From: Propionicimonas sp.
Lineage (GTDB): Bacteria > Actinomycetota > Actinomycetes > Propionibacteriales > Propionibacteriaceae
Length of the DNA stretch: 64,000 nucleotides
Assembly: GCF_029975155.1 (NCBI RefSeq)
Contig: NZ_JARKPQ010000160.1
Span: 37,782 to 101,781, forward strand
Direction: 5' to 3'
The notes below the pieces were generated by a model. The model was not told the DNA's origin and did not search any database. It saw only the letters and a program-made list of their open reading frames with translations. Made by a program: the position numbers and the translations under genes. Below are positions 1 through 64,000 of the stretch, in pieces (position 1 is the stretch's first letter; every line of letters begins with the position of its first letter).

Positions 1-900
1 CTGGGTTACTCCAACAACGGCAACACCAACTGGGTGCGCTTCGGGGTCTCCTGGTTCGGCGTGCAGCCGTCCGAGCTGGCGAAGCTCGCGATCGTGATGT
101 GGAGCGCCGACCTGTTCGCCCGGAAGCACAAGCGCCTCTCCGACCCGAGGCACCTGCTGATCCCGTTCCTGCCGGTCTCCGGCATCCTGATCGGCCTGGT
201 CGTCCTGCAGTCCGACCTGGGCACAGGGATCATCATGGGCGCCCTCGTGCTCGCGGCACTGTGGTACGTGGGCGCGTCGTGGAAGGTGATCGCCTCGCTG
301 GTGGGCGGCGTCGCCGCGGTCGTCGGCCTGCTCGTGGTCACCACCCCGTACCGGATGACGCGGATCCTCGGCTTCTTCAACCAGGACCTCGACCCGCTGG
401 GCGTCAACCACCAGCCGATCAAGGCGATCTTCGCGCTCGCCTCCGGCGGCTGGTGGGGTCTCGGGCTGGGGGCCAGCCGGCAGAAGTGGGGCGGCCTGGT
501 CGAGTCGCACACCGACTACATGTTCGCCGTGATCGGCGAGGAGCTGGGCCTGGTCGGCACGCTGCTGGTGCTGGGCCTGTTCCTCGTGCTCGGCTACGCC
601 GGCTTCCGGATCGCGATGCGCTCCGACATCCGGTTCTGCCGCTACACCGCCGCCGGCATCACCAGCTGGTTCATGATCCAGGCGCTGGTGAACATCGCCG
701 TCGTGCTGCGGATGATGCCGGTGTTCGGCGTGCCGCTGCCGCTGCTCTCCTACGGCGGTTCCGCGCTGATGGCGAACCTGATGGCGCTCGGTGTGCTGCT
801 GGCCTGCGCGCGGCAGGAGCCGCAGTCCCGGGCGTTCCTGCGGCGCCGGCGGCGGAAGGCGGGCCAGGCGCTGGTCACCACGGCCACGGGACGCGCGTGA
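1..900 (+). CDS. ftsW: FtsW, septal peptidoglycan glycosyltransferase (5' truncated by window edge)
   Basis: SEDS-family integral membrane glycosyltransferase that polymerises lipid II at the division septum with its cognate class b PBP. The reading frame is open from base 1, so the N-terminus lies outside the window; 299 residues are visible. The family signature GVQPSELAK is near the start and the C-terminal signature PLPLLSYGGSALMANL is present, with several hydrophobic helices between them. A basic tail (RRRRRKAGQ) ends the protein. The stop overlaps the murG GTG by 3 nt (GTGA), which suggests coupled translation. The division-cluster context favours FtsW over RodA. Confidence 0.95.
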   Translation: MGYSNNGNTNWVRFGVSWFGVQPSELAKLAIVMWSADLFARKHKRLSDPRHLLIPFLPVSGILIGLVVLQSDLGTGIIMGALVLAALWYVGASWKVIASLVGGVAAVVGLLVVTTPYRMTRILGFFNQDLDPLGVNHQPIKAIFALASGGWWGLGLGASRQKWGGLVESHTDYMFAVIGEELGLVGTLLVLGLFLVLGYAGFRIAMRSDIRFCRYTAAGITSWFMIQALVNIAVVLRMMPVFGVPLPLLSYGGSALMANLMALGVLLACARQEPQSRAFLRRRRRKAGQALVTTATGRA

Positions 901-2000
901 GCGCCGTCCGGGTGGTGCTGGCCGGCGGCGGGACCGCGGGCCACACCTCACCGCTGATTGCGACCGCGCGGGCACTGCAGGACCTGGCGGACGCCGACAT
1001 CACCTGCGTCGGCACGCCCAGGGGCCTGGAGACCCGGGTCATTCCCGAGGCCGGCCTGGACCTGGAGCTGATCCCGCCCGTGCCGCTGCCGCGGCGGCTG
1101 ACGCCCGAACTGCTCGCCGTGCCCGGGCGACTGGTCCGGGCCGTGCAGGAGGCGGGTGCCATCCTGCGCACCCACGACGCGCAGGTCGCCGTCGGGTTCG
1201 GCGGCTACGTCTCGCTGCCGGTCTACCTGGCCGCGCGGCAGGCGAAGGTGCCGCTCGTGCTGCACGAGGGCAACGCCGTGCCGGGCCTGGCGAACCGGAT
1301 CGCCGCGCGGTTCACGCCGTACGTCGCGACCACGTTCCCGGACACCCGCCTGCCGCACGCCGTCCACCTCGGGCTGCCCGTGCGCGCCGGCATCGCCACT
1401 CTCGACCGTGCTGCCCGGCGGTCCGCCGCCCGCGCGGTGTTCGGACTGCCCGCCGACGGCACCGTGCTGCTGGTCAGCGGCGGCTCGCAGGGTGCCCGCA
1501 GCATCAACACCGCCACCTCCGGCGCGGCCGACCGGCTGCTCGCCGCGGGGATCTCGGTGCTGCACGTGCTGGGTCCGGCGAACCTCACCGACGAGACCGT
1601 CGCCCGCACCGACGCCGCGACCGGGGCGGGGTACGTCCCGGTCGGCTACGTCGACGAGATGGCGGACGCCTACGCCGCCGCGGACCTGATGCTGGGCCGC
1701 TCCGGCGCCGGCACGGTGATGGAGACGGCCATGACCGGGCTGCCGACGATCTTCGTCCCGCTGCCGCACGGCAACGGCGAACAGGCCCGCAACGCGAGCT
1801 TCCTCGTCGAGGCCGGGGCGGGGCTGCTGGTGGCCGACGCCGACCTGACCGCCGATCGGGTCGTGACCGAGGTGACCGCCCTCGCACAGCACCCCGACCG
1901 GCTCGACCGGATGGCCGCGGACTGCCGGCGGCTGGCACCGGCGGACGCGTCCGGCGCCCTCGCCCGACTGGTCCTCGACGCGGCGAACCGGCGACACTGA
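897..2000 (+). CDS. murG: MurG, lipid II synthase (UDP-GlcNAc transferase)
   Basis: GT28 glycosyltransferase that transfers GlcNAc from UDP-GlcNAc to lipid I on the inner face of the membrane, giving lipid II. The GTG at 897 overlaps the ftsW stop. The ORF track's start at 99 is only open frame inside ftsW. The product is 367 aa. The N-terminal glycine loop is GGGTAGHTSP, followed by HEGNAVPGLANR, the nucleotide-binding GGSQGARSIN, and the donor-site stretch LGRSGAGTVMETAMTGLP with NGEQ. Only 4 nt separate it from murC. Confidence 0.96.
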   Translation: MSAVRVVLAGGGTAGHTSPLIATARALQDLADADITCVGTPRGLETRVIPEAGLDLELIPPVPLPRRLTPELLAVPGRLVRAVQEAGAILRTHDAQVAVGFGGYVSLPVYLAARQAKVPLVLHEGNAVPGLANRIAARFTPYVATTFPDTRLPHAVHLGLPVRAGIATLDRAARRSAARAVFGLPADGTVLLVSGGSQGARSINTATSGAADRLLAAGISVLHVLGPANLTDETVARTDAATGAGYVPVGYVDEMADAYAAADLMLGRSGAGTVMETAMTGLPTIFVPLPHGNGEQARNASFLVEAGAGLLVADADLTADRVVTEVTALAQHPDRLDRMAADCRRLAPADASGALARLVLDAANRRH

Positions 2001-2004
2001 ACCC

Positions 2005-3414
2005 ATGCTGGTCCAACCTGTCGACCTCGTGCCCGTGCCCGACCTCGGGCCCGTGCACTTCATCGCGGTCGGCGGCGCCGGCATGAGCGGCATCGCCGCG
2101 ATGTACGCGCAGTTGGGCGTGCGGGTGTCCGGCAGCGACCAGACCGACTCGGCGACGCTGGCGGAGCTGGCCGGGCTCGGCGTCCGGACGTTCGTCGGAC
2201 ACGATGCCGGCCAGCTGGGGGACGCCAGCACCGTGGTCGTGTCCTCCGCGGTCCGCGAGACCAACCCCGAGCTGATCGAGGCCCGGCGGCGCGGCCTGCG
2301 GGTGTGGCACCGCAGCGCGGCCCTCGCCGCGCTGATGCTGGGCCGGCGGGGGATCGCGGTCACCGGCACCCACGGCAAGACCACCACGTCCGCGATGACC
2401 GCCGTCCTGCTGGCCGGCGCCGGTGCCGACCCCGGCTGGGTGGTGGGTTCGCCGCTCGCCGCCACGGGCCGCGCCTGGCACACGGGGGCGGGGGAGCCGT
2501 TCGTGGTGGAGGCGGACGAGAGCGACGGGTCGTTCCTGCAGTACCCGGCCGACGTGGTGGTGATCACCAACGTCGAGGCCGACCACCTGGACAACTGGGG
2601 CACGGCGGAGGCCTATGCCGCCGGCTTTGTCGAGCTGGCGACCGGTCCCGCCGTGACCACGGTCGTGATCAGCGCGGACGACCCCGGCGCCGTCGCGATC
2701 ACTCCGGCGATCCGGGACGCGGGCAAGCGCGTGGTCACCTTCGGCGAGGGCGCCGGAGCCGACGTCCGGATCACGGCCGTCGAGCTCCCGCCGGGCCGCG
2801 CGCGGGCCGTGCTGGAGACGGCGGGCGACACCGGGGAGGTCGTGCTGGGCGTCCCGGGCCGCTACAACCTGCAGAACGCCGCCGCCGCCTACGCGGTGGG
2901 CAGGGCGCTCGGCGTCGACGGCCCCGCGCTGCGGGCGGCAGCCGGTGGCTTCAGCGGCACCCAACGCCGGTTCCAGCCGGTGGCCGACGTCGCGGGCGTC
3001 CGCGTGTTCGACGACTACGCGCACCACCCGACCGAGGTGGCCGCCACCCTCACCGCCGCCCGCGGTCTGGTCGGCGCCGGACGGCTGGTTGCCTGCTTCC
3101 AGCCGCACCTGTTCACCCGCACCCGCGACTTCGCCACCGAGTTCGGCCGGGTGCTCGCACCGGCGGACGAGGTCCTCGTGCTGGGCATCTACCCCGCGCG
3201 GGAGGACCCCATCCCCGGAGTCACCGGACGCCTCGTCGCCGACGCCGTCGCCGTCCTCGCGCCCGATCGCGTGCACTACGTGGAGACCGTGGCCGAGGCA
3301 GCACCCGCCCTGGCGGAGCTGGTCCGGCCCGGTGACGTCGTGGTCACCCTCGGCGCCGGGGACGTCACCACGGTCGGTCCCCGGCTCGCCACCCTGCTGG
3401 AGCAGCGGGCGTGA
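2005..3414 (+). CDS. murC: MurC, UDP-N-acetylmuramate--L-alanine ligase
   Basis: Cytoplasmic Mur ligase adding the first amino acid, L-Ala, to UDP-MurNAc with ATP hydrolysis. At 469 aa it has the usual family length. Visible motifs are the N-terminal Rossmann-like GGAGMSGIA, the P-loop GTHGKTTTSAM, the acidic EADESDGSF and the C-terminal DDYAHHPTEV. ATG start 4 nt after murG; the stop overlaps the ftsQ GTG by 4 nt. It lies between murG and ftsQ, the common actinobacterial order. Confidence 0.96.
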   Translation: MLVQPVDLVPVPDLGPVHFIAVGGAGMSGIAAMYAQLGVRVSGSDQTDSATLAELAGLGVRTFVGHDAGQLGDASTVVVSSAVRETNPELIEARRRGLRVWHRSAALAALMLGRRGIAVTGTHGKTTTSAMTAVLLAGAGADPGWVVGSPLAATGRAWHTGAGEPFVVEADESDGSFLQYPADVVVITNVEADHLDNWGTAEAYAAGFVELATGPAVTTVVISADDPGAVAITPAIRDAGKRVVTFGEGAGADVRITAVELPPGRARAVLETAGDTGEVVLGVPGRYNLQNAAAAYAVGRALGVDGPALRAAAGGFSGTQRRFQPVADVAGVRVFDDYAHHPTEVAATLTAARGLVGAGRLVACFQPHLFTRTRDFATEFGRVLAPADEVLVLGIYPAREDPIPGVTGRLVADAVAVLAPDRVHYVETVAEAAPALAELVRPGDVVVTLGAGDVTTVGPRLATLLEQRA

Positions 3415-4127
3415 GCCAGGTCAGCGACGTCACCAACCGGCTGCAGCTGCGCCGCCGCGACACCCGCCGGCGGCGGGTGCTGCGCTGGCTCGCGGTCGGG
3501 CTCGTGCTCGCCGTGCTGGCCGGCGCGGGCTACGTGGTCGGGTTCTCGCCGTTGCTGGCCGTGAGGACCGTCAGCGTCTCGGGCACGGCGCTGCTCGGGA
3601 AGTCCGACGTGCTGGACGCCGCCGCGGTCGGTCTCGGCACCCCGCTCGCGCGGCTGGACACCGGTGAGGTCGCCGACCGGGTCGCGGGACTGCCGCCGGT
3701 GGCCGCGGTCACGGTGACCCGCAGCTGGCCGGACACGGTGCGGATCGTGGTGACCGAGCGGAAGGCCCGGCTCGCCGTCCCCGCCGGCGGGGGATACCTG
3801 CTCGCCGACGCCACCGGGGTGGTCTTCGAGGCCGTGGCGACGGCCCCGTCCGGTCTGGTGGTGGTCGCCGCGGACCCGGCCGAACAGCAGGTGCTGGTCG
3901 ACGTCGGCACGGTGTTCTCCGCCCTCAGCCCGCGGACGGCCGCGAAGGTGTCGCGCCTCGCCGCGCCGAGCCGGGACGGCATCGAGCTGCGGCTGCGGGA
4001 CGGCAGCAGGGTGATCTGGGGGAGCGCGGAGGACTCGGCGCTGAAGAGCCAGGTGCTGGACGAGCTGATGCCGCTCGGCGGCACCGAGTTCAACGTGTCC
4101 GCGCCGGCCTTCCCGACCCGCCGCTGA
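3411..4127 (+). CDS. ftsQ: FtsQ, divisome assembly protein
   Basis: Bitopic membrane protein that links early and late divisome components with FtsB/FtsL. It is 238 aa: a short arginine-rich cytoplasmic N-terminus (RRRDTRRRR), one transmembrane helix at about residues 24-44, then a POTRA domain starting near AVRTVSVSGTALL, and an FtsQ domain with SWPDTVRIVVTERKA. The GTG start overlaps the murC stop. FtsQ sequences diverge strongly, so topology and position carry much of the call. Confidence 0.92.
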   Translation: MSQVSDVTNRLQLRRRDTRRRRVLRWLAVGLVLAVLAGAGYVVGFSPLLAVRTVSVSGTALLGKSDVLDAAAVGLGTPLARLDTGEVADRVAGLPPVAAVTVTRSWPDTVRIVVTERKARLAVPAGGGYLLADATGVVFEAVATAPSGLVVVAADPAEQQVLVDVGTVFSALSPRTAAKVSRLAAPSRDGIELRLRDGSRVIWGSAEDSALKSQVLDELMPLGGTEFNVSAPAFPTRR

Positions 4128-4185
4128 GCCGCCCGGGACAACCCTGAACCCCTACTTGAGGGACACGCCGAGCCGCCCGGCATTC

Positions 4186-4216
4186 TTGGACACCCCGCTC
4201 GCGGGTTGCCTAGCCT
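4186..4216 (+). promoter_or_regulatory. Promoter of ftsZ
   Basis: TTGGAC (4186-4191), 19-nt spacer, TAGCCT (4211-4216), about 100 nt before the ftsZ start in the ftsQ-ftsZ gap. The same two hexamers precede divIVA. Inferred from sequence only. Confidence 0.5.
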
Positions 4217-4313
4217 TGAGGCCACGCCGAAGCAGTTGCCTTCCCCGGTTCGCCCGCTTCGTCGAGCCATGGCTGTGAATACGGGAACAAGTGCTGGAGT
4301 AAGGGTGGCTTTC

Positions 4314-5471
4314 GTGGGAACTGCGTCCCAGAACTACCTCGCCATCATCAAGGTGGTCGGGGTCGGCGGCGGCGGCGTGAACGCCGTGAACCGGATGATC
4401 GAATCGGGCCTGCGCGGGGTCGAGTTCATCGCGGTGAACACCGACGCCCAGGCACTGTTGATGAGCGACGCCGACGTGAAGCTCGACATCGGCCGCGACC
4501 TCACCCGGGGTCTCGGCGCGGGCGCCGACCCGGCGAAGGGCCAGCAGGCCGCCGAGGACCACGCGGACGAGATCGAGGAGGTGCTCAAGGGCGCCGACAT
4601 GGTCGTCGTCACCGCGGGCGAGGGCGGCGGCACCGGCACCGGTGGCGCGCCCGTCGTGGCCAGGATCGCCCGCTCGCTGGGCGCGCTGACCATCGGCGTG
4701 GTCACCCGTCCGTTCAGCTTCGAGGGACGCCGCCGCGCCACCCAGGCCGAGGACGGCATCGGCACCCTCCGCGAAGAGGTCGACACCCTGATCGTCATCC
4801 CCAACGACAAGCTGCTGGAGATGACCGATCACCACGTGGCGATCCTCGACGCGTTCCGCCAGGCCGACCAGGTGCTGATGCAGGGCGTCTCCGGCATCAC
4901 CGACCTGATCACCACGCCCGGCCTGATCAACCACGACTTCGCCGACGTGAAGGCGGTCATGCAGAACGCCGGGTCGGCCCTGATGGGCATCGGCTCCGCG
5001 CGTGGCGAGGACCGGGCGCGCGCCGCCGCCGAGATGGCGGTCTCCTCCCCGCTGCTGGAGGCCAGCATCGAGGGCGCCCACGGCGTCCTGCTGTCCATCG
5101 CCGGTGGCTCCGATCTCGGCCTGTTCGAGGTCTCCGCCGCGGCGAACCTGATCGAGGCCGCCGCCCACGAGGATGCCAACATCATCTTCGGCACCGTGAT
5201 CGACGACGCGCTCGGCGACGAGGTGCGCGTGACGGTGATCGCCGCCGGCTTCGACGGCGGGCTGCTGCCGCGCAAGGCGCCCGCCCGCCCGGAGGTGCGC
5301 CGTCCCGAGCCGGTCGCGCCGCGTCCCGCCCCGGTGCCGCCGGCACCGGTGGTCGATGAGGAGCCCGACGAGCCCGCTCCCGTCGAGGAGGCTCCCGCCG
5401 AGCCTCGCGTGCGGCCGGTCGCACCGCCGGTCGACGACGACGACCTGGACGTGCCGGACTTCCTGAAGTAG
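4314..5471 (+). CDS. ftsZ: FtsZ, tubulin-like division GTPase
   Basis: Forms the cytokinetic Z ring. The N-terminal GTPase domain carries [16 protein letters not shown] and the tubulin signature [14 protein letters not shown] proline/acidic linker of about 60 residues leads to the conserved C-terminal tail DLDVPDFLK, which binds SepF and other partners. The ORF track begins at TTG 4206. I prefer GTG 4314 (product [13 protein letters not shown], 385 aa) because family members start a few residues before NYLA and an AAGGG box lies 8 nt upstream. GTG 4305, with GGAG 5 nt before it, is the alternative. Confidence 0.96.
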
Positions 5472-5485
5472 CCCTTCGGCACACA

Positions 5486-6172
5486 GTGTTCAGTTACCGC
5501 AACGACCCCGGCACCGATGGTGCCGGGGTCGCGTGCTGCGACGCGGTTGCGCCCGACGGCGGGGTGCTCGACCTCCGCGGCGCGGCCGACCGGGCGCTGG
5601 TCGCGGGCGAACTCGGCGTGCCGCTGCTCACCGTCCACCAGGTGCACGGTGATCGGGTGCTCACGGTGGACGCGGCCACCGACCCGGTGGCGCTGGCCGG
5701 CGAGCGGGCCGACGCGCTGGTCACCGCCGTTCGGGGCGTCGCTCTCGCCGTCCGGGTCGCCGACTGCCTGCCGGTCCTGTTCGCCGACGCCGCGGCCGGT
5801 GTGGCCGGCGCGGCCCACGCCGGCCGGGTCGGCCTCGCCGCCGGTGTCCTGCCCGCGACCGTCGCCCGGCTGACCGACCTCGGCGCGACCCGGATCACCG
5901 CCTGGATCGGTCCGCACATCTGCGGCGCCTGCTACGAGGTCCCGGAGTCGCTGCGGGACGAGTTCGCCATCGCCCACCCCGCCGCCGCGGCCACCACGAG
6001 CTGGGGCACACCGTCCCTCGACCTCGGCGCGGCCGCCGAGGCGCAGCTCGGCGCCCTCGGCTGCACGGTCGTCCGCGCCGATCCGTGCACCCGCACCACG
6101 CCCACGCTGCACTCCTACCGCCGCGACGGCGACCGTTCCGGCCGTCAGGCGGGCGTGGTCTGGCTGCCCTGA
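5486..6172 (+). CDS. pgeF: PgeF-like peptidoglycan editing factor / multicopper-family purine phosphorylase (YfiH/LACC1 family)
   Basis: DUF152-family enzyme of 228 aa. Relatives act as peptidoglycan-editing factors that keep L-Ser out of the stem peptide, or as purine nucleoside phosphorylases; the substrate here is not provable. Visible motifs are VHQVHGDRV, VRVADCLPVLF and GPHICGACYEVP, which supply the metal-binding His/Cys set. The usual HAGWRG is HAGRVG here, a small deviation. GTG start 14 nt after ftsZ. Placement between ftsZ and sepF is the standard actinobacterial arrangement. Confidence 0.9.
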   Translation: MFSYRNDPGTDGAGVACCDAVAPDGGVLDLRGAADRALVAGELGVPLLTVHQVHGDRVLTVDAATDPVALAGERADALVTAVRGVALAVRVADCLPVLFADAAAGVAGAAHAGRVGLAAGVLPATVARLTDLGATRITAWIGPHICGACYEVPESLRDEFAIAHPAAAATTSWGTPSLDLGAAAEAQLGALGCTVVRADPCTRTTPTLHSYRRDGDRSGRQAGVVWLP

Positions 6173-6210
6173 CCCGGGCGTGCCTCCGCGATCGGGACAC
6201 GGTGCGCGGT

Positions 6211-6216
6211 TAGCAT
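6211..6216 (+). promoter_or_regulatory. -10 hexamer before sepF
   Basis: TAGCAT, 33 nt upstream of the sepF ATG. No convincing -35 is visible. It may add an internal start to the ftsZ-pgeF-sepF run. Confidence 0.3.
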
Positions 6217-6249
6217 CGGTTGGGACTGGTGAGACGTAAGGGGCGAGTG

Positions 6250-6723
6250 ATGGCTGATCGCTTGAAGAAGGCGGCCGTGTGGCTGGGCCTGGTGTCCGAC
6301 AACGACTACGCGGAGACGGAGCCCGGCACCGAGGACGTGACGGAGCAGGTCCTCGAGCGCAGGGACGCCGAGGAGCGCCCCGCGTCCGCGACGGTCACCG
6401 AGCTCGAGACCCGGCGCCCGGCGCGGGAGCACCCGCGCGTCGCCGACATCAACCGGATCATCACCGTGCACCCCCGGACCTACAACGAGGCGCGCACGAT
6501 CGGGGAGAACTTCCGCGACGGCATCCCGGTGATCATGAACCTCGGCGACATGGAGGACGCGGACGCCAAGCGGCTGGTCGACTTCTCCGCCGGCCTGATC
6601 TTTGGACTGCGTGGCAGCATTGAGCGCATCACCAGCAAGGTGTTCCTGCTCTCGCCACACAATGTGACCGTGGCGGCCGAGGACAAGGAACGTCTCGCCG
6701 GGGGCTTCTTCAACCAGTCCTGA
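6250..6723 (+). CDS. sepF: SepF, FtsZ membrane anchor
   Basis: Binds the FtsZ C-terminal tail and tethers the Z ring to the membrane through an N-terminal amphipathic helix. The product is 157 aa from ATG 6250, preceded by TAAGGGG at 6-nt spacing; the ORF track start at TTG 6220 is rejected. The N-terminus MADRLKKAAVWLGLV forms the amphipathic helix, and an acidic variable linker follows. The DUF552 core has DINRIITVHPRTYNEA and VDFSAGLIFGLRGSIE, ending in the typical GGFFNQS. Confidence 0.95.
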   Translation: MADRLKKAAVWLGLVSDNDYAETEPGTEDVTEQVLERRDAEERPASATVTELETRRPAREHPRVADINRIITVHPRTYNEARTIGENFRDGIPVIMNLGDMEDADAKRLVDFSAGLIFGLRGSIERITSKVFLLSPHNVTVAAEDKERLAGGFFNQS

Positions 6724-6735
6724 AAGGTGGCCGGG

Positions 6736-7011
6736 ATGGGCCTGATCCTCGCCGGAATCCACTGGATCCTGCTCGCATTCCTCGCCCTGCTCACGATCCG
6801 CGCGGTGCTCGCCCTCGTCCCGCTGTTCGCCCGCGACTGGGAGCCGAAGGGCGGCCTGCGCGTGCTGGCCGAGCTCGTGCTGACCCTCACCGATCCGCCG
6901 ATCCGGTTCCTCGGGCGCTTCCTGCCGCCGGTCCGGCTCGGCGGCCTCCAGCTGGACCTCGCTTTCACCGTGGTCTACTTCGCCGTGCTCGTCCTGCTGC
7001 GCTGGATCTGA
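6736..7011 (+). CDS. YggT-family membrane protein
   Basis: Small protein of 91 aa with two hydrophobic segments: about residues 5-27, and a C-terminal helix ending VVYFAVLVLLRWI. The YggT pattern includes DPPIRFLGRFLPPVRLGGLQLDLA between the helices. Its role is poorly defined; genes of this family sit between sepF and divIVA across actinobacteria, which suggests a link to division or polar growth. I chose ATG 6736, with AAAGG 8 nt upstream, over the in-frame GTG 6727. Confidence 0.88.
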   Translation: MGLILAGIHWILLAFLALLTIRAVLALVPLFARDWEPKGGLRVLAELVLTLTDPPIRFLGRFLPPVRLGGLQLDLAFTVVYFAVLVLLRWI

Positions 7012-7081
7012 GGGCAGCAGGACCCCGGCAGCAATGTCTCCACCTCTGGTTTACCCCTGCGCGACGCGGATCCCCCGGTGC

Positions 7082-7111
7082 TTGGACTGGACATTCCGTA
7101 CGCACTAGCCT
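7082..7111 (+). promoter_or_regulatory. Promoter of divIVA
   Basis: TTGGAC (7082-7087), 18-nt spacer, TAGCCT (7106-7111), about 60 nt before the divIVA ATG. These are the same hexamers as before ftsZ. The rest of the 160-nt yggT-divIVA gap shows nothing else. Confidence 0.5.
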
Positions 7112-7171
7112 GAGAGCGCCCGTTCGGGGCCCGCTGGCACGGGTTCCGTAACCAATCACGTGAGGTGAGCA

Positions 7172-8173
7172 ATGACCCTGACCCTCGAGCAGGTCCGCCA
7201 GACCCGCTTTCACCTGGCCCGGCGGAACGGCTACGAACCCGTCGACGTCGACAACTTCGTCGACAAGGTAGAGGCCACGCTCTCGGCGCTCACCGAGGAG
7301 AACGCCACCCTCAAGCAGCAGGTCGACGCGCTGGGCTCCAGCGAGCCGTCCAGCATCTTCGTGCCCGGCGACTCGACGGACGCGGACAAGCTGAAGGCCG
7401 ACCTGCAGGGCCGCCAGGCCGAGCTGGACGGAGTGCGGGGCGAGCTCGCCGCCCGCGCCGACGAGCTCACCCAGCGCAGCCAGGAACTCGAACAGGCCCG
7501 TGGCGAGCTCGCCGCCCGGCAGGCGGAGCTCGACGCCCTGCGCGCCGAGGTGGAGCACCTTCGCCAGGCCGCCGCGCAGCCGGCCCCGGTGGCCCAGCCC
7601 GAGCAGCCCCAGGTGCCCACCGGCAAGGTCGAGAACATCGTCGTGACCACGTCCGCGGAGGCGTCCCCGGCGGTCACGCGCCTGCTGCAGATGGCGACGG
7701 AACAGTCCGAGCGGCTGGTCGGTGAGGCCCAGGTCGAGGCGCAGCGGATCGTGTCGTCCGCCCGGGCAGAGGCCGAGAGCGTCATCGACAACGCCAACAA
7801 GAAGTCCCACGAGACCCTCACCGATGCGCGTACCCGTGCCGACCGGATCGAGTCCGAGGCCCGCGTCAACGCGGAGAAGGTGACCACCGAGGCGCAGCAG
7901 CGCGCGGACGCCGTCAACGGCGAGGCCGACGCCCGCAGGGCGGAGCTGTTCACGGCTCTCGAGCAGGAGCGGGACGTGCTCCGCGGCAAGGTCGATCACC
8001 TGCGCAGCTTCGAGTCCAGCTTCCGTTCGAATCTGGCCAACCACCTGCAGAGCCAGATCAAGGCGCTCACCGACGCCACGATCGAGCCGTCCGACACCCC
8101 GCAGATCCTCAGCGAGCCCGCCGCGGAGTCCGCGACCCCGCGGCTGGACGCGCTGCTCAGCGAAGGCAACTGA
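7172..8173 (+). CDS. divIVA: DivIVA/Wag31-like polar growth and cell-division scaffold
   Basis: Coiled-coil protein that in actinobacteria marks curved membrane at poles and septa and organises wall synthesis. The 333-aa product begins with the lipid-binding DivIVA domain (MTLTLEQVRQTRFHLARRNG ... VDVDNFVDKVEATL). A long heptad-rich region follows (ELDGVRGELAARADELTQRS and similar), then a Pro/Gln-rich gap near residues 130-150, and a second coiled coil with many QRIVSSARAEAE-type repeats. AGGTGAG precedes the ATG. Confidence 0.93.
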   Translation: MTLTLEQVRQTRFHLARRNGYEPVDVDNFVDKVEATLSALTEENATLKQQVDALGSSEPSSIFVPGDSTDADKLKADLQGRQAELDGVRGELAARADELTQRSQELEQARGELAARQAELDALRAEVEHLRQAAAQPAPVAQPEQPQVPTGKVENIVVTTSAEASPAVTRLLQMATEQSERLVGEAQVEAQRIVSSARAEAESVIDNANKKSHETLTDARTRADRIESEARVNAEKVTTEAQQRADAVNGEADARRAELFTALEQERDVLRGKVDHLRSFESSFRSNLANHLQSQIKALTDATIEPSDTPQILSEPAAESATPRLDALLSEGN

Positions 8174-8184
8174 CCGAATCCACG

Positions 8185-8226
8185 CTTCCCGCCACCCGCG
8201 GCCCACGGCTTGCGAGTGGCGGGAAG
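8185..8226 (+). terminator. Hairpin after divIVA
   Basis: Perfect 11-bp inverted repeat CTTCCCGCCAC / GTGGCGGGAAG (8185-8195 and 8216-8226) with a 20-nt loop, 12 nt after the divIVA stop. There is no T-tract, so it could be a terminator or an attenuator. Confidence 0.45.
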
Positions 8227-8285
8227 TGTCGCGTCCGGGCAGGTGGTACTCTCCCTGCTCAAGCATGAGCAGGAGGAGTCTTTCG

Positions 8286-8726
8286 ATGGCGTCGGCACAC
8301 ACCCGGGAGAGCGGGCCCACCCGCACAGCTGCCGTTGACTTCCCCGTCGCCGAGGGCGAGGATCCCTGGACCGAGGAGGAGGTCGAGGAGGTCCGCCAGG
8401 AGCTGCTGGCCGACATCGCGCGGATGGAGCGGGCGATCGAGGTCGCAGAGGCCGGCCTCGCCGACCTGTTCGAGGAGGGCGCGGACGGTGCCGGCCGCGA
8501 CCCGGCCGACGTGGGCTCGTCCAACTTCGAGCGCGACCAGGAGATGTCGCTGGCGCAGAACGCCCGCGACATGCTGGAGCAGGCCCAGCTGGCCTACCGC
8601 ATGTTCGAGGCGGGCAACTACGGCATCTGCGAGTCCTGCGGCCAGCCGATCGGCAAGGACCGGCTCCAGGTGTTCCCGCGCGCGACGATGTGCGTCGCCT
8701 GCAAGCAGCGGGAGGAACGGCGATAG
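8286..8726 (+). CDS. TraR/DksA-family zinc-finger protein
   Basis: 146-aa protein with an acidic, helical N-terminal half (EEEVEEVRQELLADIARMERAIE) and a C4 zinc finger near the C-terminus (CESCGQPI ... CVACKQREERR). The family binds the RNA polymerase secondary channel; whether this one responds to ppGpp is unknown. ATG 8286 has an excellent AGGAGGAG box 7 nt upstream, so the longer ORF-track start at 8226 is rejected. It lies just upstream of lspA and rluD. Confidence 0.9.
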   Translation: MASAHTRESGPTRTAAVDFPVAEGEDPWTEEEVEEVRQELLADIARMERAIEVAEAGLADLFEEGADGAGRDPADVGSSNFERDQEMSLAQNARDMLEQAQLAYRMFEAGNYGICESCGQPIGKDRLQVFPRATMCVACKQREERR

Positions 8727-8743
8727 CCGGCGAACCGGCCGCC

Positions 8744-9286
8744 GTGGAGGTTCCGGCCACCGTCGAGGTGAACGTGGTCCGGCTGCGGGTGCTCACCCTC
8801 GGCATCGCCGTGATCGGCTTCTGCCTCGACCTCCTGGCCAAGAACATCGCGCTCGCCACCCTCGACCCCACCCGGCCGATCCCGCTGCTGGGCGGCCTGG
8901 TCACCCTGCAGCTGATCCGCAACCCCGGGGCGGCCTTCAGCATGGGCGAGAACTTCACGGTCGTCCTGACGGGCGTGGCGATCGCCGCCCTGGTCGGAGT
9001 GCTCGGATGGGTGCTGCCGCGCGTCCGGCATATCGGCTGGGCGGTGGCCATCGGCTTCCTGCTGGCCGGCATCACCGGGAACCTGGCCGATCGGCTGTTC
9101 CGGGAGCCGGGGCCGTTCCGCGGCCACGTGGTCGACTTCATCCAGCTGCCGTACTTCGCGATCTTCAACGTCGCCGACATGTTCATCACCGCGGCCGCCG
9201 TGCTGGTGATCTGGCTGTCGATGATCACGCAGGTCTCCCTCGGTGGCGTCCGGCTGAAGGAGCGGCCCGGCGGGGGCGATGAGTAG
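8744..9286 (+). CDS. lspA: LspA, lipoprotein signal peptidase (signal peptidase II)
   Basis: Membrane aspartyl protease that cleaves prolipoproteins before the lipidated Cys. About four transmembrane helices are visible. The catalytic motifs are [20 protein letters not shown] and the second Asp in IFNVADMFI. The start is uncertain: no ribosome-binding site fits well. GTG 8744 gives 180 aa, a normal size; GTG 8768 is possible, and the ORF-track start at 8690 lies inside the upstream gene. The stop overlaps rluD by 8 nt. Lipoproteins elsewhere in the window (13670, 18952) would be clients. Confidence 0.92.
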
Positions 9287-10193
9287 CGTCTGGTTGGTGC
9301 CGGACGGCCTCGACGGCGACCGCGTGGACGCGGCCGCCGCCCGGATGACGGGGCTCTCCCGCAGTCGGATCGAGGATCTCGCTGCCGCCGGGGGAGTGCT
9401 GGTCAACTCGCTCCCGGTGGCGAAGTCGCATCGCGTCCGTGCCGGCGACCTGCTCGAGGTGGAGATCACCACCGCGCCGACGGTCGAGGTCGTGCCGAAC
9501 GAGGTGGCCGGCATCACGATCGTCCACGACGACGCCGACATCGTCGTGGTGGACAAGCCGGCCGGGGTGGCCGCGCACCCGAGCCTCGGCTGGGACGGGC
9601 CGTCCGTCGTCGAGCACCTCGCCGCAGCGGGCTTCCGGATCTCCACCTCCGGAGCCGCGGAGCGGCAGGGCATCGTGCAGCGGCTGGACGTCGGCACGTC
9701 CGGCCTGATGGTGGTGGCCAAGAGCGAGCCGGCCTACACCGCGCTCAAGCGGGCGTTCCGCTCCCGCGACGTGACCAAGACCTACCACACCCTCGTCCAG
9801 GGCCATCCCGACCCGTTCGAGGGCACCATCGAGGCGCCGATCGGCCGCCACCCGGGTGCGGACTGGAGGATGGCCGTCGTCGCCGGCGGACGGCACAGCG
9901 TCACCCACTACCGGATGCTGGAGGCCTTCCCGGCGGTGACCCTGCTCGAGGTGCACCTGGAGACCGGGCGCACCCACCAGATCCGGGTGCACATGCAGGC
10001 GATCCGGCATCCGTGCGTCGGTGACCCGACCTATGGCGGCGATCCGACGCTGGCCGCCCGGCTGGGCCTGGAGCGGCAGTGGCTGCACGCCGTCGAGCTG
10101 GGGTTCGCCCACCCGCGGACGGGTGAGCCCGTGACCTTCCACTCCGACTACCCTGAGGACCTGAGGGCAGCGCTGGAGCTCGTCCGCGGTTGA
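9279..10193 (+). CDS. rluD: RluD-type 23S rRNA pseudouridine synthase
   Basis: RluA-family enzyme of 304 aa converting uridines in 23S rRNA to pseudouridine. An N-terminal S4 RNA-binding domain ([18 protein letters not shown] ... [10 protein letters not shown]) precedes the catalytic domain, with [12 protein letters not shown], the catalytic-Asp motif [16 protein letters not shown], and [13 protein letters not shown]. The exact target sites (RluD versus RluC or RluA) cannot be read from the sequence. It overlaps lspA and is followed by pyk. Confidence 0.93.
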
Positions 10194-10224
10194 CGCGCGC
10201 CCACCGGCGGGTGCCGGCAGGGAC

Positions 10225-10230
10225 TAGGGT
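10225..10230 (+). promoter_or_regulatory. -10 hexamer of pyk, likely leaderless
   Basis: TAGGGT followed by 7 nt and then the pyk GTG (10238). This spacing would place the transcription start at the start codon. AGGG inside the hexamer could also serve as a ribosome-binding site, so the two readings compete. Confidence 0.45.
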
Positions 10231-10237
10231 TCAACAC

Positions 10238-11644
10238 GTGCGTAGAGCAAAGATCGTGTGCACGATCGGCCCGGCGACCGACTCGGCCGAGGCCATCGTC
10301 AACCTTGTCAATGCGGGCATGAACGTGGCCCGGCTGAACATGAGCCACGGCGACCACCTGATCCATGCCAAGCGGCTGGGCTGGATCCGCGACGCCGCTC
10401 GCGTCGCCGGTCGCCCGGTCGGGATCCTGGCCGACCTGCAGGGCCCGAAGATCCGCCTGGGGGAGTTCACCGACGGCGAGGCGTGGCTGGAGCCGGGCGA
10501 CCGGTTCGTGATCACCACCGACGAGGTGCCCGGCACCGCGGAGCGGGCGTCCACCACGCTGAAGACCCTCACCCACGACGTCACCCCCGGTGACCAGATC
10601 CTGATCAACGACGGCGCCATCGAGTTGAGGGCGGTGGAGGTCACCGACACCGACGTGGTCACCGAGGTGGTGATCGGCGGCCGGGTCTCCGACCACAAGG
10701 GCATCAACCTGCCCGGCGTGCCGGTGAGCGTGCCGGCCCTGAGCGAGAAGGACGAGCGCGACCTGCGCTGGGCGTTGCGCCACGGGGTCGACATGGTCGC
10801 GCTGTCGTTCGTGCGCAACGCGTCGGACGTGGAGCCGGTGCGCACGGTGATGGACGAGGAGGACCGCCACGTCCCGGTGATCGCCAAGCTGGAGAAGCCG
10901 CAGGCGATCGAGAACCTGTACGAGGTGATCGACGCGTTCGACGCCTTCATGGTGGCCCGCGGCGACCTGGGCGTGGAGCTTCCGCTGGAGGAGGTGCCCG
11001 GTGTGCAGAAGCGGATCATCGACGCGGCCAGGGCGTGGGCGAAGCCGGTGATCGTGGCCACCCAGATGCTGGAGTCGATGATCACCGCGCACCGGCCGAC
11101 GCGCGCGGAGGCGTCCGACGTCGCGAACGCGATCCTCGACGGCGCGGACGCCGTGATGCTGTCCGGCGAGACGGCGGTGGGGGAGTACGCGATCGACGCG
11201 GTGAACGTGATGGCCCGGATCATCACCCGGACCGAGTCGGAGGGGCTGGACAAGATCCGTCCGCTGAACTGGAACCCGCACACGACGTCCGGTGTGATCT
11301 CGAAGGCCGCGGTCGAGGTGGCCGAGCGGGTCGGGGCGAAGTACCTGGCGGCGTTCACGATCTCCGGCGACACCCCGCACCGGCTGGCCAGGCTGCGCTC
11401 CGAGGTGCCGATCATGGCGTTCACGCCGTTGCCCAAGACCGCTCAGGAGCTCACCCTGTGCTGGGGCGTGCAGAGCTACGTGACGCCGGAGTACACCAGC
11501 ACCGACTCCATGGTCGAGTCCGTGCAGACCGGGCTGTCCGAGACCGGCTTCCTGCAGCACGGCGACCATGTCGTGATCGTCGCCGGCAACCCCGGTCGCC
11601 ACACCCGCCAGACCAACTCGCTGCGGGTCTACCAGATGGACTGA
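10238..11644 (+). CDS. pyk: Pyruvate kinase
   Basis: Converts PEP and ADP to pyruvate and ATP, the last step of glycolysis. It is 468 aa from GTG 10238 (product MRRAKIVCTIGPATDS); the ORF-track start at 10190 overlaps rluD and adds a non-conserved extension. Motifs are NMSHGDH, ADLQGPKIRLGEF, the active-site region VIAKLEKPQAIENL, MVARGDLGVELPLEEVP and ATQMLESMI. The C-terminal allosteric domain is present. The nearby -10 hexamer suggests its own transcript. Confidence 0.97.
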   Translation: MRRAKIVCTIGPATDSAEAIVNLVNAGMNVARLNMSHGDHLIHAKRLGWIRDAARVAGRPVGILADLQGPKIRLGEFTDGEAWLEPGDRFVITTDEVPGTAERASTTLKTLTHDVTPGDQILINDGAIELRAVEVTDTDVVTEVVIGGRVSDHKGINLPGVPVSVPALSEKDERDLRWALRHGVDMVALSFVRNASDVEPVRTVMDEEDRHVPVIAKLEKPQAIENLYEVIDAFDAFMVARGDLGVELPLEEVPGVQKRIIDAARAWAKPVIVATQMLESMITAHRPTRAEASDVANAILDGADAVMLSGETAVGEYAIDAVNVMARIITRTESEGLDKIRPLNWNPHTTSGVISKAAVEVAERVGAKYLAAFTISGDTPHRLARLRSEVPIMAFTPLPKTAQELTLCWGVQSYVTPEYTSTDSMVESVQTGLSETGFLQHGDHVVIVAGNPGRHTRQTNSLRVYQMD

Positions 11645-11663
11645 GTCTGCGACCTTTGATCTA

Positions 11664-11692
11664 TTGACAGGACAAACTATTGTCGCTAGTTT
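11664..11692 (+). promoter_or_regulatory. Strong promoter with internal operator-like palindrome upstream of adh
   Basis: Consensus TTGACA (11664-11669), a 17-nt spacer and TAGTTT (11687-11692). Between the hexamers lies the inverted repeat GACAA-acta-TTGTC (11671-11684), well placed for a repressor or an activator. The local AT content is well above the surroundings. Confidence 0.65.
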
Positions 11693-11734
11693 TCCTTTGT
11701 CGGCGGCGGAGCCGGCGAGGGGACCGAGCGACAG

Positions 11735-12895
11735 GTGAGCCAGGTGGACCAAGAGACCCTGACCATTCCCGAGACCATGCGTGCGGCCGTGCTGGTCGCT
11801 CCCGGTGAACCGCTGCAGGTGAAGCACATCCGGACGCCGCGTCCCGGCGCCGGAGAGGTGCTGGTGAAGGTCACCGCCTGTGGGCTGTGCCACTCCGACC
11901 TGCACGTGATGGCGGGCAAGATCCCGTTCCCGACACCCGCGGTGCTGGGGCACGAGGTGTCCGGCACGGTGGTTCAGCTGGGCGACAACACGCAGCACAG
12001 CGGGCTCTCGGTGGGCGACGCCGTCTGCGGTGCGTTCCTGATGCCGTGCGGCCAGTGCCCGGACTGCGCGCGCGGCCGGGACGACCTGTGCGCGCCGTTC
12101 TTCGACCTCAACCGCCTGAAGGGACAGCTGTTCGACGGCACCAGCCGGCTGGCCGACCTGGACGGCAGCGTGATCGCCCAGTACTCCATGGGCGGCCTGG
12201 CGGAGTACTGCGTGATCCCGGTCACGGCGGTGACGCCGATGGTGCCCGGAATGGACCCGGTGGCCGCGGCGATCCTCGGCTGCGCGGCCATGACGGCGTA
12301 CGGCGCCGTCCGCCGCGGAGCGGACCTGCGCTACGGCGAGACGGTCGCGGTGATCGGCATCGGCGGCGTGGGCTCGAACATCGTGCAGGTCGCACACGAA
12401 CTGGGTGCCCGCAAGGTGATCGCGATCGACGTCGACGACGAGAAGCTGGAGGCGGCGATCCGCTACGGCGCATCGGACGTGATCAACTCCCGCCACCTGG
12501 ATGCGCGGGACCGGGTGTTCGAGCTCACGGCCGGGCGGGGTGTGGATCTGGCGATCGAGGCGCTGGGCTTCCCGCAGACCTTCGAGCAGGCGCTGACCCT
12601 GCTGGCGGACGGCGGCCGGATGGTGCCGGTGGGCCTGGCGGCCGGCTCGCAGACCGCGGCCGTCGAGATCAACCGGATCGTGCGCAGGGGCCAGCAGATC
12701 TGCGGCTCCTACGGCGCCCGCACGCGCACCGACCTGCCGATCGTGGTCGACCTGGCCGCCCGCGGCGTCCTGGACTACCGCGGCGTGGTCTCCGAGCGGG
12801 TGTCGCTGTCGAACGCCGAGGCGACCTACCGCCGTCTCGAGCACGGCGGCGTCTCCGGCCGCGCCGTGGTGGAGATGGCCCTGAACGACCGCTGA
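11735..12895 (+). CDS. Zinc-dependent alcohol dehydrogenase (MDR superfamily)
   Basis: 386-aa medium-chain dehydrogenase. The catalytic zinc site is visible as CGLCHSDLH and GHEVSG, and the structural zinc site as CGQCPDCARGRDDLC. The Rossmann motif is VAVIGIGGVGSNIVQVAHELGA, followed by AIDVDDEKLEAA, so NAD is favoured over NADP. The alcohol or aldehyde substrate cannot be told. GTG 11735 has GAGGGGA upstream. It is monocistronic: its own promoter lies before it and a repeat-bearing gap follows. Expression is probably conditional, given the palindrome in the promoter. Confidence 0.9.
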   Translation: MSQVDQETLTIPETMRAAVLVAPGEPLQVKHIRTPRPGAGEVLVKVTACGLCHSDLHVMAGKIPFPTPAVLGHEVSGTVVQLGDNTQHSGLSVGDAVCGAFLMPCGQCPDCARGRDDLCAPFFDLNRLKGQLFDGTSRLADLDGSVIAQYSMGGLAEYCVIPVTAVTPMVPGMDPVAAAILGCAAMTAYGAVRRGADLRYGETVAVIGIGGVGSNIVQVAHELGARKVIAIDVDDEKLEAAIRYGASDVINSRHLDARDRVFELTAGRGVDLAIEALGFPQTFEQALTLLADGGRMVPVGLAAGSQTAAVEINRIVRRGQQICGSYGARTRTDLPIVVDLAARGVLDYRGVVSERVSLSNAEATYRRLEHGGVSGRAVVEMALNDR

Positions 12896-12912
12896 CTCGT
12901 CCCCAAACCGCT

Positions 12913-12931
12913 GGTCGAGCCTGTCGAGACC
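12913..12931. repeat. Dispersed palindromic repeat, copy 1
   Basis: GGTCGAGCCTGTCGAGACC, copy of the intergenic family also found at 20892, 25464, 47731-47772 and 63813. It sits just upstream of the truncated antitoxin reading frame. Confidence 0.8.
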
Positions 12932-12934
12932 CCT

Positions 12935-13136
12935 GTTGGCCGAACTCCACCCCGGCTCCTCGAGAGCGTGGAGGCAGGTGAGGTCGTGACGATCGCGCGC
13001 CGGGAAGCCGGTTGCGGATCTGGTGCCGCACCGGCATGCGGACATCGTCTGGGGCACCCTCGGCGGCGGGGTCGAGATCGCAGACGACTTCGATGCGCCC
13101 GACGAGCGGGTCATCGACCTGTTCGATGGCCGATGA
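12935..13136 (+). pseudogene. Phd/YefM-type antitoxin remnant (frameshifted, 5' end lost)
   Basis: Translation gives RLLESVEAGEVVTIARR in one frame and, after the run CGCCGGGAAGCC near 13000, KPVADLVPHRHADIVWG ... DERVIDLFDGR in another. Together they read as a typical Phd/YefM antitoxin (LLxxVExGExVxIxRxGxPVAxLVP). A 2-nt deletion, or +1 slip, at 13003-13005 breaks it. No normal start or N-terminal DNA-binding segment is visible; upstream is repeat copy 1. The stop overlaps the vapC ATG (ATGA), the normal coupling for such operons. A sequencing error could also explain the shift. Confidence 0.65.
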
Positions 13137-13519
13137 CCTCGCTGCTCCTCGACACGCAGGCGCTGCTGTGGCTGCTCAGCGACAGTCGGCGAATGGGTCC
13201 GCGTGCCAGGGCGTTGATCGCGTCGGCCACCAGCGTCCACTACTCGGCCGCATCGGTCTGGGAGATCCTGATCAAGTCCACCCTGGGGAAGCTTCGAATC
13301 GACGGTGACCTCGCGGCGTCGCTCAGGGCCGCGCATCTGCAGGAGCTGCCGATCACTGTTGACCACGCTCTCGCCGTCTCAACGGTGGACCTGCCGCACC
13401 GCGACCCCTTCGACCGGCTGCTGCTCACCCAGGCCGATGCAGAGGGAATGACCTTCCTCACGGCCGACGCGATTCTGCTCGGCACGGGACGCAGCGACGT
13501 CCGCGATGCCCGCGCGTAG
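13133..13519 (+). CDS. VapC-like PIN-domain toxin
   Basis: 128-aa PIN-domain ribonuclease of the VapC toxin type. The acidic metal-binding residues lie in LLLDTQALLWLL, SAASVWEILIK and HRDPFDRLLLTQA, and a FLTAD motif follows, so the catalytic set appears intact. ATG 13133 overlaps the antitoxin stop; the ORF-track start at 12968 runs through the shifted antitoxin. With the antitoxin apparently broken, this toxin must be weakly expressed, inactive, or controlled from elsewhere. Confidence 0.82.
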   Translation: MTSLLLDTQALLWLLSDSRRMGPRARALIASATSVHYSAASVWEILIKSTLGKLRIDGDLAASLRAAHLQELPITVDHALAVSTVDLPHRDPFDRLLLTQADAEGMTFLTADAILLGTGRSDVRDARA

Positions 13520-13634
13520 TGTCTTGTCTGCGCACGATGTCTCCCCGGTGGCCGAACCTAGAGCCGAAACGTACCTGGAGGCCCGCGAAGGCAAGGATTG
13601 ACCGCGGAAGCGAGTAGCCAGGCGATTCGGCTGG

Positions 13635-13640
13635 TAGTGT
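13635..13640 (+). promoter_or_regulatory. -10 hexamer upstream of the small lipoprotein gene
   Basis: TAGTGT, 29 nt before the GTG at 13670. TTGACC lies at 13598-13603, too far away to pair with it cleanly. Nothing else is seen in 13520-13669. Confidence 0.3.
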
Positions 13641-13669
13641 TTCGTTGAGACTTCGCGGAAAGAAGCATA

Positions 13670-13969
13670 GTGTCGCGTCGAGTGGCGGTCGTCGCCGCCT
13701 CGTTAGGAGCACTTCTGTTTTCCGCGTGCGGCCCGGATTCGAACATCTGGGTGGTCAACAACTCAGACCAGTACCTGTACCTCTACGTGCCGATGACTGA
13801 TGGAGCGTGGCAGAAGCTGACGGAGATGCCGCCGAGGTCACGAGGGCAGCAGAACTTCGTTGTCTCCGCTGGGAAATGCCTCCCCGACGCTTTCATTGCT
13901 GACAAGAATGGGAATGTTCTCAAGCGCATAGAAAAGCTGTGCTGGCACGATACCGTCGCTTTTCCCTGA
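13670..13969 (+). CDS. Small putative lipoprotein, unknown function
   Basis: 99-aa protein. A short basic start (MSRR) and hydrophobic stretch end at LLFSAC, a somewhat imperfect lipobox (Phe at -3), so Cys20 could be lipidated. The mature part (GPDSNIWVVNNSDQYLYLYVPM) reads as a small beta-rich domain with two further Cys residues (GKCLPD, KLCWHD). I do not recognise the family. GGAAAGAAG lies before the GTG. It is the first gene of the low-GC island and may belong with the secreted proteins downstream. Confidence 0.6.
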   Translation: MSRRVAVVAASLGALLFSACGPDSNIWVVNNSDQYLYLYVPMTDGAWQKLTEMPPRSRGQQNFVVSAGKCLPDAFIADKNGNVLKRIEKLCWHDTVAFP

Positions 13970-14018
13970 AGGCTCTGCACGCTCTTCTTCGTTCGCAGTG
14001 AACTGGCGGCCGGTCGGG

Positions 14019-14029
14019 TAGGCTAGTCT
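14019..14029 (+). promoter_or_regulatory. Overlapping -10 hexamers before the metallopeptidase gene
   Basis: TAGGCT (14019-14024) and TAGTCT (14024-14029) overlap in the 173-nt gap before the next ORF. No clear -35 is seen. Confidence 0.3.
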
Positions 14030-14142
14030 TCTCGGAATCCTCTATCTTTCTCTTTGGATCCGATGGAGTGGTCTGAACTACTGGAGCCTGGTCGCCAACT
14101 GCGCCGGCCGCCTTCCACCCTGCCCTCGGGTACCACACGACT

Positions 14143-15549
14143 TTGGTCGTTTCGCCGCGGGCGATCGTCCTTCTCGCGGTGACAACGGTTCCCAGTGCCG
14201 CCCAGCCAACTCCTACACCTCGGCCGGTCCCCGGACGCGACGACGTGGTAGCTACGCGGGGTTGGACGCGTCCGGTACCCGGCCCGAACCTGTTGGGGAA
14301 GGCAGAGCACGACACCACGGGCCCATCTGGGGCACCAGAGGTTCCTGAAGGACTGAGTCGTCCCGTTGAGCGTTTGCTGTCGGATGCCCGCTCGGGGAAG
14401 ATCTCCCGCGATCAGGCGCACGAGTTCGCCGTCGGGGCCTCAGTGGGAAGCCAGGGGATCCCAGTTCGCTACAGAGTGAAGACGCCCACGCGACTCGATC
14501 TGCAGGTGCTTGCGCTCACGGGTGCTCACTATCAGATCTCCGACGAGTCCGATGAGATCGCTCCGTCTCACCGGGCTGGCCCGCCCAGCTTCGCATGCCA
14601 AGTGAGTGGGTGGTGTGAACTCACCGGGCGTCACACGGCTGTTCTGTGGCCAGCGTCCGACTGGACGCAGGACGAGCAGCTTGACGTCGACCCTGCCGAC
14701 GGACGGCCCGACCACTACGCGAAGCTTATAGATCGCGCAGATCAGGCTTGGGATTATTTCAAGGACGATCTCGGCATGGAGGTGCTCGACCCGATCGTTT
14801 GGCACATGGGAGCGATGCCAGGCGGGACGATCAACTGTCCAGCCCACATCATTGCCGGCTCGGTGGAGTATCTGGCTATCCACGAGACTTTCCATCAGTT
14901 CCAGTGGACGTACCTCACAACCGCTGTCAATTCGGTACACTTCTTGGCCAACTACTTTAGCTTGAGTTGGTGGATTGAGGCTTCGGCGAGCTGGGCCACG
15001 AAATAGTTCGCAGTGGACGTCCTGGATCCGCAGCGAGTCGCTGCGAATCAACATCCAACCGGCGCTACGGAAAACATTGCTGAGGCGGCCCACATCCCAG
15101 AATTCCTGAACGGCGCAGGGCTGCCGCTTGATGACGACGATCCCGCCAACGAGCGACAGTACGGAGCCGTGGTGGTGGCGGAGTTCATGTCGCAGTACAC
15201 AGACGATCGCGACTTCGTGAAGAAGTCCTCCGTCTACCTGGAGGGCGACGAGTACCTCGACGGACTTGAGCAGATCGTGGGGACACTGGAGAACGAGGGC
15301 TACTGGCCGGCGTGGGCCCTAGCGGACATGTGGACATCGCTGTACCGGCTGTGCGACGACTCAGGCGACTCGTTCAACTCGATGCGGCTGCGCACGACCA
15401 GGGAGATGAGCGTGACGTTGCCGCTGGAGATGGCCGACCGGGCGGTGGAGGCGTGGATGCGTGAAGAGGTCGTGCCAGCCTGCGATCGGTTCGCCGCGGA
15501 ACCCATCCCGGGCTGTCTCGTCCGACGAGGCCTACCGCCAGCTGGGTGA
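14143..15549 (+). pseudogene. Secreted gluzincin-like metallopeptidase interrupted by an in-frame TAG
   Basis: Two ORF-track entries (14143-15006 and 15013-15549) are in the same frame and separated only by TAG at 15004. Together they encode about 468 residues. The N-terminus (MVVSPRAIVLLAVTTVPSAAQP, from TTG) looks like a signal peptide. The zinc motif is AIHETFHQFQW (HExxH), and WWIEASASW about 30 residues later gives a plausible third Glu ligand, as in gluzincins. The TAG falls three residues after that Glu region, so the truncated form keeps the zinc ligands but loses about 180 C-terminal residues. The family is not otherwise recognised. No suppressor tRNA is visible here. A recent nonsense mutation or a base-call error are both possible. 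Confidence 0.6.
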
Positions 15550-15667
15550 GGTCACCGGGAGGTGATCACCCACTTCCGGAAATGCGTCGCGGTCGCCATC
15601 GTCGTGGGCTCGATCCGCTGGCGGTCGCTGCTCTCTCGTGTCTGCGCCGTCGGGGTCAAGTTGGTCG

Positions 15668-15689
15668 GCCCGCGCGGGTTCGCGCGGGC
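15668..15689. terminator. Hairpin between convergent genes
   Basis: GCCCGCGCG-ggtt-CGCGCGGGC, a 9-bp perfect stem, in the gap between the peptidase remnant and the convergent response regulator. No T-tract. The weak ORF 15546-15746 over this gap is not supported. Confidence 0.4.
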
Positions 15690-15705
15690 ATCTGGTTGGG
15701 GCACC

Positions 15706-16362
15706 CTAGAGCAGGTGGAGTTCGCCGGCCCGTAGGGCCAGGGTGACGCGGTTGGTTGCGTCGAGCTTCTTGGTGAGGATTCCGATGTGGTACTTGACCG
15801 TGGCTTCGGACAGGTAGACCTGCTCGGCGATCCTCTTGTTGGTCAGCCCTTCAGCGAGCAGCTTGAGGATCCGGCTCTCGGTCTCGGTCAGTCTTGGGGC
15901 GTCTTCAGGTCGCAGCGGGGCGGTCAGCCGGTCGCGGACCTTGGGTGTGAGCACCGAGAGGCCGGAGCGGGCTGCTCGGATGGCGTCGGCGACGGCGTCG
16001 TGTGAGGTGTCCTTGTACAGGAAGCCGAGGGCGCCGGCGCAGTGCATGTCGGAGACGGTTTCCTGGCTGGTCAGTGAGGTGAGGGCGAGAACTCGAACTG
16101 AGGGTACTTGCTCGCGGATCAGCGCGGTCAGCTCGGCACCGCTCATGCCTGGCATTGCGACGTCGACCAGCATGACGTCGGGCGGGTCGGCGCGTGCGGC
16201 TTCGAGGGCTTCGGCGCCGTGCTGGTAGGTGTTGGTGATGTGCAGGTCGGGGTAGGCGTCGAGCAGTTTGGCCAGCGCGGTCCGGACGTACATGTCGTCG
16301 TCCACGATCACGACTTTGATGACTGCTGTGCTCCCAGTGGGATTCTGGCGCGGGTCATCCAT
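15706..16362 (-). CDS. NarL/FixJ-family response regulator
   Basis: 218-aa DNA-binding response regulator. The receiver domain starts VIKVVIVDDD, with the phospho-acceptor Asp in VMLVDVAMPG and the conserved Lys in FLYKD. The C-terminal LuxR-type helix-turn-helix reads LTETESRILKLLAEGLTNKRIAEQVYLSEATVKYH. ATG 16362 is preceded by AGGAGGA at 7 nt, so the longer ORF (301 aa) is rejected. It overlaps the 3' end of the kinase gene by 55 nt, so the two are co-transcribed. Targets are probably nearby divergent genes, by inference. Confidence 0.93.
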   Translation of the reverse strand: MDDPRQNPTGSTAVIKVVIVDDDMYVRTALAKLLDAYPDLHITNTYQHGAEALEAARADPPDVMLVDVAMPGMSGAELTALIREQVPSVRVLALTSLTSQETVSDMHCAGALGFLYKDTSHDAVADAIRAARSGLSVLTPKVRDRLTAPLRPEDAPRLTETESRILKLLAEGLTNKRIAEQVYLSEATVKYHIGILTKKLDATNRVTLALRAGELHLL

Positions 16363-17432
16363 CGCTTGTCCTCCTGCAGCGTGTTGAGTTCGCCGCCGAT
16401 CGGGGTGAGACGTTCGCGGACCCCGAGTAGTCCCATTGCGGAGTCGCCGGAGCCTGTCCGGGTTCCGCCGGGTGCCACGGTGTCGTTGATGAAGACCATA
16501 TCGACCGAGTGGTGGTCGATGCTGAGGATTAGCGCGCAGGGGCCGGACTTGCTGGCGTGCCGTTCGATGTTGGAGGTGGCCTCGCCGACCACGACTTTGA
16601 TGGTGGGCCACAGTTCGGGAGGGATCGTGTCAGGGTCGCCTTCGATGGTGAGTGCGACGCTGAATCTGATTGCTTCGAGGGCTTTGGCGGCCTCGCGGAG
16701 GACGTCGCCGGGCGAGCCGGCTTCGTCGGCCTGGCCGGGGGTTTCGGGTTGCGGGTCGCGCAGGAGGTTCATCAGTAGGCGAAGCTGCGCGAGTGCGGCC
16801 TGGATCTCGCCCACGACCGCGTTCATCTCGGAGGGGTCCAGGCTCTGTTGGGTGACCTGTGCGCGGAGAGCGGCGCGGGACAGGTCTCTGGCGACGGTGT
16901 CGTGAAGATCCCGGGCCAGAGATAGCCGCTGCTGGACCAGGGCGGCCGCTTGTGCCTCGGATTGGGCGTGGCGGAATGCGGCGAAGGCGTTGCCGATCAG
17001 CCACAGGACTGCGATCAAGGCCGCCCACACGACACCGCCGAGAAGGAATCGGGCGCTGCCGGGGTAGTCCTGGTACTGCAGGGCCACCAGGATCAGGCCG
17101 TAGCATGCGGTCATCCAGCGGCGCGCCAGCCTCAGGTTCCGCATCCCGGTGCCGAGGATCGGGATGAGCGTCGCGTACTGGCCCAGGGAAACCGAACCTG
17201 TTGGTACGAGGAAGTAGCCGACCAGCAGCAAGCCGAGCGCCACACCGGCGATCTTGGGCCAACGGACCGTGCAGCCGGCAGCCACACACATGGCGATATC
17301 GAGGGCCAGCGCCCAGGGCTGGCTGACCTGCAGACCGAGGGCAAGGCTCAGCACGGCGAGCATCGCCGCCAGGAAGACGTCCAGACCGCCGCCGAGCAAC
17401 AGCTTGGGGACGGATCGGAGCTGCTGGTCCAT
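16308..17432 (-). CDS. NarL-type sensor histidine kinase (HisKA_3)
   Basis: 374-aa membrane sensor kinase. About four to five hydrophobic helices occupy residues 12-150, with no large extracellular domain, so it probably senses a membrane or small ligand. The dimerisation/phospho-acceptor helix is LSLARDLHDTVARDLSRAAL. The ATPase domain has GEATSNIERHA (N box) and GLLGVRERLTPIGGEL (G box). AGAGGTGG precedes the ATG and TAGTCT lies about 30 nt upstream. It is the partner of the overlapping response regulator and is divergent from the small-peptide genes. Confidence 0.92.
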   Translation of the reverse strand: MDQQLRSVPKLLLGGGLDVFLAAMLAVLSLALGLQVSQPWALALDIAMCVAAGCTVRWPKIAGVALGLLLVGYFLVPTGSVSLGQYATLIPILGTGMRNLRLARRWMTACYGLILVALQYQDYPGSARFLLGGVVWAALIAVLWLIGNAFAAFRHAQSEAQAAALVQQRLSLARDLHDTVARDLSRAALRAQVTQQSLDPSEMNAVVGEIQAALAQLRLLMNLLRDPQPETPGQADEAGSPGDVLREAAKALEAIRFSVALTIEGDPDTIPPELWPTIKVVVGEATSNIERHASKSGPCALILSIDHHSVDMVFINDTVAPGGTRTGSGDSAMGLLGVRERLTPIGGELNTLQEDKRWMTRARIPLGAQQSSKS

Positions 17433-17596
17433 GCCACCTCTCTGGTTCGGCCAAGACGACAGACTAGCCAGATGGGTGAACCGCGGGGCCGTTTCGCCTA
17501 TCCGACTGGGTGGATCTTCCCAATAGCCCTCACCCGAGTGGCTGGCTCTGCTCTGTCGGCATTCCGCGACGACGGGGCCGGTGGGACTCTCTGTCC

Positions 17597-17770
17597 ATGA
17601 AACAAGTACGCAGGCATGCGAGCCGGCTCCTCGCGGCCCAAATGCTCGGCATCGCGGCCGTCATCCCGATCGCGGCAACAACGGTGGCCAGCGTGAGCCC
17701 GCCCACTGCACAGAGCATCTGCGACGTCCTCCCGCTGTTTCCAGGCTGCCCCGCCAGACCCAAAGCCTGA
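17597..17770 (+). CDS. Small secreted cysteine-containing peptide (candidate signal or effector)
   Basis: 57-aa ORF divergent from the histidine kinase. MKQVRRHASRLLAAQ... is a basic start followed by a hydrophobic stretch (MLGIAAVIPIAATTVASVSPPTAQ), like a Sec signal peptide with possible cleavage after TAQ or nearby. The remaining segment SICDVLPLFPGCPARPKA is very short, proline-rich and has two Cys that could form a loop. I do not recognise it. The ribosome-binding site is weak, so the gene is only moderately supported. A pheromone sensed by the adjacent kinase is one possibility. Confidence 0.45.
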   Translation: MKQVRRHASRLLAAQMLGIAAVIPIAATTVASVSPPTAQSICDVLPLFPGCPARPKA

Positions 17771-18013
17771 TGCTCGCACCCGACCGCCTTCCAGGGCTGA
17801 TCTGTCAGCCGGATTGTGTTCGATGGAGTCGATGGTCTTGATGAGGGGTGTTTGCGCCTCGGCGCTCGGCCTGCGAAGCCTCCTCGGGAAGCTGGTGCCT
17901 TATCAAGCCAGCCACTCGGTAAACGGGCGCCCGGAGAACGGGAACCAGGGAGTAGCGTCCTCTTCGGGGCATGGACCTGGCGGCCCCAGAAGTATCGACG
18001 AACGGAGTTGACG
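17771..18013. other. Gap with no supported gene
   Basis: 243 nt between the small peptide and the next miniprotein. Overlapping short ORFs (17581, 17805, 17814, 17816) have no family features. No hairpin or clear promoter was found, although AGGGAGTAGCGT at 17948-17959 contains a weak -10-like TAGCGT. Confidence 0.4.
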
Positions 18014-18181
18014 ATGAAACCGGTGACCATCGCACTTACCCTCAGTGCGGCCATTTGTGCAACTCTCCTGTTGTTCCATGTTGCAGAAAACTTGGCAGTG
18101 CTGTGGTGGGCAGTGATACTTGCTAACGCGACTTGGGTCATTGTAGGAGTGGTCAGGAAGGGTCAAGATTCCGACCAATAG
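18014..18181 (+). CDS. Two-helix membrane miniprotein
   Basis: 55-aa product MKPVTIALTLSAAICATLLLFHVAENL..., with two hydrophobic helices at about residues 4-21 and 26-46 and a charged tail VRKGQDSDQ. ATG 18014 has GGAG 6 nt upstream; the longer ORF-track start at 17816 is rejected. It sits 37 nt before the cysteine-rich precursor gene, so a role as immunity protein or export helper is conceivable, but nothing in the sequence proves it. Confidence 0.55.
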   Translation: MKPVTIALTLSAAICATLLLFHVAENLAVLWWAVILANATWVIVGVVRKGQDSDQ

Positions 18182-18218
18182 TCAGCGGAAGAACGCCAAT
18201 CAACAAAGGAGTTGTGGA

Positions 18219-18932
18219 ATGAGAAAGACAATGCTTGCGGCCATCGGAGTGGCAGTGTCGCTGAGTCTGGCGGTAGTTACGGCGCAACCCACCGCAGCAC
18301 ACCCGCGACTACCTGCCTCACCCATGTCACGGATCGACGTACGCAGCGCTGCGGTGGATCTTCAGAAGAAGGTCGAGCAGAGGGACTCGCGGCAGCACTT
18401 GCGGCGCTCTGAAGCGGTACGAACTCTCAAGGCAGCGTATCCACGCCTGGCGCTTTCTGGCTTCGGCGAGGTCGCAATCAATCAGGCGACTGGCTACCTA
18501 GATCACAGCACTCGGATCATCAGCGCCCCGGTTGTAGGTGGCAACCTAATGCTTGGATCAAATGTCACGGTGTTCGTCGGTCCCGATGGCAACTTGATCG
18601 ACTCCTACGAGATACTATTTGTGCCAATGGATGAAAATTCAGGCCGCACGGTAATCTGGCGTGCCGGCACAATAGTCTTCGACAAGGTGACGACCAACGA
18701 TGGGTCAGTGTTGGATCCTACTGACCCGGTCAATGTTGGTTTCAGCCTTTCCAAGTTCAACAAGTGTCTTGCCAGTCAGGGGATCGCGGCTTGGGTCGTT
18801 ACTGCGATCACAGCAGCTTGCAGTGTTGCATGCGCTGCCACGGTGGGGACCGGATGCGCCGTTTGCATCATCGCCCTAGCGCTCGTAGCTGGCCCGACCC
18901 TCGCGCTGTGCTTAGGGCGTGCGCAACAGTAG
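18219..18932 (+). CDS. Secreted precursor with C-terminal cysteine-rich hydrophobic domain (halocin-C8-like bacteriocin candidate)
   Basis: 237-aa protein with AAGGAG 7 nt before the ATG. A classical signal peptide (MRKTMLAAIGVAVSLSLAVVTAQPTAAH) is followed by a soluble region of about 150 residues. The last 60 residues are hydrophobic with six Cys: NKCLASQGIAAW, then CSVACAATVGTGCAVC, then LALCLG. The spacing C-x3-C-x7-C and the terminal CLG resemble the mature halocin C8 domain as I recall it, where the N-terminal part of the same precursor is the immunity protein. The N-terminal domain could therefore be an immunity module. Base composition is visibly lower in GC than the flanking core genes. 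Without a database search this is a pattern-level assignment; an unrelated secreted membrane-active protein remains possible. Confidence 0.6.
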   Translation: MRKTMLAAIGVAVSLSLAVVTAQPTAAHPRLPASPMSRIDVRSAAVDLQKKVEQRDSRQHLRRSEAVRTLKAAYPRLALSGFGEVAINQATGYLDHSTRIISAPVVGGNLMLGSNVTVFVGPDGNLIDSYEILFVPMDENSGRTVIWRAGTIVFDKVTTNDGSVLDPTDPVNVGFSLSKFNKCLASQGIAAWVVTAITAACSVACAATVGTGCAVCIIALALVAGPTLALCLGRAQQ

Positions 18933-18951
18933 CTGGGCCAAAGCGGCCACA

Positions 18952-19611
18952 ATGAAAGAGGAGCGTGCGAAGGTCGTCGCGTACGTGTCGGCCCTCGCCG
19001 TTCTCCTTAGTGGGTGCGCGCACTCTGGGGCTGAACAGCCGCAGGTACCGTTGCCACGCGCTTCTCAACGCATCGCGAACGAGTGCCCGGAGGGTCTGCC
19101 CGACAGGGTGGCCCAGATGGTTGCAGCGGAGGGACTGCGTTCTAGCGGCGTTTTTGCCAGCGACAACGTGATCTTGGCAACTGCACACGGCGTCTCTAGC
19201 GCCGCCATCGTCGACGTCTCTGGGGGTCGCATCCACGCACGCGTCGTGATGCGCGATGAGTCGTTGGATTATTCGATCCTGGTTACAGCCGACCGGCTGC
19301 CTCGCGCAGGCCGAGTTCGGATCCAAGGGACAAGCCTCACCGTGGATGAACCCGTGGTGGCCGTCATGGCCGGGTCGGGCACTGCCGAGTGTGTCCCTGG
19401 GGTCGTGCTGGAGAGCCTCCCCAACCGAGTGCGAACCTCCGTGCCAGTTCAGTCTGGCGAGTCAGGATCGCCGGTGTTTGACCGCACCGGAGCGCTTGTC
19501 GGGATCATCCTCGCCCGAGGAGAAGGAAATCAAGGTTCCGTACTACTTCCTGCCGCGCGGTTCGCGAAGCAACTTCTGGACGCGGTGAGGACACATGCCG
19601 CGGACGCCTGA
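18952..19611 (+). CDS. Trypsin-like serine protease lipoprotein
   Basis: 219-aa protein with a lipoprotein signal peptide (KVVAYVSALAVLLSGC, a perfect LSGC lipobox, Cys22). The catalytic triad is plausible: His in ILATAHGVSSA, Asp in ESLDYSILVTAD, Ser in SGESGSPVFDRTGALVG (usual GDSGGP, here GESGSP). The trypsin-fold order and spacing support the S1/HtrA-like class. No PDZ domain is seen. I use ATG 18952 rather than GTG 18919. It lies 19 nt after the cysteine-rich precursor, so it could process that precursor outside the membrane. Confidence 0.72.
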   Translation: MKEERAKVVAYVSALAVLLSGCAHSGAEQPQVPLPRASQRIANECPEGLPDRVAQMVAAEGLRSSGVFASDNVILATAHGVSSAAIVDVSGGRIHARVVMRDESLDYSILVTADRLPRAGRVRIQGTSLTVDEPVVAVMAGSGTAECVPGVVLESLPNRVRTSVPVQSGESGSPVFDRTGALVGIILARGEGNQGSVLLPAARFAKQLLDAVRTHAADA

Positions 19612-19881
19612 TGCTGAGCTCTTCGAACACACGGCCGGCTGGCTCGCCAATCACGCCATCGGACAGGACACGCCCTCAGCTTCACCGTGGCCATCGGTGT
19701 CCTCGCCACCATCGCCGCCGCCATCACCGCGATCCCGCCCGTCATCTACGCGACTGGACCCCGTCACTGTCATGCGCACACCCTGGATGTCCCTCGGCTG
19801 ATCATCCTGGCGGCGTTAACGTTCGTCCTCATGGCGATCGACTCAGGTCTTCACCGATCACGCTCGCGATGGCGAAGCTAA
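19595..19881 (+). pseudogene. Possible frameshifted small membrane protein
   Basis: One frame from ATG 19595 gives a natural-looking start (DAELFEHTAGWLANHAIGQDT). About 10 nt later another frame continues with SFTVAIGVLATIAAAITAIPPVIYATG and a second hydrophobic stretch RLIILAALTFVLMAID. Neither frame alone makes a sensible protein, so one base appears lost near 19670. Alternatively the second part is a separate 64-aa protein from GTG 19687. From 19882 to the tRNA at 20027 nothing else is seen. Confidence 0.35.
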
Positions 19882-20026
19882 CGTCCGCGGCGGGTGGCAT
19901 TAGCAGGCGGGCCGCGCGTATGTAGCCCGGAGTCGAAGTGGACGGGTGTAATGCCTAGTCAGCGAGGGGCCGCGGCTTCGCGCGCGGAGGGCGGGGTGGG
20001 AAGAGGAATCTTCGCGTCAGACCCAG

Positions 20027-20109
20027 TACCGGGAAGGGGAGTCGAACCCCTACGCCCTTTCGGGCAGACGGGTTTGAGCCGTCCGCGTATACCATTCCGC
20101 CACCCCGGC
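20027..20109 (-). tRNA. tRNA-Leu (anticodon CAA)
   Basis: The reverse strand folds as a class II tRNA. Acceptor GCCGGGG pairs with TCCCGGT (two G-U pairs), the D-stem is GCG/CGC, and the anticodon arm is GACGG-CTCAAAC-CCGTC with CAA. A long variable arm (CCCGAAAGGG) and the T-arm AGGGG-TTCGACT-CCCCT follow. Discriminator is A; CCA is not encoded. Its 3' end points toward the low-GC island at 12.9-20.0 kb. Confidence 0.95.
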
Positions 20110-20216
20110 AGGTGCCCAAGCAGTGTGCCACAACTTGGCGGCGCCTCGTCCCATCAGGGTAACCTCAACCGTGCAACCCACCCCCGTGCCGGAACCAGCC
20201 AGGAAGCTGAAGAGGA

Positions 20217-20837
20217 ATGACTGCCGAAGACGAGCGTAACGAGGACGACCAGCTGCGCGTGCTGGTGGCGGAGGACGAGGCACTGATCCGGCTCGACCTG
20301 GTCGAACTGCTCACCGAAGAGGGCTACCAGGTGATCGCGGAGGCCGCGGACGGCGAGGAGGCCCTCACCCTGGCCCGCAAGCTCATCCCCGACCTCGTGG
20401 TGATGGACGTGAAGATGCCCAAGATGGACGGCATCTCCGCCGCGGCCATCATCGCCGAGGAGCGGATCGCTCCCGTGGTCATGCTCACCGCCTTCAGCCA
20501 GCGCGAGCTCGTCGAGCGCGCCCGCGACGCCGGCGCGATGGCCTACGTCGTGAAGCCCTTCGACTCCTCGGACGTCATTCCGGCGATCGAGATCGCGATG
20601 GCCCGGTTCGCCGAGATCCGCGCGGTCGAGGCCGAGGTCGCCGACCTCGAGGACCGGTTCGCGTCCCGCAAGGCCGTCGACCACGCCAAGGGCCTGCTCC
20701 AGGAGGGGCTGGGGCTCACCGAGCCGGAGGCCTTCCGCTGGATTCAGAAGACCGCGATGGACCTGCGCAAGTCCATGCGGGAAGTGGCCGAGGCCGTGAT
20801 CGAGCAGTCGAAGAGCGAGAAGGCCAAGAAGAAGTAG
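20217..20837 (+). CDS. pdtaR: PdtaR-like response regulator with ANTAR RNA-binding domain
   Basis: 206-aa response regulator. The receiver domain has LVAEDEALIRLDL, the phospho-Asp in LVVMDVKMPKMDG and Lys in YVVKPFD. The C-terminal ANTAR domain (DHAKGLLQEGLGLTEPEAFRWIQKTAMDLRKSMREVAEAV) binds hairpins in mRNA leaders and acts by antitermination. Its partner kinase PdtaS is not in the window. The ATG follows a 107-nt gap from the tRNA gene. Confidence 0.93.
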   Translation: MTAEDERNEDDQLRVLVAEDEALIRLDLVELLTEEGYQVIAEAADGEEALTLARKLIPDLVVMDVKMPKMDGISAAAIIAEERIAPVVMLTAFSQRELVERARDAGAMAYVVKPFDSSDVIPAIEIAMARFAEIRAVEAEVADLEDRFASRKAVDHAKGLLQEGLGLTEPEAFRWIQKTAMDLRKSMREVAEAVIEQSKSEKAKKK

Positions 20838-20891
20838 TCAGGCTCGCTGCGGCAGCGTCACCACCACACGGCTGGTCACCCCCCGACCGCT

Positions 20892-20910
20892 GGTCGAGCT
20901 TGTCGAGACC
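20892..20910. repeat. Dispersed palindromic repeat, copy 2
   Basis: GGTCGAGCTTGTCGAGACC between convergent pdtaR and the thioesterase gene. It is followed by a degenerate second arm (GCAAGCTCAACGAGCGGT), so the pair could form a hairpin. Confidence 0.8.
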
Positions 20911-20929
20911 TACCGGCGTTTCGGCAAGC

Positions 20930-21337
20930 TCAACGAGCGGTCGTCGCCCGCTTCAGGAACACCGTGATCCTGGCGGCGCAGACCTGCTCGCCGGCGTCGC
21001 CGGTGATCGAGATGTCGTAGGTGGCCAGTGTGCCGCCGATCCGGATGGCCGTCGCCACTCCGGTGACCCAGCCCTCCCGCGCGGGGCGCAGGTGGGTTGC
21101 GTTGATGTCCACGCCGGTGACCGCGCCGTCCGGCCCCACCTCCGCGGCCGCGGCGAGCGATGCCAGGCTCTCGGCCAGCACGCAGGACGCGCCGCCGTGC
21201 CACAGTCCGAAGGGCTGGGTGTTGCCCTGCACCGGGCAGCGGCCCGTCGCCCGGGTGGGCGTCACCTCCAGCAGCTCGACCCCCATCTTCTCGTCCAGTG
21301 GGCTGCTCAGGCCGGCGAACCAGTCGGGAACGTTCAT
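20930..21337 (-). CDS. PaaI-type hotdog-fold thioesterase
   Basis: 135-aa hotdog-fold protein. The family pattern is visible: GNTQPFGLWHGGASCVLAESLASLAA (HGG catalytic loop), then VTGVDINATHLRPAREGWVTGVATAI. It probably hydrolyses an aromatic or medium-chain acyl-CoA; the substrate is unknown. ATG 21337 has GAAGG upstream; the 682-aa ORF-track frame is mostly shadow of polA. It is divergent from polA. Confidence 0.88.
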   Translation of the reverse strand: MNVPDWFAGLSSPLDEKMGVELLEVTPTRATGRCPVQGNTQPFGLWHGGASCVLAESLASLAAAAEVGPDGAVTGVDINATHLRPAREGWVTGVATAIRIGGTLATYDISITGDAGEQVCAARITVFLKRATTAR

Positions 21338-21386
21338 GTGCCCAACCTTCGCACACGGCCCTGGGGATGCTGGGGGTGGTGGCCGG

Positions 21387-21392
21387 TAGTGT
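21387..21392 (+). promoter_or_regulatory. -10 hexamer of polA, likely leaderless
   Basis: TAGTGT, 8 nt before the GTG at 21401. No RecA-NDp-type box is found at the corresponding upstream position. Confidence 0.45.
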
Positions 21393-21400
21393 TCCGGAAT

Positions 21401-24100
21401 GTGACGAACCCAGCCACCACGCCCGGCGAACGACCCGAGACCCTGCTGCTGATCGACGGCCACTCGATCGCCTATCGCGCCTTCTTCGCCCTGCCCGTCG
21501 AGAACTTCTCCACCACGACCGGCCAGCACACGAACGCGGTCTACGGTTTCACCTCGATGCTGATCAACGTCCTGCGGGACGAGCAGCCCACCCACCTCGC
21601 GGTGGCCTTCGACGTGTCCCGCAAGACGTTCCGCAGCGAGCAGTACGCCGAGTACAAGGCGAACCGGTCGGCGTCCCCGGCGGAGTTCACCGGCCAGATC
21701 GGGCTGATCAAGGAAGTGCTGGACGCGCTGAACATCGTCCACCTCGAGCGCGACGGCTTCGAGGCCGACGACATCATCGCCACTCTCGCCACGCAGAGTG
21801 CGAAGGCAGGCCTGCGCGTGCTGATCTGCACCGGTGACCGTGACACCCTGCAGCTCGTCGACGAGCAGACCACGGTGCTCTACCCGCGCAAGGGCGTCTC
21901 CGACCTGGCCCGGCTCGACCCGCCGACCGTGCTGGAGCGGTATCTGGTGGAGCCGGCCCGCTACCCGGAGGTGGCCGCCCTGGTGGGTGAGAGCAGCGAC
22001 AACCTGCCCGGCGTGCCGGGCGTGGGGCCGAAGACCGCGGCCAAGTGGCTGGCCACCTACGACGGCCTCGAGAACCTGGTTCGGCACGCGGACGAACTCA
22101 CCGGCAAGGCCGGGGAGTCGCTGCGCGCCCACCTGGAGGACGTGCAGCGCAACCGCCGGCTGAACGCCCTGATCTGCGACCTCGACCTGCCGGTCGGGCC
22201 GGCCGACCTGCTTCGCAGGGACTGGAACCGGGACGCCGTGCACGAGGTGTTCGACGGTCTGGAGTTCCGGGTGCTGCGCGACCGGCTGCTGGAGACGCTG
22301 CCGGCGGACGACACCGAGTCGCAGGGTGGTTTCGAGGTGTCCGGGGAGGTGCTGCCCACGGGTGGCGTCCGGGCCTGGCTGGACGCCCATGCCCGTACCG
22401 GAGTGGTCGGGCTCGACGTGCAGGGACGCTGGCGCTCCGGCTCGGGTGACGTCACCGGACTCGCGCTGGCCGCGGCGGACGGCACCGCGGCCTGGATCGA
22501 CGTCACCGGCGTCTCGCCCGACGACGACACCGCGTTGGCCGGCTGGCTCGCCGATCCGTCCGCGCAGAAGGCCATGCACGATGCCAAGGGGCCGCTGCTC
22601 GCCCTGTGGTCCCGCGGCTGGGATCTCGCCGGCCTGGTCAGCGACACCCAGCTGGCCGCGTACCTGCTGCGCCCGGACCAACGGGTGTACGACCTGGCCG
22701 ACCTCACCGCCCGGCACCTCAGGCGCGATCTGGCCGTGGCCGGCTCGGGAGCGGACACCGGCGACCAGGCCGCGTTCAGCTTCGACGACACCGAGAGCCA
22801 CGACGCCATGATCAGGGCGCGCGCCGTGATCGACCTCGCCGCCGCGCTGGAACTGGAGCTGGAGGCCCACGGCGGCGCTCGGCTGATGCGCGAGGTCGAG
22901 CTGCCCCTCACCCGCACGCTCGCCACGATGGAGCGGGTCGGCGTCGCGGTCGACCTCGACTACCTCAACCGGCTGCACGCCGACTTCGACGCCGCCGTCG
23001 TGGCGGCGGAGTCAGACGCGTTCGCCGTCCTCGGCAGGCAGATCAACCTCGGGTCGCCCATGCAGCTGCAGGCGGTGCTGTTCGACGAGCTGGGCATGCC
23101 GAAGACGCGCCGCACCAAGACCGGCTGGACCACCGACGCCGAGTCGCTGGAGGGACTCTTCGCGAAGACCGAGCATCCGTTCCTCGCGCACCTGCTGCGG
23201 CACCGCGACCAGATCCGGCTGCGGCAGACGGTGGAAGGGCTGCTGAAGTCGGTGGCGGACGACGGTCGCGTCCACACCACGTACGTGCAGACCATCGCGG
23301 CCACCGGGCGGCTGTCGTCCACCGACCCGAACCTGCAGAACATCCCGATCCGCACCGAAGCAGGCCGGCGCATCCGGGAGGCGTTCGTGGTCGGGGCGGG
23401 CTACGAGACGCTCCTCACCGCCGACTACAGCCAGATCGAGATGCGGATCATGGCCGACCAGTCCGAGGACGCCGGCCTGATCGAGGCGTTCGCCTCGGGC
23501 CACGACTTCCACACCACGACGGCGTCCCGCGTGTTCGGCGTCGCGCCGGACGAGGTCACACCGGCGATGCGGGCGAAGATCAAGGCGATGAACTACGGGC
23601 TGGCGTACGGCCTGTCCGCGTTCGGGTTGAGCCAGCAGCTGAAGATCGAGAGGTCCGAGGCGGCCGGGCTGATGGACGAGTACTTCGAGCGGTTCGGGCA
23701 CGTGCGCGACTATCTGCACGAGATCGTCGACACCGCCCGCCGCACCGGCTTCACCGAGACCATCCTCGGCCGGCGGCGCTATCTGCCCGACCTCACCTCG
23801 TCGAACCGGCAGCGGCGGGAGATGGCGGAGCGGGCCGCGCTGAACGCGCCGATCCAGGGCTCTGCCGCCGACATCATCAAGGTTGCGATGCTGGACGTGG
23901 AGTCCGCGATCGCCCAGCGCGGCCTGCGCAGCCGGATGCTGCTGCAGGTGCACGACGAACTCGTGTTCGAGGTCGCGCCAGGGGAGCGGGACGAGTTCGA
24001 GGCGCTCGTCCGCGACAAGATGGCCCACGCCGTCGACATGGCCGTGCCGCTGGAGGTGTCGGTGGGCGCCGGCCGGTCCTGGCACGAAGCCGCCCACTGA
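21401..24100 (+). CDS. polA: DNA polymerase I
   Basis: Family A polymerase for Okazaki fragment maturation and repair synthesis. From GTG 21401 the product is 899 aa. The 5'-3' exonuclease domain has LLLIDGHSIAYRAFFA, DGFEADDIIATLA and GVPGVGPKTAAKWL. The middle domain corresponds to the 3'-5' exonuclease but appears to lack the catalytic acidic motifs, as is common in actinobacteria. The polymerase domain shows TGRLSSTDPNLQNIPIRT, ADYSQIEMRIMA (motif A), KAMNYGLAYGLSAFG (motif B) and QVHDELVFEV (motif C). The track's longer start at 20900 overlaps the thioesterase. Confidence 0.97.
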   Translation: MTNPATTPGERPETLLLIDGHSIAYRAFFALPVENFSTTTGQHTNAVYGFTSMLINVLRDEQPTHLAVAFDVSRKTFRSEQYAEYKANRSASPAEFTGQIGLIKEVLDALNIVHLERDGFEADDIIATLATQSAKAGLRVLICTGDRDTLQLVDEQTTVLYPRKGVSDLARLDPPTVLERYLVEPARYPEVAALVGESSDNLPGVPGVGPKTAAKWLATYDGLENLVRHADELTGKAGESLRAHLEDVQRNRRLNALICDLDLPVGPADLLRRDWNRDAVHEVFDGLEFRVLRDRLLETLPADDTESQGGFEVSGEVLPTGGVRAWLDAHARTGVVGLDVQGRWRSGSGDVTGLALAAADGTAAWIDVTGVSPDDDTALAGWLADPSAQKAMHDAKGPLLALWSRGWDLAGLVSDTQLAAYLLRPDQRVYDLADLTARHLRRDLAVAGSGADTGDQAAFSFDDTESHDAMIRARAVIDLAAALELELEAHGGARLMREVELPLTRTLATMERVGVAVDLDYLNRLHADFDAAVVAAESDAFAVLGRQINLGSPMQLQAVLFDELGMPKTRRTKTGWTTDAESLEGLFAKTEHPFLAHLLRHRDQIRLRQTVEGLLKSVADDGRVHTTYVQTIAATGRLSSTDPNLQNIPIRTEAGRRIREAFVVGAGYETLLTADYSQIEMRIMADQSEDAGLIEAFASGHDFHTTTASRVFGVAPDEVTPAMRAKIKAMNYGLAYGLSAFGLSQQLKIERSEAAGLMDEYFERFGHVRDYLHEIVDTARRTGFTETILGRRRYLPDLTSSNRQRREMAERAALNAPIQGSAADIIKVAMLDVESAIAQRGLRSRMLLQVHDELVFEVAPGERDEFEALVRDKMAHAVDMAVPLEVSVGAGRSWHEAAH

Positions 24101-24105
24101 GCCGG

Positions 24106-25422
24106 TCACGGTGGTGGGTCGTCATGGTCGATGTCCCACAGGAGTTGGTCGAAGCGCCGGCGGTGGGGGTCGCGGAACATGGGTCGCGTGCCGTTGGGTC
24201 CGATGCGGTAGGTGTGTCCGGCCGGGGTGCGCCACCAGAAGACGCCGGGTCGTGGCTGTTCGAGGTGCCAGCCGCCGTGGGTCTTGGCCCGGTGCGCTCG
24301 CCGGGACAACGGGCCGAGGTTCGATGCGCGGGTCTGGTCGGGTTGGCCCGGTCGCCAGGGGATGGTGTGGTCGAGGTCCTGGTGGCGAGCGGTGCGGCTG
24401 CTGTGCGGGAAGACCTCGTAGGTGTCGCGGAGCAGGACCTGGCGGCGGATCGGATCGGGGATCTCGTAGCTGTCGACCGCGATGTGCTGGTAGGGCCGGA
24501 CCACGGGGGTGAGCCGGATCCGGGTGTGGCCGAGCAGATGGCCCAGCATGGTGGCCGCCAGCGGCCCGACGCCCTCGACCCGGGCTGTGCCGCGTCCGGT
24601 CAGCAGGGTCTCCTCGGCGACGTGCACGTACACGTCGGCCTGAGGCAGCAGCCGGGGGTCGGTCGAGGCGGTCTCGGGGTCTTCGGCGAGCATGAGCCGG
24701 GCTCGTTCCGGCGTGGCGAGGATACCGACGGCCCTGGCCCGGCGGACGTCCTTGGTGTCAGTGTCACCCCGGACGGCGAGGAGATCGGCGATCCGGTCGA
24801 TCATGGCGTCGAAGAAGATCGCGTCGGCGGTGTCGACCCGGGCCGACAGGTAGGCCACCGATGGGTCGTCCGTGGGCAGTTTGCGGACGAACCGGTCCGC
24901 CCGGGCCTTCCGGTTGAGCGCGGTCACCGTGTCGGCGGCCAGGTCGGTGATCAGCCCGCGGGTCAGGTGCAGCACCCGCCGCCAGGACAGGCCGGGGATC
25001 CTGGGGGCGAGCCGGGCGTCCAGTTCGCGCGCCTGGTCGAGGGTGAGGTCGAACCGGGCCACCTCGGCGGCCAGTTGGCAGGCCCGCCACATCGGGACGA
25101 GACCCTGGGTGGCCTGGAACCAGACCAGAGGGTGGCGGGCCTTGAGGTTCACGATGTCACGGATCAACCAGGTCGCCGCCGCCACCGAGATGCCCTTCAG
25201 CGCGGCCACCTCCAGGGGCAGGAACTCATCCACCAACGCGGTGCCGTCGGCGCCGATCCGGACCGGCCTGGTGCCGACCACATCGAAGGTGGCGTCGGCG
25301 TCCCAGGCGTGTTCGGCGGCCAGATCGGCGATCGCGACCGCCTCGGCGATCTCCGCCCGGGTGCGGGACTCGATCGCCACCCGCAGCCGCTCGGCTGCGC
25401 TCGGGGTCGAGGTCGTTTCCAT
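24106..25422 (-). CDS. DUF222 / HNH endonuclease domain protein
   Basis: 438-aa protein of the DUF222-HNH type (13E12-repeat family), common and multicopy in actinobacteria. The DUF222 region spans roughly residues 30-300 (ALKGISVAAATWLIRDIV, DLTLDQARELDARL). The HNH nuclease core near the C-terminus shows CD-free zinc/His residues in TARHQDLDHTIPWRPG and ASNLGPLSRRAHRAKTHGGW. Its function is not established; members spread by duplication or as selfish genes. It ends 5 nt from the convergent polA stop. Confidence 0.88.
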   Translation of the reverse strand: METTSTPSAAERLRVAIESRTRAEIAEAVAIADLAAEHAWDADATFDVVGTRPVRIGADGTALVDEFLPLEVAALKGISVAAATWLIRDIVNLKARHPLVWFQATQGLVPMWRACQLAAEVARFDLTLDQARELDARLAPRIPGLSWRRVLHLTRGLITDLAADTVTALNRKARADRFVRKLPTDDPSVAYLSARVDTADAIFFDAMIDRIADLLAVRGDTDTKDVRRARAVGILATPERARLMLAEDPETASTDPRLLPQADVYVHVAEETLLTGRGTARVEGVGPLAATMLGHLLGHTRIRLTPVVRPYQHIAVDSYEIPDPIRRQVLLRDTYEVFPHSSRTARHQDLDHTIPWRPGQPDQTRASNLGPLSRRAHRAKTHGGWHLEQPRPGVFWWRTPAGHTYRIGPNGTRPMFRDPHRRRFDQLLWDIDHDDPPP

Positions 25423-25463
25423 GCAGACAGGTCTACACGGCGGCTCTGACGTTTCGGGCGCGG

Positions 25464-25482
25464 GGTCTCGACGGGCTCGACC
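25464..25482. repeat. Dispersed palindromic repeat, copy 3
   Basis: GGTCTCGACGGGCTCGACC, an inverted-orientation copy of the intergenic family with two changes. It lies in the 88-nt gap upstream of the DUF222/HNH gene. Confidence 0.75.
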
Positions 25483-25510
25483 AGCGGTGGGGTGGGGGTT
25501 CGACAGCGCG

Positions 25511-26080
25511 TCAGCGCAGGATGACGAGGGTCTGTTCCTGTTCGCCGTTCTCGTCGGTCCAGGTGCCGGTCAGGACGCCGAGCGGCGGGCGTCCACCCGG
25601 GACGTGCGCTCCGTCGAGCACCCGGACGACCCGCATCGACTCGCCGGCGGCGTTGGAGACCGGCACGATGCCGGAGCCGAGCACGGTCATGCTCTTCTCG
25701 CCACGGGAGAGGTCGGCCTCGGTGTCGCCCTCGTGGATCACCCGCATCAGTTCGACGAGGTAGACCGGATCGCCCACGGCGTCGTACACGTAGCGGGTGC
25801 CGAGCACCGAGTGGTCCATGGTGCCGACGAGCGAGTCGGACGCCTCGGCCAACGCCTCCGGGCGGTAGGTGAGCGGCACCTGGTACGTCACCCCCTTCGA
25901 GCGCACCAGGATGGTCTCGATGCCCACCTCGCCGTCAGGGTCGACGAACCGGTAGGCAGCCACCCGCATCAGGTCGTCGGGGTCGCCGAAGAACCACTCC
26001 TGTTTCGGCAGCCAGCCGGCCAGCAGCTCCAGCTTGGTGGGGGTCAGGGTTGCGTCATGGATCTCGGCGGTGCCGCTCAT
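25511..26080 (-). CDS. Stand-alone maltokinase N-terminal cap-like domain protein
   Basis: 189-aa protein resembling the Mak_N_cap domain normally found in front of actinobacterial maltokinase: TLTPTKLELLAGWLPKQEWFFG, AYRFVDPDGEVGIETILV and TYQVPLTYRPEAL. No kinase domain follows in the same ORF or nearby, and no trehalose/GlgE genes are in the window, so its role is unknown. AAGGAGG lies just before the ATG. A -10-like TAGTCT at 26102-26107 (minus) suggests its own promoter, divergent from rpsA. Confidence 0.75.
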   Translation of the reverse strand: MSGTAEIHDATLTPTKLELLAGWLPKQEWFFGDPDDLMRVAAYRFVDPDGEVGIETILVRSKGVTYQVPLTYRPEALAEASDSLVGTMDHSVLGTRYVYDAVGDPVYLVELMRVIHEGDTEADLSRGEKSMTVLGSGIVPVSNAAGESMRVVRVLDGAHVPGGRPPLGVLTGTWTDENGEQEQTLVILR

Positions 26081-26129
26081 GGTCCTCCTTCGGGCTCGCC
26101 ACTAGACTAAACCCCTTCCGGGGCCCGGA

Positions 26130-26159
26130 TTGACCCTCGTTCACAGCAATCGGTAGGCT
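26130..26159 (+). promoter_or_regulatory. Promoter of rpsA
   Basis: TTGACC (26130-26135), 18-nt spacer, TAGGCT (26154-26159). This predicts a leader of about 140 nt before the rpsA ATG, long enough for autoregulation. Confidence 0.65.
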
Positions 26160-26308
26160 GACACGCGCACTTCGACCGGCATGACCTCAGACCTAGCGGG
26201 TCGGCACGCTCAGCACGTGCGGTTGCCCAGACGTCAGCCTGGTCCTCGCACGGGAGCACGCGGCCGTCGTGCGGACAGATCTATACAAACCCATCGGAGC
26301 CCTACTAC

Positions 26309-27769
26309 ATGACCTCTAGTCCTGAGGCAGCCACCGTCGCAGTCGACGACTTCGGAACCCCCGAAGCTTTCCTGGCAGCGGTCGACGCGACCATCAAGTA
26401 CTTCAATGACGGCGACATCGTGACCGGCACGGTCGTCAAGGTCGATCGGGACGAGGTCCTGCTCGACATCGGTTACAAGACCGAAGGCGTCATCCCCTCC
26501 AAGGAACTCTCCATCAAGCACGATGTGGACCCGTTCGACGTGGTCACCGTGGGCGATGTGATCGAGGCCCTGGTCCAGACCAAGGAGGACAAGGAAGGCC
26601 GCCTGATCCTGTCCAAGAAGCGTGCGCAGTACGAGCGCGCCTGGGGCACGATCGAGAAGGTCAAGGAAGAGGACGGCGTCGTCACCGGCAAGGTGATCGA
26701 GGTGGTCAAGGGCGGCTTGATCGTCGACATCGGACTGCGCGGCTTCCTGCCGGCGTCCCTCGTCGAGATGCGTCGCGTCCGCGACCTCCAGCCCTACGTC
26801 GGCATGGAGCTCGAGGCCAAGATCATCGAGCTGGACAAGAACCGCAACAACGTGGTGCTGTCCCGCCGGGCATGGCTGGAGCAGACCCAGTCCGAGGTCC
26901 GGCACACCTTCCTCAACCAGCTCACCAAGGGCCAGATCCGCAAGGGTGTGGTGTCCTCGATCGTCAACTTCGGCGCGTTCGTCGATCTGGGCGGCGTGGA
27001 CGGCCTGGTGCACGTCTCCGAGCTGTCCTGGAAGCACATCGACCACCCGTCCGAGGTCGTCGAGGTCGGCGACGAGGTCACGGTCGAGGTGCTGGACGTC
27101 GACATGGACCGCGAGCGCGTCTCGCTGTCGCTGAAGGCGACCCAGGAGGATCCGTGGCAGACCTTCGCCCGGACCCACCAGATCGGCCAGATCGTGCCGG
27201 GCAAGGTCACCAAGCTGGTGCCGTTCGGCGCGTTCGTCCGCGTCGAGGAGGGCATCGAGGGCCTGGTGCACGTCTCCGAGCTGGCCGAGCGTCACGTGGA
27301 GATCCCCGAGCAGGTCGTCAGCGTCAACGACGAGGTCATGGTCAAGATCATCGACATCGACCTCGAGCGTCGCCGCATCTCGCTGAGCCTCAAGCAGGCC
27401 AACGAGGGCGTCGACGTCGCGGCGGACGACTTCGACCCGGCGCTGTACGGCATGACCGCGTCCTACGACGAGGCGGGCAACTACATCTACCCCGAGGGCT
27501 TCGATCCGGAGACCCAGGAGTGGAAGCCCGGCTACGAGGCCCAGCAGCGCGCGTGGGAGCAGCAGTACGCCGAGGCGCAGGCCCGCTGGGAGGCGCACAA
27601 GCGTCAGGTCCAGGAGGCCGAGCAGGCGGATGTGGACGCAGCGGTCGCCCAGGCGAACACCGCGGCCTACTCCTCCGGTGGCGCCGTGGAGGACGCCGCT
27701 CCGGAGGGCTCGCTCGCTTCGGACGAGGCCCTGCAGGCTCTGCGGGAGAAGCTGACCGGCGGTCGCTGA
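26309..27769 (+). CDS. rpsA: 30S ribosomal protein S1
   Basis: 486-aa S1 with four OB-fold S1 repeats: DIVTGTVVKVDRDEVLLDIG (about 32-100), GVVTGKVIEVVKGGLIVDIG (about 118-185), IRKGVVSSIVNFGAFVDLGG (about 210-280) and IVPGKVTKLVPFGAFVRVEEG (about 296-365). An acidic, glutamine-rich C-terminal tail of about 110 residues completes the actinobacterial form. It binds mRNA for initiation on the 30S subunit. The ATG has only a modest GGAG upstream. Confidence 0.97.
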   Translation: MTSSPEAATVAVDDFGTPEAFLAAVDATIKYFNDGDIVTGTVVKVDRDEVLLDIGYKTEGVIPSKELSIKHDVDPFDVVTVGDVIEALVQTKEDKEGRLILSKKRAQYERAWGTIEKVKEEDGVVTGKVIEVVKGGLIVDIGLRGFLPASLVEMRRVRDLQPYVGMELEAKIIELDKNRNNVVLSRRAWLEQTQSEVRHTFLNQLTKGQIRKGVVSSIVNFGAFVDLGGVDGLVHVSELSWKHIDHPSEVVEVGDEVTVEVLDVDMDRERVSLSLKATQEDPWQTFARTHQIGQIVPGKVTKLVPFGAFVRVEEGIEGLVHVSELAERHVEIPEQVVSVNDEVMVKIIDIDLERRRISLSLKQANEGVDVAADDFDPALYGMTASYDEAGNYIYPEGFDPETQEWKPGYEAQQRAWEQQYAEAQARWEAHKRQVQEAEQADVDAAVAQANTAAYSSGGAVEDAAPEGSLASDEALQALREKLTGGR

Positions 27770-27784
27770 CCGGTTCGAAACGCG

Positions 27785-27822
27785 GACGTGCCCCCCACAT
27801 GGCGTGGGGGGCACGTCGCGTT
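27785..27822 (+). terminator. Rho-independent terminator after rpsA
   Basis: ACGTGCCCCCCAC-atggc-GTGGGGGGCACGT, a perfect 13-bp stem extended by a G-C pair, followed by CGCGTTT. It starts 16 nt after the rpsA stop. Confidence 0.85.
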
Positions 27823-27872
27823 TGGTGACCTGCTGGCATGCTTGAGGTCACGGAGGCACCCCAGGAGACGCA

Positions 27873-28619
27873 GTGACGAGTCAACGGCCCACTCAGTTCG
27901 AGAACTATCCGCTCGAGCCGGACCCCGCCGCGTCCGCGTCCGGTGAGGGCGGACCGGCGCCCCGGGTGCAGCCCTACCTGCCGCCGCCCGTTCCCCGGCC
28001 GGCACCGGTGGTGCAGCGACTCCCGGAGCCGGGGACGTCGCGACGCACCGTGGTCGGGCTCGCGATCGGGGTGCCGCTCGCGGCGGTGCTCGGGATCTCC
28101 GTCCTCGGTCGCATCGGCGAGTCGGGCATGCCGTATGCGGAGGCGAGTGGCTGGGCGACGGAGGCCGTCCCGTACGACGACGAGGGCGGCTGGGAGACCG
28201 CCGAGATCGGCGGCCACAGCACCGACCTGGCCGACGGCTGGCAGGTGCTGGAGGAACACCCCGAGCGGCTCGTGCTCGGCAACGGCAGCAATCGGCTGTA
28301 CGCCTACCCGGAGCTCCTCTCGGCGTCGACCATCGCCGTCGAGGAGCTGCCCGCACTGGTGAGACAGGCACTGCAGGACGTGCCCGGCTTCCGTGGCGTC
28401 CCGGGAGCCGCGGTCGACTCGTCCACCCTCGACGTGCAGAAGGCCAGCCTCGGGGGCACCGGCACGTTCAAGAAGCACGCGGCGCGACTGCTGGCGAACC
28501 TGTGGGTGGCGTCGAGCGGCGAGGGACTACTGGTCGTCCGCGTCCTCACCGCCGCGCCGAACTCCGACGAGGCATACGGCGGGCAGGCCATGACCGACCA
28601 GCTCAGTTCGGATTTCTGA
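27873..28619 (+). CDS. Membrane-anchored protein of unknown function (tandem paralogue A)
   Basis: 248-aa protein: a Pro-rich cytoplasmic start (PRVQPYLPPPVPRPAPVVQ), Arg-Arg then one transmembrane helix (TVVGLAIGVPLAAVLGISVLG, about residues 58-78), then an extracytoplasmic domain. That domain has STDLADGWQVLEEHPERLVLGNGSNRLYAY and a conserved segment GTGTFKKHAARLLANLWVASSGEGLLVV. The next gene encodes a protein of the same plan and related sequence. I do not recognise the family. GTG start with GGAG upstream. Confidence 0.7.
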   Translation: MTSQRPTQFENYPLEPDPAASASGEGGPAPRVQPYLPPPVPRPAPVVQRLPEPGTSRRTVVGLAIGVPLAAVLGISVLGRIGESGMPYAEASGWATEAVPYDDEGGWETAEIGGHSTDLADGWQVLEEHPERLVLGNGSNRLYAYPELLSASTIAVEELPALVRQALQDVPGFRGVPGAAVDSSTLDVQKASLGGTGTFKKHAARLLANLWVASSGEGLLVVRVLTAAPNSDEAYGGQAMTDQLSSDF

Positions 28620-29362
28620 TGAGCACCGGCGATCCCCGGCCCAGGTTCGAGGTGTATCCGCCCGCCGCGGAGGCCATCGAGCAGCCCGTCCCGCCCGAGC
28701 CGACCTGGGAGCAGCCCGGCGTCGAGCCGCCCGTCCAGCGGTACCAGGTCACGCCCTACGTGCCGCCGCCGACTCCTCCGAGAGCAGGCCCGAGTCGGCG
28801 TGGCGTCCTGGGGCTGGTGGTGGCTGTTCCCGTCGTGGCGGTCTGGTTGGGCTCGGTCAACAACTCCCGCACGTCGTCCTACGGCGAGGACGAGGAGACC
28901 GACGACGGCTACCTGTCGTCAGACGACACCACCGCGGGCGGCGCGACCATGTGGATCCGTGACGACACCTTCGAGCTGCCGGACGGCTGGGAGGCCACCC
29001 AGATCTCCGACGCGGAGGCGGTGGCCACCAACGGTGCGAGCCGGGTGCAGGCCTACCGCTTCGACGCCGATGCGGCGGACTCGGCCGCCGACCTCGTGTC
29101 CGCCCTGGTGTCGCGCCGTCTCGGCGCCTTCAAGGGAGATCTCGGCAAGCCGGTCGACGAGGTGGACGGCGACGTGCAGCGGGCCACCGTCAAGGGGTCG
29201 GGGAAGCTGTCCGGCAAGGCGGCGCGGCTCGTCGGCACGCTCTGGATCGATGCGGACGGCAACGCGCTCCTGGTGGTGAAGATCGTGACCGCCAGGAAAG
29301 GCTCCGACATCGCGCAGGAGGCGCAGGCCATCGTCGACGAGCTCGGCGCGAGCGTCGGATGA
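28619..29362 (+). CDS. Membrane-anchored protein of unknown function (tandem paralogue B)
   Basis: 247 aa, the same layout as the preceding gene: Pro-rich start (YQVTPYVPPPTPP), one membrane helix (RRGVLGLVVAVPVVAVWLG), an acidic Ser/Asp linker, and a domain with ELPDGWEATQISDAEAVATNGASRVQAYRF and GSGKLSGKAARLVGTLWIDADGNALLVV. Shared motifs with paralogue A are DGW, the NG.S.. turn and KAARL..LW. ATG 28619 overlaps the previous stop (TGATG); the stop overlaps coaE. The tandem pair therefore forms an operon with coaE. Confidence 0.7.
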   Translation: MSTGDPRPRFEVYPPAAEAIEQPVPPEPTWEQPGVEPPVQRYQVTPYVPPPTPPRAGPSRRGVLGLVVAVPVVAVWLGSVNNSRTSSYGEDEETDDGYLSSDDTTAGGATMWIRDDTFELPDGWEATQISDAEAVATNGASRVQAYRFDADAADSAADLVSALVSRRLGAFKGDLGKPVDEVDGDVQRATVKGSGKLSGKAARLVGTLWIDADGNALLVVKIVTARKGSDIAQEAQAIVDELGASVG

Positions 29363-29988
29363 GCCGATCGGGGCCGGCGGTCGTGATCGGCCTGACCGGT
29401 GGGATCGCCTCCGGCAAGTCGGCGGTGGCCGACCTGCTGGCCGCGAGGGGTGCCGTGGTGATCGATGCCGACCTCCTGGCCCGCGAAGCGGTCGCGCCGG
29501 GCAGTCCCGGGCTGGCCGCGGTGGTGGAGCGGTTCGGCGCGGGCGTCCTCGGTCCCGATGGCGGGCTCGACCGGGCCGCGCTCGGCCGCCTGGTGTTCGC
29601 CGATCCGGCCGCTCGCCGTGATCTCGAGGCCATCGTCCATCCCGTCGTGCGGGCCAGGGCCGCGGAGCTGACCGCCGCCGCCCCGGACGGCTCCGTCGTG
29701 GTTCAGGTGATCCCCCTGCTGGTGGAGACCGGCCAGCAGGGCGCGTTCGACGTGGTCGCCGTGGTGGACGTCGATCCGGCCGTACAGGTGGCCCGCGTCC
29801 GGGAACGGGACGGCCTGGACGTCGCCGCGGCCACGGACCGGATCAACGCGCAGGCGGCCAGAGAAGAGCGACTGAACGCGGCGGACTGGGTGATCCACAA
29901 CGGCGGCAGCCTCGCCGAGCTCGCTACCGAGGTGGACCGATTCTGGGAGGCCTGCGTGCTGCCAGCCTGCCCACCTACCGCTGGCTGA
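29359..29988 (+). CDS. coaE: Dephospho-CoA kinase
   Basis: 209-aa P-loop kinase that phosphorylates the 3'-OH of dephospho-CoA, the last step of CoA synthesis. The Walker A region is IGLTGGIASGKSAVADLL, followed by VIDADLLAREAV, the conserved VIPLLVETG and RRxxxR-like VRERDGLDVAAATDRI, and HNGG. Normal length for the shorter actinobacterial form. ATG overlaps the upstream stop by 4 nt. Location near rpsA is conserved in actinobacteria. Confidence 0.94.
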   Translation: MSRSGPAVVIGLTGGIASGKSAVADLLAARGAVVIDADLLAREAVAPGSPGLAAVVERFGAGVLGPDGGLDRAALGRLVFADPAARRDLEAIVHPVVRARAAELTAAAPDGSVVVQVIPLLVETGQQGAFDVVAVVDVDPAVQVARVRERDGLDVAAATDRINAQAAREERLNAADWVIHNGGSLAELATEVDRFWEACVLPACPPTAG

Positions 29989-30026
29989 GCCAACCCACCT
30001 ATCGCTGGCTGAGCCTGTCGAAGCCC
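29971..30026. repeat. Short direct repeat related to the palindromic repeat family
   Basis: CCACCTACCGCTGGCTGAGCC and CCACCTATCGCTGGCTGAGCC in tandem; the second continues as TGTCGAAGCCCC, a variant of the GGTCGAGCCTGTCGAGACC element. Confidence 0.55.
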
Positions 30027-30038
30027 CAGGCTCGAACG

Positions 30039-31145
30039 TCAGTCGCGTTTGGGTTTGTGGGTCATGTCGAGTTCCTCGGCCGTGGTGTGGGTGAGGATCA
30101 TGCCGCCGAAGTCGGCTCTGGCCTGGGCAAGCAGATCGGGGTCCACCGGATCGGTCTTGAGGAGTGGTGTGGCGTACCAGGTGGCCAGGTCTTTGGCTTC
30201 CACCAGGTAGTGGTGCTCGTCCAGCCGGGTGGTGGTCCACCCGCTGAGGTCGTTGGCCTTCGTCAAGTGCTGATCGGTCAAAATCTGGATACCACACGGA
30301 TCCAGGGTGAACTCATGCCAACGATCCGGGAACCGCTTGTACGCGAGCCGATCGAAATAGTCGGTGCCCGGAATCGGGGACATCAGCCAGCTGCCCCAGG
30401 TGAGGTGGGAGATCATGGCGATCGACAGCCGTTCGACTGGGGCCTGTAGCAGCGTGGCACGGAACTCGCCGATGGTCTCTGTCCAGTCCGTCTGGCCAGC
30501 CCTCGAGGTCAGCGACACCGCGCCAGGACGAAGGATGTCCACCTCGCGGATTTCTTGTCGTTCCTGCTGGTAGCTGTTGGACATGCTCACGTTCGTGTTG
30601 TTGGCTTGGCCGATCAGGATCTGTTTGGCGGTGGCCGGGTCAACCCAGAAGTCGGCGCGTAGGTTGATGTTGTCTTGGGCGCGCCCACCCTGGGCGCACA
30701 TCCAGTCGATGCCGTGGCTAACGGCCTGTTTGAGGGTGTCGTTGCCGCAGCCCCAGCCCGGCAACCGCCAGAACCCGTCGACTGGCTGGTATCCAAGCAA
30801 GCAGTTCAGCCGCGGGCCGAACATGAGTTCGTCCGTGGTCGCCCAGGCTGGTGGTCCCACGGTGCGAGCGCCTGTGAGCGTCCCCTCGACCCCGGCGGCG
30901 GCCAGTCGGTCGGCGAGTTGCTGGATCCAGGGGTTCATCTGCTCGGGCAGGCCTTCGATGAACAACATCCAGCCTGGCGGGCCGGAGAACCAGCCGCCAT
31001 TGGCCAGGCCCTCGCCATCGTCGTCGGGGACCGCCTCGTCCAGCAGACCGGCCTCGTAACGCTGCTTCGACTTCAGCAACAACAGGTTCTGCTCGCCACC
31101 CAACGACCGCTCCGCCCGAGCAATCCCCACCCAATCCACATCCAT
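30039..31145 (-). CDS. Conserved-looking cytoplasmic protein, family not recognised
   Basis: 368-aa protein with no signal peptide or membrane helices. It is unusually rich in Trp (GGWFSGPPGWMLFIEGL, FWRLPGWGCGND, THLTWGSWLMSPIPG). The N-terminus begins MDVDWVGIARAERSLGGEQNLLLL from ATG 31145, with AGGAATAGG upstream; the 924-aa ORF-track frame beyond this start is shadow of uvrB. GC is lower than the neighbours. It is convergent with coaE and divergent from uvrB. No catalytic motif stands out, so no function is proposed. Confidence 0.6.
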   Translation of the reverse strand: MDVDWVGIARAERSLGGEQNLLLLKSKQRYEAGLLDEAVPDDDGEGLANGGWFSGPPGWMLFIEGLPEQMNPWIQQLADRLAAAGVEGTLTGARTVGPPAWATTDELMFGPRLNCLLGYQPVDGFWRLPGWGCGNDTLKQAVSHGIDWMCAQGGRAQDNINLRADFWVDPATAKQILIGQANNTNVSMSNSYQQERQEIREVDILRPGAVSLTSRAGQTDWTETIGEFRATLLQAPVERLSIAMISHLTWGSWLMSPIPGTDYFDRLAYKRFPDRWHEFTLDPCGIQILTDQHLTKANDLSGWTTTRLDEHHYLVEAKDLATWYATPLLKTDPVDPDLLAQARADFGGMILTHTTAEELDMTHKPKRD

Positions 31146-31332
31146 AACCAACCTATTCCTCGAATGTCGTACCAATGAACTGCCCGGCGTCCGGGGACTC
31201 GCTGAGGATTGTCGTTGAGCGTAATGGACCAGTTCGATCGCCACCACGAAGTGAGGCGTCTGCGGCCGTGTGGTGCGTTGCTGGTGCCTCGGGATGCGCA
31301 CCCCGGCGGGTCCGTGCGAAGCCGTAGGTGCG

Positions 31333-31355
31333 TTGTCAGAGGGCACACCTATGCT
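31333..31355 (+). promoter_or_regulatory. RecA-NDp (PafBC-type) promoter of uvrB
   Basis: TTGTCAGAG (31333-31341), exactly 8 nt, then TATGCT (31350-31355); the GTG start follows after 6 nt. This matches the tTGTCRGtg-N8-TAnnnT consensus of RecA-independent DNA-damage promoters described in mycobacteria. Confidence 0.75.
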
Positions 31356-31361
31356 CGTTCC

Positions 31362-33443
31362 GTGCGACCAGTGACCGATGTACAGCGCCGGGTGGCGCCC
31401 TTCCACGTGGTGGCCGACTTCGAGCCGGCCGGCGACCAGCCAGCGGCGATCGAGGAGCTCCAGCAGCGGATCGAGGCCGGCGAGAACGACGTGGTGCTGC
31501 TCGGTGCCACCGGCACCGGCAAGACCGCGACGATCGCGTGGCTGGCGGAGCGACTGCAGCGTCCGATGCTGGTCATGCAGCCGAACAAGACGCTCGCCGC
31601 GCAGTTCGCCAACGAGCTGAGACAGTTCTTCCCGGACAACGCCGTCGAGTACTTCGTCTCCTACTACGACTACTACCAGCCCGAGGCCTACGTCCCGCAG
31701 ACCGACACCTACATCGAGAAGGACTCCTCGCTGAACGAGGAGGTGGAGCGGCTGCGGCACTCCGCCACGAACTCGCTCCTGACCAGGCGGGACGTGATCG
31801 TGGTCGCCACCGTGTCGGCCATCTACGGCCTGGGCACGCCGCAGGAGTACGTCGACCGCATGGTGCGGCTGCGGCGCGGCGAGGAGATCGACCGCGACAC
31901 GCTGCTGCGGCGGCTGGTCGACATCCAGTACGTGCGCAACGACCTGGCCGCCACCCGCGGCACGTTCCGGGTGCACGGCGACACCGTCGAGGTCTTCCCG
32001 ATGTACGAGGAGCACGCCGTGCGGGTGGAGTTCTTCGGCGACGAGATCGAGGCGCTGTCCACGCTGCACCCGCTCACCGGTGAAGTGCTCAGCACGGACC
32101 AGGAGGTGTACGTCTTCCCCGCGTCGCACTACGTCGCCGGCGCCGAGCGCATGGAGCGGGCGATCGAGGGCATCGAGGCCGAACTCGCCGTCCGGCTCGC
32201 CGACCTGGAGGCCAACGGCCAGCTGCTGGAGGCGCAGCGGCTGCGGATGCGCACCAGCTACGACATCGAGATGATGCGCCAGATCGGCACGTGTTCCGGT
32301 ATCGAGAACTACTCCCGGCACATTGACGGACGCGACCAGGGCAGCGCCCCGAACTGCCTCCTCGACTACTTCCCCGAGGACTTCCTGCTGGTCATCGACG
32401 AGTCGCACGTCACCGTCCCGCAGATCGGCGGCATGTACGAGGGCGACATGTCCCGCAAGCGCACGCTGGTCGAGCACGGCTTCCGGCTGCCGTCCGCGAT
32501 GGACAACCGTCCGCTGCGGTGGGAGGAGTTCGTCGACCGGATCGGGCAGACCATCTACCTCTCCGCGACGCCCGGTCCCTACGAGCTGGCGAAGTCGCGC
32601 GGCTTCGTCGAGCAGCTGATCCGGCCGACCGGCCTGGTCGACCCCGAGATCGTGGTGAAACCCACCAAGGGCCAGATCGACGACCTGATGGCCGAGATCC
32701 GCGTCCGCACGGAGCTGAACGAGCGGGTGCTGGTCACGACCCTCACCAAGAAGATGGCGGAGGACCTCACCGACTACCTGATGGAGAACGGGGTCCGGAC
32801 GCGCTACCTGCACTCCGAGGTGGACACCCTGCGCCGGATCGAGCTGCTGCGCGAACTGCGGCTGGGCACCTACGACGTGCTGGTGGGCATCAACCTGCTG
32901 CGCGAGGGCCTCGACCTGCCCGAGGTGAGCCTGGTCTCCATCCTGGATGCCGACAAGGAGGGCTTCCTGCGCTCGGAGCGGTCACTGATCCAGACCACGG
33001 GACGGGCGGCGCGGAACGTGGCGGGCCAGGTCCACATGTACGCAGACAAGATCACGCCGTCGATGGCGGCCGCCATCGACGAGACCAATCGGCGGCGCGC
33101 CAAGCAGGTGGCCAACAACACCGAGCGTGGCAACGCCCCGCAGCCGCTGCGCAAGAAGATCGCCGACCTCACCGACCTGCTCGCCCGCGAGGACGCCGAC
33201 ACGTCCGCGCTGGTCAGCCGGGCCGGCGGGCGGCGACCGACGAGCCCGGTGCCGCTCAGCGCGGAGAAGACCCGTGACCTGGGCGCGATGCCGTCCAGCG
33301 AGCTCGCGGGGCTGATCAGCGAGCTGACCGAGCAGATGCACTCGGCCGCTGCCGAGCTGCAGTTCGAGCTCGCTGCCCGGCTGCGTGACGAGATCGCGGA
33401 CCTGAAGAAGACGCTGCGCCAGATGTTGGAGGCAACGCGCTGA
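31362..33443 (+). CDS. uvrB: UvrB, excinuclease subunit B
   Basis: DNA damage-verifying helicase-like subunit of UvrABC. From GTG 31362 it is 693 aa. Walker A is [15 protein letters not shown]; the beta-hairpin region is [21 protein letters not shown]; helicase motifs include [17 protein letters not shown] and QTTGRAARN. The C-terminal UVR domain that contacts UvrC is [25 protein letters not shown] 31371 is an alternative start; the ORF-track start at 31209 is upstream of the promoter and rejected. Confidence 0.97.
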
Positions 33444-33465
33444 CCGAACATGGGAGACTGCGGTC

Positions 33466-34440
33466 GTGCACGTGACCACGGAAGTCTGGCTGATCACGAT
33501 CGCGGTGCTGGTGGCCGTGCTGGTATTCGACCTGGTGGTGATCGGCCGCCGGCCGCATGAGCCCTCGATGCGCGAGTGCGGGATCGCGATCGGCGTCTAC
33601 TCGGGGCTGGCGGTGCTGTTCGGGCTCGGCGTCGGCTACCTGGCCGGCCCGCGGTACGCGGGGGAGTTCTTCGCCGGCTGGTTGACCGAGTACAGCCTGA
33701 GCGTGGACAACCTGTTCATCTTCGTGATCATCATGGCCAACCTGCGGGTGCCGCGGCACCTGCAGCAGTTCGCACTGATGGTCGGGATCGTGCTCGCCCT
33801 CATCTTCCGGGGCATCTTCATCGCGCTCGGGGCCGCGGCGATCGAGCGGTTCAGCTGGGTGTTCTTCGTCTTCGGGGCGTTCCTGATCTACACGGCGGTG
33901 AAGCTGTATCTCGACTACCGCTCCCATGACGACGATGACGAGGCGACGGAGAACGCCGTGATGCGCTGGGTGCGGCGCACCTTCCGGTCCAGCCAGGACT
34001 TCCACGGCACCAGCCTGACCGTGGTCCAGGACGGAAAGCGGCTGATCACGCCGATGTTCTTCGTCGTGGTCGCGCTCGGCACCACCGACCTGCTGTTCGC
34101 CCTGGACTCGATCCCGGCGATCTACGGGCTCACCCAGGAGCCGTACCTGGTGTTCACCGCGAACGTGTTCGCGCTGATGGGCCTGCGCCAGCTGTACTTC
34201 CTGATCGGAGGGCTGCTGCAGCGCCTGGTCTACCTCTCGGTCGGCTTGTCGGTGATCCTCGCCTTCATCGGCGTGAAACTGATCCTGCACGCGCTGCACG
34301 AGTACCACCTCGACGACCGGCTCGGGATCACCGTCGACGTCCCCATCTGGCTGTCGCTGCTGGTGATCATCGGCACCCTCGCCATCACCACCGTGGCGAG
34401 CCTGCTGAAATCCCGCCGCGACGTGCGGTCAGGCCAGTAG
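33466..34440 (+). CDS. TerC-family integral membrane protein
   Basis: 324-aa protein with about nine membrane helices. TerC hallmarks are [12 protein letters not shown], containing the conserved DN, and [17 protein letters not shown], with the second acidic metal-site motif. The family includes Alx and TerC-type Mn2+ exporters that supply exoenzymes or remove excess manganese; tellurium resistance is not implied by sequence alone. No yybP-ykoY riboswitch is visible: only 22 nt separate it from uvrB. Its end overlaps the convergent MDMPI-like gene by 12 nt. Confidence 0.92.
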
Positions 34441-35136
34441 GCCCGGCTGCAGCCCGTCCGCGCCCGACACGGCGGAGGCGGGCAGGCGTCCGCTCAACCA
34501 CGCCCAGAGGCGGGCGTCGCTGCCGCTGACGCGGGTGCGCTCGCCCGTCGTGCCCAGGTCCGCGGCGAGGGAGTCGCCCTCCACGCGCAGAGCCGGCAGA
34601 TCGGCGTCCGCGAGCAGGTCCAGCACCCAGCGCAGCAGCCAGGCGGCCGCGCCCGGGTCGATCGCGTCCGCGCTGAACCCGCAGTCCAGGTCGAGGGTGT
34701 GGACGCACAGTTCGTGCAGCCGGGCGAGCGGCACGGCGGCCAGCTCGACGTGCCGGTTGTGCACCAGGACCGGAGCGGTCCAGTCGGTGACCCTGTCGAG
34801 CGCTGCCTGCAGGGCGCCGGCGCTCGTGTCCAGGTCGATCTGGAGGGCGAGACCGCCCCGGTCGGCTCCGGCCTCCAGGCCGGAGAGGCGCTTCGCGGCG
34901 GTCGGACGCGCGGGCTGGGGGAGTCCGGCCGTGGCGGCGTGGACGACGGCGCGCAGGTGGTCGGCGTTGCGCGCGAGGTGGGTGGCGACGTGGGCCCGGG
35001 ACCATCCCGGCAGCCCGCTCGGCTGGCGCCACTGGTCGTCGCTGATGCTGATCGTGAAGCCGAGCAGGCGCTGGGTGGCGTCAGCCACCCAGCGGTGCAC
35101 GTCCGCCACCGGAATCGACCCGGCGTGCTGGCTCAT
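34429..35136 (-). CDS. Mycothiol-dependent maleylpyruvate isomerase-like (MDMPI/DinB fold) protein
   Basis: 235-aa DinB-like four-helix protein. The family segment is [24 protein letters not shown], with the metal-ligand His, and [19 protein letters not shown] supplies the second His pair. These proteins use mycothiol or act as metal-dependent thiol transferases; the actual substrate is unknown. ATG 35136 lies about 80 nt from the divergent uvrA start. The longer ORF-track frame is shadow of uvrA. Confidence 0.82.
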
Positions 35137-35194
35137 GGGTCCAAACCTACGGCTCGCCACACCCTTCCGGCCAGCGGAAAGGGCCGCGGACCGG

Positions 35195-35217
35195 ATGTCG
35201 GAGGCACCATCTACCAT
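35195..35217 (+). promoter_or_regulatory. RecA-NDp-like promoter of uvrA
   Basis: ATGTCGGAG (35195-35203), exactly 8 nt, then TACCAT (35212-35217); GTG 35225 follows after 7 nt. The TGTCGG core and N8 spacing match the consensus; the first base and the last two deviate. Confidence 0.65.
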
Positions 35218-35224
35218 GATCGGC

Positions 35225-38110
<2,886 letters not shown>

Positions 38111-38119
38111 GCGATCCGG

Positions 38120-38530
38120 TCAGCTGATCGTGAGCGTGTCACCGTCCACGGTCACGGTGGCCTTCGCGAGCGCGGTGGTCGCCGGGCCGGTGAGCACCGT
38201 GCCGTCGGCGAGGGAGAACGAGCTGCCGTGCCGGCCGCACACGATGGCGGCGTCGGTCACCTCCTGCACGGGCAGGTTCTGGTGGGTGCACAGGTAGCTG
38301 AACGCCTCGTAGCTGCCCTCTTTCGGCTGGGTGACCACGAAGGAGCCGACGATCTTGCCGCCGCCGACGGGGATCTCGGCGGCCTTGACCGTGTTGCCGC
38401 CGGACGAGCCGGACGTCGTGGAGCTGGTGCCGGACGTCGCCGCGGCGCAACCACCCAGGCAGAGCGTGACGGCGGCGATGCCGGCCGAGTTCAGGACGGT
38501 GCGTCGGGTCGGGAGCTGCTGGGCGGTCAT
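38120..38530 (-). CDS. Tat-exported Rieske [2Fe-2S] lipoprotein
   Basis: 136-aa protein. PTRRTVLNSAGIAAVTLCLGGC combines a twin-arginine signal with a lipobox, so it is probably folded with its cluster in the cytoplasm, exported by Tat and then lipidated. A Ser/Gly/Thr linker follows. The Rieske ligands are YLCTHQNL (CxH) and VCGRHGSSF (CxxH). Its electron partner is unknown; it is convergent with uvrA. ATG 38530 has GAGGAGG at 5 nt, better than the track start at 38557. Confidence 0.88.
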   Translation of the reverse strand: MTAQQLPTRRTVLNSAGIAAVTLCLGGCAAATSGTSSTTSGSSGGNTVKAAEIPVGGGKIVGSFVVTQPKEGSYEAFSYLCTHQNLPVQEVTDAAIVCGRHGSSFSLADGTVLTGPATTALAKATVTVDGDTLTIS

Positions 38531-38803
38531 CGAGGCCTCCTCGGAACGGTTGGCCAAACAGTAGAACCTTCAACCACGTGTGTGGCTGTGCCCAACCTGT
38601 GAATCCCGCATGCGTTGTGCTGCGGGACCGGCACCTTCCCTTTCGGCGCGCCGAGGAACCAGGCTACCTGTCGTGATCTGGCCACGCGTGCTGTCCCGTC
38701 GGTCACTGCTGTCACGCCGAGCGGCTTCCGTGGCTGGATCGCGTCACCACCGATCCGGCACCGCCTTGGCACAGCGGTGATGCGGCTGGGCGTCGGGACG
38801 GGA
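38531..38803. other. Gap between the Rieske gene and uvrC
   Basis: About 300 nt between divergent starts, holding only the uvrC promoter at its right end. The ORFs at 38580 and 38615 are Arg/Ser-rich shadows without family features. No hairpin or repeat was found. Confidence 0.5.
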
Positions 38804-38826
38804 CTGTCGTCCGCGGTGCCTATGCT
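38804..38826 (+). promoter_or_regulatory. RecA-NDp-like promoter of uvrC
   Basis: CTGTCGTCC (38804-38812), exactly 8 nt, then TATGCT (38821-38826), followed by 6 nt and the ATG at 38833. It shares the TGTCG core and the same -10 as uvrB. Confidence 0.6.
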
Positions 38827-38832
38827 GACGGC

Positions 38833-40797
38833 ATGGCTGACCCGGCGAGCTACCGACCGGCGACCGGCACCATCCCCACGGGCCCGGGCGTCTACCGGTT
38901 CAGCGACCCGGACGGCCGGGTCATCTACGTCGGCAAGGCGATCAACCTCCGGCAGCGGCTGAACTCGTACTTCGCCGATCCGGCGGCCCTGCACTTCCGC
39001 ACCCAGACCATGGTCCGCACCGCGGCGAAGGTCGAGTGGACCCTGGTGCGCAATGAACTCGAGGCCCTGCAGCTCGAGTACACCTGGATCAAGCAGTTCG
39101 AACCCCGGTTCAACATCAAGTACCGCGACGACAAGTCCTATCCGTGGGTGGCGGTCACCTGGTCGGAGGAGTTCCCCCGCGTCTTCGTCGGCCGCGGCAG
39201 CAAGCGCAAGGGCACCCGCTACTTCGGCCCGTACGCGCAGGCCTGGGCGATTCGCGACACGATCGACTCGCTGCTGCGGGCCTTCCCGATGCGGTCGTGC
39301 ACGAAGGGTGTGTTCAACAGCGCTCGAGCGTCCGGCCGGCCGTGCCTGATGGGCTACATCGGCAAGTGCTCCGCGCCGTGCGTCGGCCGGATCGACGCCG
39401 ACGCTCACCGCGAACTCGTCCAGGACATGTGCGACTTCCTCGCCGGCCGCACCGGCGCCCTCGTCCGGCGCCTGGAGTCGGAGATGTACATCGCCTCCAC
39501 CAACCTCGAGTTCGAGCGGGCAGCGGTGCTGCGCGACCAGCTGGCCGCGCTGCGGCAGGCCACCGAGCGCAACGCGATCGTGCTCGGCGACGGCACGGAC
39601 GCCGATGTGGTCGCCCTCGCCGAGGACCCGCTCGAGGTGGCCGTCCAGGTGTTCCACGTCCGGGACGGGCGGGTGCGCGGCGAGCGCGGCTGGGTCGCCG
39701 AGCGCAGCGACGACGCCGACACCGGCGACCTGATCGAGCAGTTCCTGCTACAGCTCTACGCCGATGCCGACGCGGACGCCGTCCCGCCACTGGTGCTGCT
39801 GCCCGCGCTGCCCTCGTCCGCCGACGTGCTCGCGCAGCTGCTCGGCGAGCAGCGGGAGGGCACGGTGCGGCTGAGGGTGCCCCAGCGTGGCGACAAGGCG
39901 GCCCTGTTGCAGACCGCCGCCCGCAACGCCACGGAGGCCCTCACCCTGCACAAGGTGCGCCGGGCCAGCGATCTGTCCACCCGCAATCGTGCGCTGGAGG
40001 AGCTGCAGGAGGCCCTCGACCTGCCGCAGGCGCCGCTGCGGATCGAATGCTACGACGTCTCCCACACCCAGGGCAGCGAGGTCGTCGCATCGATGGTGGT
40101 GTTCGAGGACGGACTGGCGCGGAAGGGCGAGTACCGCCGGTTCGTCATCCGGACGGTCGAGGGCAGCAACGACGTCGGCGCCATGCACGAGGTGATCACC
40201 CGCCGGTTCGCCCGGCTGCTGGAGGAGCGCCGCCAGGAGACCGCCGCCGACGAGACGGCGGAGTCCGGGCCGCTGCTCGTCGACCCCACCACCGGTGCGC
40301 CACGGAAGTTCGCCTACCTGCCGGCACTGGTCGTCGTGGACGGTGGCGCGCCTCAGGTGGCCGCGGCCGAGCGGGCGCTGGCGGAACTGGGCATCGTGGA
40401 CGTGGCCCTGTGCGGCCTCGCCAAGCGGCTGGAGGAGGTCTGGCTGCCGGGCGAGGAGTACCCGCTGATCCTGCCGCGGACGAGCGAGGGACTGTACCTG
40501 TTGCAGCGGGTCCGGGACGAGGCGCACCGGTTCGCGATCACCCACCACCGCAACCGGCGCAGCGCGTCGATGGTCGAGTCGCTGCTGGACGACGTGCCCG
40601 GCCTCGGGGAGATCCGGCGCAAGGCGCTGATCACCTACTTCGGCTCGCTGCGCAAGCTGCGGGCGGCGAGCGTCGAGCAGATCGCGCAGGTGCCGGGCAT
40701 CGGTCCGCGCACGGCCGCCGCGATCAAGGCGGCGCTGGAGGCCCACGAAGCTCCGGTCGCGGTGAACGTCACCACCGGCGAGGTCATCGAGGGTTGA
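38833..40797 (+). CDS. uvrC: UvrC, excinuclease subunit C
   Basis: Dual-incision nuclease of UvrABC, 654 aa. The N-terminal GIY-YIG domain is [20 protein letters not shown], with [21 protein letters not shown] UvrB-interacting UVR motif is present ([17 protein letters not shown]). The RNase H-like domain has [25 protein letters not shown] and VVDGGAPQV, and the C-terminal helix-hairpin-helix pair is [12 protein letters not shown] and [12 protein letters not shown]. It heads an operon with rapZ, yvcK and whiA. Confidence 0.97.
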
Positions 40798-40810
40798 GGC
40801 GGCCGGGGCG

Positions 40811-40816
40811 GATAAT
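40811..40816 (+). promoter_or_regulatory. -10 hexamer of rapZ, likely leaderless
   Basis: GATAAT in the 25-nt uvrC-rapZ gap, 6 nt before the ATG. It would give rapZ-yvcK-whiA a transcript independent of uvrC. Confidence 0.4.
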
Positions 40817-40822
40817 GAGCGC

Positions 40823-41689
40823 ATGAACGACGCCGCGCCCGTGCAGCTGCTGGTGATCACCGGCATGTCCGGGGCAGGCCGGCGCACGGCCGGCCACACG
40901 CTCGAGGACCTCGGCTGGTTCGTGGTCGACAACCTGCCGCCCAGCATGCTGCCGGAGCTGATCGAGATCAGCCGCGAGCGCCAGTTCAGCCGGGTGGCAG
41001 TGCTGCTGGACGTGCGCAGCCGGTCGGACTTCCAGCAGATCCCGGCGGCCTTCGCCGCGCTGGGGGACGCCGGCGTCGTGCCCCAGATCCTGTTCCTCGA
41101 CGCGAGCGACGAGGTCATCGTCCGCCGCCAGGAGTCCGTCCGCCGGCCGCTGCCGCTGCAGGGTTCGGGCCGGCTGCTGGACGGCGTCCGCAAGGAGCGG
41201 CAGCTGCTGGCCGGACTGCGAGCCAGTGCCGACCTGGTCATCGACACCACCTCGATCAACGTCCACGAACTGGCCTCGCGCGTGGCCAAGGCCTACGCCG
41301 ATCCGGACGAGACGGAGCTGCAGCTGACCCTGATGTCCTTCGGCTTCAAGAACGGCATCCCCATCGATGCCGACATGGTCCTCGACGCGCGGTTCCTGCC
41401 GAACCCGCACTGGGTGCCGGCGCTGCGGCCGCAGACCGGTCTCGCCCAGCCGGTCTCCGCGTACGTGCTCGGGCAGGCCGACGCCGAGCCGTTCCTCGCC
41501 CACACGCTGGAGCTGATCGAGCTCGTCCGGCCCGGCTACGTGCGGGAGGGCAAGCGGCACGCCACCGTCGCCATCGGCTGCACCGGCGGCAAGCACCGTT
41601 CGACGGCGCTGGTGACCGAACTCGCCCGACGGCTGTCGGCCGAGGGTGTGCGTACCGAGGTCGTGCACCGGGATCTGGGCCTGGAGTGA
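40823..41689 (+). CDS. rapZ: RapZ/YvcJ-family nucleotide-binding protein
   Basis: 288-aa P-loop protein (ITGMSGAGRRTAGHTLEDLGWFVVDNLPPSML). In proteobacteria RapZ guides decay of the glmZ sRNA; in Gram-positives YvcJ is a GTPase/ATPase of less clear role, so function here is inferred only from family. The Walker A Lys position reads Arg, as in many actinobacterial members. The C-terminal part has FGFKNGIPIDADMVLDARFLPNPHW and IGCTGGKHRSTAL, the RNA-binding/phosphosugar region. Immediately upstream of yvcK and whiA, as in most Gram-positives. Confidence 0.93.
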   Translation: MNDAAPVQLLVITGMSGAGRRTAGHTLEDLGWFVVDNLPPSMLPELIEISRERQFSRVAVLLDVRSRSDFQQIPAAFAALGDAGVVPQILFLDASDEVIVRRQESVRRPLPLQGSGRLLDGVRKERQLLAGLRASADLVIDTTSINVHELASRVAKAYADPDETELQLTLMSFGFKNGIPIDADMVLDARFLPNPHWVPALRPQTGLAQPVSAYVLGQADAEPFLAHTLELIELVRPGYVREGKRHATVAIGCTGGKHRSTALVTELARRLSAEGVRTEVVHRDLGLE

Positions 41690-41696
41690 ACACCGA

Positions 41697-42650
41697 GTGA
41701 GCAGCTTCGTCCAGCCCCCTGCCGTGGTCGCCTTCGGTGGCGGCCACGGGCTCGCCGCGAGCCTGAGCGCGCTGCGCCAGCTCACCCACCGGCTGACGGC
41801 CGTGGTCACGGTCGCGGACGACGGCGGGTCGTCCGGCCGGCTGCGCGCGGAGTTCCCGATCCTGCCGCCCGGCGACCTGCGGATGGCGCTGGCCGCCCTC
41901 TGCGGCGACGACGAGGTGGGCCGTGCCTGGGCGGCGGTGCTGCAGTCCCGGTTCCCCGGTGAGGGTCCGCTGGGCGGGCACAGCATCGGCAATCTGCTGA
42001 TCGCGGGACTGTGGCAGGAACTGGAGGACCCGGTCGACGGCCTCGACATGGTCGCGGCCATGCTCCACGTCGAAGGCCGCGTGCTGCCGATGGCGGCGGT
42101 GCCGCTGGTGATCGAGGCGGACGTGATCGGCGCCGATCGGGCCAAACCGGACGAGATCTCCCTCGTGGTGGGCCAGGAGGCGGTGGCGCTGGCCTCCGGC
42201 GAGATCGTGGACGTCCGGCTGACCCCGGCCGACCCGCCGGCGGTCCCCGAGGCGCTGCAGGCCATCCACGCCGCCGACTACCTCGTCCTCGGGCCCGGAT
42301 CGTGGTACTCGTCGGTGATCCCGCACCTGCTCGTGCCGGAGCTGCTGGAGGCGATCCTGACCACCCGCGCCCGGCGGGTGCTCGCGCTCAACCTGGTGCC
42401 GACCGACGACGAGACCCCGGCGTACACCGCGTCCCGGCACATCGAGGTGCTGGCCGAGCACGCCCCCGGCCTGCGGCTGGACGCGGTGGTGGCCGACCCG
42501 ACGTTCGCAGCCGACGATCCGCACCTGGCGGCCTACGTCGCGTCCCTCGGCGCGCGACTGGTGGTGGCACCTGTCCGGATGCGGGACGGAACGCCCCGTC
42601 ATGACCCTCATCTGCTGGCCTCGGTTTATGCGGGGATCATGGGTCTGTAG
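41697..42650 (+). CDS. yvcK: YvcK/CofD-like gluconeogenesis and morphogenesis factor
   Basis: 317-aa protein with the family N-terminus [35 protein letters not shown], and [13 protein letters not shown]. Members bind UDP-GlcNAc or related nucleotide sugars and affect wall synthesis and shape on gluconeogenic carbon. GTG 41697 is 7 nt after rapZ. The TAG stop forms part of the putative whiA -10. Confidence 0.93.
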
Positions 42651-42653
42651 GCT
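42648..42653 (+). promoter_or_regulatory. -10-like hexamer before whiA
   Basis: TAGGCT overlapping the yvcK stop, 40 nt upstream of the whiA ATG. No -35 is evident. Confidence 0.3.
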
Positions 42654-42693
42654 AAGCGACACCGTCCCCGGCGAAAGGCAGCGCAGTTCCACC

Positions 42694-43680
42694 ATGGCGA
42701 TGACGCAGCAGGTGAAGTCCGAGCTCGCCACCCTCGAGGTGGCCAAGCCGGAACTGCGCAAGGCGGAGGTGGCCGCGCTGCTGCGGTTCGCGAACGGCCT
42801 GCACATCGCCGGTGGCCGGATCGTGGTCGAGGCCGAGCTGGACACCGGCGCCGCCGCCCGCAGGCTGCGCACGGCGATCGCAGAGCTGTTCGGCTTCACC
42901 TGCGAGTTCGTGGTGATCACCGGCAGCGGGCTGCGCCGGGGCACGCGTTACGTCGTCCGGCTGATCCGGGACGGGGAGTCGCTCGCCCGCCAGACCGGGC
43001 TGATCGACCCGCGCGGCCGTCCCGTCCGCGGCCTGCCCGTGCAGATCGTCAACGGTGGTCTCGACGTCTCGGTCGCGGCCTGGCGTGGTGCGTTCCTCGC
43101 GCACGGCTCGCTCACCGAACCCGGCCGGTCGATGGCGCTGGAGGTCACCTGCCCCGGCTCGGAGGCGGCCCTCGCCCTCGTCGGCGCGGCCCGGCGGCTG
43201 GGGATCGGCGCCAAGGCCCGCGAGGTGCGCGGCATCGACCGGGTGGTGATCCGGGACGGGGACGCGATCGCCGCGATGCTGACCCGGCTCGGCGCGCACG
43301 AGTCCGTCCTGGCCTGGGAGGAACGCAGGATGCGCCGCGAGGTGCGTGCGTCCGCGAACCGGCTGGCGAACTTCGACGACGCCAACCTGCGCCGCTCGGC
43401 CCGCGCTGCGGTGGCCGCCGGTGCCAGGGTCAAGCGGGCGCTGGAGATTCTCGGCGACGACATCCCCGAGCACCTGCTGGTCGCGGGCAAGCTCCGGCTC
43501 GAGCACAAGCAGGCCAGTCTCGAAGAGCTCGGTCAGCTGCACGTGCCACCGCTCACCAAGGACGCTGTCGCGGGCCGGATCCGGCGGTTGCTGGCGACGG
43601 CGGACAAGCGCGCCGGGGAACTCGGCATTCCCAACACCGAGGCGGGGCTGACCCCCGACCTGCTGGAGGACGACGCGTGA
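42694..43680 (+). CDS. whiA: WhiA, sporulation/division transcription factor
   Basis: 328-aa protein with an N-terminal LAGLIDADG-like fold lacking nuclease function ([23 protein letters not shown] ... [16 protein letters not shown]) and a C-terminal helix-turn-helix ([27 protein letters not shown]). In actinobacteria it co-controls division genes including ftsZ with WhiB-type partners. ATG 42694 is chosen from conservation ([10 protein letters not shown]); the ORF track starts too early at 42601. Confidence 0.95.
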
Positions 43681-43726
43681 CCGGTCCGGATCGACGGTCC
43701 GGGTAACCCCGCCAGCAGTGAACCGC

Positions 43727-44800
<1,074 letters not shown>

Positions 44801-44822
44801 CCTGACCCACAACCAAAGCATC

Positions 44823-44854
44823 GGGCCGGCTCGCGTGGAAACGCGGGTCGGCCC
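44823..44854 (+). terminator. Hairpin between gap and pgk
   Basis: GGGCCGGCTCGCG-tggaaa-CGCGGGTCGGCCC, 13-bp stem with two G-U wobbles, in the 90-nt gap. It would reduce read-through so that gap is expressed above pgk-tpiA. TTGCATGA rather than a T-run follows. Confidence 0.6.
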
Positions 44855-44890
44855 GTTGCATGACATACCTTTTCCAGAAAGGACCGACTG

Positions 44891-46099
44891 GTGAAGTCCG
44901 TATCCGACCTCGGTGACCTCCGGGGCAAGCGGGTCCTGATCCGCTGTGATTTCAACGTGCCGCTGGACGGCGAGACCATCACCGACGATGGCCGGATCCG
45001 TGCCGCGCTGCCCACCCTCACCGAGCTCAAGGACGCCGGCGCCAAGGTGGTCGTGATGGCCCACCTCGGCCGTCCCAAGGGGAAGGTGGCCCCCGAATTC
45101 TCGCTCGCTCCCGTCGCGAAGCGGCTCGGCGAGCTGATCGGCGCGCCGATCACGCTGGCCGCCGACGTGGTCGGTGAGAGCGCGCAGGCGACCGTCGCCG
45201 GCCTCGCGGACGGCGAGATCGCGCTGCTGGAGAACGTCCGCTACGAGCCCGCCGAGGAGTCCAAGGTGGACGCCGAGCGTGAGGACCTCGCGGCGAAGTA
45301 CGCGGCTCTCGGCGACGTGTTCGTCTCCGACGGCTTCGGTGTGGTGCACCGCAAGCAGGCCTCGGTCTACGACGTGGCCAAGCTGTTGCCCAACGCCGCC
45401 GGCCACCTCGTGGCCAAGGAGGTCGAGGTGCTGAAGAAGCTCACCGAGAACCCCGAGAGCCCCTACGTGGTGGTGCTCGGCGGGGCGAAGGTGGCCGACA
45501 AGCTGGGCGTCATCGACAACCTGCTGAAGGTCGCCGACACCCTCGTGATCGGCGGCGGCATGGCGTACACCTTCCTCAAAGCGAAGGGCTACGAGGTCGG
45601 CACGTCGCTGCTCGACGCCGAGAAGGTCGACACCTGCGCGGGCTACCTCGAGCGGGCGACCGCAGCGGGCAAGCAGATCCTGCTGCCGGTCGACGTCCGG
45701 GTGGTGAAGGAGCTCGACATCTCCGGCCGCTACGCCAGCGAGGTGACCATCGTCGAGGCCGACGCGATCCCGGCCGACTCCGAGGGCGCCGACATCGGGC
45801 CGGCCTCGGAGGCGCTGTTCGCCGACGCGATCACCGGTGCGAGGACGATCTTCTGGAACGGCCCGATGGGCGTGGCCGAGATCGCCTCCCTGGCCAGCGG
45901 CACCGAGGCCGTGGCCAAGGCGCTCGCCGCGTCGAGCGGCTTCTCCGTCGTGGGTGGTGGCGATTCCGCTGCCGCCATCCGCAACCTGGGCTTCGGCGAC
46001 GACGAGTTCGGTCACATCTCGACCGGCGGCGGCGCCTCCCTGGAATACCTGGAGGGCAAGGTGCTCCCGGGTCTCGCTGTGCTCGAAGGAGAGAACTGA
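44891..46099 (+). CDS. pgk: Phosphoglycerate kinase
   Basis: 402 aa. Produces ATP from 1,3-bisphosphoglycerate. The N-terminal substrate domain has [14 protein letters not shown] and [24 protein letters not shown] and [17 protein letters not shown] follow; the nucleotide domain has [28 protein letters not shown] and [14 protein letters not shown] start with AAAGGA upstream; one base separates the stop from tpiA. Confidence 0.97.
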
Positions 46100-46100
46100 C

Positions 46101-46886
46101 ATGGCTCGCACGCCATTGATGGCCGGCAACTGGAAGATGAACCTCAACCACGTCGAGGCCACCGGCCTGGTGCAGAAGCTGGCCTGGACGCTGGCCGACG
46201 CCACCTACGACGCCGAGAAGTCGGAGGCGGCGGTGATCGTCCCGTTCACCGACATCCGGACCGTGCAGACGCTGGTCGAGGGTGACAGGCTGCCGCTGAA
46301 GTTCGGCGCGCAGGACGTCTCCGTCCATGCGTCGGGCGCCTACACCGGCGAGGTGTCGGCGGACATGCTGGCCAAGCTGAACTGCGCCTACGTGGTGGTC
46401 GGGCACTCCGAGCGCCGCGAGTACCACGGCGAGACCGACGCGCTGATCGGCGCCAAGGCGAAGGTGGTGTTCGAGGCCGGGATGACCCCGATCATCTGCT
46501 GTGGCGAGGTGCTGGAGATCCGCAAGCAGGGCACGCACGTCGAGCACGTGCTGGGCCAGATCGAGGAGTGCCTGGCCCCGCTGACCGCCGAGCAGGTCGC
46601 GGCGGCGGTGATCGCCTACGAGCCGGTCTGGGCGATCGGCACCGGCGAGGTGGCCACCCCGGACGACGCCCAGGAGGTCTGTGGCGCGATCCGTGGCTAC
46701 GTGGCGGAGACCTTCGGCGCCGAGGCCGCCGAGGCCGTCCGGATCCAGTACGGCGGCTCGGTGAAGGCCAGCAACGTCGTCGAGATCATGGCCCAGCCCG
46801 ACGTGGACGGTGCCCTCGTCGGCGGCGCGAGCCTGAACGCCGAGGAGTTCGCGAAGATCGTGATGTTCTACTCTTCGATCGGCTGA
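46101..46886 (+). CDS. tpiA: Triosephosphate isomerase
   Basis: 261-aa TIM barrel interconverting DHAP and GAP. N-terminal MAGNWKMNL (catalytic Asn and Lys), [14 protein letters not shown] (catalytic His), [14 protein letters not shown] (catalytic Glu and flexible loop 6), and the phosphate-binding [18 protein letters not shown] precedes ATG 46101 by 8 nt. Confidence 0.97.
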
Positions 46887-46898
46887 CGATCCCCCGTC

Positions 46899-46972
46899 CG
46901 CCGAACGCCACCGTTACGGTCAAACGCCACTGCCCAGGGTGTGGCGAATGACCGGAACGGTGGCGTTCGGCG
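46899..46972. terminator. Large nested palindrome after tpiA
   Basis: Outer arms of 17 nt (46899-46915 and 46956-46972) pair perfectly. Inside them, ACGGTCAAACGCCAC (46916-46930) and GTGGCGAATGACCGG (46941-46955) pair with few mismatches around a 10-nt loop. The whole can form one long hairpin of about 30 bp. A strong transcription stop is likely; a mobile palindromic element is also possible. Confidence 0.7.
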
Positions 46973-47011
46973 CAGGATGGGGCCGTTTCGTTGATGGGGT
47001 TCCGCGTGAGT

Positions 47012-47017
47012 TAGGAT
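47012..47017 (+). promoter_or_regulatory. -10 hexamer of secG, likely leaderless
   Basis: TAGGAT, 7 nt before the secG GTG. Confidence 0.45.
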
Positions 47018-47024
47018 TCTCGGC

Positions 47025-47306
47025 GTGATCCTGCTCCCGCTGATGACCTGGCCGATCGTGACGCTCAACATCGTGCTGATCCTGACCAGTATCGTCCTGG
47101 CGCTGTTCATCCTGCTGCACAAGAGCCGCGGCGGCGGCATGTCCGACCTGTTCGGCGGCGGGATGACCACAGGCATGGGCGGAACCTCCGTCGCGGAGCG
47201 GAACCTCGACCGGCTGACCATCACGGTCGGCCTGGTCTGGCTGGCCAGCATCGTCGGACTGCTGGTGCTCTACCGGTACTTCCCCGAGGTCGGGACGCTG
47301 GGCTGA
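47025..47306 (+). CDS. secG: SecG, preprotein translocase subunit
   Basis: 93-aa membrane protein with two helices (residues about 8-29 and 64-84) separated by a glycine-rich cytoplasmic loop KSRGGGMSDLFGGGM, the family signature. Partner of SecYE in Sec export. It is located after tpiA, as in many bacteria. Confidence 0.93.
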   Translation: MILLPLMTWPIVTLNIVLILTSIVLALFILLHKSRGGGMSDLFGGGMTTGMGGTSVAERNLDRLTITVGLVWLASIVGLLVLYRYFPEVGTLG

Positions 47307-47337
47307 GTCAGCCCCAGGCAGCAAGGAGTCAAAGCAC

Positions 47338-47694
47338 GTGGTTGGTGGTAGCGCGATTCGCGGCAGCCGGGTCGGAGCCGGTCCGATGGGAGAGGCGGAG
47401 CGCGGCGACGCGGCCCCCCGCCTGTACGTCTCGTACTTCTGTGCCAACCGGCACGAGACCCGTCCGGCGTTCGCGGCCGACGCCGCCGTCCCGGACAGCT
47501 GGGACTGCCCGCGCTGCGGGCTGCCGGCGAACCTCGACTCGGAGAACCCGCCGCCTCCGCCGAAGACTCAGCCGTACAAGACGCACCTGGCCTACGTGAA
47601 GGAGCGCCGGACGGAGGCCGAGGCGGTCGCCATCCTCGCGGAGGCCCTGGACTCGCTGCGCGCCCGCAGGGCCTCCGGCGAGGTCATCTACTAG
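47338..47694 (+). CDS. rbpA: RbpA, RNA polymerase-binding protein
   Basis: 118-aa actinobacterial transcription factor that binds the primary sigma factor and stabilises open complexes. The N-terminal tail has GGSAIRGSRVGAGP (core-binding tail), followed by RLYVSYFCANRHETRPAFA, a zinc-like WDCPRCGLPA, and the sigma-interaction helix EAEAVAILAEALDSLRARR. GTG start. No zinc-dependent redox switch can be judged from sequence. Confidence 0.95.
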   Translation: MVGGSAIRGSRVGAGPMGEAERGDAAPRLYVSYFCANRHETRPAFAADAAVPDSWDCPRCGLPANLDSENPPPPPKTQPYKTHLAYVKERRTEAEAVAILAEALDSLRARRASGEVIY

Positions 47695-47730
47695 CCCGCC
47701 AATCGCTCGTCGAGTAACCACCAATCGTTC

Positions 47731-47772
47731 GTCGAGCTTGTCGAGACGCGGCGAGGTCTCGACAAGCTCGAC
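47731..47772. terminator. Two repeat copies head-to-head forming a hairpin
   Basis: GTCGAGCTTGTCGAGAC (47731-47747), 8-nt loop, GTCTCGACAAGCTCGAC (47756-47772): a perfect 17-bp stem made of two copies of the dispersed repeat. It lies between convergent rbpA and pgl and could terminate both. Confidence 0.75.
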
Positions 47773-47829
47773 CAGCGGTTGGTTGGGGGCCTGACCAGCG
47801 GTTTGTCTTGGGCCCGACAAGCGGTCTGC

Positions 47830-48567
47830 TCAGGACAGGCAGTCGAAGTAGGGCAGCTCGGACGCCGCCGAGGAGTCGACCAGCCACAGGGTGCGGTCGC
47901 CGCCGGCGACGCGGGCGGCGGGCAGGCTGCTGTCGCCGGCGAGCGAACGGGCGAGCGCGTTCGACTTCTCCGCGCCGCTGACCAGGAACCAGACCTGGTC
48001 GGACTCGTTCAGCCTCGGGATGGTCAGGCTGATCCGCTCGGGCGGTGGCTTCGGGGCATCGCTGACCCCGATCACCGGCTGGGTGGTCGGCTCGCCCGAC
48101 GGGTGGTTGGGGAAGATGGAGGCGACGTGCCCGTCCGGCCCCATGCCCAGCAGGCACAGGTCGAAGCGGGTGTCGCCGAGTTCTTTCGCGTAGGTGGCGG
48201 CGGAGGCGCCGGCGTCGATGACCCCGTCCGCGCTCGGCATCGGGTGGGTCCGGGCGGGATCCAGCTGGAAGTGCCGGGCCAGGAGCGCCAGCGTCGGTCC
48301 GGCGTTGCGTTCCGGGTCGTCCGTGGGGAGGAACCGCTCGTCGCCCCACCACAGCTCGAGCCGGGACGGGTCGAGGTCCGAACCGGCCACCAGCTCGCCG
48401 AGCCGCGCATAGATGGCATGGGCGATCCGGCCCCCGGTGAGGCACACCTGCGCGACGCGGCCGTCCCGCTGCAGCTCGACCAGCGTGGCCAGCAGGCGCA
48501 GCGCCGTGCGGTCGGCGAGCTCCACGGCGTCGGCGTGCCGCACGACCTGCGGCTGCGAGGTGGTCAT
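47830..48567 (-). CDS. pgl: 6-phosphogluconolactonase
   Basis: 245 aa, DevB/Pgl family; opens 6-phosphogluconolactone in the oxidative pentose phosphate pathway. Motifs are VCLTGGRIAHAIYA, LELWWGDERFLPTDDPERN, and the catalytic region LGMGPDGHVASIFP. ATG overlaps the opcA stop by 4 nt. Third gene of zwf-opcA-pgl on the minus strand. Confidence 0.94.
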   Translation of the reverse strand: MTTSQPQVVRHADAVELADRTALRLLATLVELQRDGRVAQVCLTGGRIAHAIYARLGELVAGSDLDPSRLELWWGDERFLPTDDPERNAGPTLALLARHFQLDPARTHPMPSADGVIDAGASAATYAKELGDTRFDLCLLGMGPDGHVASIFPNHPSGEPTTQPVIGVSDAPKPPPERISLTIPRLNESDQVWFLVSGAEKSNALARSLAGDSSLPAARVAGGDRTLWLVDSSAASELPYFDCLS

Positions 48568-49499
48568 CCGGCGCGTCCCCGGCCGTGGGCCGCGGCCCGG
48601 TCCAGACGTCTCACCAGTGCTGCCATGGTCTCAGCGTAGATCGGATCGTCCTCCAGCCGCCGCAGTTCCTCGGCCAGCAGCGTGTTCAGGTCGCGCCGGG
48701 GGAGTGCGACCAGTCGCTGCGGCAGGCCGGGCGCGGAGAAGGCGGCCAGGTTGCCGTCCGTCCGCATCACCCGGATCTCGTCGTCGGACGAGGACAGCAC
48801 GACGCCGGTGATGCCGACGCCCGGCCGGCCCCGGTCGACGACCACCGGCACGTCCAGGCGGTCGGAGAGCCAGGCGGCGAGCAGCGTGCCGGCCGCGTTC
48901 TCCGGGGCCGCGGACACGGTCACCCCCGCCACCTCCATCGGGTAGGCGTCGAGCGCCGCCGCCAGCAGGCCCCGCCAGCGCGTCAGCCGGGTCCAGGTGA
49001 GGTCGGTGTCGCCGGGGCAGTAGTTCCGGGCCCGCACCTCCAGAGCGGCCAGCGGGCTCGGGTCACCCATCGCGTCGGTGATCCGGCGGGTCGCCAGGCG
49101 GCCGATCGGATCCACCCCGGGCGCCTGGGGCGAGCGTCCCGGCCACCACACGATCACCGGCAGGTCGGGCAGCAACAGCGGCAGCACCACGGACTCCCGG
49201 TGCTGTTGCAGCGCTCCGTGGAACTTGCAGGTGACGATCTCGCCGGGCGTGCCCTCGCCGGCCTGGACCTGGGCGTCGAGGCGGTCGGCCCGCGCCCGCC
49301 CGTTGACCAGCAGCAGGATCCGGGACGGGTGCTCGCGGCCCGCCTCGAGGCAGGCCTCGAGCGCCCGGTCGAACCCGGCAAGGTCCGCGATCACGACGAG
49401 GGTGAAGACGAGGCCGGACGTGCCGCCGAGGTTGTGCCGGGCCTGCGCGATGCCCTGCTGGATCTCGGCAGCATTGGTGTCGGGGAGGTTCACGATCAT
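48564..49499 (-). CDS. opcA: OpcA, glucose-6-phosphate dehydrogenase assembly protein
   Basis: 311-aa actinobacterial/cyanobacterial OpcA, which supports Zwf activity. The sequence has VNLPDTNAAEIQQGIAQARH, LVIADL-type and RILLLVNGRARADRLDAQV, and LLLPDLPVIVWWPGRSP, all typical. From ATG 49499 with AGGAGAAG 5 nt upstream, so the longer frame to 49538 is rejected. It lies between pgl and zwf. Confidence 0.92.
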   Translation of the reverse strand: MIVNLPDTNAAEIQQGIAQARHNLGGTSGLVFTLVVIADLAGFDRALEACLEAGREHPSRILLLVNGRARADRLDAQVQAGEGTPGEIVTCKFHGALQQHRESVVLPLLLPDLPVIVWWPGRSPQAPGVDPIGRLATRRITDAMGDPSPLAALEVRARNYCPGDTDLTWTRLTRWRGLLAAALDAYPMEVAGVTVSAAPENAAGTLLAAWLSDRLDVPVVVDRGRPGVGITGVVLSSSDDEIRVMRTDGNLAAFSAPGLPQRLVALPRRDLNTLLAEELRRLEDDPIYAETMAALVRRLDRAAAHGRGRAG

Positions 49500-49509
49500 C
49501 GGTCTTCTC

Positions 49510-51027
49510 CTACGGGCGTCGCCAGCTGAAGCCGTCACGGGCGAGCATGTCCACGGCGGACTGCGGCCCCCACGTGCCGGCCGAGTAGTGCTCGGGTGGG
49601 CCGTCCAGCTCGGCCCAGCGGTCCAGCACCGGGTCGAGGATCCGCCAGGACAGCTCCACCTCCTCGGGCTGCGGGAACAGCGGCTCCGAGCCGAGCAGGA
49701 CGTCGAGCAGCAGGCGCTCGTACGCCTCAGGGCTCGACTCGGCGAAGGACGTGCCGTAGCCGAAGTCCATGTTCACGTCGCGGATCTCCATCGGGGTGGC
49801 CGGCACCTTCGCGCCGAAGCGGAGCGTGATGCCCTCGTCCGGCTGGATCCGCAGCACCAGCGCGTTGGTGCCCAGCGAGCGCACGTCCGTGCCGGGGAAC
49901 GGCAGGTGCGGGGCCGGCCGCAGGTTCAGCGCGACCTCGGTGACCCGGCGGGGGAGTCGCTTGCCCGCGCGCAGGTAGAACGGGACGCCGGCCCAGCGGC
50001 GGTTGTCGATGTCGACCCGGATGGCGGCGTAGGTGTCGGTGCGGGAACCGGCGGGGATGCCCTGTTCCTCGAGGTAGCCCGGCACCTCCTCGCCGCCCAC
50101 CCAGCCGGAGCCGTACTGGCCGCGGGCGGTGTGGGCGTCCAGGTCGGCGGGAGTTCTCGCGGCCGCCAGCACCTTGCGCTTCTCCGAGCTGAGCTCGTCC
50201 GCGCCGAACGAGGTCGGCTCCTCCATCGCGGTGAGGGCAAGGAGCTGCAGCAGGTGGTTCTGGATCACGTCGCGGGCGGCGCCGATGCCGTCGTAGTAGC
50301 CCGCGCGGCCGGCGATGCCGATGTCCTCGGCCATGGTGATCTGCACGTGGTCGATGTAGTTGCGGTTCCAGATCGGCTCGAACATCGTGTTCGCGAACCG
50401 GAAGGCCAGGAGGTTCTGCACGGTCTCCTTGCCGAGGTAGTGGTCGATCCGGAAGATGCTGGACGGCTCGAACGCGCGGGCGAGCTTGCGCTCGAGCTGC
50501 CGGGCGCTGGCCAGGTCGTGGCCGAACGGCTTCTCGATGACCACCCGTCGCCAGGAACCCTTCGGCCGGTCGGCGAGGCCGTGGCGGCGCAGCTGCGCGA
50601 CCGCCGTGTCGAACACGCCGGGCGGCACGGAGAGGTAGAACGCGTGGTTGCCGCCGGTGCCCTGCCGCTCGTCCAGGTCGGTGAGGGTCTGCTTGAGCTG
50701 CTCGAACGACTCGTCGGAGTCCATGTCGCCCGGCACGAACCGGATGCCCTCCAGCAGCTGCTTCCAGACGTCCTCGCGGAACGCCGTCCGCGCGTGCTGC
50801 CGGACGGCGTCCGCCACGACGTCCGCGAAGTGCTCGGCCGCCCAGTCGCGGCGGGCGAAGCCGACCAGCCCGAATCCGGGCGGCAGCAGGCCGCGGTTGG
50901 CCAGGTCGTAGACGGCGGGCAGCAGCTTCTTGCGGGCGAGATCGCCGGTGACGCCGAACAGCACCAGCGCGGACGGCCCGGCCATCCGGGGCAGTCGCGG
51001 GTCCCTCGGATCGCGGAGCGGGTTCAT
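49510..51027 (-). CDS. zwf: Glucose-6-phosphate 1-dehydrogenase
   Basis: 505 aa. Oxidises glucose-6-phosphate with NADP. Coenzyme loop VLFGVTGDLARKKLLPAVYDL, substrate-binding RIDHYLGKETVQNLLAFRFAN and VIEKPFGHDLASA. A full-length actinobacterial protein. ATG 51027 is chosen; the ORF-track start at 51174 lies inside the divergent ctaB region. TACAGT, 10 nt before the ATG, is a possible -10. Confidence 0.96.
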   Translation of the reverse strand: MNPLRDPRDPRLPRMAGPSALVLFGVTGDLARKKLLPAVYDLANRGLLPPGFGLVGFARRDWAAEHFADVVADAVRQHARTAFREDVWKQLLEGIRFVPGDMDSDESFEQLKQTLTDLDERQGTGGNHAFYLSVPPGVFDTAVAQLRRHGLADRPKGSWRRVVIEKPFGHDLASARQLERKLARAFEPSSIFRIDHYLGKETVQNLLAFRFANTMFEPIWNRNYIDHVQITMAEDIGIAGRAGYYDGIGAARDVIQNHLLQLLALTAMEEPTSFGADELSSEKRKVLAAARTPADLDAHTARGQYGSGWVGGEEVPGYLEEQGIPAGSRTDTYAAIRVDIDNRRWAGVPFYLRAGKRLPRRVTEVALNLRPAPHLPFPGTDVRSLGTNALVLRIQPDEGITLRFGAKVPATPMEIRDVNMDFGYGTSFAESSPEAYERLLLDVLLGSEPLFPQPEEVELSWRILDPVLDRWAELDGPPEHYSAGTWGPQSAVDMLARDGFSWRRP

Positions 51028-51131
51028 CACCTCACAGACTGTACCCAGACCAGCGCCGGGGGTCGCGCGCCCGGGGCGGGTGGTGGCTAGACTGCTCGGA
51101 CTTGTTGCAGCACCACGATCGGGGGGCGGGC

Positions 51132-52064
51132 TTGAAACCAGCCGAGGAGGGCGCTCCGCTGCCCGCCCTTGCACAGGGCGACTGGAGGGCCGTGGCCGGA
51201 GCGTACGTGGCTCTCGCCAAGCCGAGGATCATCGAGCTGCTGCTCGTGACCACCGTGCCCGCCATGTTCCTCGCCGCGGGAGGCTTCCCCGACTGGCAGC
51301 TGGTGCTCTGGACGCTGCTCGGCGGCACGGCCGCGGCCGGCAGCGCGAACGTGTTCAACTCCGTCCTCGATGCGGACATCGACGCCCGGATGCGCCGGAC
51401 GCACCGCCGGCCGATGGCGCGGGACCTGGTGTCGCCCGGCCGCGCGCTGGCGTTCGGCGCCGTGCTGGGGATCGCGGCCACCCTGATCCTCGGCCTCGGG
51501 GCGAACTGGCTGTCCGCGACGCTCGCGCTCGTCGCGAACCTCTACTACGTGTTCGTCTACACGATGGCGCTCAAGCGACGCACGTCGCAGAACATCGTCT
51601 GGGGCGGCATCGCCGGCTGCTTCCCGCCGCTGATCGGCTGGACGGCGGTCACGGGCTCGGTCGCCTGGCCGCCGCTGGTGCTGTTCGCGATCGTCTTCGC
51701 CTGGACGCCGCCGCACACCTGGGCGCTGGCCCTGCGCTACCGCGAGGACTACCTCAACGCCCACGTGCCGATGCTGCCGGTCGTCGCCCCGCCGGTGCGG
51801 GTCGCCTGGCGGATCCTCGCGTACAGCGCCCTCACCGTCGCGGTCAGCCTGCTGCTGTGGCCGGTGGCCGGCACCGGCTGGCTCTATCCGGTGGTCGCGG
51901 CCGTCGCCGGGGCCGCGATGCTGGCCGAGGCATCAGCACTCCTGCTGAGGGCCCGCCGGGGCCTGATGGACGCCGCCCTGAAGCCCATGCGGCTGTTCCA
52001 CCTCTCCAACAGCTACCTCGCGATCGTGTTCATCGCCGCCGCCGTGGACCCGCTGCTCTTCTGA
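51132..52064 (+). CDS. ctaB: Protoheme IX farnesyltransferase (heme O synthase)
   Basis: UbiA-family membrane prenyltransferase of about 310 aa, converting heme B to heme O for cytochrome oxidase. Motifs are ALAKPRIIELLLVTTVP, NVFNSVLDADIDARMRRTHRRPM (first Asp-rich site) and YREDYLNAHVPMLPVV (second). About eight to nine helices. The start is uncertain: TTG 51132 follows a G-rich box, TTG 51102 follows TAGACT by 8 nt. Its 3' end overlaps convergent ctaA by 52 nt. Confidence 0.93.
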   Translation: MKPAEEGAPLPALAQGDWRAVAGAYVALAKPRIIELLLVTTVPAMFLAAGGFPDWQLVLWTLLGGTAAAGSANVFNSVLDADIDARMRRTHRRPMARDLVSPGRALAFGAVLGIAATLILGLGANWLSATLALVANLYYVFVYTMALKRRTSQNIVWGGIAGCFPPLIGWTAVTGSVAWPPLVLFAIVFAWTPPHTWALALRYREDYLNAHVPMLPVVAPPVRVAWRILAYSALTVAVSLLLWPVAGTGWLYPVVAAVAGAAMLAEASALLLRARRGLMDAALKPMRLFHLSNSYLAIVFIAAAVDPLLF

Positions 52065-52933
52065 GGGGCGGGGCGGGTGAGCCACCACAGGTGCGCCAGC
52101 GCGGCGGTGAACAGGGCGGTGCCGAGCATGTGCAGCGCGACCAGCGCGGGCGGCAGGCCGAGGAAGTACTGCGCGTAGCCGACGGCACCCTGCAGCAGTT
52201 CGACCACCAGGAGCAGCACCACGGCGCGACGGACCGCAGGCTCCCGCCGTACCGGCCAGAGCAGGACGAGCGTCGTGGCGACCACCGCCCACACCGTCAA
52301 CGAGTGGACGCGGGCGGTCCAGAGCGTGTCCAGGCCGTTGCGGGCAGCGCCGCCGTCGCCGGAGTTGGGGCCAGCCCCGGTCACCACGATGCCGAGCAGC
52401 ACGGCCAGCAGGCCCAGTCCGGACGCCGCCAGCACCAGCCACCGGACGAGCGGGCGCGTTGCGACCGGCGGCATCTCGTGAGCGTCGTGCACCATCAGCA
52501 CGCAGAGCACGATCAGCGCGACCGAGACCACCATGTGCAGCCCCACCACCCACGGGTTCAGGGCAGTGAGCACCGACAGTCCGCCGATCACGGCCTGCGC
52601 CGGTATGCCCAGACCGGCCGCCAGCGCCGGGCCGCGGAGGCCGCGTCGGGGTCGGCCGGCCGCGTCCCGCGCCCGCCAGGCGGCGAGGAAGGTCCCGATC
52701 GCGACCGCCGCGAGCACGAAGGTCAGCAGCCGGTTGCCGAACTCGATGTAGGCGTGCAGCGGCGCGTCGCCGTGCGGGGTGTACGAGCCGGGCTCGCACT
52801 GCGGCCACGTGCTGCAGCCGAGCCCGGAGCCGGTGACCCGCACCAGGCCGCCGGTGACGACCAGGCCCATGTTCGCGACCAGGGACGCGACCGTCCAGCG
52901 CCGCAGGGCCGCGGGCGTGCCTACGAGGTCCAT
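52013..52933 (-). CDS. ctaA: Heme A synthase (CtaA/COX15)
   Basis: 306-aa membrane protein with about eight helices, converting heme O to heme A. Hallmarks are GGLVRVTGSGLGCSTWPQC near the N-terminus, EFGNRLLTFVLA (heme-ligand region), VVGLHMVVS, and LHMLGTALF with His ligands. ATG 52933 overlaps the upstream permease stop by 13 nt. Together with ctaB it supplies heme A for the terminal oxidase, whose genes are outside the window. Confidence 0.94.
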   Translation of the reverse strand: MDLVGTPAALRRWTVASLVANMGLVVTGGLVRVTGSGLGCSTWPQCEPGSYTPHGDAPLHAYIEFGNRLLTFVLAAVAIGTFLAAWRARDAAGRPRRGLRGPALAAGLGIPAQAVIGGLSVLTALNPWVVGLHMVVSVALIVLCVLMVHDAHEMPPVATRPLVRWLVLAASGLGLLAVLLGIVVTGAGPNSGDGGAARNGLDTLWTARVHSLTVWAVVATTLVLLWPVRREPAVRRAVVLLLVVELLQGAVGYAQYFLGLPPALVALHMLGTALFTAALAHLWWLTRPAPQKSSGSTAAAMNTIAR

Positions 52934-53679
52934 CGGAACACCTTCCTTGCCAGGACGAGGGCCCCCACGGCCCAGAGCAGGACGACGAGCAGCGGCCAGG
53001 GGTCGAAGCCGCCGTTCGCCCAGGTGCGCAGTGCCTCGCCCAGCGCCGTCGTCGGCAGGGCGCCCAGCAGCGGCTGCGCCCACGCGGGAAAGGCGGCGAG
53101 CGGCACCAGCAGACCACCCGCGGCGCCGAGCAGGTAGACCAGGTTCGCGAGGCCGAGGGTGAGTTCCGCGGACGCGCGTCCGGCGAGCGAGAGCGCCAGT
53201 CCCGCGAACGCCGCCAGCGCCAGCGGCACGACACCGGCGAGCACGAGGGTCTGCGGCCCCACGGGGCGCGGCGCCCAGCCGGCGAGGAGCCCGGCCACGA
53301 CGAGCACCACGGCCTGGCCGAGGGCGACCAGCGCGATCATCGCCGCCTTGCCGAGCAACAGGTCGGAACGACGCAGCGGGGTGGCCGCCAGCCGCTCCAG
53401 CACCCCGTAGCGGCGCTCGAACGCCGTGGTGATCGCGGGGGAGGTGAAGCCGCTGGACCAGAGCCCCAGCGCGATCACCGACGCCACGAACGGCTCGCGG
53501 GCGATGCCGAACCGGGCACCGAGCGCCGCCTGGCCGACCACCAGCGCGAGCGGAATGACCAGGGCCAGCAGCAGCTGCTCGCCGTTGCGGACCAGCAACC
53601 GGGTCTCCATCAGGGCGTGGCGCACGATCCGGCCCGCGCGGGGCGCTGGTGCCGCTGCCGGACGCAGGTCGAGGCTCAC
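52921..53679 (-). CDS. ABC-2 type transporter permease
   Basis: 252-aa permease with six membrane helices and the ABC-2 pattern (FGIAREPFVASVIALGLWSSGFTSPAITTAFERRYGVLERLAATPLRRSDL as a recognisable stretch in parts). GTG 53679 with GGAGG upstream. It overlaps the ATPase stop by 4 nt and ctaA downstream. Pairs of this kind beside ctaA/ctaB in actinobacteria export heme or lipids, or are antibiotic-type exporters; the cargo here is unproven. Confidence 0.88.
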   Translation of the reverse strand: MSLDLRPAAAPAPRAGRIVRHALMETRLLVRNGEQLLLALVIPLALVVGQAALGARFGIAREPFVASVIALGLWSSGFTSPAITTAFERRYGVLERLAATPLRRSDLLLGKAAMIALVALGQAVVLVVAGLLAGWAPRPVGPQTLVLAGVVPLALAAFAGLALSLAGRASAELTLGLANLVYLLGAAGGLLVPLAAFPAWAQPLLGALPTTALGEALRTWANGGFDPWPLLVVLLWAVGALVLARKVFRWTS

Positions 53680-54383
53680 CGCCCACCTCCGGGCGTGGTC
53701 AGGTCGAGGAACAGCTGTTCGAGGCTGCGGTCCGCGGTGAGCTCCGCGACGGTCCCGGTCGCCACCTGGTGGCCGGCGTTCAGCAGCACGACCCGGTCGG
53801 CCAGCCGCTCGGCCTCGTCCATGGCATGGGTGGTCAGCAGCACGGCGACGCCGGCGTCGCGGAGGTTGCGGATCAGCGCCCACACCTGTTGGCGGACGTG
53901 CGGGTCGAGGCCCGCGGTGGGTTCGTCGAGGAACAGCAGTCGGGGGCGTCCGACGATGGCGCCGGCGAGGTTCACCAGCTGCTGCTGGCCACCGGAGAGC
54001 CGACGGTAGGGCGTGGCCGCGAACAGCTCGATGCCCAACTCCGCGACCAGCTCGGCGACGGGCAGGGGAGCGGCGTAGAGCGAGGCCAGGTAGCTGAGCA
54101 GTTCGCGCGGGCGGACGCCGGACCACGCTCCGGTCGACTGGGGCATCAGACCCACGCCGTCGTTGGCGGACGGCGCCCCCGCGGGCCGGCCGAGCACGTC
54201 GATCCGGCCGGAGTCGGGCACCAGCAGCCCGGTGCAGCACCGGATCATGGTGGTCTTGCCGGCCCCGTTCGGACCGAGGACGGCGGTCACCTCGCCGGCC
54301 GCGGCGGTCAGGCTCAGCCCGGCCAGGATCTCCCGTCCACCCAGGCTCAGCCGGACGTCGGCGAGGGTCAGGACAGCGGGCAC
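53676..54383 (-). CDS. ABC transporter ATP-binding protein
   Basis: 235-aa ABC ATPase. Walker A GPNGAGKTTMIRCC, signature LSGGQQQLVNLA, Walker B LLFLDEPTAGLD and switch His in LLTTHAMDEAE. CcmA/DrrA-like subfamily by size and permease partner. GTG 54383 is 6 nt after a -10-like TACACT, so it may be leaderless. The track's longer frame to 54575 lies in the hppA end region. Confidence 0.9.
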   Translation of the reverse strand: MPAVLTLADVRLSLGGREILAGLSLTAAAGEVTAVLGPNGAGKTTMIRCCTGLLVPDSGRIDVLGRPAGAPSANDGVGLMPQSTGAWSGVRPRELLSYLASLYAAPLPVAELVAELGIELFAATPYRRLSGGQQQLVNLAGAIVGRPRLLFLDEPTAGLDPHVRQQVWALIRNLRDAGVAVLLTTHAMDEAERLADRVVLLNAGHQVATGTVAELTADRSLEQLFLDLTTPGGGR

Positions 54384-54389
54384 CCGCTC

Positions 54390-54395
54390 AGTGTA
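54390..54395 (-). promoter_or_regulatory. -10 hexamer of the ABC-ctaA operon, likely leaderless
   Basis: TACACT on the minus strand, 6 nt before the GTG of the ATPase gene. Confidence 0.4.
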
Positions 54396-54460
54396 GGGAA
54401 GCGGGAACGCCGCTGCCCGGCCCCCTCGCGGGAACCGGGCAGCGGACGGGATCGGACGGG

Positions 54461-57004
<2,544 letters not shown>

Positions 57005-57076
57005 GATGCTTCCTTTGAAGGTGGTTGCTGGTTGTCGGCGACCTGTCACCTTTGACAAGACAAAGTCACCGCCAGC

Positions 57077-57098
57077 ACTCTACGACGCCATGTCGTAG
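57077..57098. promoter_or_regulatory. Palindrome in the divergent hppA/sufR region
   Basis: CTACGAC-gccat-GTCGTAG (57080-57098), a perfect 7-bp inverted repeat with 5-nt spacer. A minus-strand -10-like TAGAGT (57077-57082) overlaps it, so a bound protein would block hppA transcription. TTGACA at 57052-57057 and a CTTTG/CAAAG repeat lie nearby. No strong promoter for sufR itself other than TAAGGT at 57183 is seen. Confidence 0.5.
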
Positions 57099-57200
57099 GA
57101 GAGGTAAACCTGCCATCTGCTGGAAAGTGCGGTCTTGCCATCCGGGCGTGTGCCTCGCGGTCGAGTTGAGGTGGGCGGAGAATAAGGTAAGAATGGCGTT

Positions 57201-57920
57201 GTGAAAAGCGATCCGGAACTGGACGCCGACGCCGTCGCGGCGGAGGCCGAGCAGCAGGCCGAGGACGCTTCCACGCGCAGCAGGGTCGCCCGTTCGATCC
57301 TGCAGCACGGTCCGTCCACGGCCAACGACCTCGCGCGGCGTCTGGGGCTCACCCCGGCCGCCGTGCGGCGCCACCTCACCGTCCTGGCGAGCACCGGGCA
57401 GGTGACCAGTCGCGAGCAGCGGGTCTACGGGCACCGCGGCCGCGGTCGTCCCGCGAAGGTCTTCGCGCTCACCGACGCCGGCAGGGCCGAGTTCTTCCAG
57501 GCCTATGACCGGCTGGCGATCGAGGCCATCGACTACCTGCGCGAGGTGGCCGGGCCGAGCGCCGTCGAGCAGTTCGCCGCGCAGGTCGCGGACGCGGTGT
57601 CCACGAGGTTCCGCAGCATCGCCGCGGAATACGACACCCCCACCGAGGCGTTGGTGGAGGCGTTGACCGCCGAGGGCTTCGTCGCGTCCCTGCAGCCCGT
57701 GGCCTCCGGCGTCCAGCTGTGTCAGTACCACTGTCCGGTCGCCCACGTGGCGGCCGCGTTCCCGCAGCTGTGCGAGGCAGAGACCAGGGCGTTCGCGACG
57801 CTGCTGGACTCCCACGTGCAGCGGCTGGCGACCATCGCGCACGGCGACGGGGTGTGCACCACCCACGTGCCGCGGCCGGTGTCGGCGGCCATGCATCCGA
57901 CTACCAGCGAAAAGGGTTGA
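57201..57920 (+). CDS. sufR: SufR-like Fe-S-responsive repressor
   Basis: 239-aa DeoR/ArsR-type helix-turn-helix protein ([33 protein letters not shown], then a winged part with [20 protein letters not shown]). The C-terminal cluster-binding pattern is [23 protein letters not shown], with further Cys in GVCTTH. It senses cluster status and represses suf genes. GTG start; 4 nt to sufB, so it autoregulates the operon. Confidence 0.93.
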
Positions 57921-57924
57921 CGAT

Positions 57925-59367
57925 ATGACTTCCACTGCTCCGGTCGCACCGGGCCTGGGTGCCACCCAGGAAGAGCACCTGAAGGCCCTCGGCCACTACC
58001 AGTACGGCTGGCGGGACTCCGACATCGCGGGCGCGACGGCCCGGCGCGGCCTCACCGAGGACGTCGTCCGCAACATCTCCGCGCTGAAGGACGAGCCGGA
58101 GTGGATGCTGAACACCCGGCTGAAGGCCCTGAAGCTGTTCGACCGCAAGCCCATGCCCGCCTGGGGCGCGGACCTGTCCGGGATCGACTTCGACAACATC
58201 AAGTACTTCGTGCGCTCGACCGAGAAGCAGGCCCAGACCTGGGACGACCTGCCCGACGACATCAAGCGCACCTACGACCGCCTGGGCATCCCCGAGGCCG
58301 AGAAGGCACGGCTGGTGGCCGGCGTGGCCGCGCAGTACGAGTCCGAGGTGGTCTACCACAAGATCAACGAGGAACTGGAGCGCCAGGGCGTGATCTTCCT
58401 CGACACCGACACCGGCCTGAAGGAGCACCCCGAGATCTTCGAGGAGTACTTCGCGTCGGTGATCCCGGTGGGGGACAACAAGTTCGCGTCCCTGAACACC
58501 GCGGTGTGGTCGGGCGGCTCGTTCGTCTACGTGCCGAAGGGCGTCCACGTCTCGATTCCGCTGCAGGCCTACTTCCGGATCAACACCGAGAACATGGGCC
58601 AGTTCGAGCGGACGCTGATCATCGCCGACGAGGGCTCCTACGTGCACTACGTCGAGGGCTGCACGGCGCCGATCTACTCGTCCGACTCGCTGCACTCGGC
58701 GGTGGTCGAGATCATCGTGAAGAAGAACGCCCGGGTGCGGTACACCACGATCCAGAACTGGTCGACGAACGTGTACAACCTCGTCACCAAGCGCGCCACC
58801 TGCTCCGACGGCGCGACCATGGAGTGGATCGACGGCAACATCGGCTCCAAGGTGACGATGAAGTACCCGGCCGTCTACCTGCTCGGCGAGCACTCCCGCG
58901 GCGAGACGCTGTCGATCGCCTTCGCCGGCGAGGGCCAGCACCAGGACGCCGGCTCGAAGATGGTGCACGCCGCGCCGCACACGTCGTCCTCGATCATCAG
59001 CAAGTCGGTCGCGCGCTCCGGTGGCCGCTCGTCCTACCGCGGCCTCGTGCAGGTGCAGGAGGGTGCGCACCACTCCGCCAGCTCGGTGAAGTGCGACGCG
59101 CTGCTGGTCGACAACGTGTCCCGTTCCGACACCTACCCCTACGTCGACGTCCGTGAGGACGACGTGTCGATGGCCCACGAGGCCACCGTGTCGAAGGTGA
59201 GCGAGGACCAGCTCTTCTACCTGATGAGCCGGGGCATGGGCGAGGACGAGGCCATGGCGATGATCGTGCGCGGCTTCGTGGAGCCGATCGCCCGCGAACT
59301 GCCGATGGAGTACGCGCTCGAACTGAACCGCCTGATCGAGCTGCAGATGGAAGGGGCCGTGGGCTGA
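57925..59367 (+). CDS. sufB: SufB, Fe-S scaffold subunit
   Basis: 480 aa. Scaffold subunit of the SufBCD complex. Conserved features include [23 protein letters not shown], the parallel beta-helix core, [22 protein letters not shown] and [21 protein letters not shown] near the C-terminal helix. AAAGGG lies before ATG 57925. Sits directly after its regulator. Confidence 0.97.
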
Positions 59368-59398
59368 GCCCGCGGCTGCGAACGAGAGAGAAGAAGCG

Positions 59399-60592
59399 TT
59401 GACTGCTGTGCCCAATGTCGCCGAGGCGGTGGAGACGAAAGTCGAGTCCCACCTGCACCCCGTCGCGTCCTTCGACCTTGCCGACCACCCGGTGCCCACC
59501 GGCCGCGAGGAGGTGTGGCGGTTCACCCCGCTGCGCCGGCTGCGCGGCATGCTGGACGGGACGCCGAGCACCGCGCACCTGGGCGTGCACACCACGCTGC
59601 CGGACGGCGTGAGCGTACGCGAGATCACGACGGCCGAGGCCGTCGCCCTCGGTGTGCCTGCTCCGGTGGACCGGCCGTCCGCGCTCGCCGTGGCGCAGGC
59701 CGGAGGCGCGATCCTGGTCGAGGTGCCGCCGGGCAGGGAGCTGCACGAGCCGGTGCTCGTCGAACTGGCCGGTTCCGGTCTCGACGAGCAGGTCTACGGC
59801 CAGGTGGTGTTCTCCGTCGGCGCCTACGCCGGCGCGACGATCGTGCTGCGGCACACCGGCTCGGCGCGCTATGCGTCCAGCGTGTCCGTGCTGGTCGGTG
59901 AGGGTGCGAACCTCAACTTCGTCGGCCTGCAGGACTGGGCGGACGACACCGTCCACGTCGGGCACGTCGGGCTCAGGATCGGCAGGGACGCCCGGGTGCG
60001 CACGGTCACCGCGAGCCTCGGGGGCGACCTGGTGCGGCTGGTGGAGACCGCCGAGTACGAGGGACCCGGCGGTGAGCTGGAGCAGTTCGGCCTCTACTTC
60101 GTCGACGCCGGCCAGCACATCGAGCACCGGCTGTTCGTCGACCACAACGCCCCGCACACCCGCAGCCGGGTCGACTACCGCGGCGCGCTGCAGGGCAAGG
60201 GCGCGCACTCGGTGTGGGTGGGCGACGTGCTGATCCGCACCGTGGCCGAGGGCATCAACACCTACGAGACCAACAAGAACCTCGTCCTCACCGACGGCTG
60301 CCGGGCCGACTCGGTGCCGAACCTGGAGATCGAGACCGGGGAGATCGAGGGCGCCGGCCACTCCTCGACCACCGGCCGCTTCGACGACGAGCAGCTGTTC
60401 TACCTGCGTTCCCGGGGCATCCCCGAGGACGAGGCGCGCCGGCTGGTCGTGCACGGCTTCTTCGCCGACATCATCCGGCGGATCGGGGTTCCCGAGGTGG
60501 AGACCCGGCTGCTGGCGGCGGTGGAGAAGGAGCTGGAGATCATCGTCGGCCCTTCGGCCGGCTCAGGGAGCGATGAGGCGGGTGCCGCGTGA
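59399..60592 (+). CDS. sufD: SufD, Fe-S scaffold subunit
   Basis: 397 aa, a SufB paralogue lacking the scaffold Cys. Beta-helix region with VFSVGAYAGATIVLRHTGSARYASSV and RIGRDARVRTVTASLGGDLVR. Conserved HTRSRVDYRGALQGKGAHSVWVGDVLI and TNKNLVLTDGCRADSVPNLEIE. Start TTG 59399 or GTG 59408; TTG as in the track fits the gap. Overlaps the Rieske gene by 4 nt. Confidence 0.95.
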   Translation: MTAVPNVAEAVETKVESHLHPVASFDLADHPVPTGREEVWRFTPLRRLRGMLDGTPSTAHLGVHTTLPDGVSVREITTAEAVALGVPAPVDRPSALAVAQAGGAILVEVPPGRELHEPVLVELAGSGLDEQVYGQVVFSVGAYAGATIVLRHTGSARYASSVSVLVGEGANLNFVGLQDWADDTVHVGHVGLRIGRDARVRTVTASLGGDLVRLVETAEYEGPGGELEQFGLYFVDAGQHIEHRLFVDHNAPHTRSRVDYRGALQGKGAHSVWVGDVLIRTVAEGINTYETNKNLVLTDGCRADSVPNLEIETGEIEGAGHSSTTGRFDDEQLFYLRSRGIPEDEARRLVVHGFFADIIRRIGVPEVETRLLAAVEKELEIIVGPSAGSGSDEAGAA

Positions 60593-60924
60593 GCTTCGTC
60601 CGCGCGTGTGCGGTCGCCGAGGTGCCGGTGGGGGCCGCCATCCCGGTGGACCTCGGCGGTGACGCCGACATCGCCGTGGTGAACACGGTGGAGGGCTTCT
60701 TCGCGATCCGGGACGTGTGCTCCCACGCGGAGGTGCCGCTCACCGACGGCGAGGTCGACGGTTGCACGATCGAGTGCTACATGCACGGCTCCCGCTTCGA
60801 CCTGCGCACAGGGCAGCCGCTGGAACTCCCGGCGACCCAGCCCGTCCCGACCTACCCCGTCCGCGTGGACGAGGGCAGCGTCTTCATTGACCCAGACAAT
60901 CCGATCGAGTACCAGGAGCAGTAA
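60589..60924 (+). CDS. Rieske-type ferredoxin in the suf operon
   Basis: 111-aa non-heme iron oxygenase-type ferredoxin. Ligands are DVCSHAEVPL (CxH) and ECYMHGSRFDL (CxxH). It is soluble. Members appear in many actinobacterial suf operons between sufD and sufC, probably as an electron donor or cluster carrier; the exact role is unknown. GTG start overlaps the sufD stop. Confidence 0.9.
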   Translation: MSFVRACAVAEVPVGAAIPVDLGGDADIAVVNTVEGFFAIRDVCSHAEVPLTDGEVDGCTIECYMHGSRFDLRTGQPLELPATQPVPTYPVRVDEGSVFIDPDNPIEYQEQ

Positions 60925-61692
60925 GTGTCAGAACTCCGCATCAGCGACCTGCGCGTCGAGGTCCAGACCGAGAGCGGGCCGAAGGAGATCCTCAAGGGGG
61001 TCAACCTCACCGTCCGCAGCGGCGAGGTGCACGCCATCATGGGCCCGAACGGCTCCGGCAAGTCCACCCTGGCCTACTCGATCGCCGGCCACCCCAAGTA
61101 CGTGATCACCGGTGGCTCGGTGACCCTCGACGGCGTCGAGCTGACCACGCTCACCGTCGACGAGCGCGCCCGAGCGGGGCTGTTCCTCGCCATGCAGTAC
61201 CCGATCGAGGTGCCCGGGGTGTCGGTGGCGAACTTCCTGCGCACGGCGAGGACAGCCCTGAGCGGCGAGGCGCCGAAGGTGCGCACCTGGGTGAAGGACG
61301 TGAACGTCGCTCTGGAGCGGGTCGGCCTGGACGGCTCTTTCGCCGCCCGCTCGCTGAACGAGGGCTTCTCCGGCGGCGAGAAGAAGCGCAACGAGATCGC
61401 GCAGCTCGAACTGCTGAACCCCAAGTTCGCGATCCTCGACGAGACCGACTCCGGCCTCGACATCGACGCGCTGCGGATCGTCTCCGAAGGCGTCAACCGG
61501 TACACCGCGCAGGGCGATCGCGGCCTGCTGCTGATCACGCACTACACGCGGATCCTGAACTACATCAAGCCCGACTTCGTGCACGTGTTCGTGGACGGTC
61601 AGGTCGTCGAGGAGGGCGGCGTGGAGCTGGCCGACCGGCTCGAGATCGAGGGCTACGACCGGTTCGTCCGCGCGGCCAGGGTCGATGCCTGA
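60925..61692 (+). CDS. sufC: SufC, Fe-S assembly ATPase
   Basis: 255-aa ABC-type ATPase driving conformational change of SufBD. Walker A GPNGSGKSTLAYSIAG, signature GFSGGEKKRNEIAQL, Walker B AILDETDSGLDIDAL. The SufC-typical LAMQYPIEVPGVSVANFLR is present. GTG start directly after the Rieske stop; the stop overlaps sufS by 8 nt. Confidence 0.97.
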   Translation: MSELRISDLRVEVQTESGPKEILKGVNLTVRSGEVHAIMGPNGSGKSTLAYSIAGHPKYVITGGSVTLDGVELTTLTVDERARAGLFLAMQYPIEVPGVSVANFLRTARTALSGEAPKVRTWVKDVNVALERVGLDGSFAARSLNEGFSGGEKKRNEIAQLELLNPKFAILDETDSGLDIDALRIVSEGVNRYTAQGDRGLLLITHYTRILNYIKPDFVHVFVDGQVVEEGGVELADRLEIEGYDRFVRAARVDA

Positions 61693-62953
61693 GCAACTGC
61701 CCGGCTACGACGTCGAGGCCGTCCGCGCCGACTTCCCCATCCTGAAGCGCAGGGTGGGGGAGTGGCCGCTGGCCTACCTCGACTCGGCGAACACCTCCCA
61801 GAAGCCCGCGCGGGTGGTCGAGGCGATCGCCCGGCACTACCTCGAGCACAACGCCAACGTCGCCCGCGCCATGCACACGCTGGGCAGCGAGGCGACCGAG
61901 GCGTTCGAAGGAGCCCGGGCGAAGGTCGCGGCGTTCATCGGCGCGGCGGGGCCGCAGGAGGTCGTGTTCACCAAGAACGCGTCCGAGGCGCTGAACCTGG
62001 CCGCGCACACCCTCGGCGGGCGGCTGGCGCCCGGGGACGAGATCGTCATCACGGTGGCCGAGCACCACTCCAACATCGTGCCGTGGCAGTTGCTCGCGCA
62101 GCGTACCGGCGCGGTCCTGCGCTGGTTCGACATCACCGCGGACGGCCGGCTCGACCTGGAGCGGGCGGTCGCCGAGGGTCTGATCAACGAGCGCACCCGG
62201 ATCGTGGCGGTGGCGTGGGTCTCGAACGTGCTGGGCACGGTGAACCCGGTCGCCGAGATCGCCGGAATGGCGCACCGGGTGGGCGCGCACGTCGTCGTGG
62301 ACGGCTCCCAGGGCGTCCCGCAGTTGCCCACCGACGTCGCGACGCTCGGAGCCGACCTGCTGGCGTTCACCGGCCACAAGATGCTCGGCCCGACCGGCAT
62401 CGGCGTGCTCTGGGGACGGTACGACCTGCTGGAGACCCTGCCGCCGTTCCTCGGCGGCGGCGAGATGATCGAGGTCGTGAAGCTGAGTGGGTCGACCTTC
62501 GCGCCGCCACCGCGGCGGTTCGAGGCCGGCACGCCGCCGATCGCGCAGGCCGTGGGCCTGGGCGCGGCGATCGACTACCTCGAGACGCTCGGCATGGCCA
62601 ACGTCGCCGCGCACGAGCAGCAGGTCACGGCCTACGCGCTGGAGCGGCTGCAGCGGGTCGAGGGCGTGTCGATCCTCGGGCCGACCGAGGCCGTCGACCG
62701 GGGCGGGGCCATCGCGTTCACCCTGACCGCGGCGGACGGCACCGACGTGCATCCGCACGACGTGATGCAGTTCCTGGACGCCCGCGGCATCGCCGTCCGT
62801 GGCGGGCACCACTGCGCGCGTCCCCTGCACGAACGGCTCGGGCTCACCGCGTCCACGCGGGCTTCTGGGTATCTGTACACCACGGAGGCCGAGTTCGACG
62901 CGCTCGCCGACGGCCTGGCCTACGTCCGCGACTTCTTCGGAGGCAGACGATGA
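61685..62953 (+). CDS. sufS: SufS, cysteine desulfurase
   Basis: 422-aa PLP enzyme, class II cysteine desulfurase that provides persulfide sulfur. The PLP Lys lies in AFTGHKMLGPTGIG; the catalytic Cys in RGGHHCARPLHERLG; other motifs are EHHSNIVPWQLLA and VVVDGSQGVPQ. ATG 61685. The stop overlaps sufU by 4 nt. Confidence 0.97.
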   Translation: MPEQLPGYDVEAVRADFPILKRRVGEWPLAYLDSANTSQKPARVVEAIARHYLEHNANVARAMHTLGSEATEAFEGARAKVAAFIGAAGPQEVVFTKNASEALNLAAHTLGGRLAPGDEIVITVAEHHSNIVPWQLLAQRTGAVLRWFDITADGRLDLERAVAEGLINERTRIVAVAWVSNVLGTVNPVAEIAGMAHRVGAHVVVDGSQGVPQLPTDVATLGADLLAFTGHKMLGPTGIGVLWGRYDLLETLPPFLGGGEMIEVVKLSGSTFAPPPRRFEAGTPPIAQAVGLGAAIDYLETLGMANVAAHEQQVTAYALERLQRVEGVSILGPTEAVDRGGAIAFTLTAADGTDVHPHDVMQFLDARGIAVRGGHHCARPLHERLGLTASTRASGYLYTTEAEFDALADGLAYVRDFFGGRR

Positions 62954-63405
62954 GCGTGGAAGCCATGTACCAGGAGATCATCCTCGACCACTACAAGGCC
63001 AAGCACCACAGCGGCCTGCGCGAGCCGTACCAGGCGCAGGTGACGCACGTGAACCCCACGTGCGGCGACGAGGTGATGCTGCGTGTCGCACTCGACGGTG
63101 ACCGGGTGGTCGACGTGTCCTACGAGGGCGTCGGCTGCTCGATCTCGCAGGCGTCCACGTCGGTGATGACCGACCTGGTGATCGGCAGGACGGTGGCCGA
63201 GGCGCTCGACCTGCACACCGAGTTCACCGAGATGATGCACAGCCAGGGCAGGGCCGAGCCCGACGAGGAGCGCCTGGAGGACGCGGTGGCGTTCGTCGGC
63301 GTCGCCCAGTTCCCCGCCCGGGTGAAGTGCGCGCTGTTGGGCTGGTCGGCGTTCAAGGACGCCGCGGCGCAGGCCCTCGCCGCCGAAGGGAAGGAATCCG
63401 AATGA
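62950..63405 (+). CDS. sufU: SufU, zinc-dependent sulfur transfer protein
   Basis: 151-aa IscU-like protein that accepts sulfur from SufS. The three zinc/sulfur Cys are in NPTCGDEVML, GVGCSISQAST and VKCALLGW, and the Gram-positive insertion is present. ATG 62950; the longer track frame is shadow of sufS. Stop overlaps sufT. Confidence 0.95.
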   Translation: MSVEAMYQEIILDHYKAKHHSGLREPYQAQVTHVNPTCGDEVMLRVALDGDRVVDVSYEGVGCSISQASTSVMTDLVIGRTVAEALDLHTEFTEMMHSQGRAEPDEERLEDAVAFVGVAQFPARVKCALLGWSAFKDAAAQALAAEGKESE

Positions 63406-63773
63406 CCCAGTACCCCCGTCCGTCCGATCTGGTCCAGGACACGTTCCCCGATGCGGCCACCGCGGCGCCGAGCGAGGAGGACGTGCTCGAGGCGATGAAG
63501 GACGTCGTCGACCCCGAGTTGATGGTGAACGTCGTCGACCTCGGACTCGTCTACGGCGTGACCATCGACGAGCAGAACAACGCCACCATTGACATGACCC
63601 TCACGTCGCCCACCTGTCCGCTCACCGACCGGCTCGAGTACGACACCCAGCTGGCCCTGGAGGGGCTGGTGAACTCGGTGACGATCAACTGGGTCTGGCT
63701 GCCGCCGTGGACCCTGGAGATGATCACCGAGGACGGCCGCGAGCAGCTGCGCTCGATCGGCTACAACCTGTAG
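63402..63773 (+). CDS. sufT: SufT-like Fe-S assembly factor (DUF59/MIP18)
   Basis: 123-aa MIP18-family protein. EEDVLEAMKDVVDPELMVNVVDLGLVYGV and the DMTLTSPTCPLTD loop with its conserved Cys are visible. It helps maturation of Fe-S proteins under high demand. ATG overlaps the sufU stop; last gene of the operon. The C-terminus WLPPWTLEMITEDGREQLRSIGYNL is typical. Confidence 0.94.
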   Translation: MTQYPRPSDLVQDTFPDAATAAPSEEDVLEAMKDVVDPELMVNVVDLGLVYGVTIDEQNNATIDMTLTSPTCPLTDRLEYDTQLALEGLVNSVTINWVWLPPWTLEMITEDGREQLRSIGYNL

Positions 63774-63812
63774 TCCTCCCCGCTCACCGTTGGTCGGCTC
63801 ATCCTCACCGTT

Positions 63813-63831
63813 GGTCGAGCCTGTCGAGACC
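63813..63831. repeat. Dispersed palindromic repeat, copy 6
   Basis: GGTCGAGCCTGTCGAGACC after the suf operon, identical to copy 1 at 12913. Confidence 0.8.
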
Positions 63832-63849
63832 CCTTCCCCTTCCGCAAAT

Positions 63850-63876
63850 AATCTGATATCACTTAGCTATCAGATT
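63850..63876 (+). promoter_or_regulatory. Operator-like AT-rich palindrome
   Basis: AATCTGATA-N9-TATCAGATT, a perfect 9-bp inverted repeat in AT-rich DNA, 22 nt before the last start codon. The site and spacing suit a dimeric regulator. Confidence 0.6.
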
Positions 63877-63898
63877 TCTAGTGAGGGAGTGAGCCTCG

Positions 63899-64000
63899 AT
63901 GTCCGAACAAGACCTGCCCCGCGACGCCCAGGAGACCGTTGGTGGTGAGCCGGCCGGCGTGCCGGTGGGCCATGAAGGCACCCGGGTCGAGATCGAGGAG
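63899..64000 (+). CDS. Partial gene, unidentified (3' end outside window)
   Basis: The frame runs from ATG 63899 (GAGGGAGTGAG upstream) to the window edge without a stop: MSEQDLPRDAQETVGGEPAG ... GTRVEIEE, 34 residues, acidic and low-complexity. Too short to assign. An SPFH-type membrane protein often starts with a similar acidic leader, but that is a guess. Confidence 0.55.
   Translation, partial: MSEQDLPRDAQETVGGEPAGVPVGHEGTRVEIEE

Follow-up and report, generated by a model that had tools for sequence, protein, structure and literature searches.

The window analysed here is a stretch of 64,000 nucleotides from a Propionicimonas sp. contig (NZ_JARKPQ010000160.1). One of its genes raised the question of what a secreted protein with a hydrophobic, six-cysteine tail might be doing in this organism. 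An earlier note on this DNA had likened the product to halocin C8, in which bacteriocin and immunity domain share one precursor, and had remarked that such a locus would be of a new type. The answer proposed here, with a probability of about 70%, is that the gene and the small gene in front of it encode a Sec-secreted bacteriocin precursor and a separate immunity protein, and that the pair travels as mobile cargo.

Precursor gene and protein

The ORF at 18219–18932 on the forward strand started with ATG, stopped with TAG and encoded 237 amino acids, and a plausible Shine-Dalgarno sequence (AAAGGAG) was found upstream. By sequence reading, all of the parts noted earlier were present, in the order signal peptide, soluble middle and hydrophobic six-Cys tail (Table 1). 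Residues ~5–22 were hydrophobic and were followed by an Ala-x-Ala-like site around residues 24–28. The GRAVY was −0.14 for residues 29–174 vs. +1.27 for residues 175–237. The six cysteines (residues 183, 201, 205, 213, 216, and 231) were the only ones in the protein and all lay in the tail, with the framework C-x17-C-x3-C-x7-C-x2-C-x14-C. This spaced motif occurred once in the 81,732 residues of all window ORFs of at least 100 aa in six frames. The "final CLG" of the earlier note was present, but it was not quite final, as six residues followed the last Cys (CLGRAQQ). In most homologues, a conserved aromatic residue stood shortly N-terminal of the first tail Cys; given a cut before F175, the predicted mature peptide would have a mass of ~6164 Da with three disulfides.

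The window protein (P0001) matched no Pfam or NCBIfam model even at E ≤ 10, and a PDB sequence search gave no match. Structure modelling, which the earlier note had proposed, yielded an AlphaFold2 model from six sequences with a mean pLDDT of 41, too poor to be used. Its topology of an N-terminal helix, a β-sheet and three tail helices was taken as a mere hint.

Table 1. Features of the locus in window coordinates.
Feature	Position	Strand	Basis
Sensor kinase and NarL-type response regulator, possible regulator (speculative)	15706..17432	-	ORFs inside the variable region
Two-helix membrane protein, 55 aa, candidate immunity protein	18014..18181	+	37 bp upstream of the precursor
Putative bacteriocin precursor: signal peptide, soluble propart and six-Cys tail	18219..18932	+	237 aa ORF, homologues, six invariant tail Cys
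Signal peptide region, residues 1 to ~28	18219..18302	+	Sequence reading: MRK, hydrophobic run, AxA-like site
Soluble propart, residues 29–174, weakly conserved	18303..18740	+	GRAVY −0.14; β-strand-rich in the low-confidence model
Predicted mature peptide, residues ~175–237, 63 aa	18741..18929	+	Conserved aromatic before the first tail Cys; predicted cleavage site
Trypsin-like serine lipoprotease, possible processing enzyme	18952..19611	+	Trypsin_2, lipobox LLSGC
tRNA-Leu(CAA), right edge of the island	20026..20109	-	ARAGORN; synteny resumes here in 8 relatives

Homologues and conservation of the tail

Homologues were gathered stepwise, first from actinobacterial genomes, then by tblastn on plasmids, and further from phages, viral contigs and Streptomyces genomes. 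Two further actinobacterial genomes contained them: G041 (locus L003) and G353, which had two copies (L024 and L025). The plasmid homologues detected by tblastn belonged to Arthrobacter agilis, Pseudalkalibacillus, B. velezensis, Streptomyces BHT-5-2, Terribacillus, B. pumilus (pBP6000) and L. brevis. Others were found in three SPbeta-like B. subtilis phages, in 21 viral contigs and, by a search with a three-sequence alignment, in three named Streptomyces genomes. Two candidates, L002 and L004, were in unrelated frames and were discarded as chance matches. The earlier note had proposed a look for the locus in relatives, and the family indeed turned up in actinobacteria, Bacillus, Lactobacillus plasmids and SPbeta-like phages.

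The tails were plainly alike, as seen from KFNKCLASQGIAAWVVTAI..CSVACAATVGTGCAVC in the window protein vs. KFSKCLDRMGVASWVITSI..CSGVCVITLGTACITC in B. pumilus, and likewise in the Streptomyces tails. Across 15 aligned members, the six tail Cys were the only invariant columns; together with the single occurrence of the motif in the window, this marks the pattern as more than chance. For a Streptomyces pair, dN/dS was 0.025 in the tail vs. 0.33 in the propart. A conserved N-terminal part with a variable Cys tail had been named beforehand as speaking against a bacteriocin; the reverse was found, a conserved tail behind a variable soluble part. The broader claim of a secreted precursor of bacteriocin type, whose Cys tail is conserved and which has a small membrane protein next to it, was supported.

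Broken frames were observed in two members, those of L. brevis (L068) and Pseudalkalibacillus (L029). In the latter, at 4849–5645 of the plasmid locus, the signal peptide and the body of the precursor were in different frames and the small two-helix gene was not found nearby, so this is either a decayed copy or a sequencing error.

Comparison with known families

The C-x3-C-x7-C sub-spacing of the window tail was, as remarked earlier, the same as that of halocin C8. However, the x7 loop varied from 7 to 11 residues among the homologues, and therefore this spacing is not diagnostic of halocin C8. The search against halocin-C8-type domain models that the earlier note had proposed was negative: TIGR04449 (halocin C8, cut-off 24 bits) gave no match to P0001 at E ≤ 10 and nothing above its cut-off in 98 relatives, while a control halocin C8 sequence matched it at E = 1.1e-16. 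When the 15 tails were compared by hhalign with those of four halocin C8 sequences, the score was 10.8, vs. a mean of 10.5 for shuffled columns, and 41 of 100 shuffles scored as high; the full-length profile comparison gave a probability of 0.6%. Halocin C8 is an archaeal peptide of 76 aa with 10 Cys starting with C-x2-C, whereas the window tail has six Cys and a first spacing of x17. Specific kinship with halocin C8 was rejected on the missing model match, the profile score within the shuffled background, and the different Cys count and framework. The resemblance that remains is the order of parts, i.e., the mode of working: like ProC8, this is a secreted precursor with a soluble part and then a Cys-rich hydrophobic tail containing C-x3-C-x7-C, and the gene occurs on plasmids. 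Halocin C8 itself is exported by the Tat system (PMC11509114).

The nearest named family was TIGR04450 (Gpos_C8_like, putative immunity/bacteriocin fusion bifunctional protein), which is possibly a distant kin judging from its matches to the relatives. Three of 15 relatives matched it at E ≤ 10 (E = 0.051, 1.8, and 5.1), the best reaching 13.2 bits, far under the cut-off of 27 bits, and the window protein had no match. The proteins share a length of ~240 residues, and the two longest matches were co-linear over soluble part and tail (L033 77–221 to profile positions 88–235 of 240, and B. pumilus 92–223 to 110–239). The present family differs in that immunity is more likely due to a separate small membrane protein. 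No TIGR04450 members were found in 199 actinobacterial genomes, and the literature search returned no paper naming TIGR04450 or the fusion family's name and no function for TIGR04450. Since NCBIfam already contains this Gram-positive C8-like family, to which some relatives have weak matches, calling the locus a new type was too strong.

A true homologue was PHROG 33667 of SPbeta-like phages, listed as of unknown function, which was matched by P0003 at E = 4.4e-5 and by the window tail at E = 0.0071 over the Cys region. It has eight tail Cys vs. six and a longer third loop. Judged from the six tail Cys and the sequence homology, the window protein and phrog_33667 are one family.

The small two-helix membrane protein

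In 11 of 13 loci, the precursor had an ORF of 45–95 aa with two hydrophobic helices no more than 400 bp away, the background at random positions in the same loci being 17.9% (binomial P ~3e-7, in which independence is overstated because the loci are partly related). These small proteins formed several groups that were not detectably alike. Similarity inside the groups linked the phage-type proteins and Terribacillus (E = 2.5e-9), an Arthrobacter-type pair (E = 2e-9) and a Streptomyces set. The 55-aa protein of the window matched none of the small proteins of other loci, the best E-value being 0.57. In genome G353 (L024, 185–680), two tandem paralogous 76-aa two-helix proteins were observed downstream of one precursor, with a mutual similarity of E ~1e-8.

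Two loci contained decayed precursors. In the one of Streptomyces NBC_01214 (L065, 3487–4246), the bulk of the soluble part was deleted and one Cys was missing, and of that on B. velezensis pDMB05-1 (L069, 1998–2335) a truncated tail alone remained. The adjoining small membrane gene was intact in both. The small protein of L069 was 87% identical to that of its relative L031, with 10.5 synonymous and 7.5 non-synonymous changes (dN/dS 0.16). The usual fate of immunity genes is that protection is kept after the weapon is lost. An intact small gene beside a decayed precursor is as expected for retained immunity.

The earlier note had pointed to the immunity domain inside the halocin C8 precursor. 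A bifunctional precursor of this type, with the tail as bacteriocin and the soluble part as immunity, as in HalI/HalC8, would agree with the order of parts, the shared sub-spacing and the weak, partly co-linear TIGR04450 matches. However, the soluble part is where the homologues vary, the profile comparison showed no similarity to halocin C8, and the separate small membrane gene is nearly always there and outlasts the loss of most (L065) or all (L069) of the soluble part. We consider this explanation improbable; on the sequence evidence, immunity appears better assigned to the small membrane protein.

The neighbouring protease

The earlier description of the flanking genes, a small membrane protein before and a protease after, was correct for this locus, but the protease is no conserved part of the locus type. 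An alternative GTG start of the protease at 18919 overlapped the 3′ end of the precursor gene. The ORF from this start (18919–19611) matched Pfam Trypsin_2 at E = 2.2e-10, and triad-like motifs (TAHG, DYSIL, and GESGSP) were recognized by reading. Neither a counterpart of the protease nor a GDSG-type motif was found beside 18 homologue loci, and a search of 60 relatives gave nothing save one marginal match (E = 9e-4). The protease was rejected as a conserved processing partner, as no similar protein lay beside those 18 loci, and it is peculiar to this locus. It is possible that it cuts the precursor here. Because no such protease gene accompanies the homologues, general secreted proteases may suffice. 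Precursor/protease pairs have recently been reported in haloarchaea (PMC12893001). The PAMP protein of Propionibacterium jensenii is a secreted propeptide of 198 aa whose C-terminal part is freed extracellularly by proteases (PMC5756557). Its likeness to the window precursor, which a protease adjoins, lies in the release by proteases, and the link is in the way of working alone.

The island beside tRNA-Leu

Synteny with eight relatives of the genus broke off in the 11.6–13.5 kb stretch of the window and resumed exactly at the tRNA-Leu(CAA) gene. The region between (13500–20025) was hypervariable, and the eight relatives had different content there; in relative L088, ~750 bases took the place of the 6.5 kb found here. 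The GC content of the precursor region was 57%, vs. 65–73% around it. A search of the genus detected the precursor in none of its other genomes. Both the position of the gene pair in a tRNA-Leu island and its absence from the relatives speak for the mobile bacteriocin proposed here.

Two other elements of the island were observed. A long frame at 14143–15549 was interrupted by one in-frame TAG (15004–15006); its product would have an N-terminal hydrophobic stretch and a HETFH zinc-protease-like motif, and it is probably a recent pseudogene. Divergent from the sensor-kinase gene (16308–17432), a putative small secreted peptide of 56 aa with two Cys was encoded at 17600–17770, which may serve as a signal or represent another small peptide.

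The sensor kinase and regulator nearby, together with the hydrophobic C-terminal helices, would also fit a role other than that of a weapon: the tail may tether the protein to the membrane or envelope of the producer itself, or the peptide may be a signal for the two-component system of the island. This is rather unlikely. The six invariant Cys and the strong tail conservation go beyond an anchor's need, some homologues sit on tiny plasmids without such a kinase, and decay of the precursor with the small gene retained is not expected from either role.

Plasmid and phage carriers

The homologues outside the window were located on plasmids, in SPbeta-like phages or on chromosomes. The smallest carrier plasmid was the 5.7-kb pBP6000 of B. 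pumilus, and no paper naming this plasmid was found. The L. brevis homologue was on the 6.2-kb plasmid pUCCLBBS449_G (L068, 961–2438), in the order of small two-helix ORF, frame-broken precursor and thioredoxin-fold protein. The last was nearest to the PedC/BrcD bacteriocin disulfide isomerases (E = 1.8e-9, below the model cut-off), and the precursor had a KKKKKKKTKK stretch just ahead of the Cys tail. Tiny plasmids and SPbeta-like phages are carriers typical of bacteriocins.

Among the SPbeta-like phages, the precursor gene was found in Goe11, 13, and 14 and sublancin in SPBc2, SPbetaL2, Hyb1phi3Ts-SPbeta, and SPR, and the two sets were disjoint. On the few cases of these seven phages, this suggests that one bacteriocin replaces another. 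Sublancin 168 of SPbeta is a disulfide bacteriocin carried by a prophage, and immunity to it is provided by a dedicated protein, SunI (PMC8270828). The present family would share these traits, being phage-borne and predicted to have disulfides and dedicated immunity proteins. Unlike it, sublancin 168 is a glycosylated peptide of 37 aa that is exported by an ABC transporter, has no sequence relation to the family and resides in other SPbeta-like phages.

Carriage by phages and prophages could also point to a protein that serves mobile elements like a holin or in superinfection exclusion, and a holin model, PF07332, gave one weak match (E = 0.0097, under the cut-off). However, this match was limited to a single member, the tail comes after a signal peptide and a long soluble stretch, and most carriers are plasmids or chromosomes without surrounding lysis genes. 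This makes such a role very improbable.

Proposed mechanism and implications

The bacteriocin and immunity reading builds on what the sequences establish: the precursor architecture, the tail conservation across phyla, the co-location of the small membrane gene, and mobility. From these, we infer secretion, cleavage site, disulfides, killing, target, and immunity. The Sec system would secrete the precursor, and its signal peptide would be removed. The soluble propart may keep the hydrophobic tail soluble and inactive until proteolysis near residue 175, close to the conserved aromatic F175, frees a peptide of ~60 residues and 6.16 kDa. Its six cysteines would form three disulfides, and its hydrophobic helices would attack the membrane of related Gram-positive competitors, while the 55-residue two-helix membrane protein would shield the producer. 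The pair would travel as mobile cargo, in the tRNA-Leu island here and on plasmids or SPbeta-like prophages elsewhere. Against this stand the lack of a match between the window protein and any curated bacteriocin model, the poor structure model, the heterogeneity of the small proteins, the broken frames of two members, the small number of phages behind the mutual exclusion with sublancin, and the lack of a dedicated processing gene common to the family.

A wider proposal, for which we would put the chances at about even, is that the precursors form an undescribed family of bacteriocins, disulfide-bonded and served by dedicated immunity proteins of two helices. The family would pass between Actinomycetota and Bacillota by way of plasmids, tRNA islands and SPbeta-like phages, and in some phages it would replace sublancin as a weapon and maintenance system. 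If this is right, a number of "hypothetical proteins" encoded by mobile elements from soil, food and phages would be explained by one gene pair, which would represent a new class of small disulfide antibacterials, with a weapon of ~60 residues and a protection of often ~55, and SPbeta-like phages would swap bacteriocins to arm, and perhaps to hold on to, their hosts.
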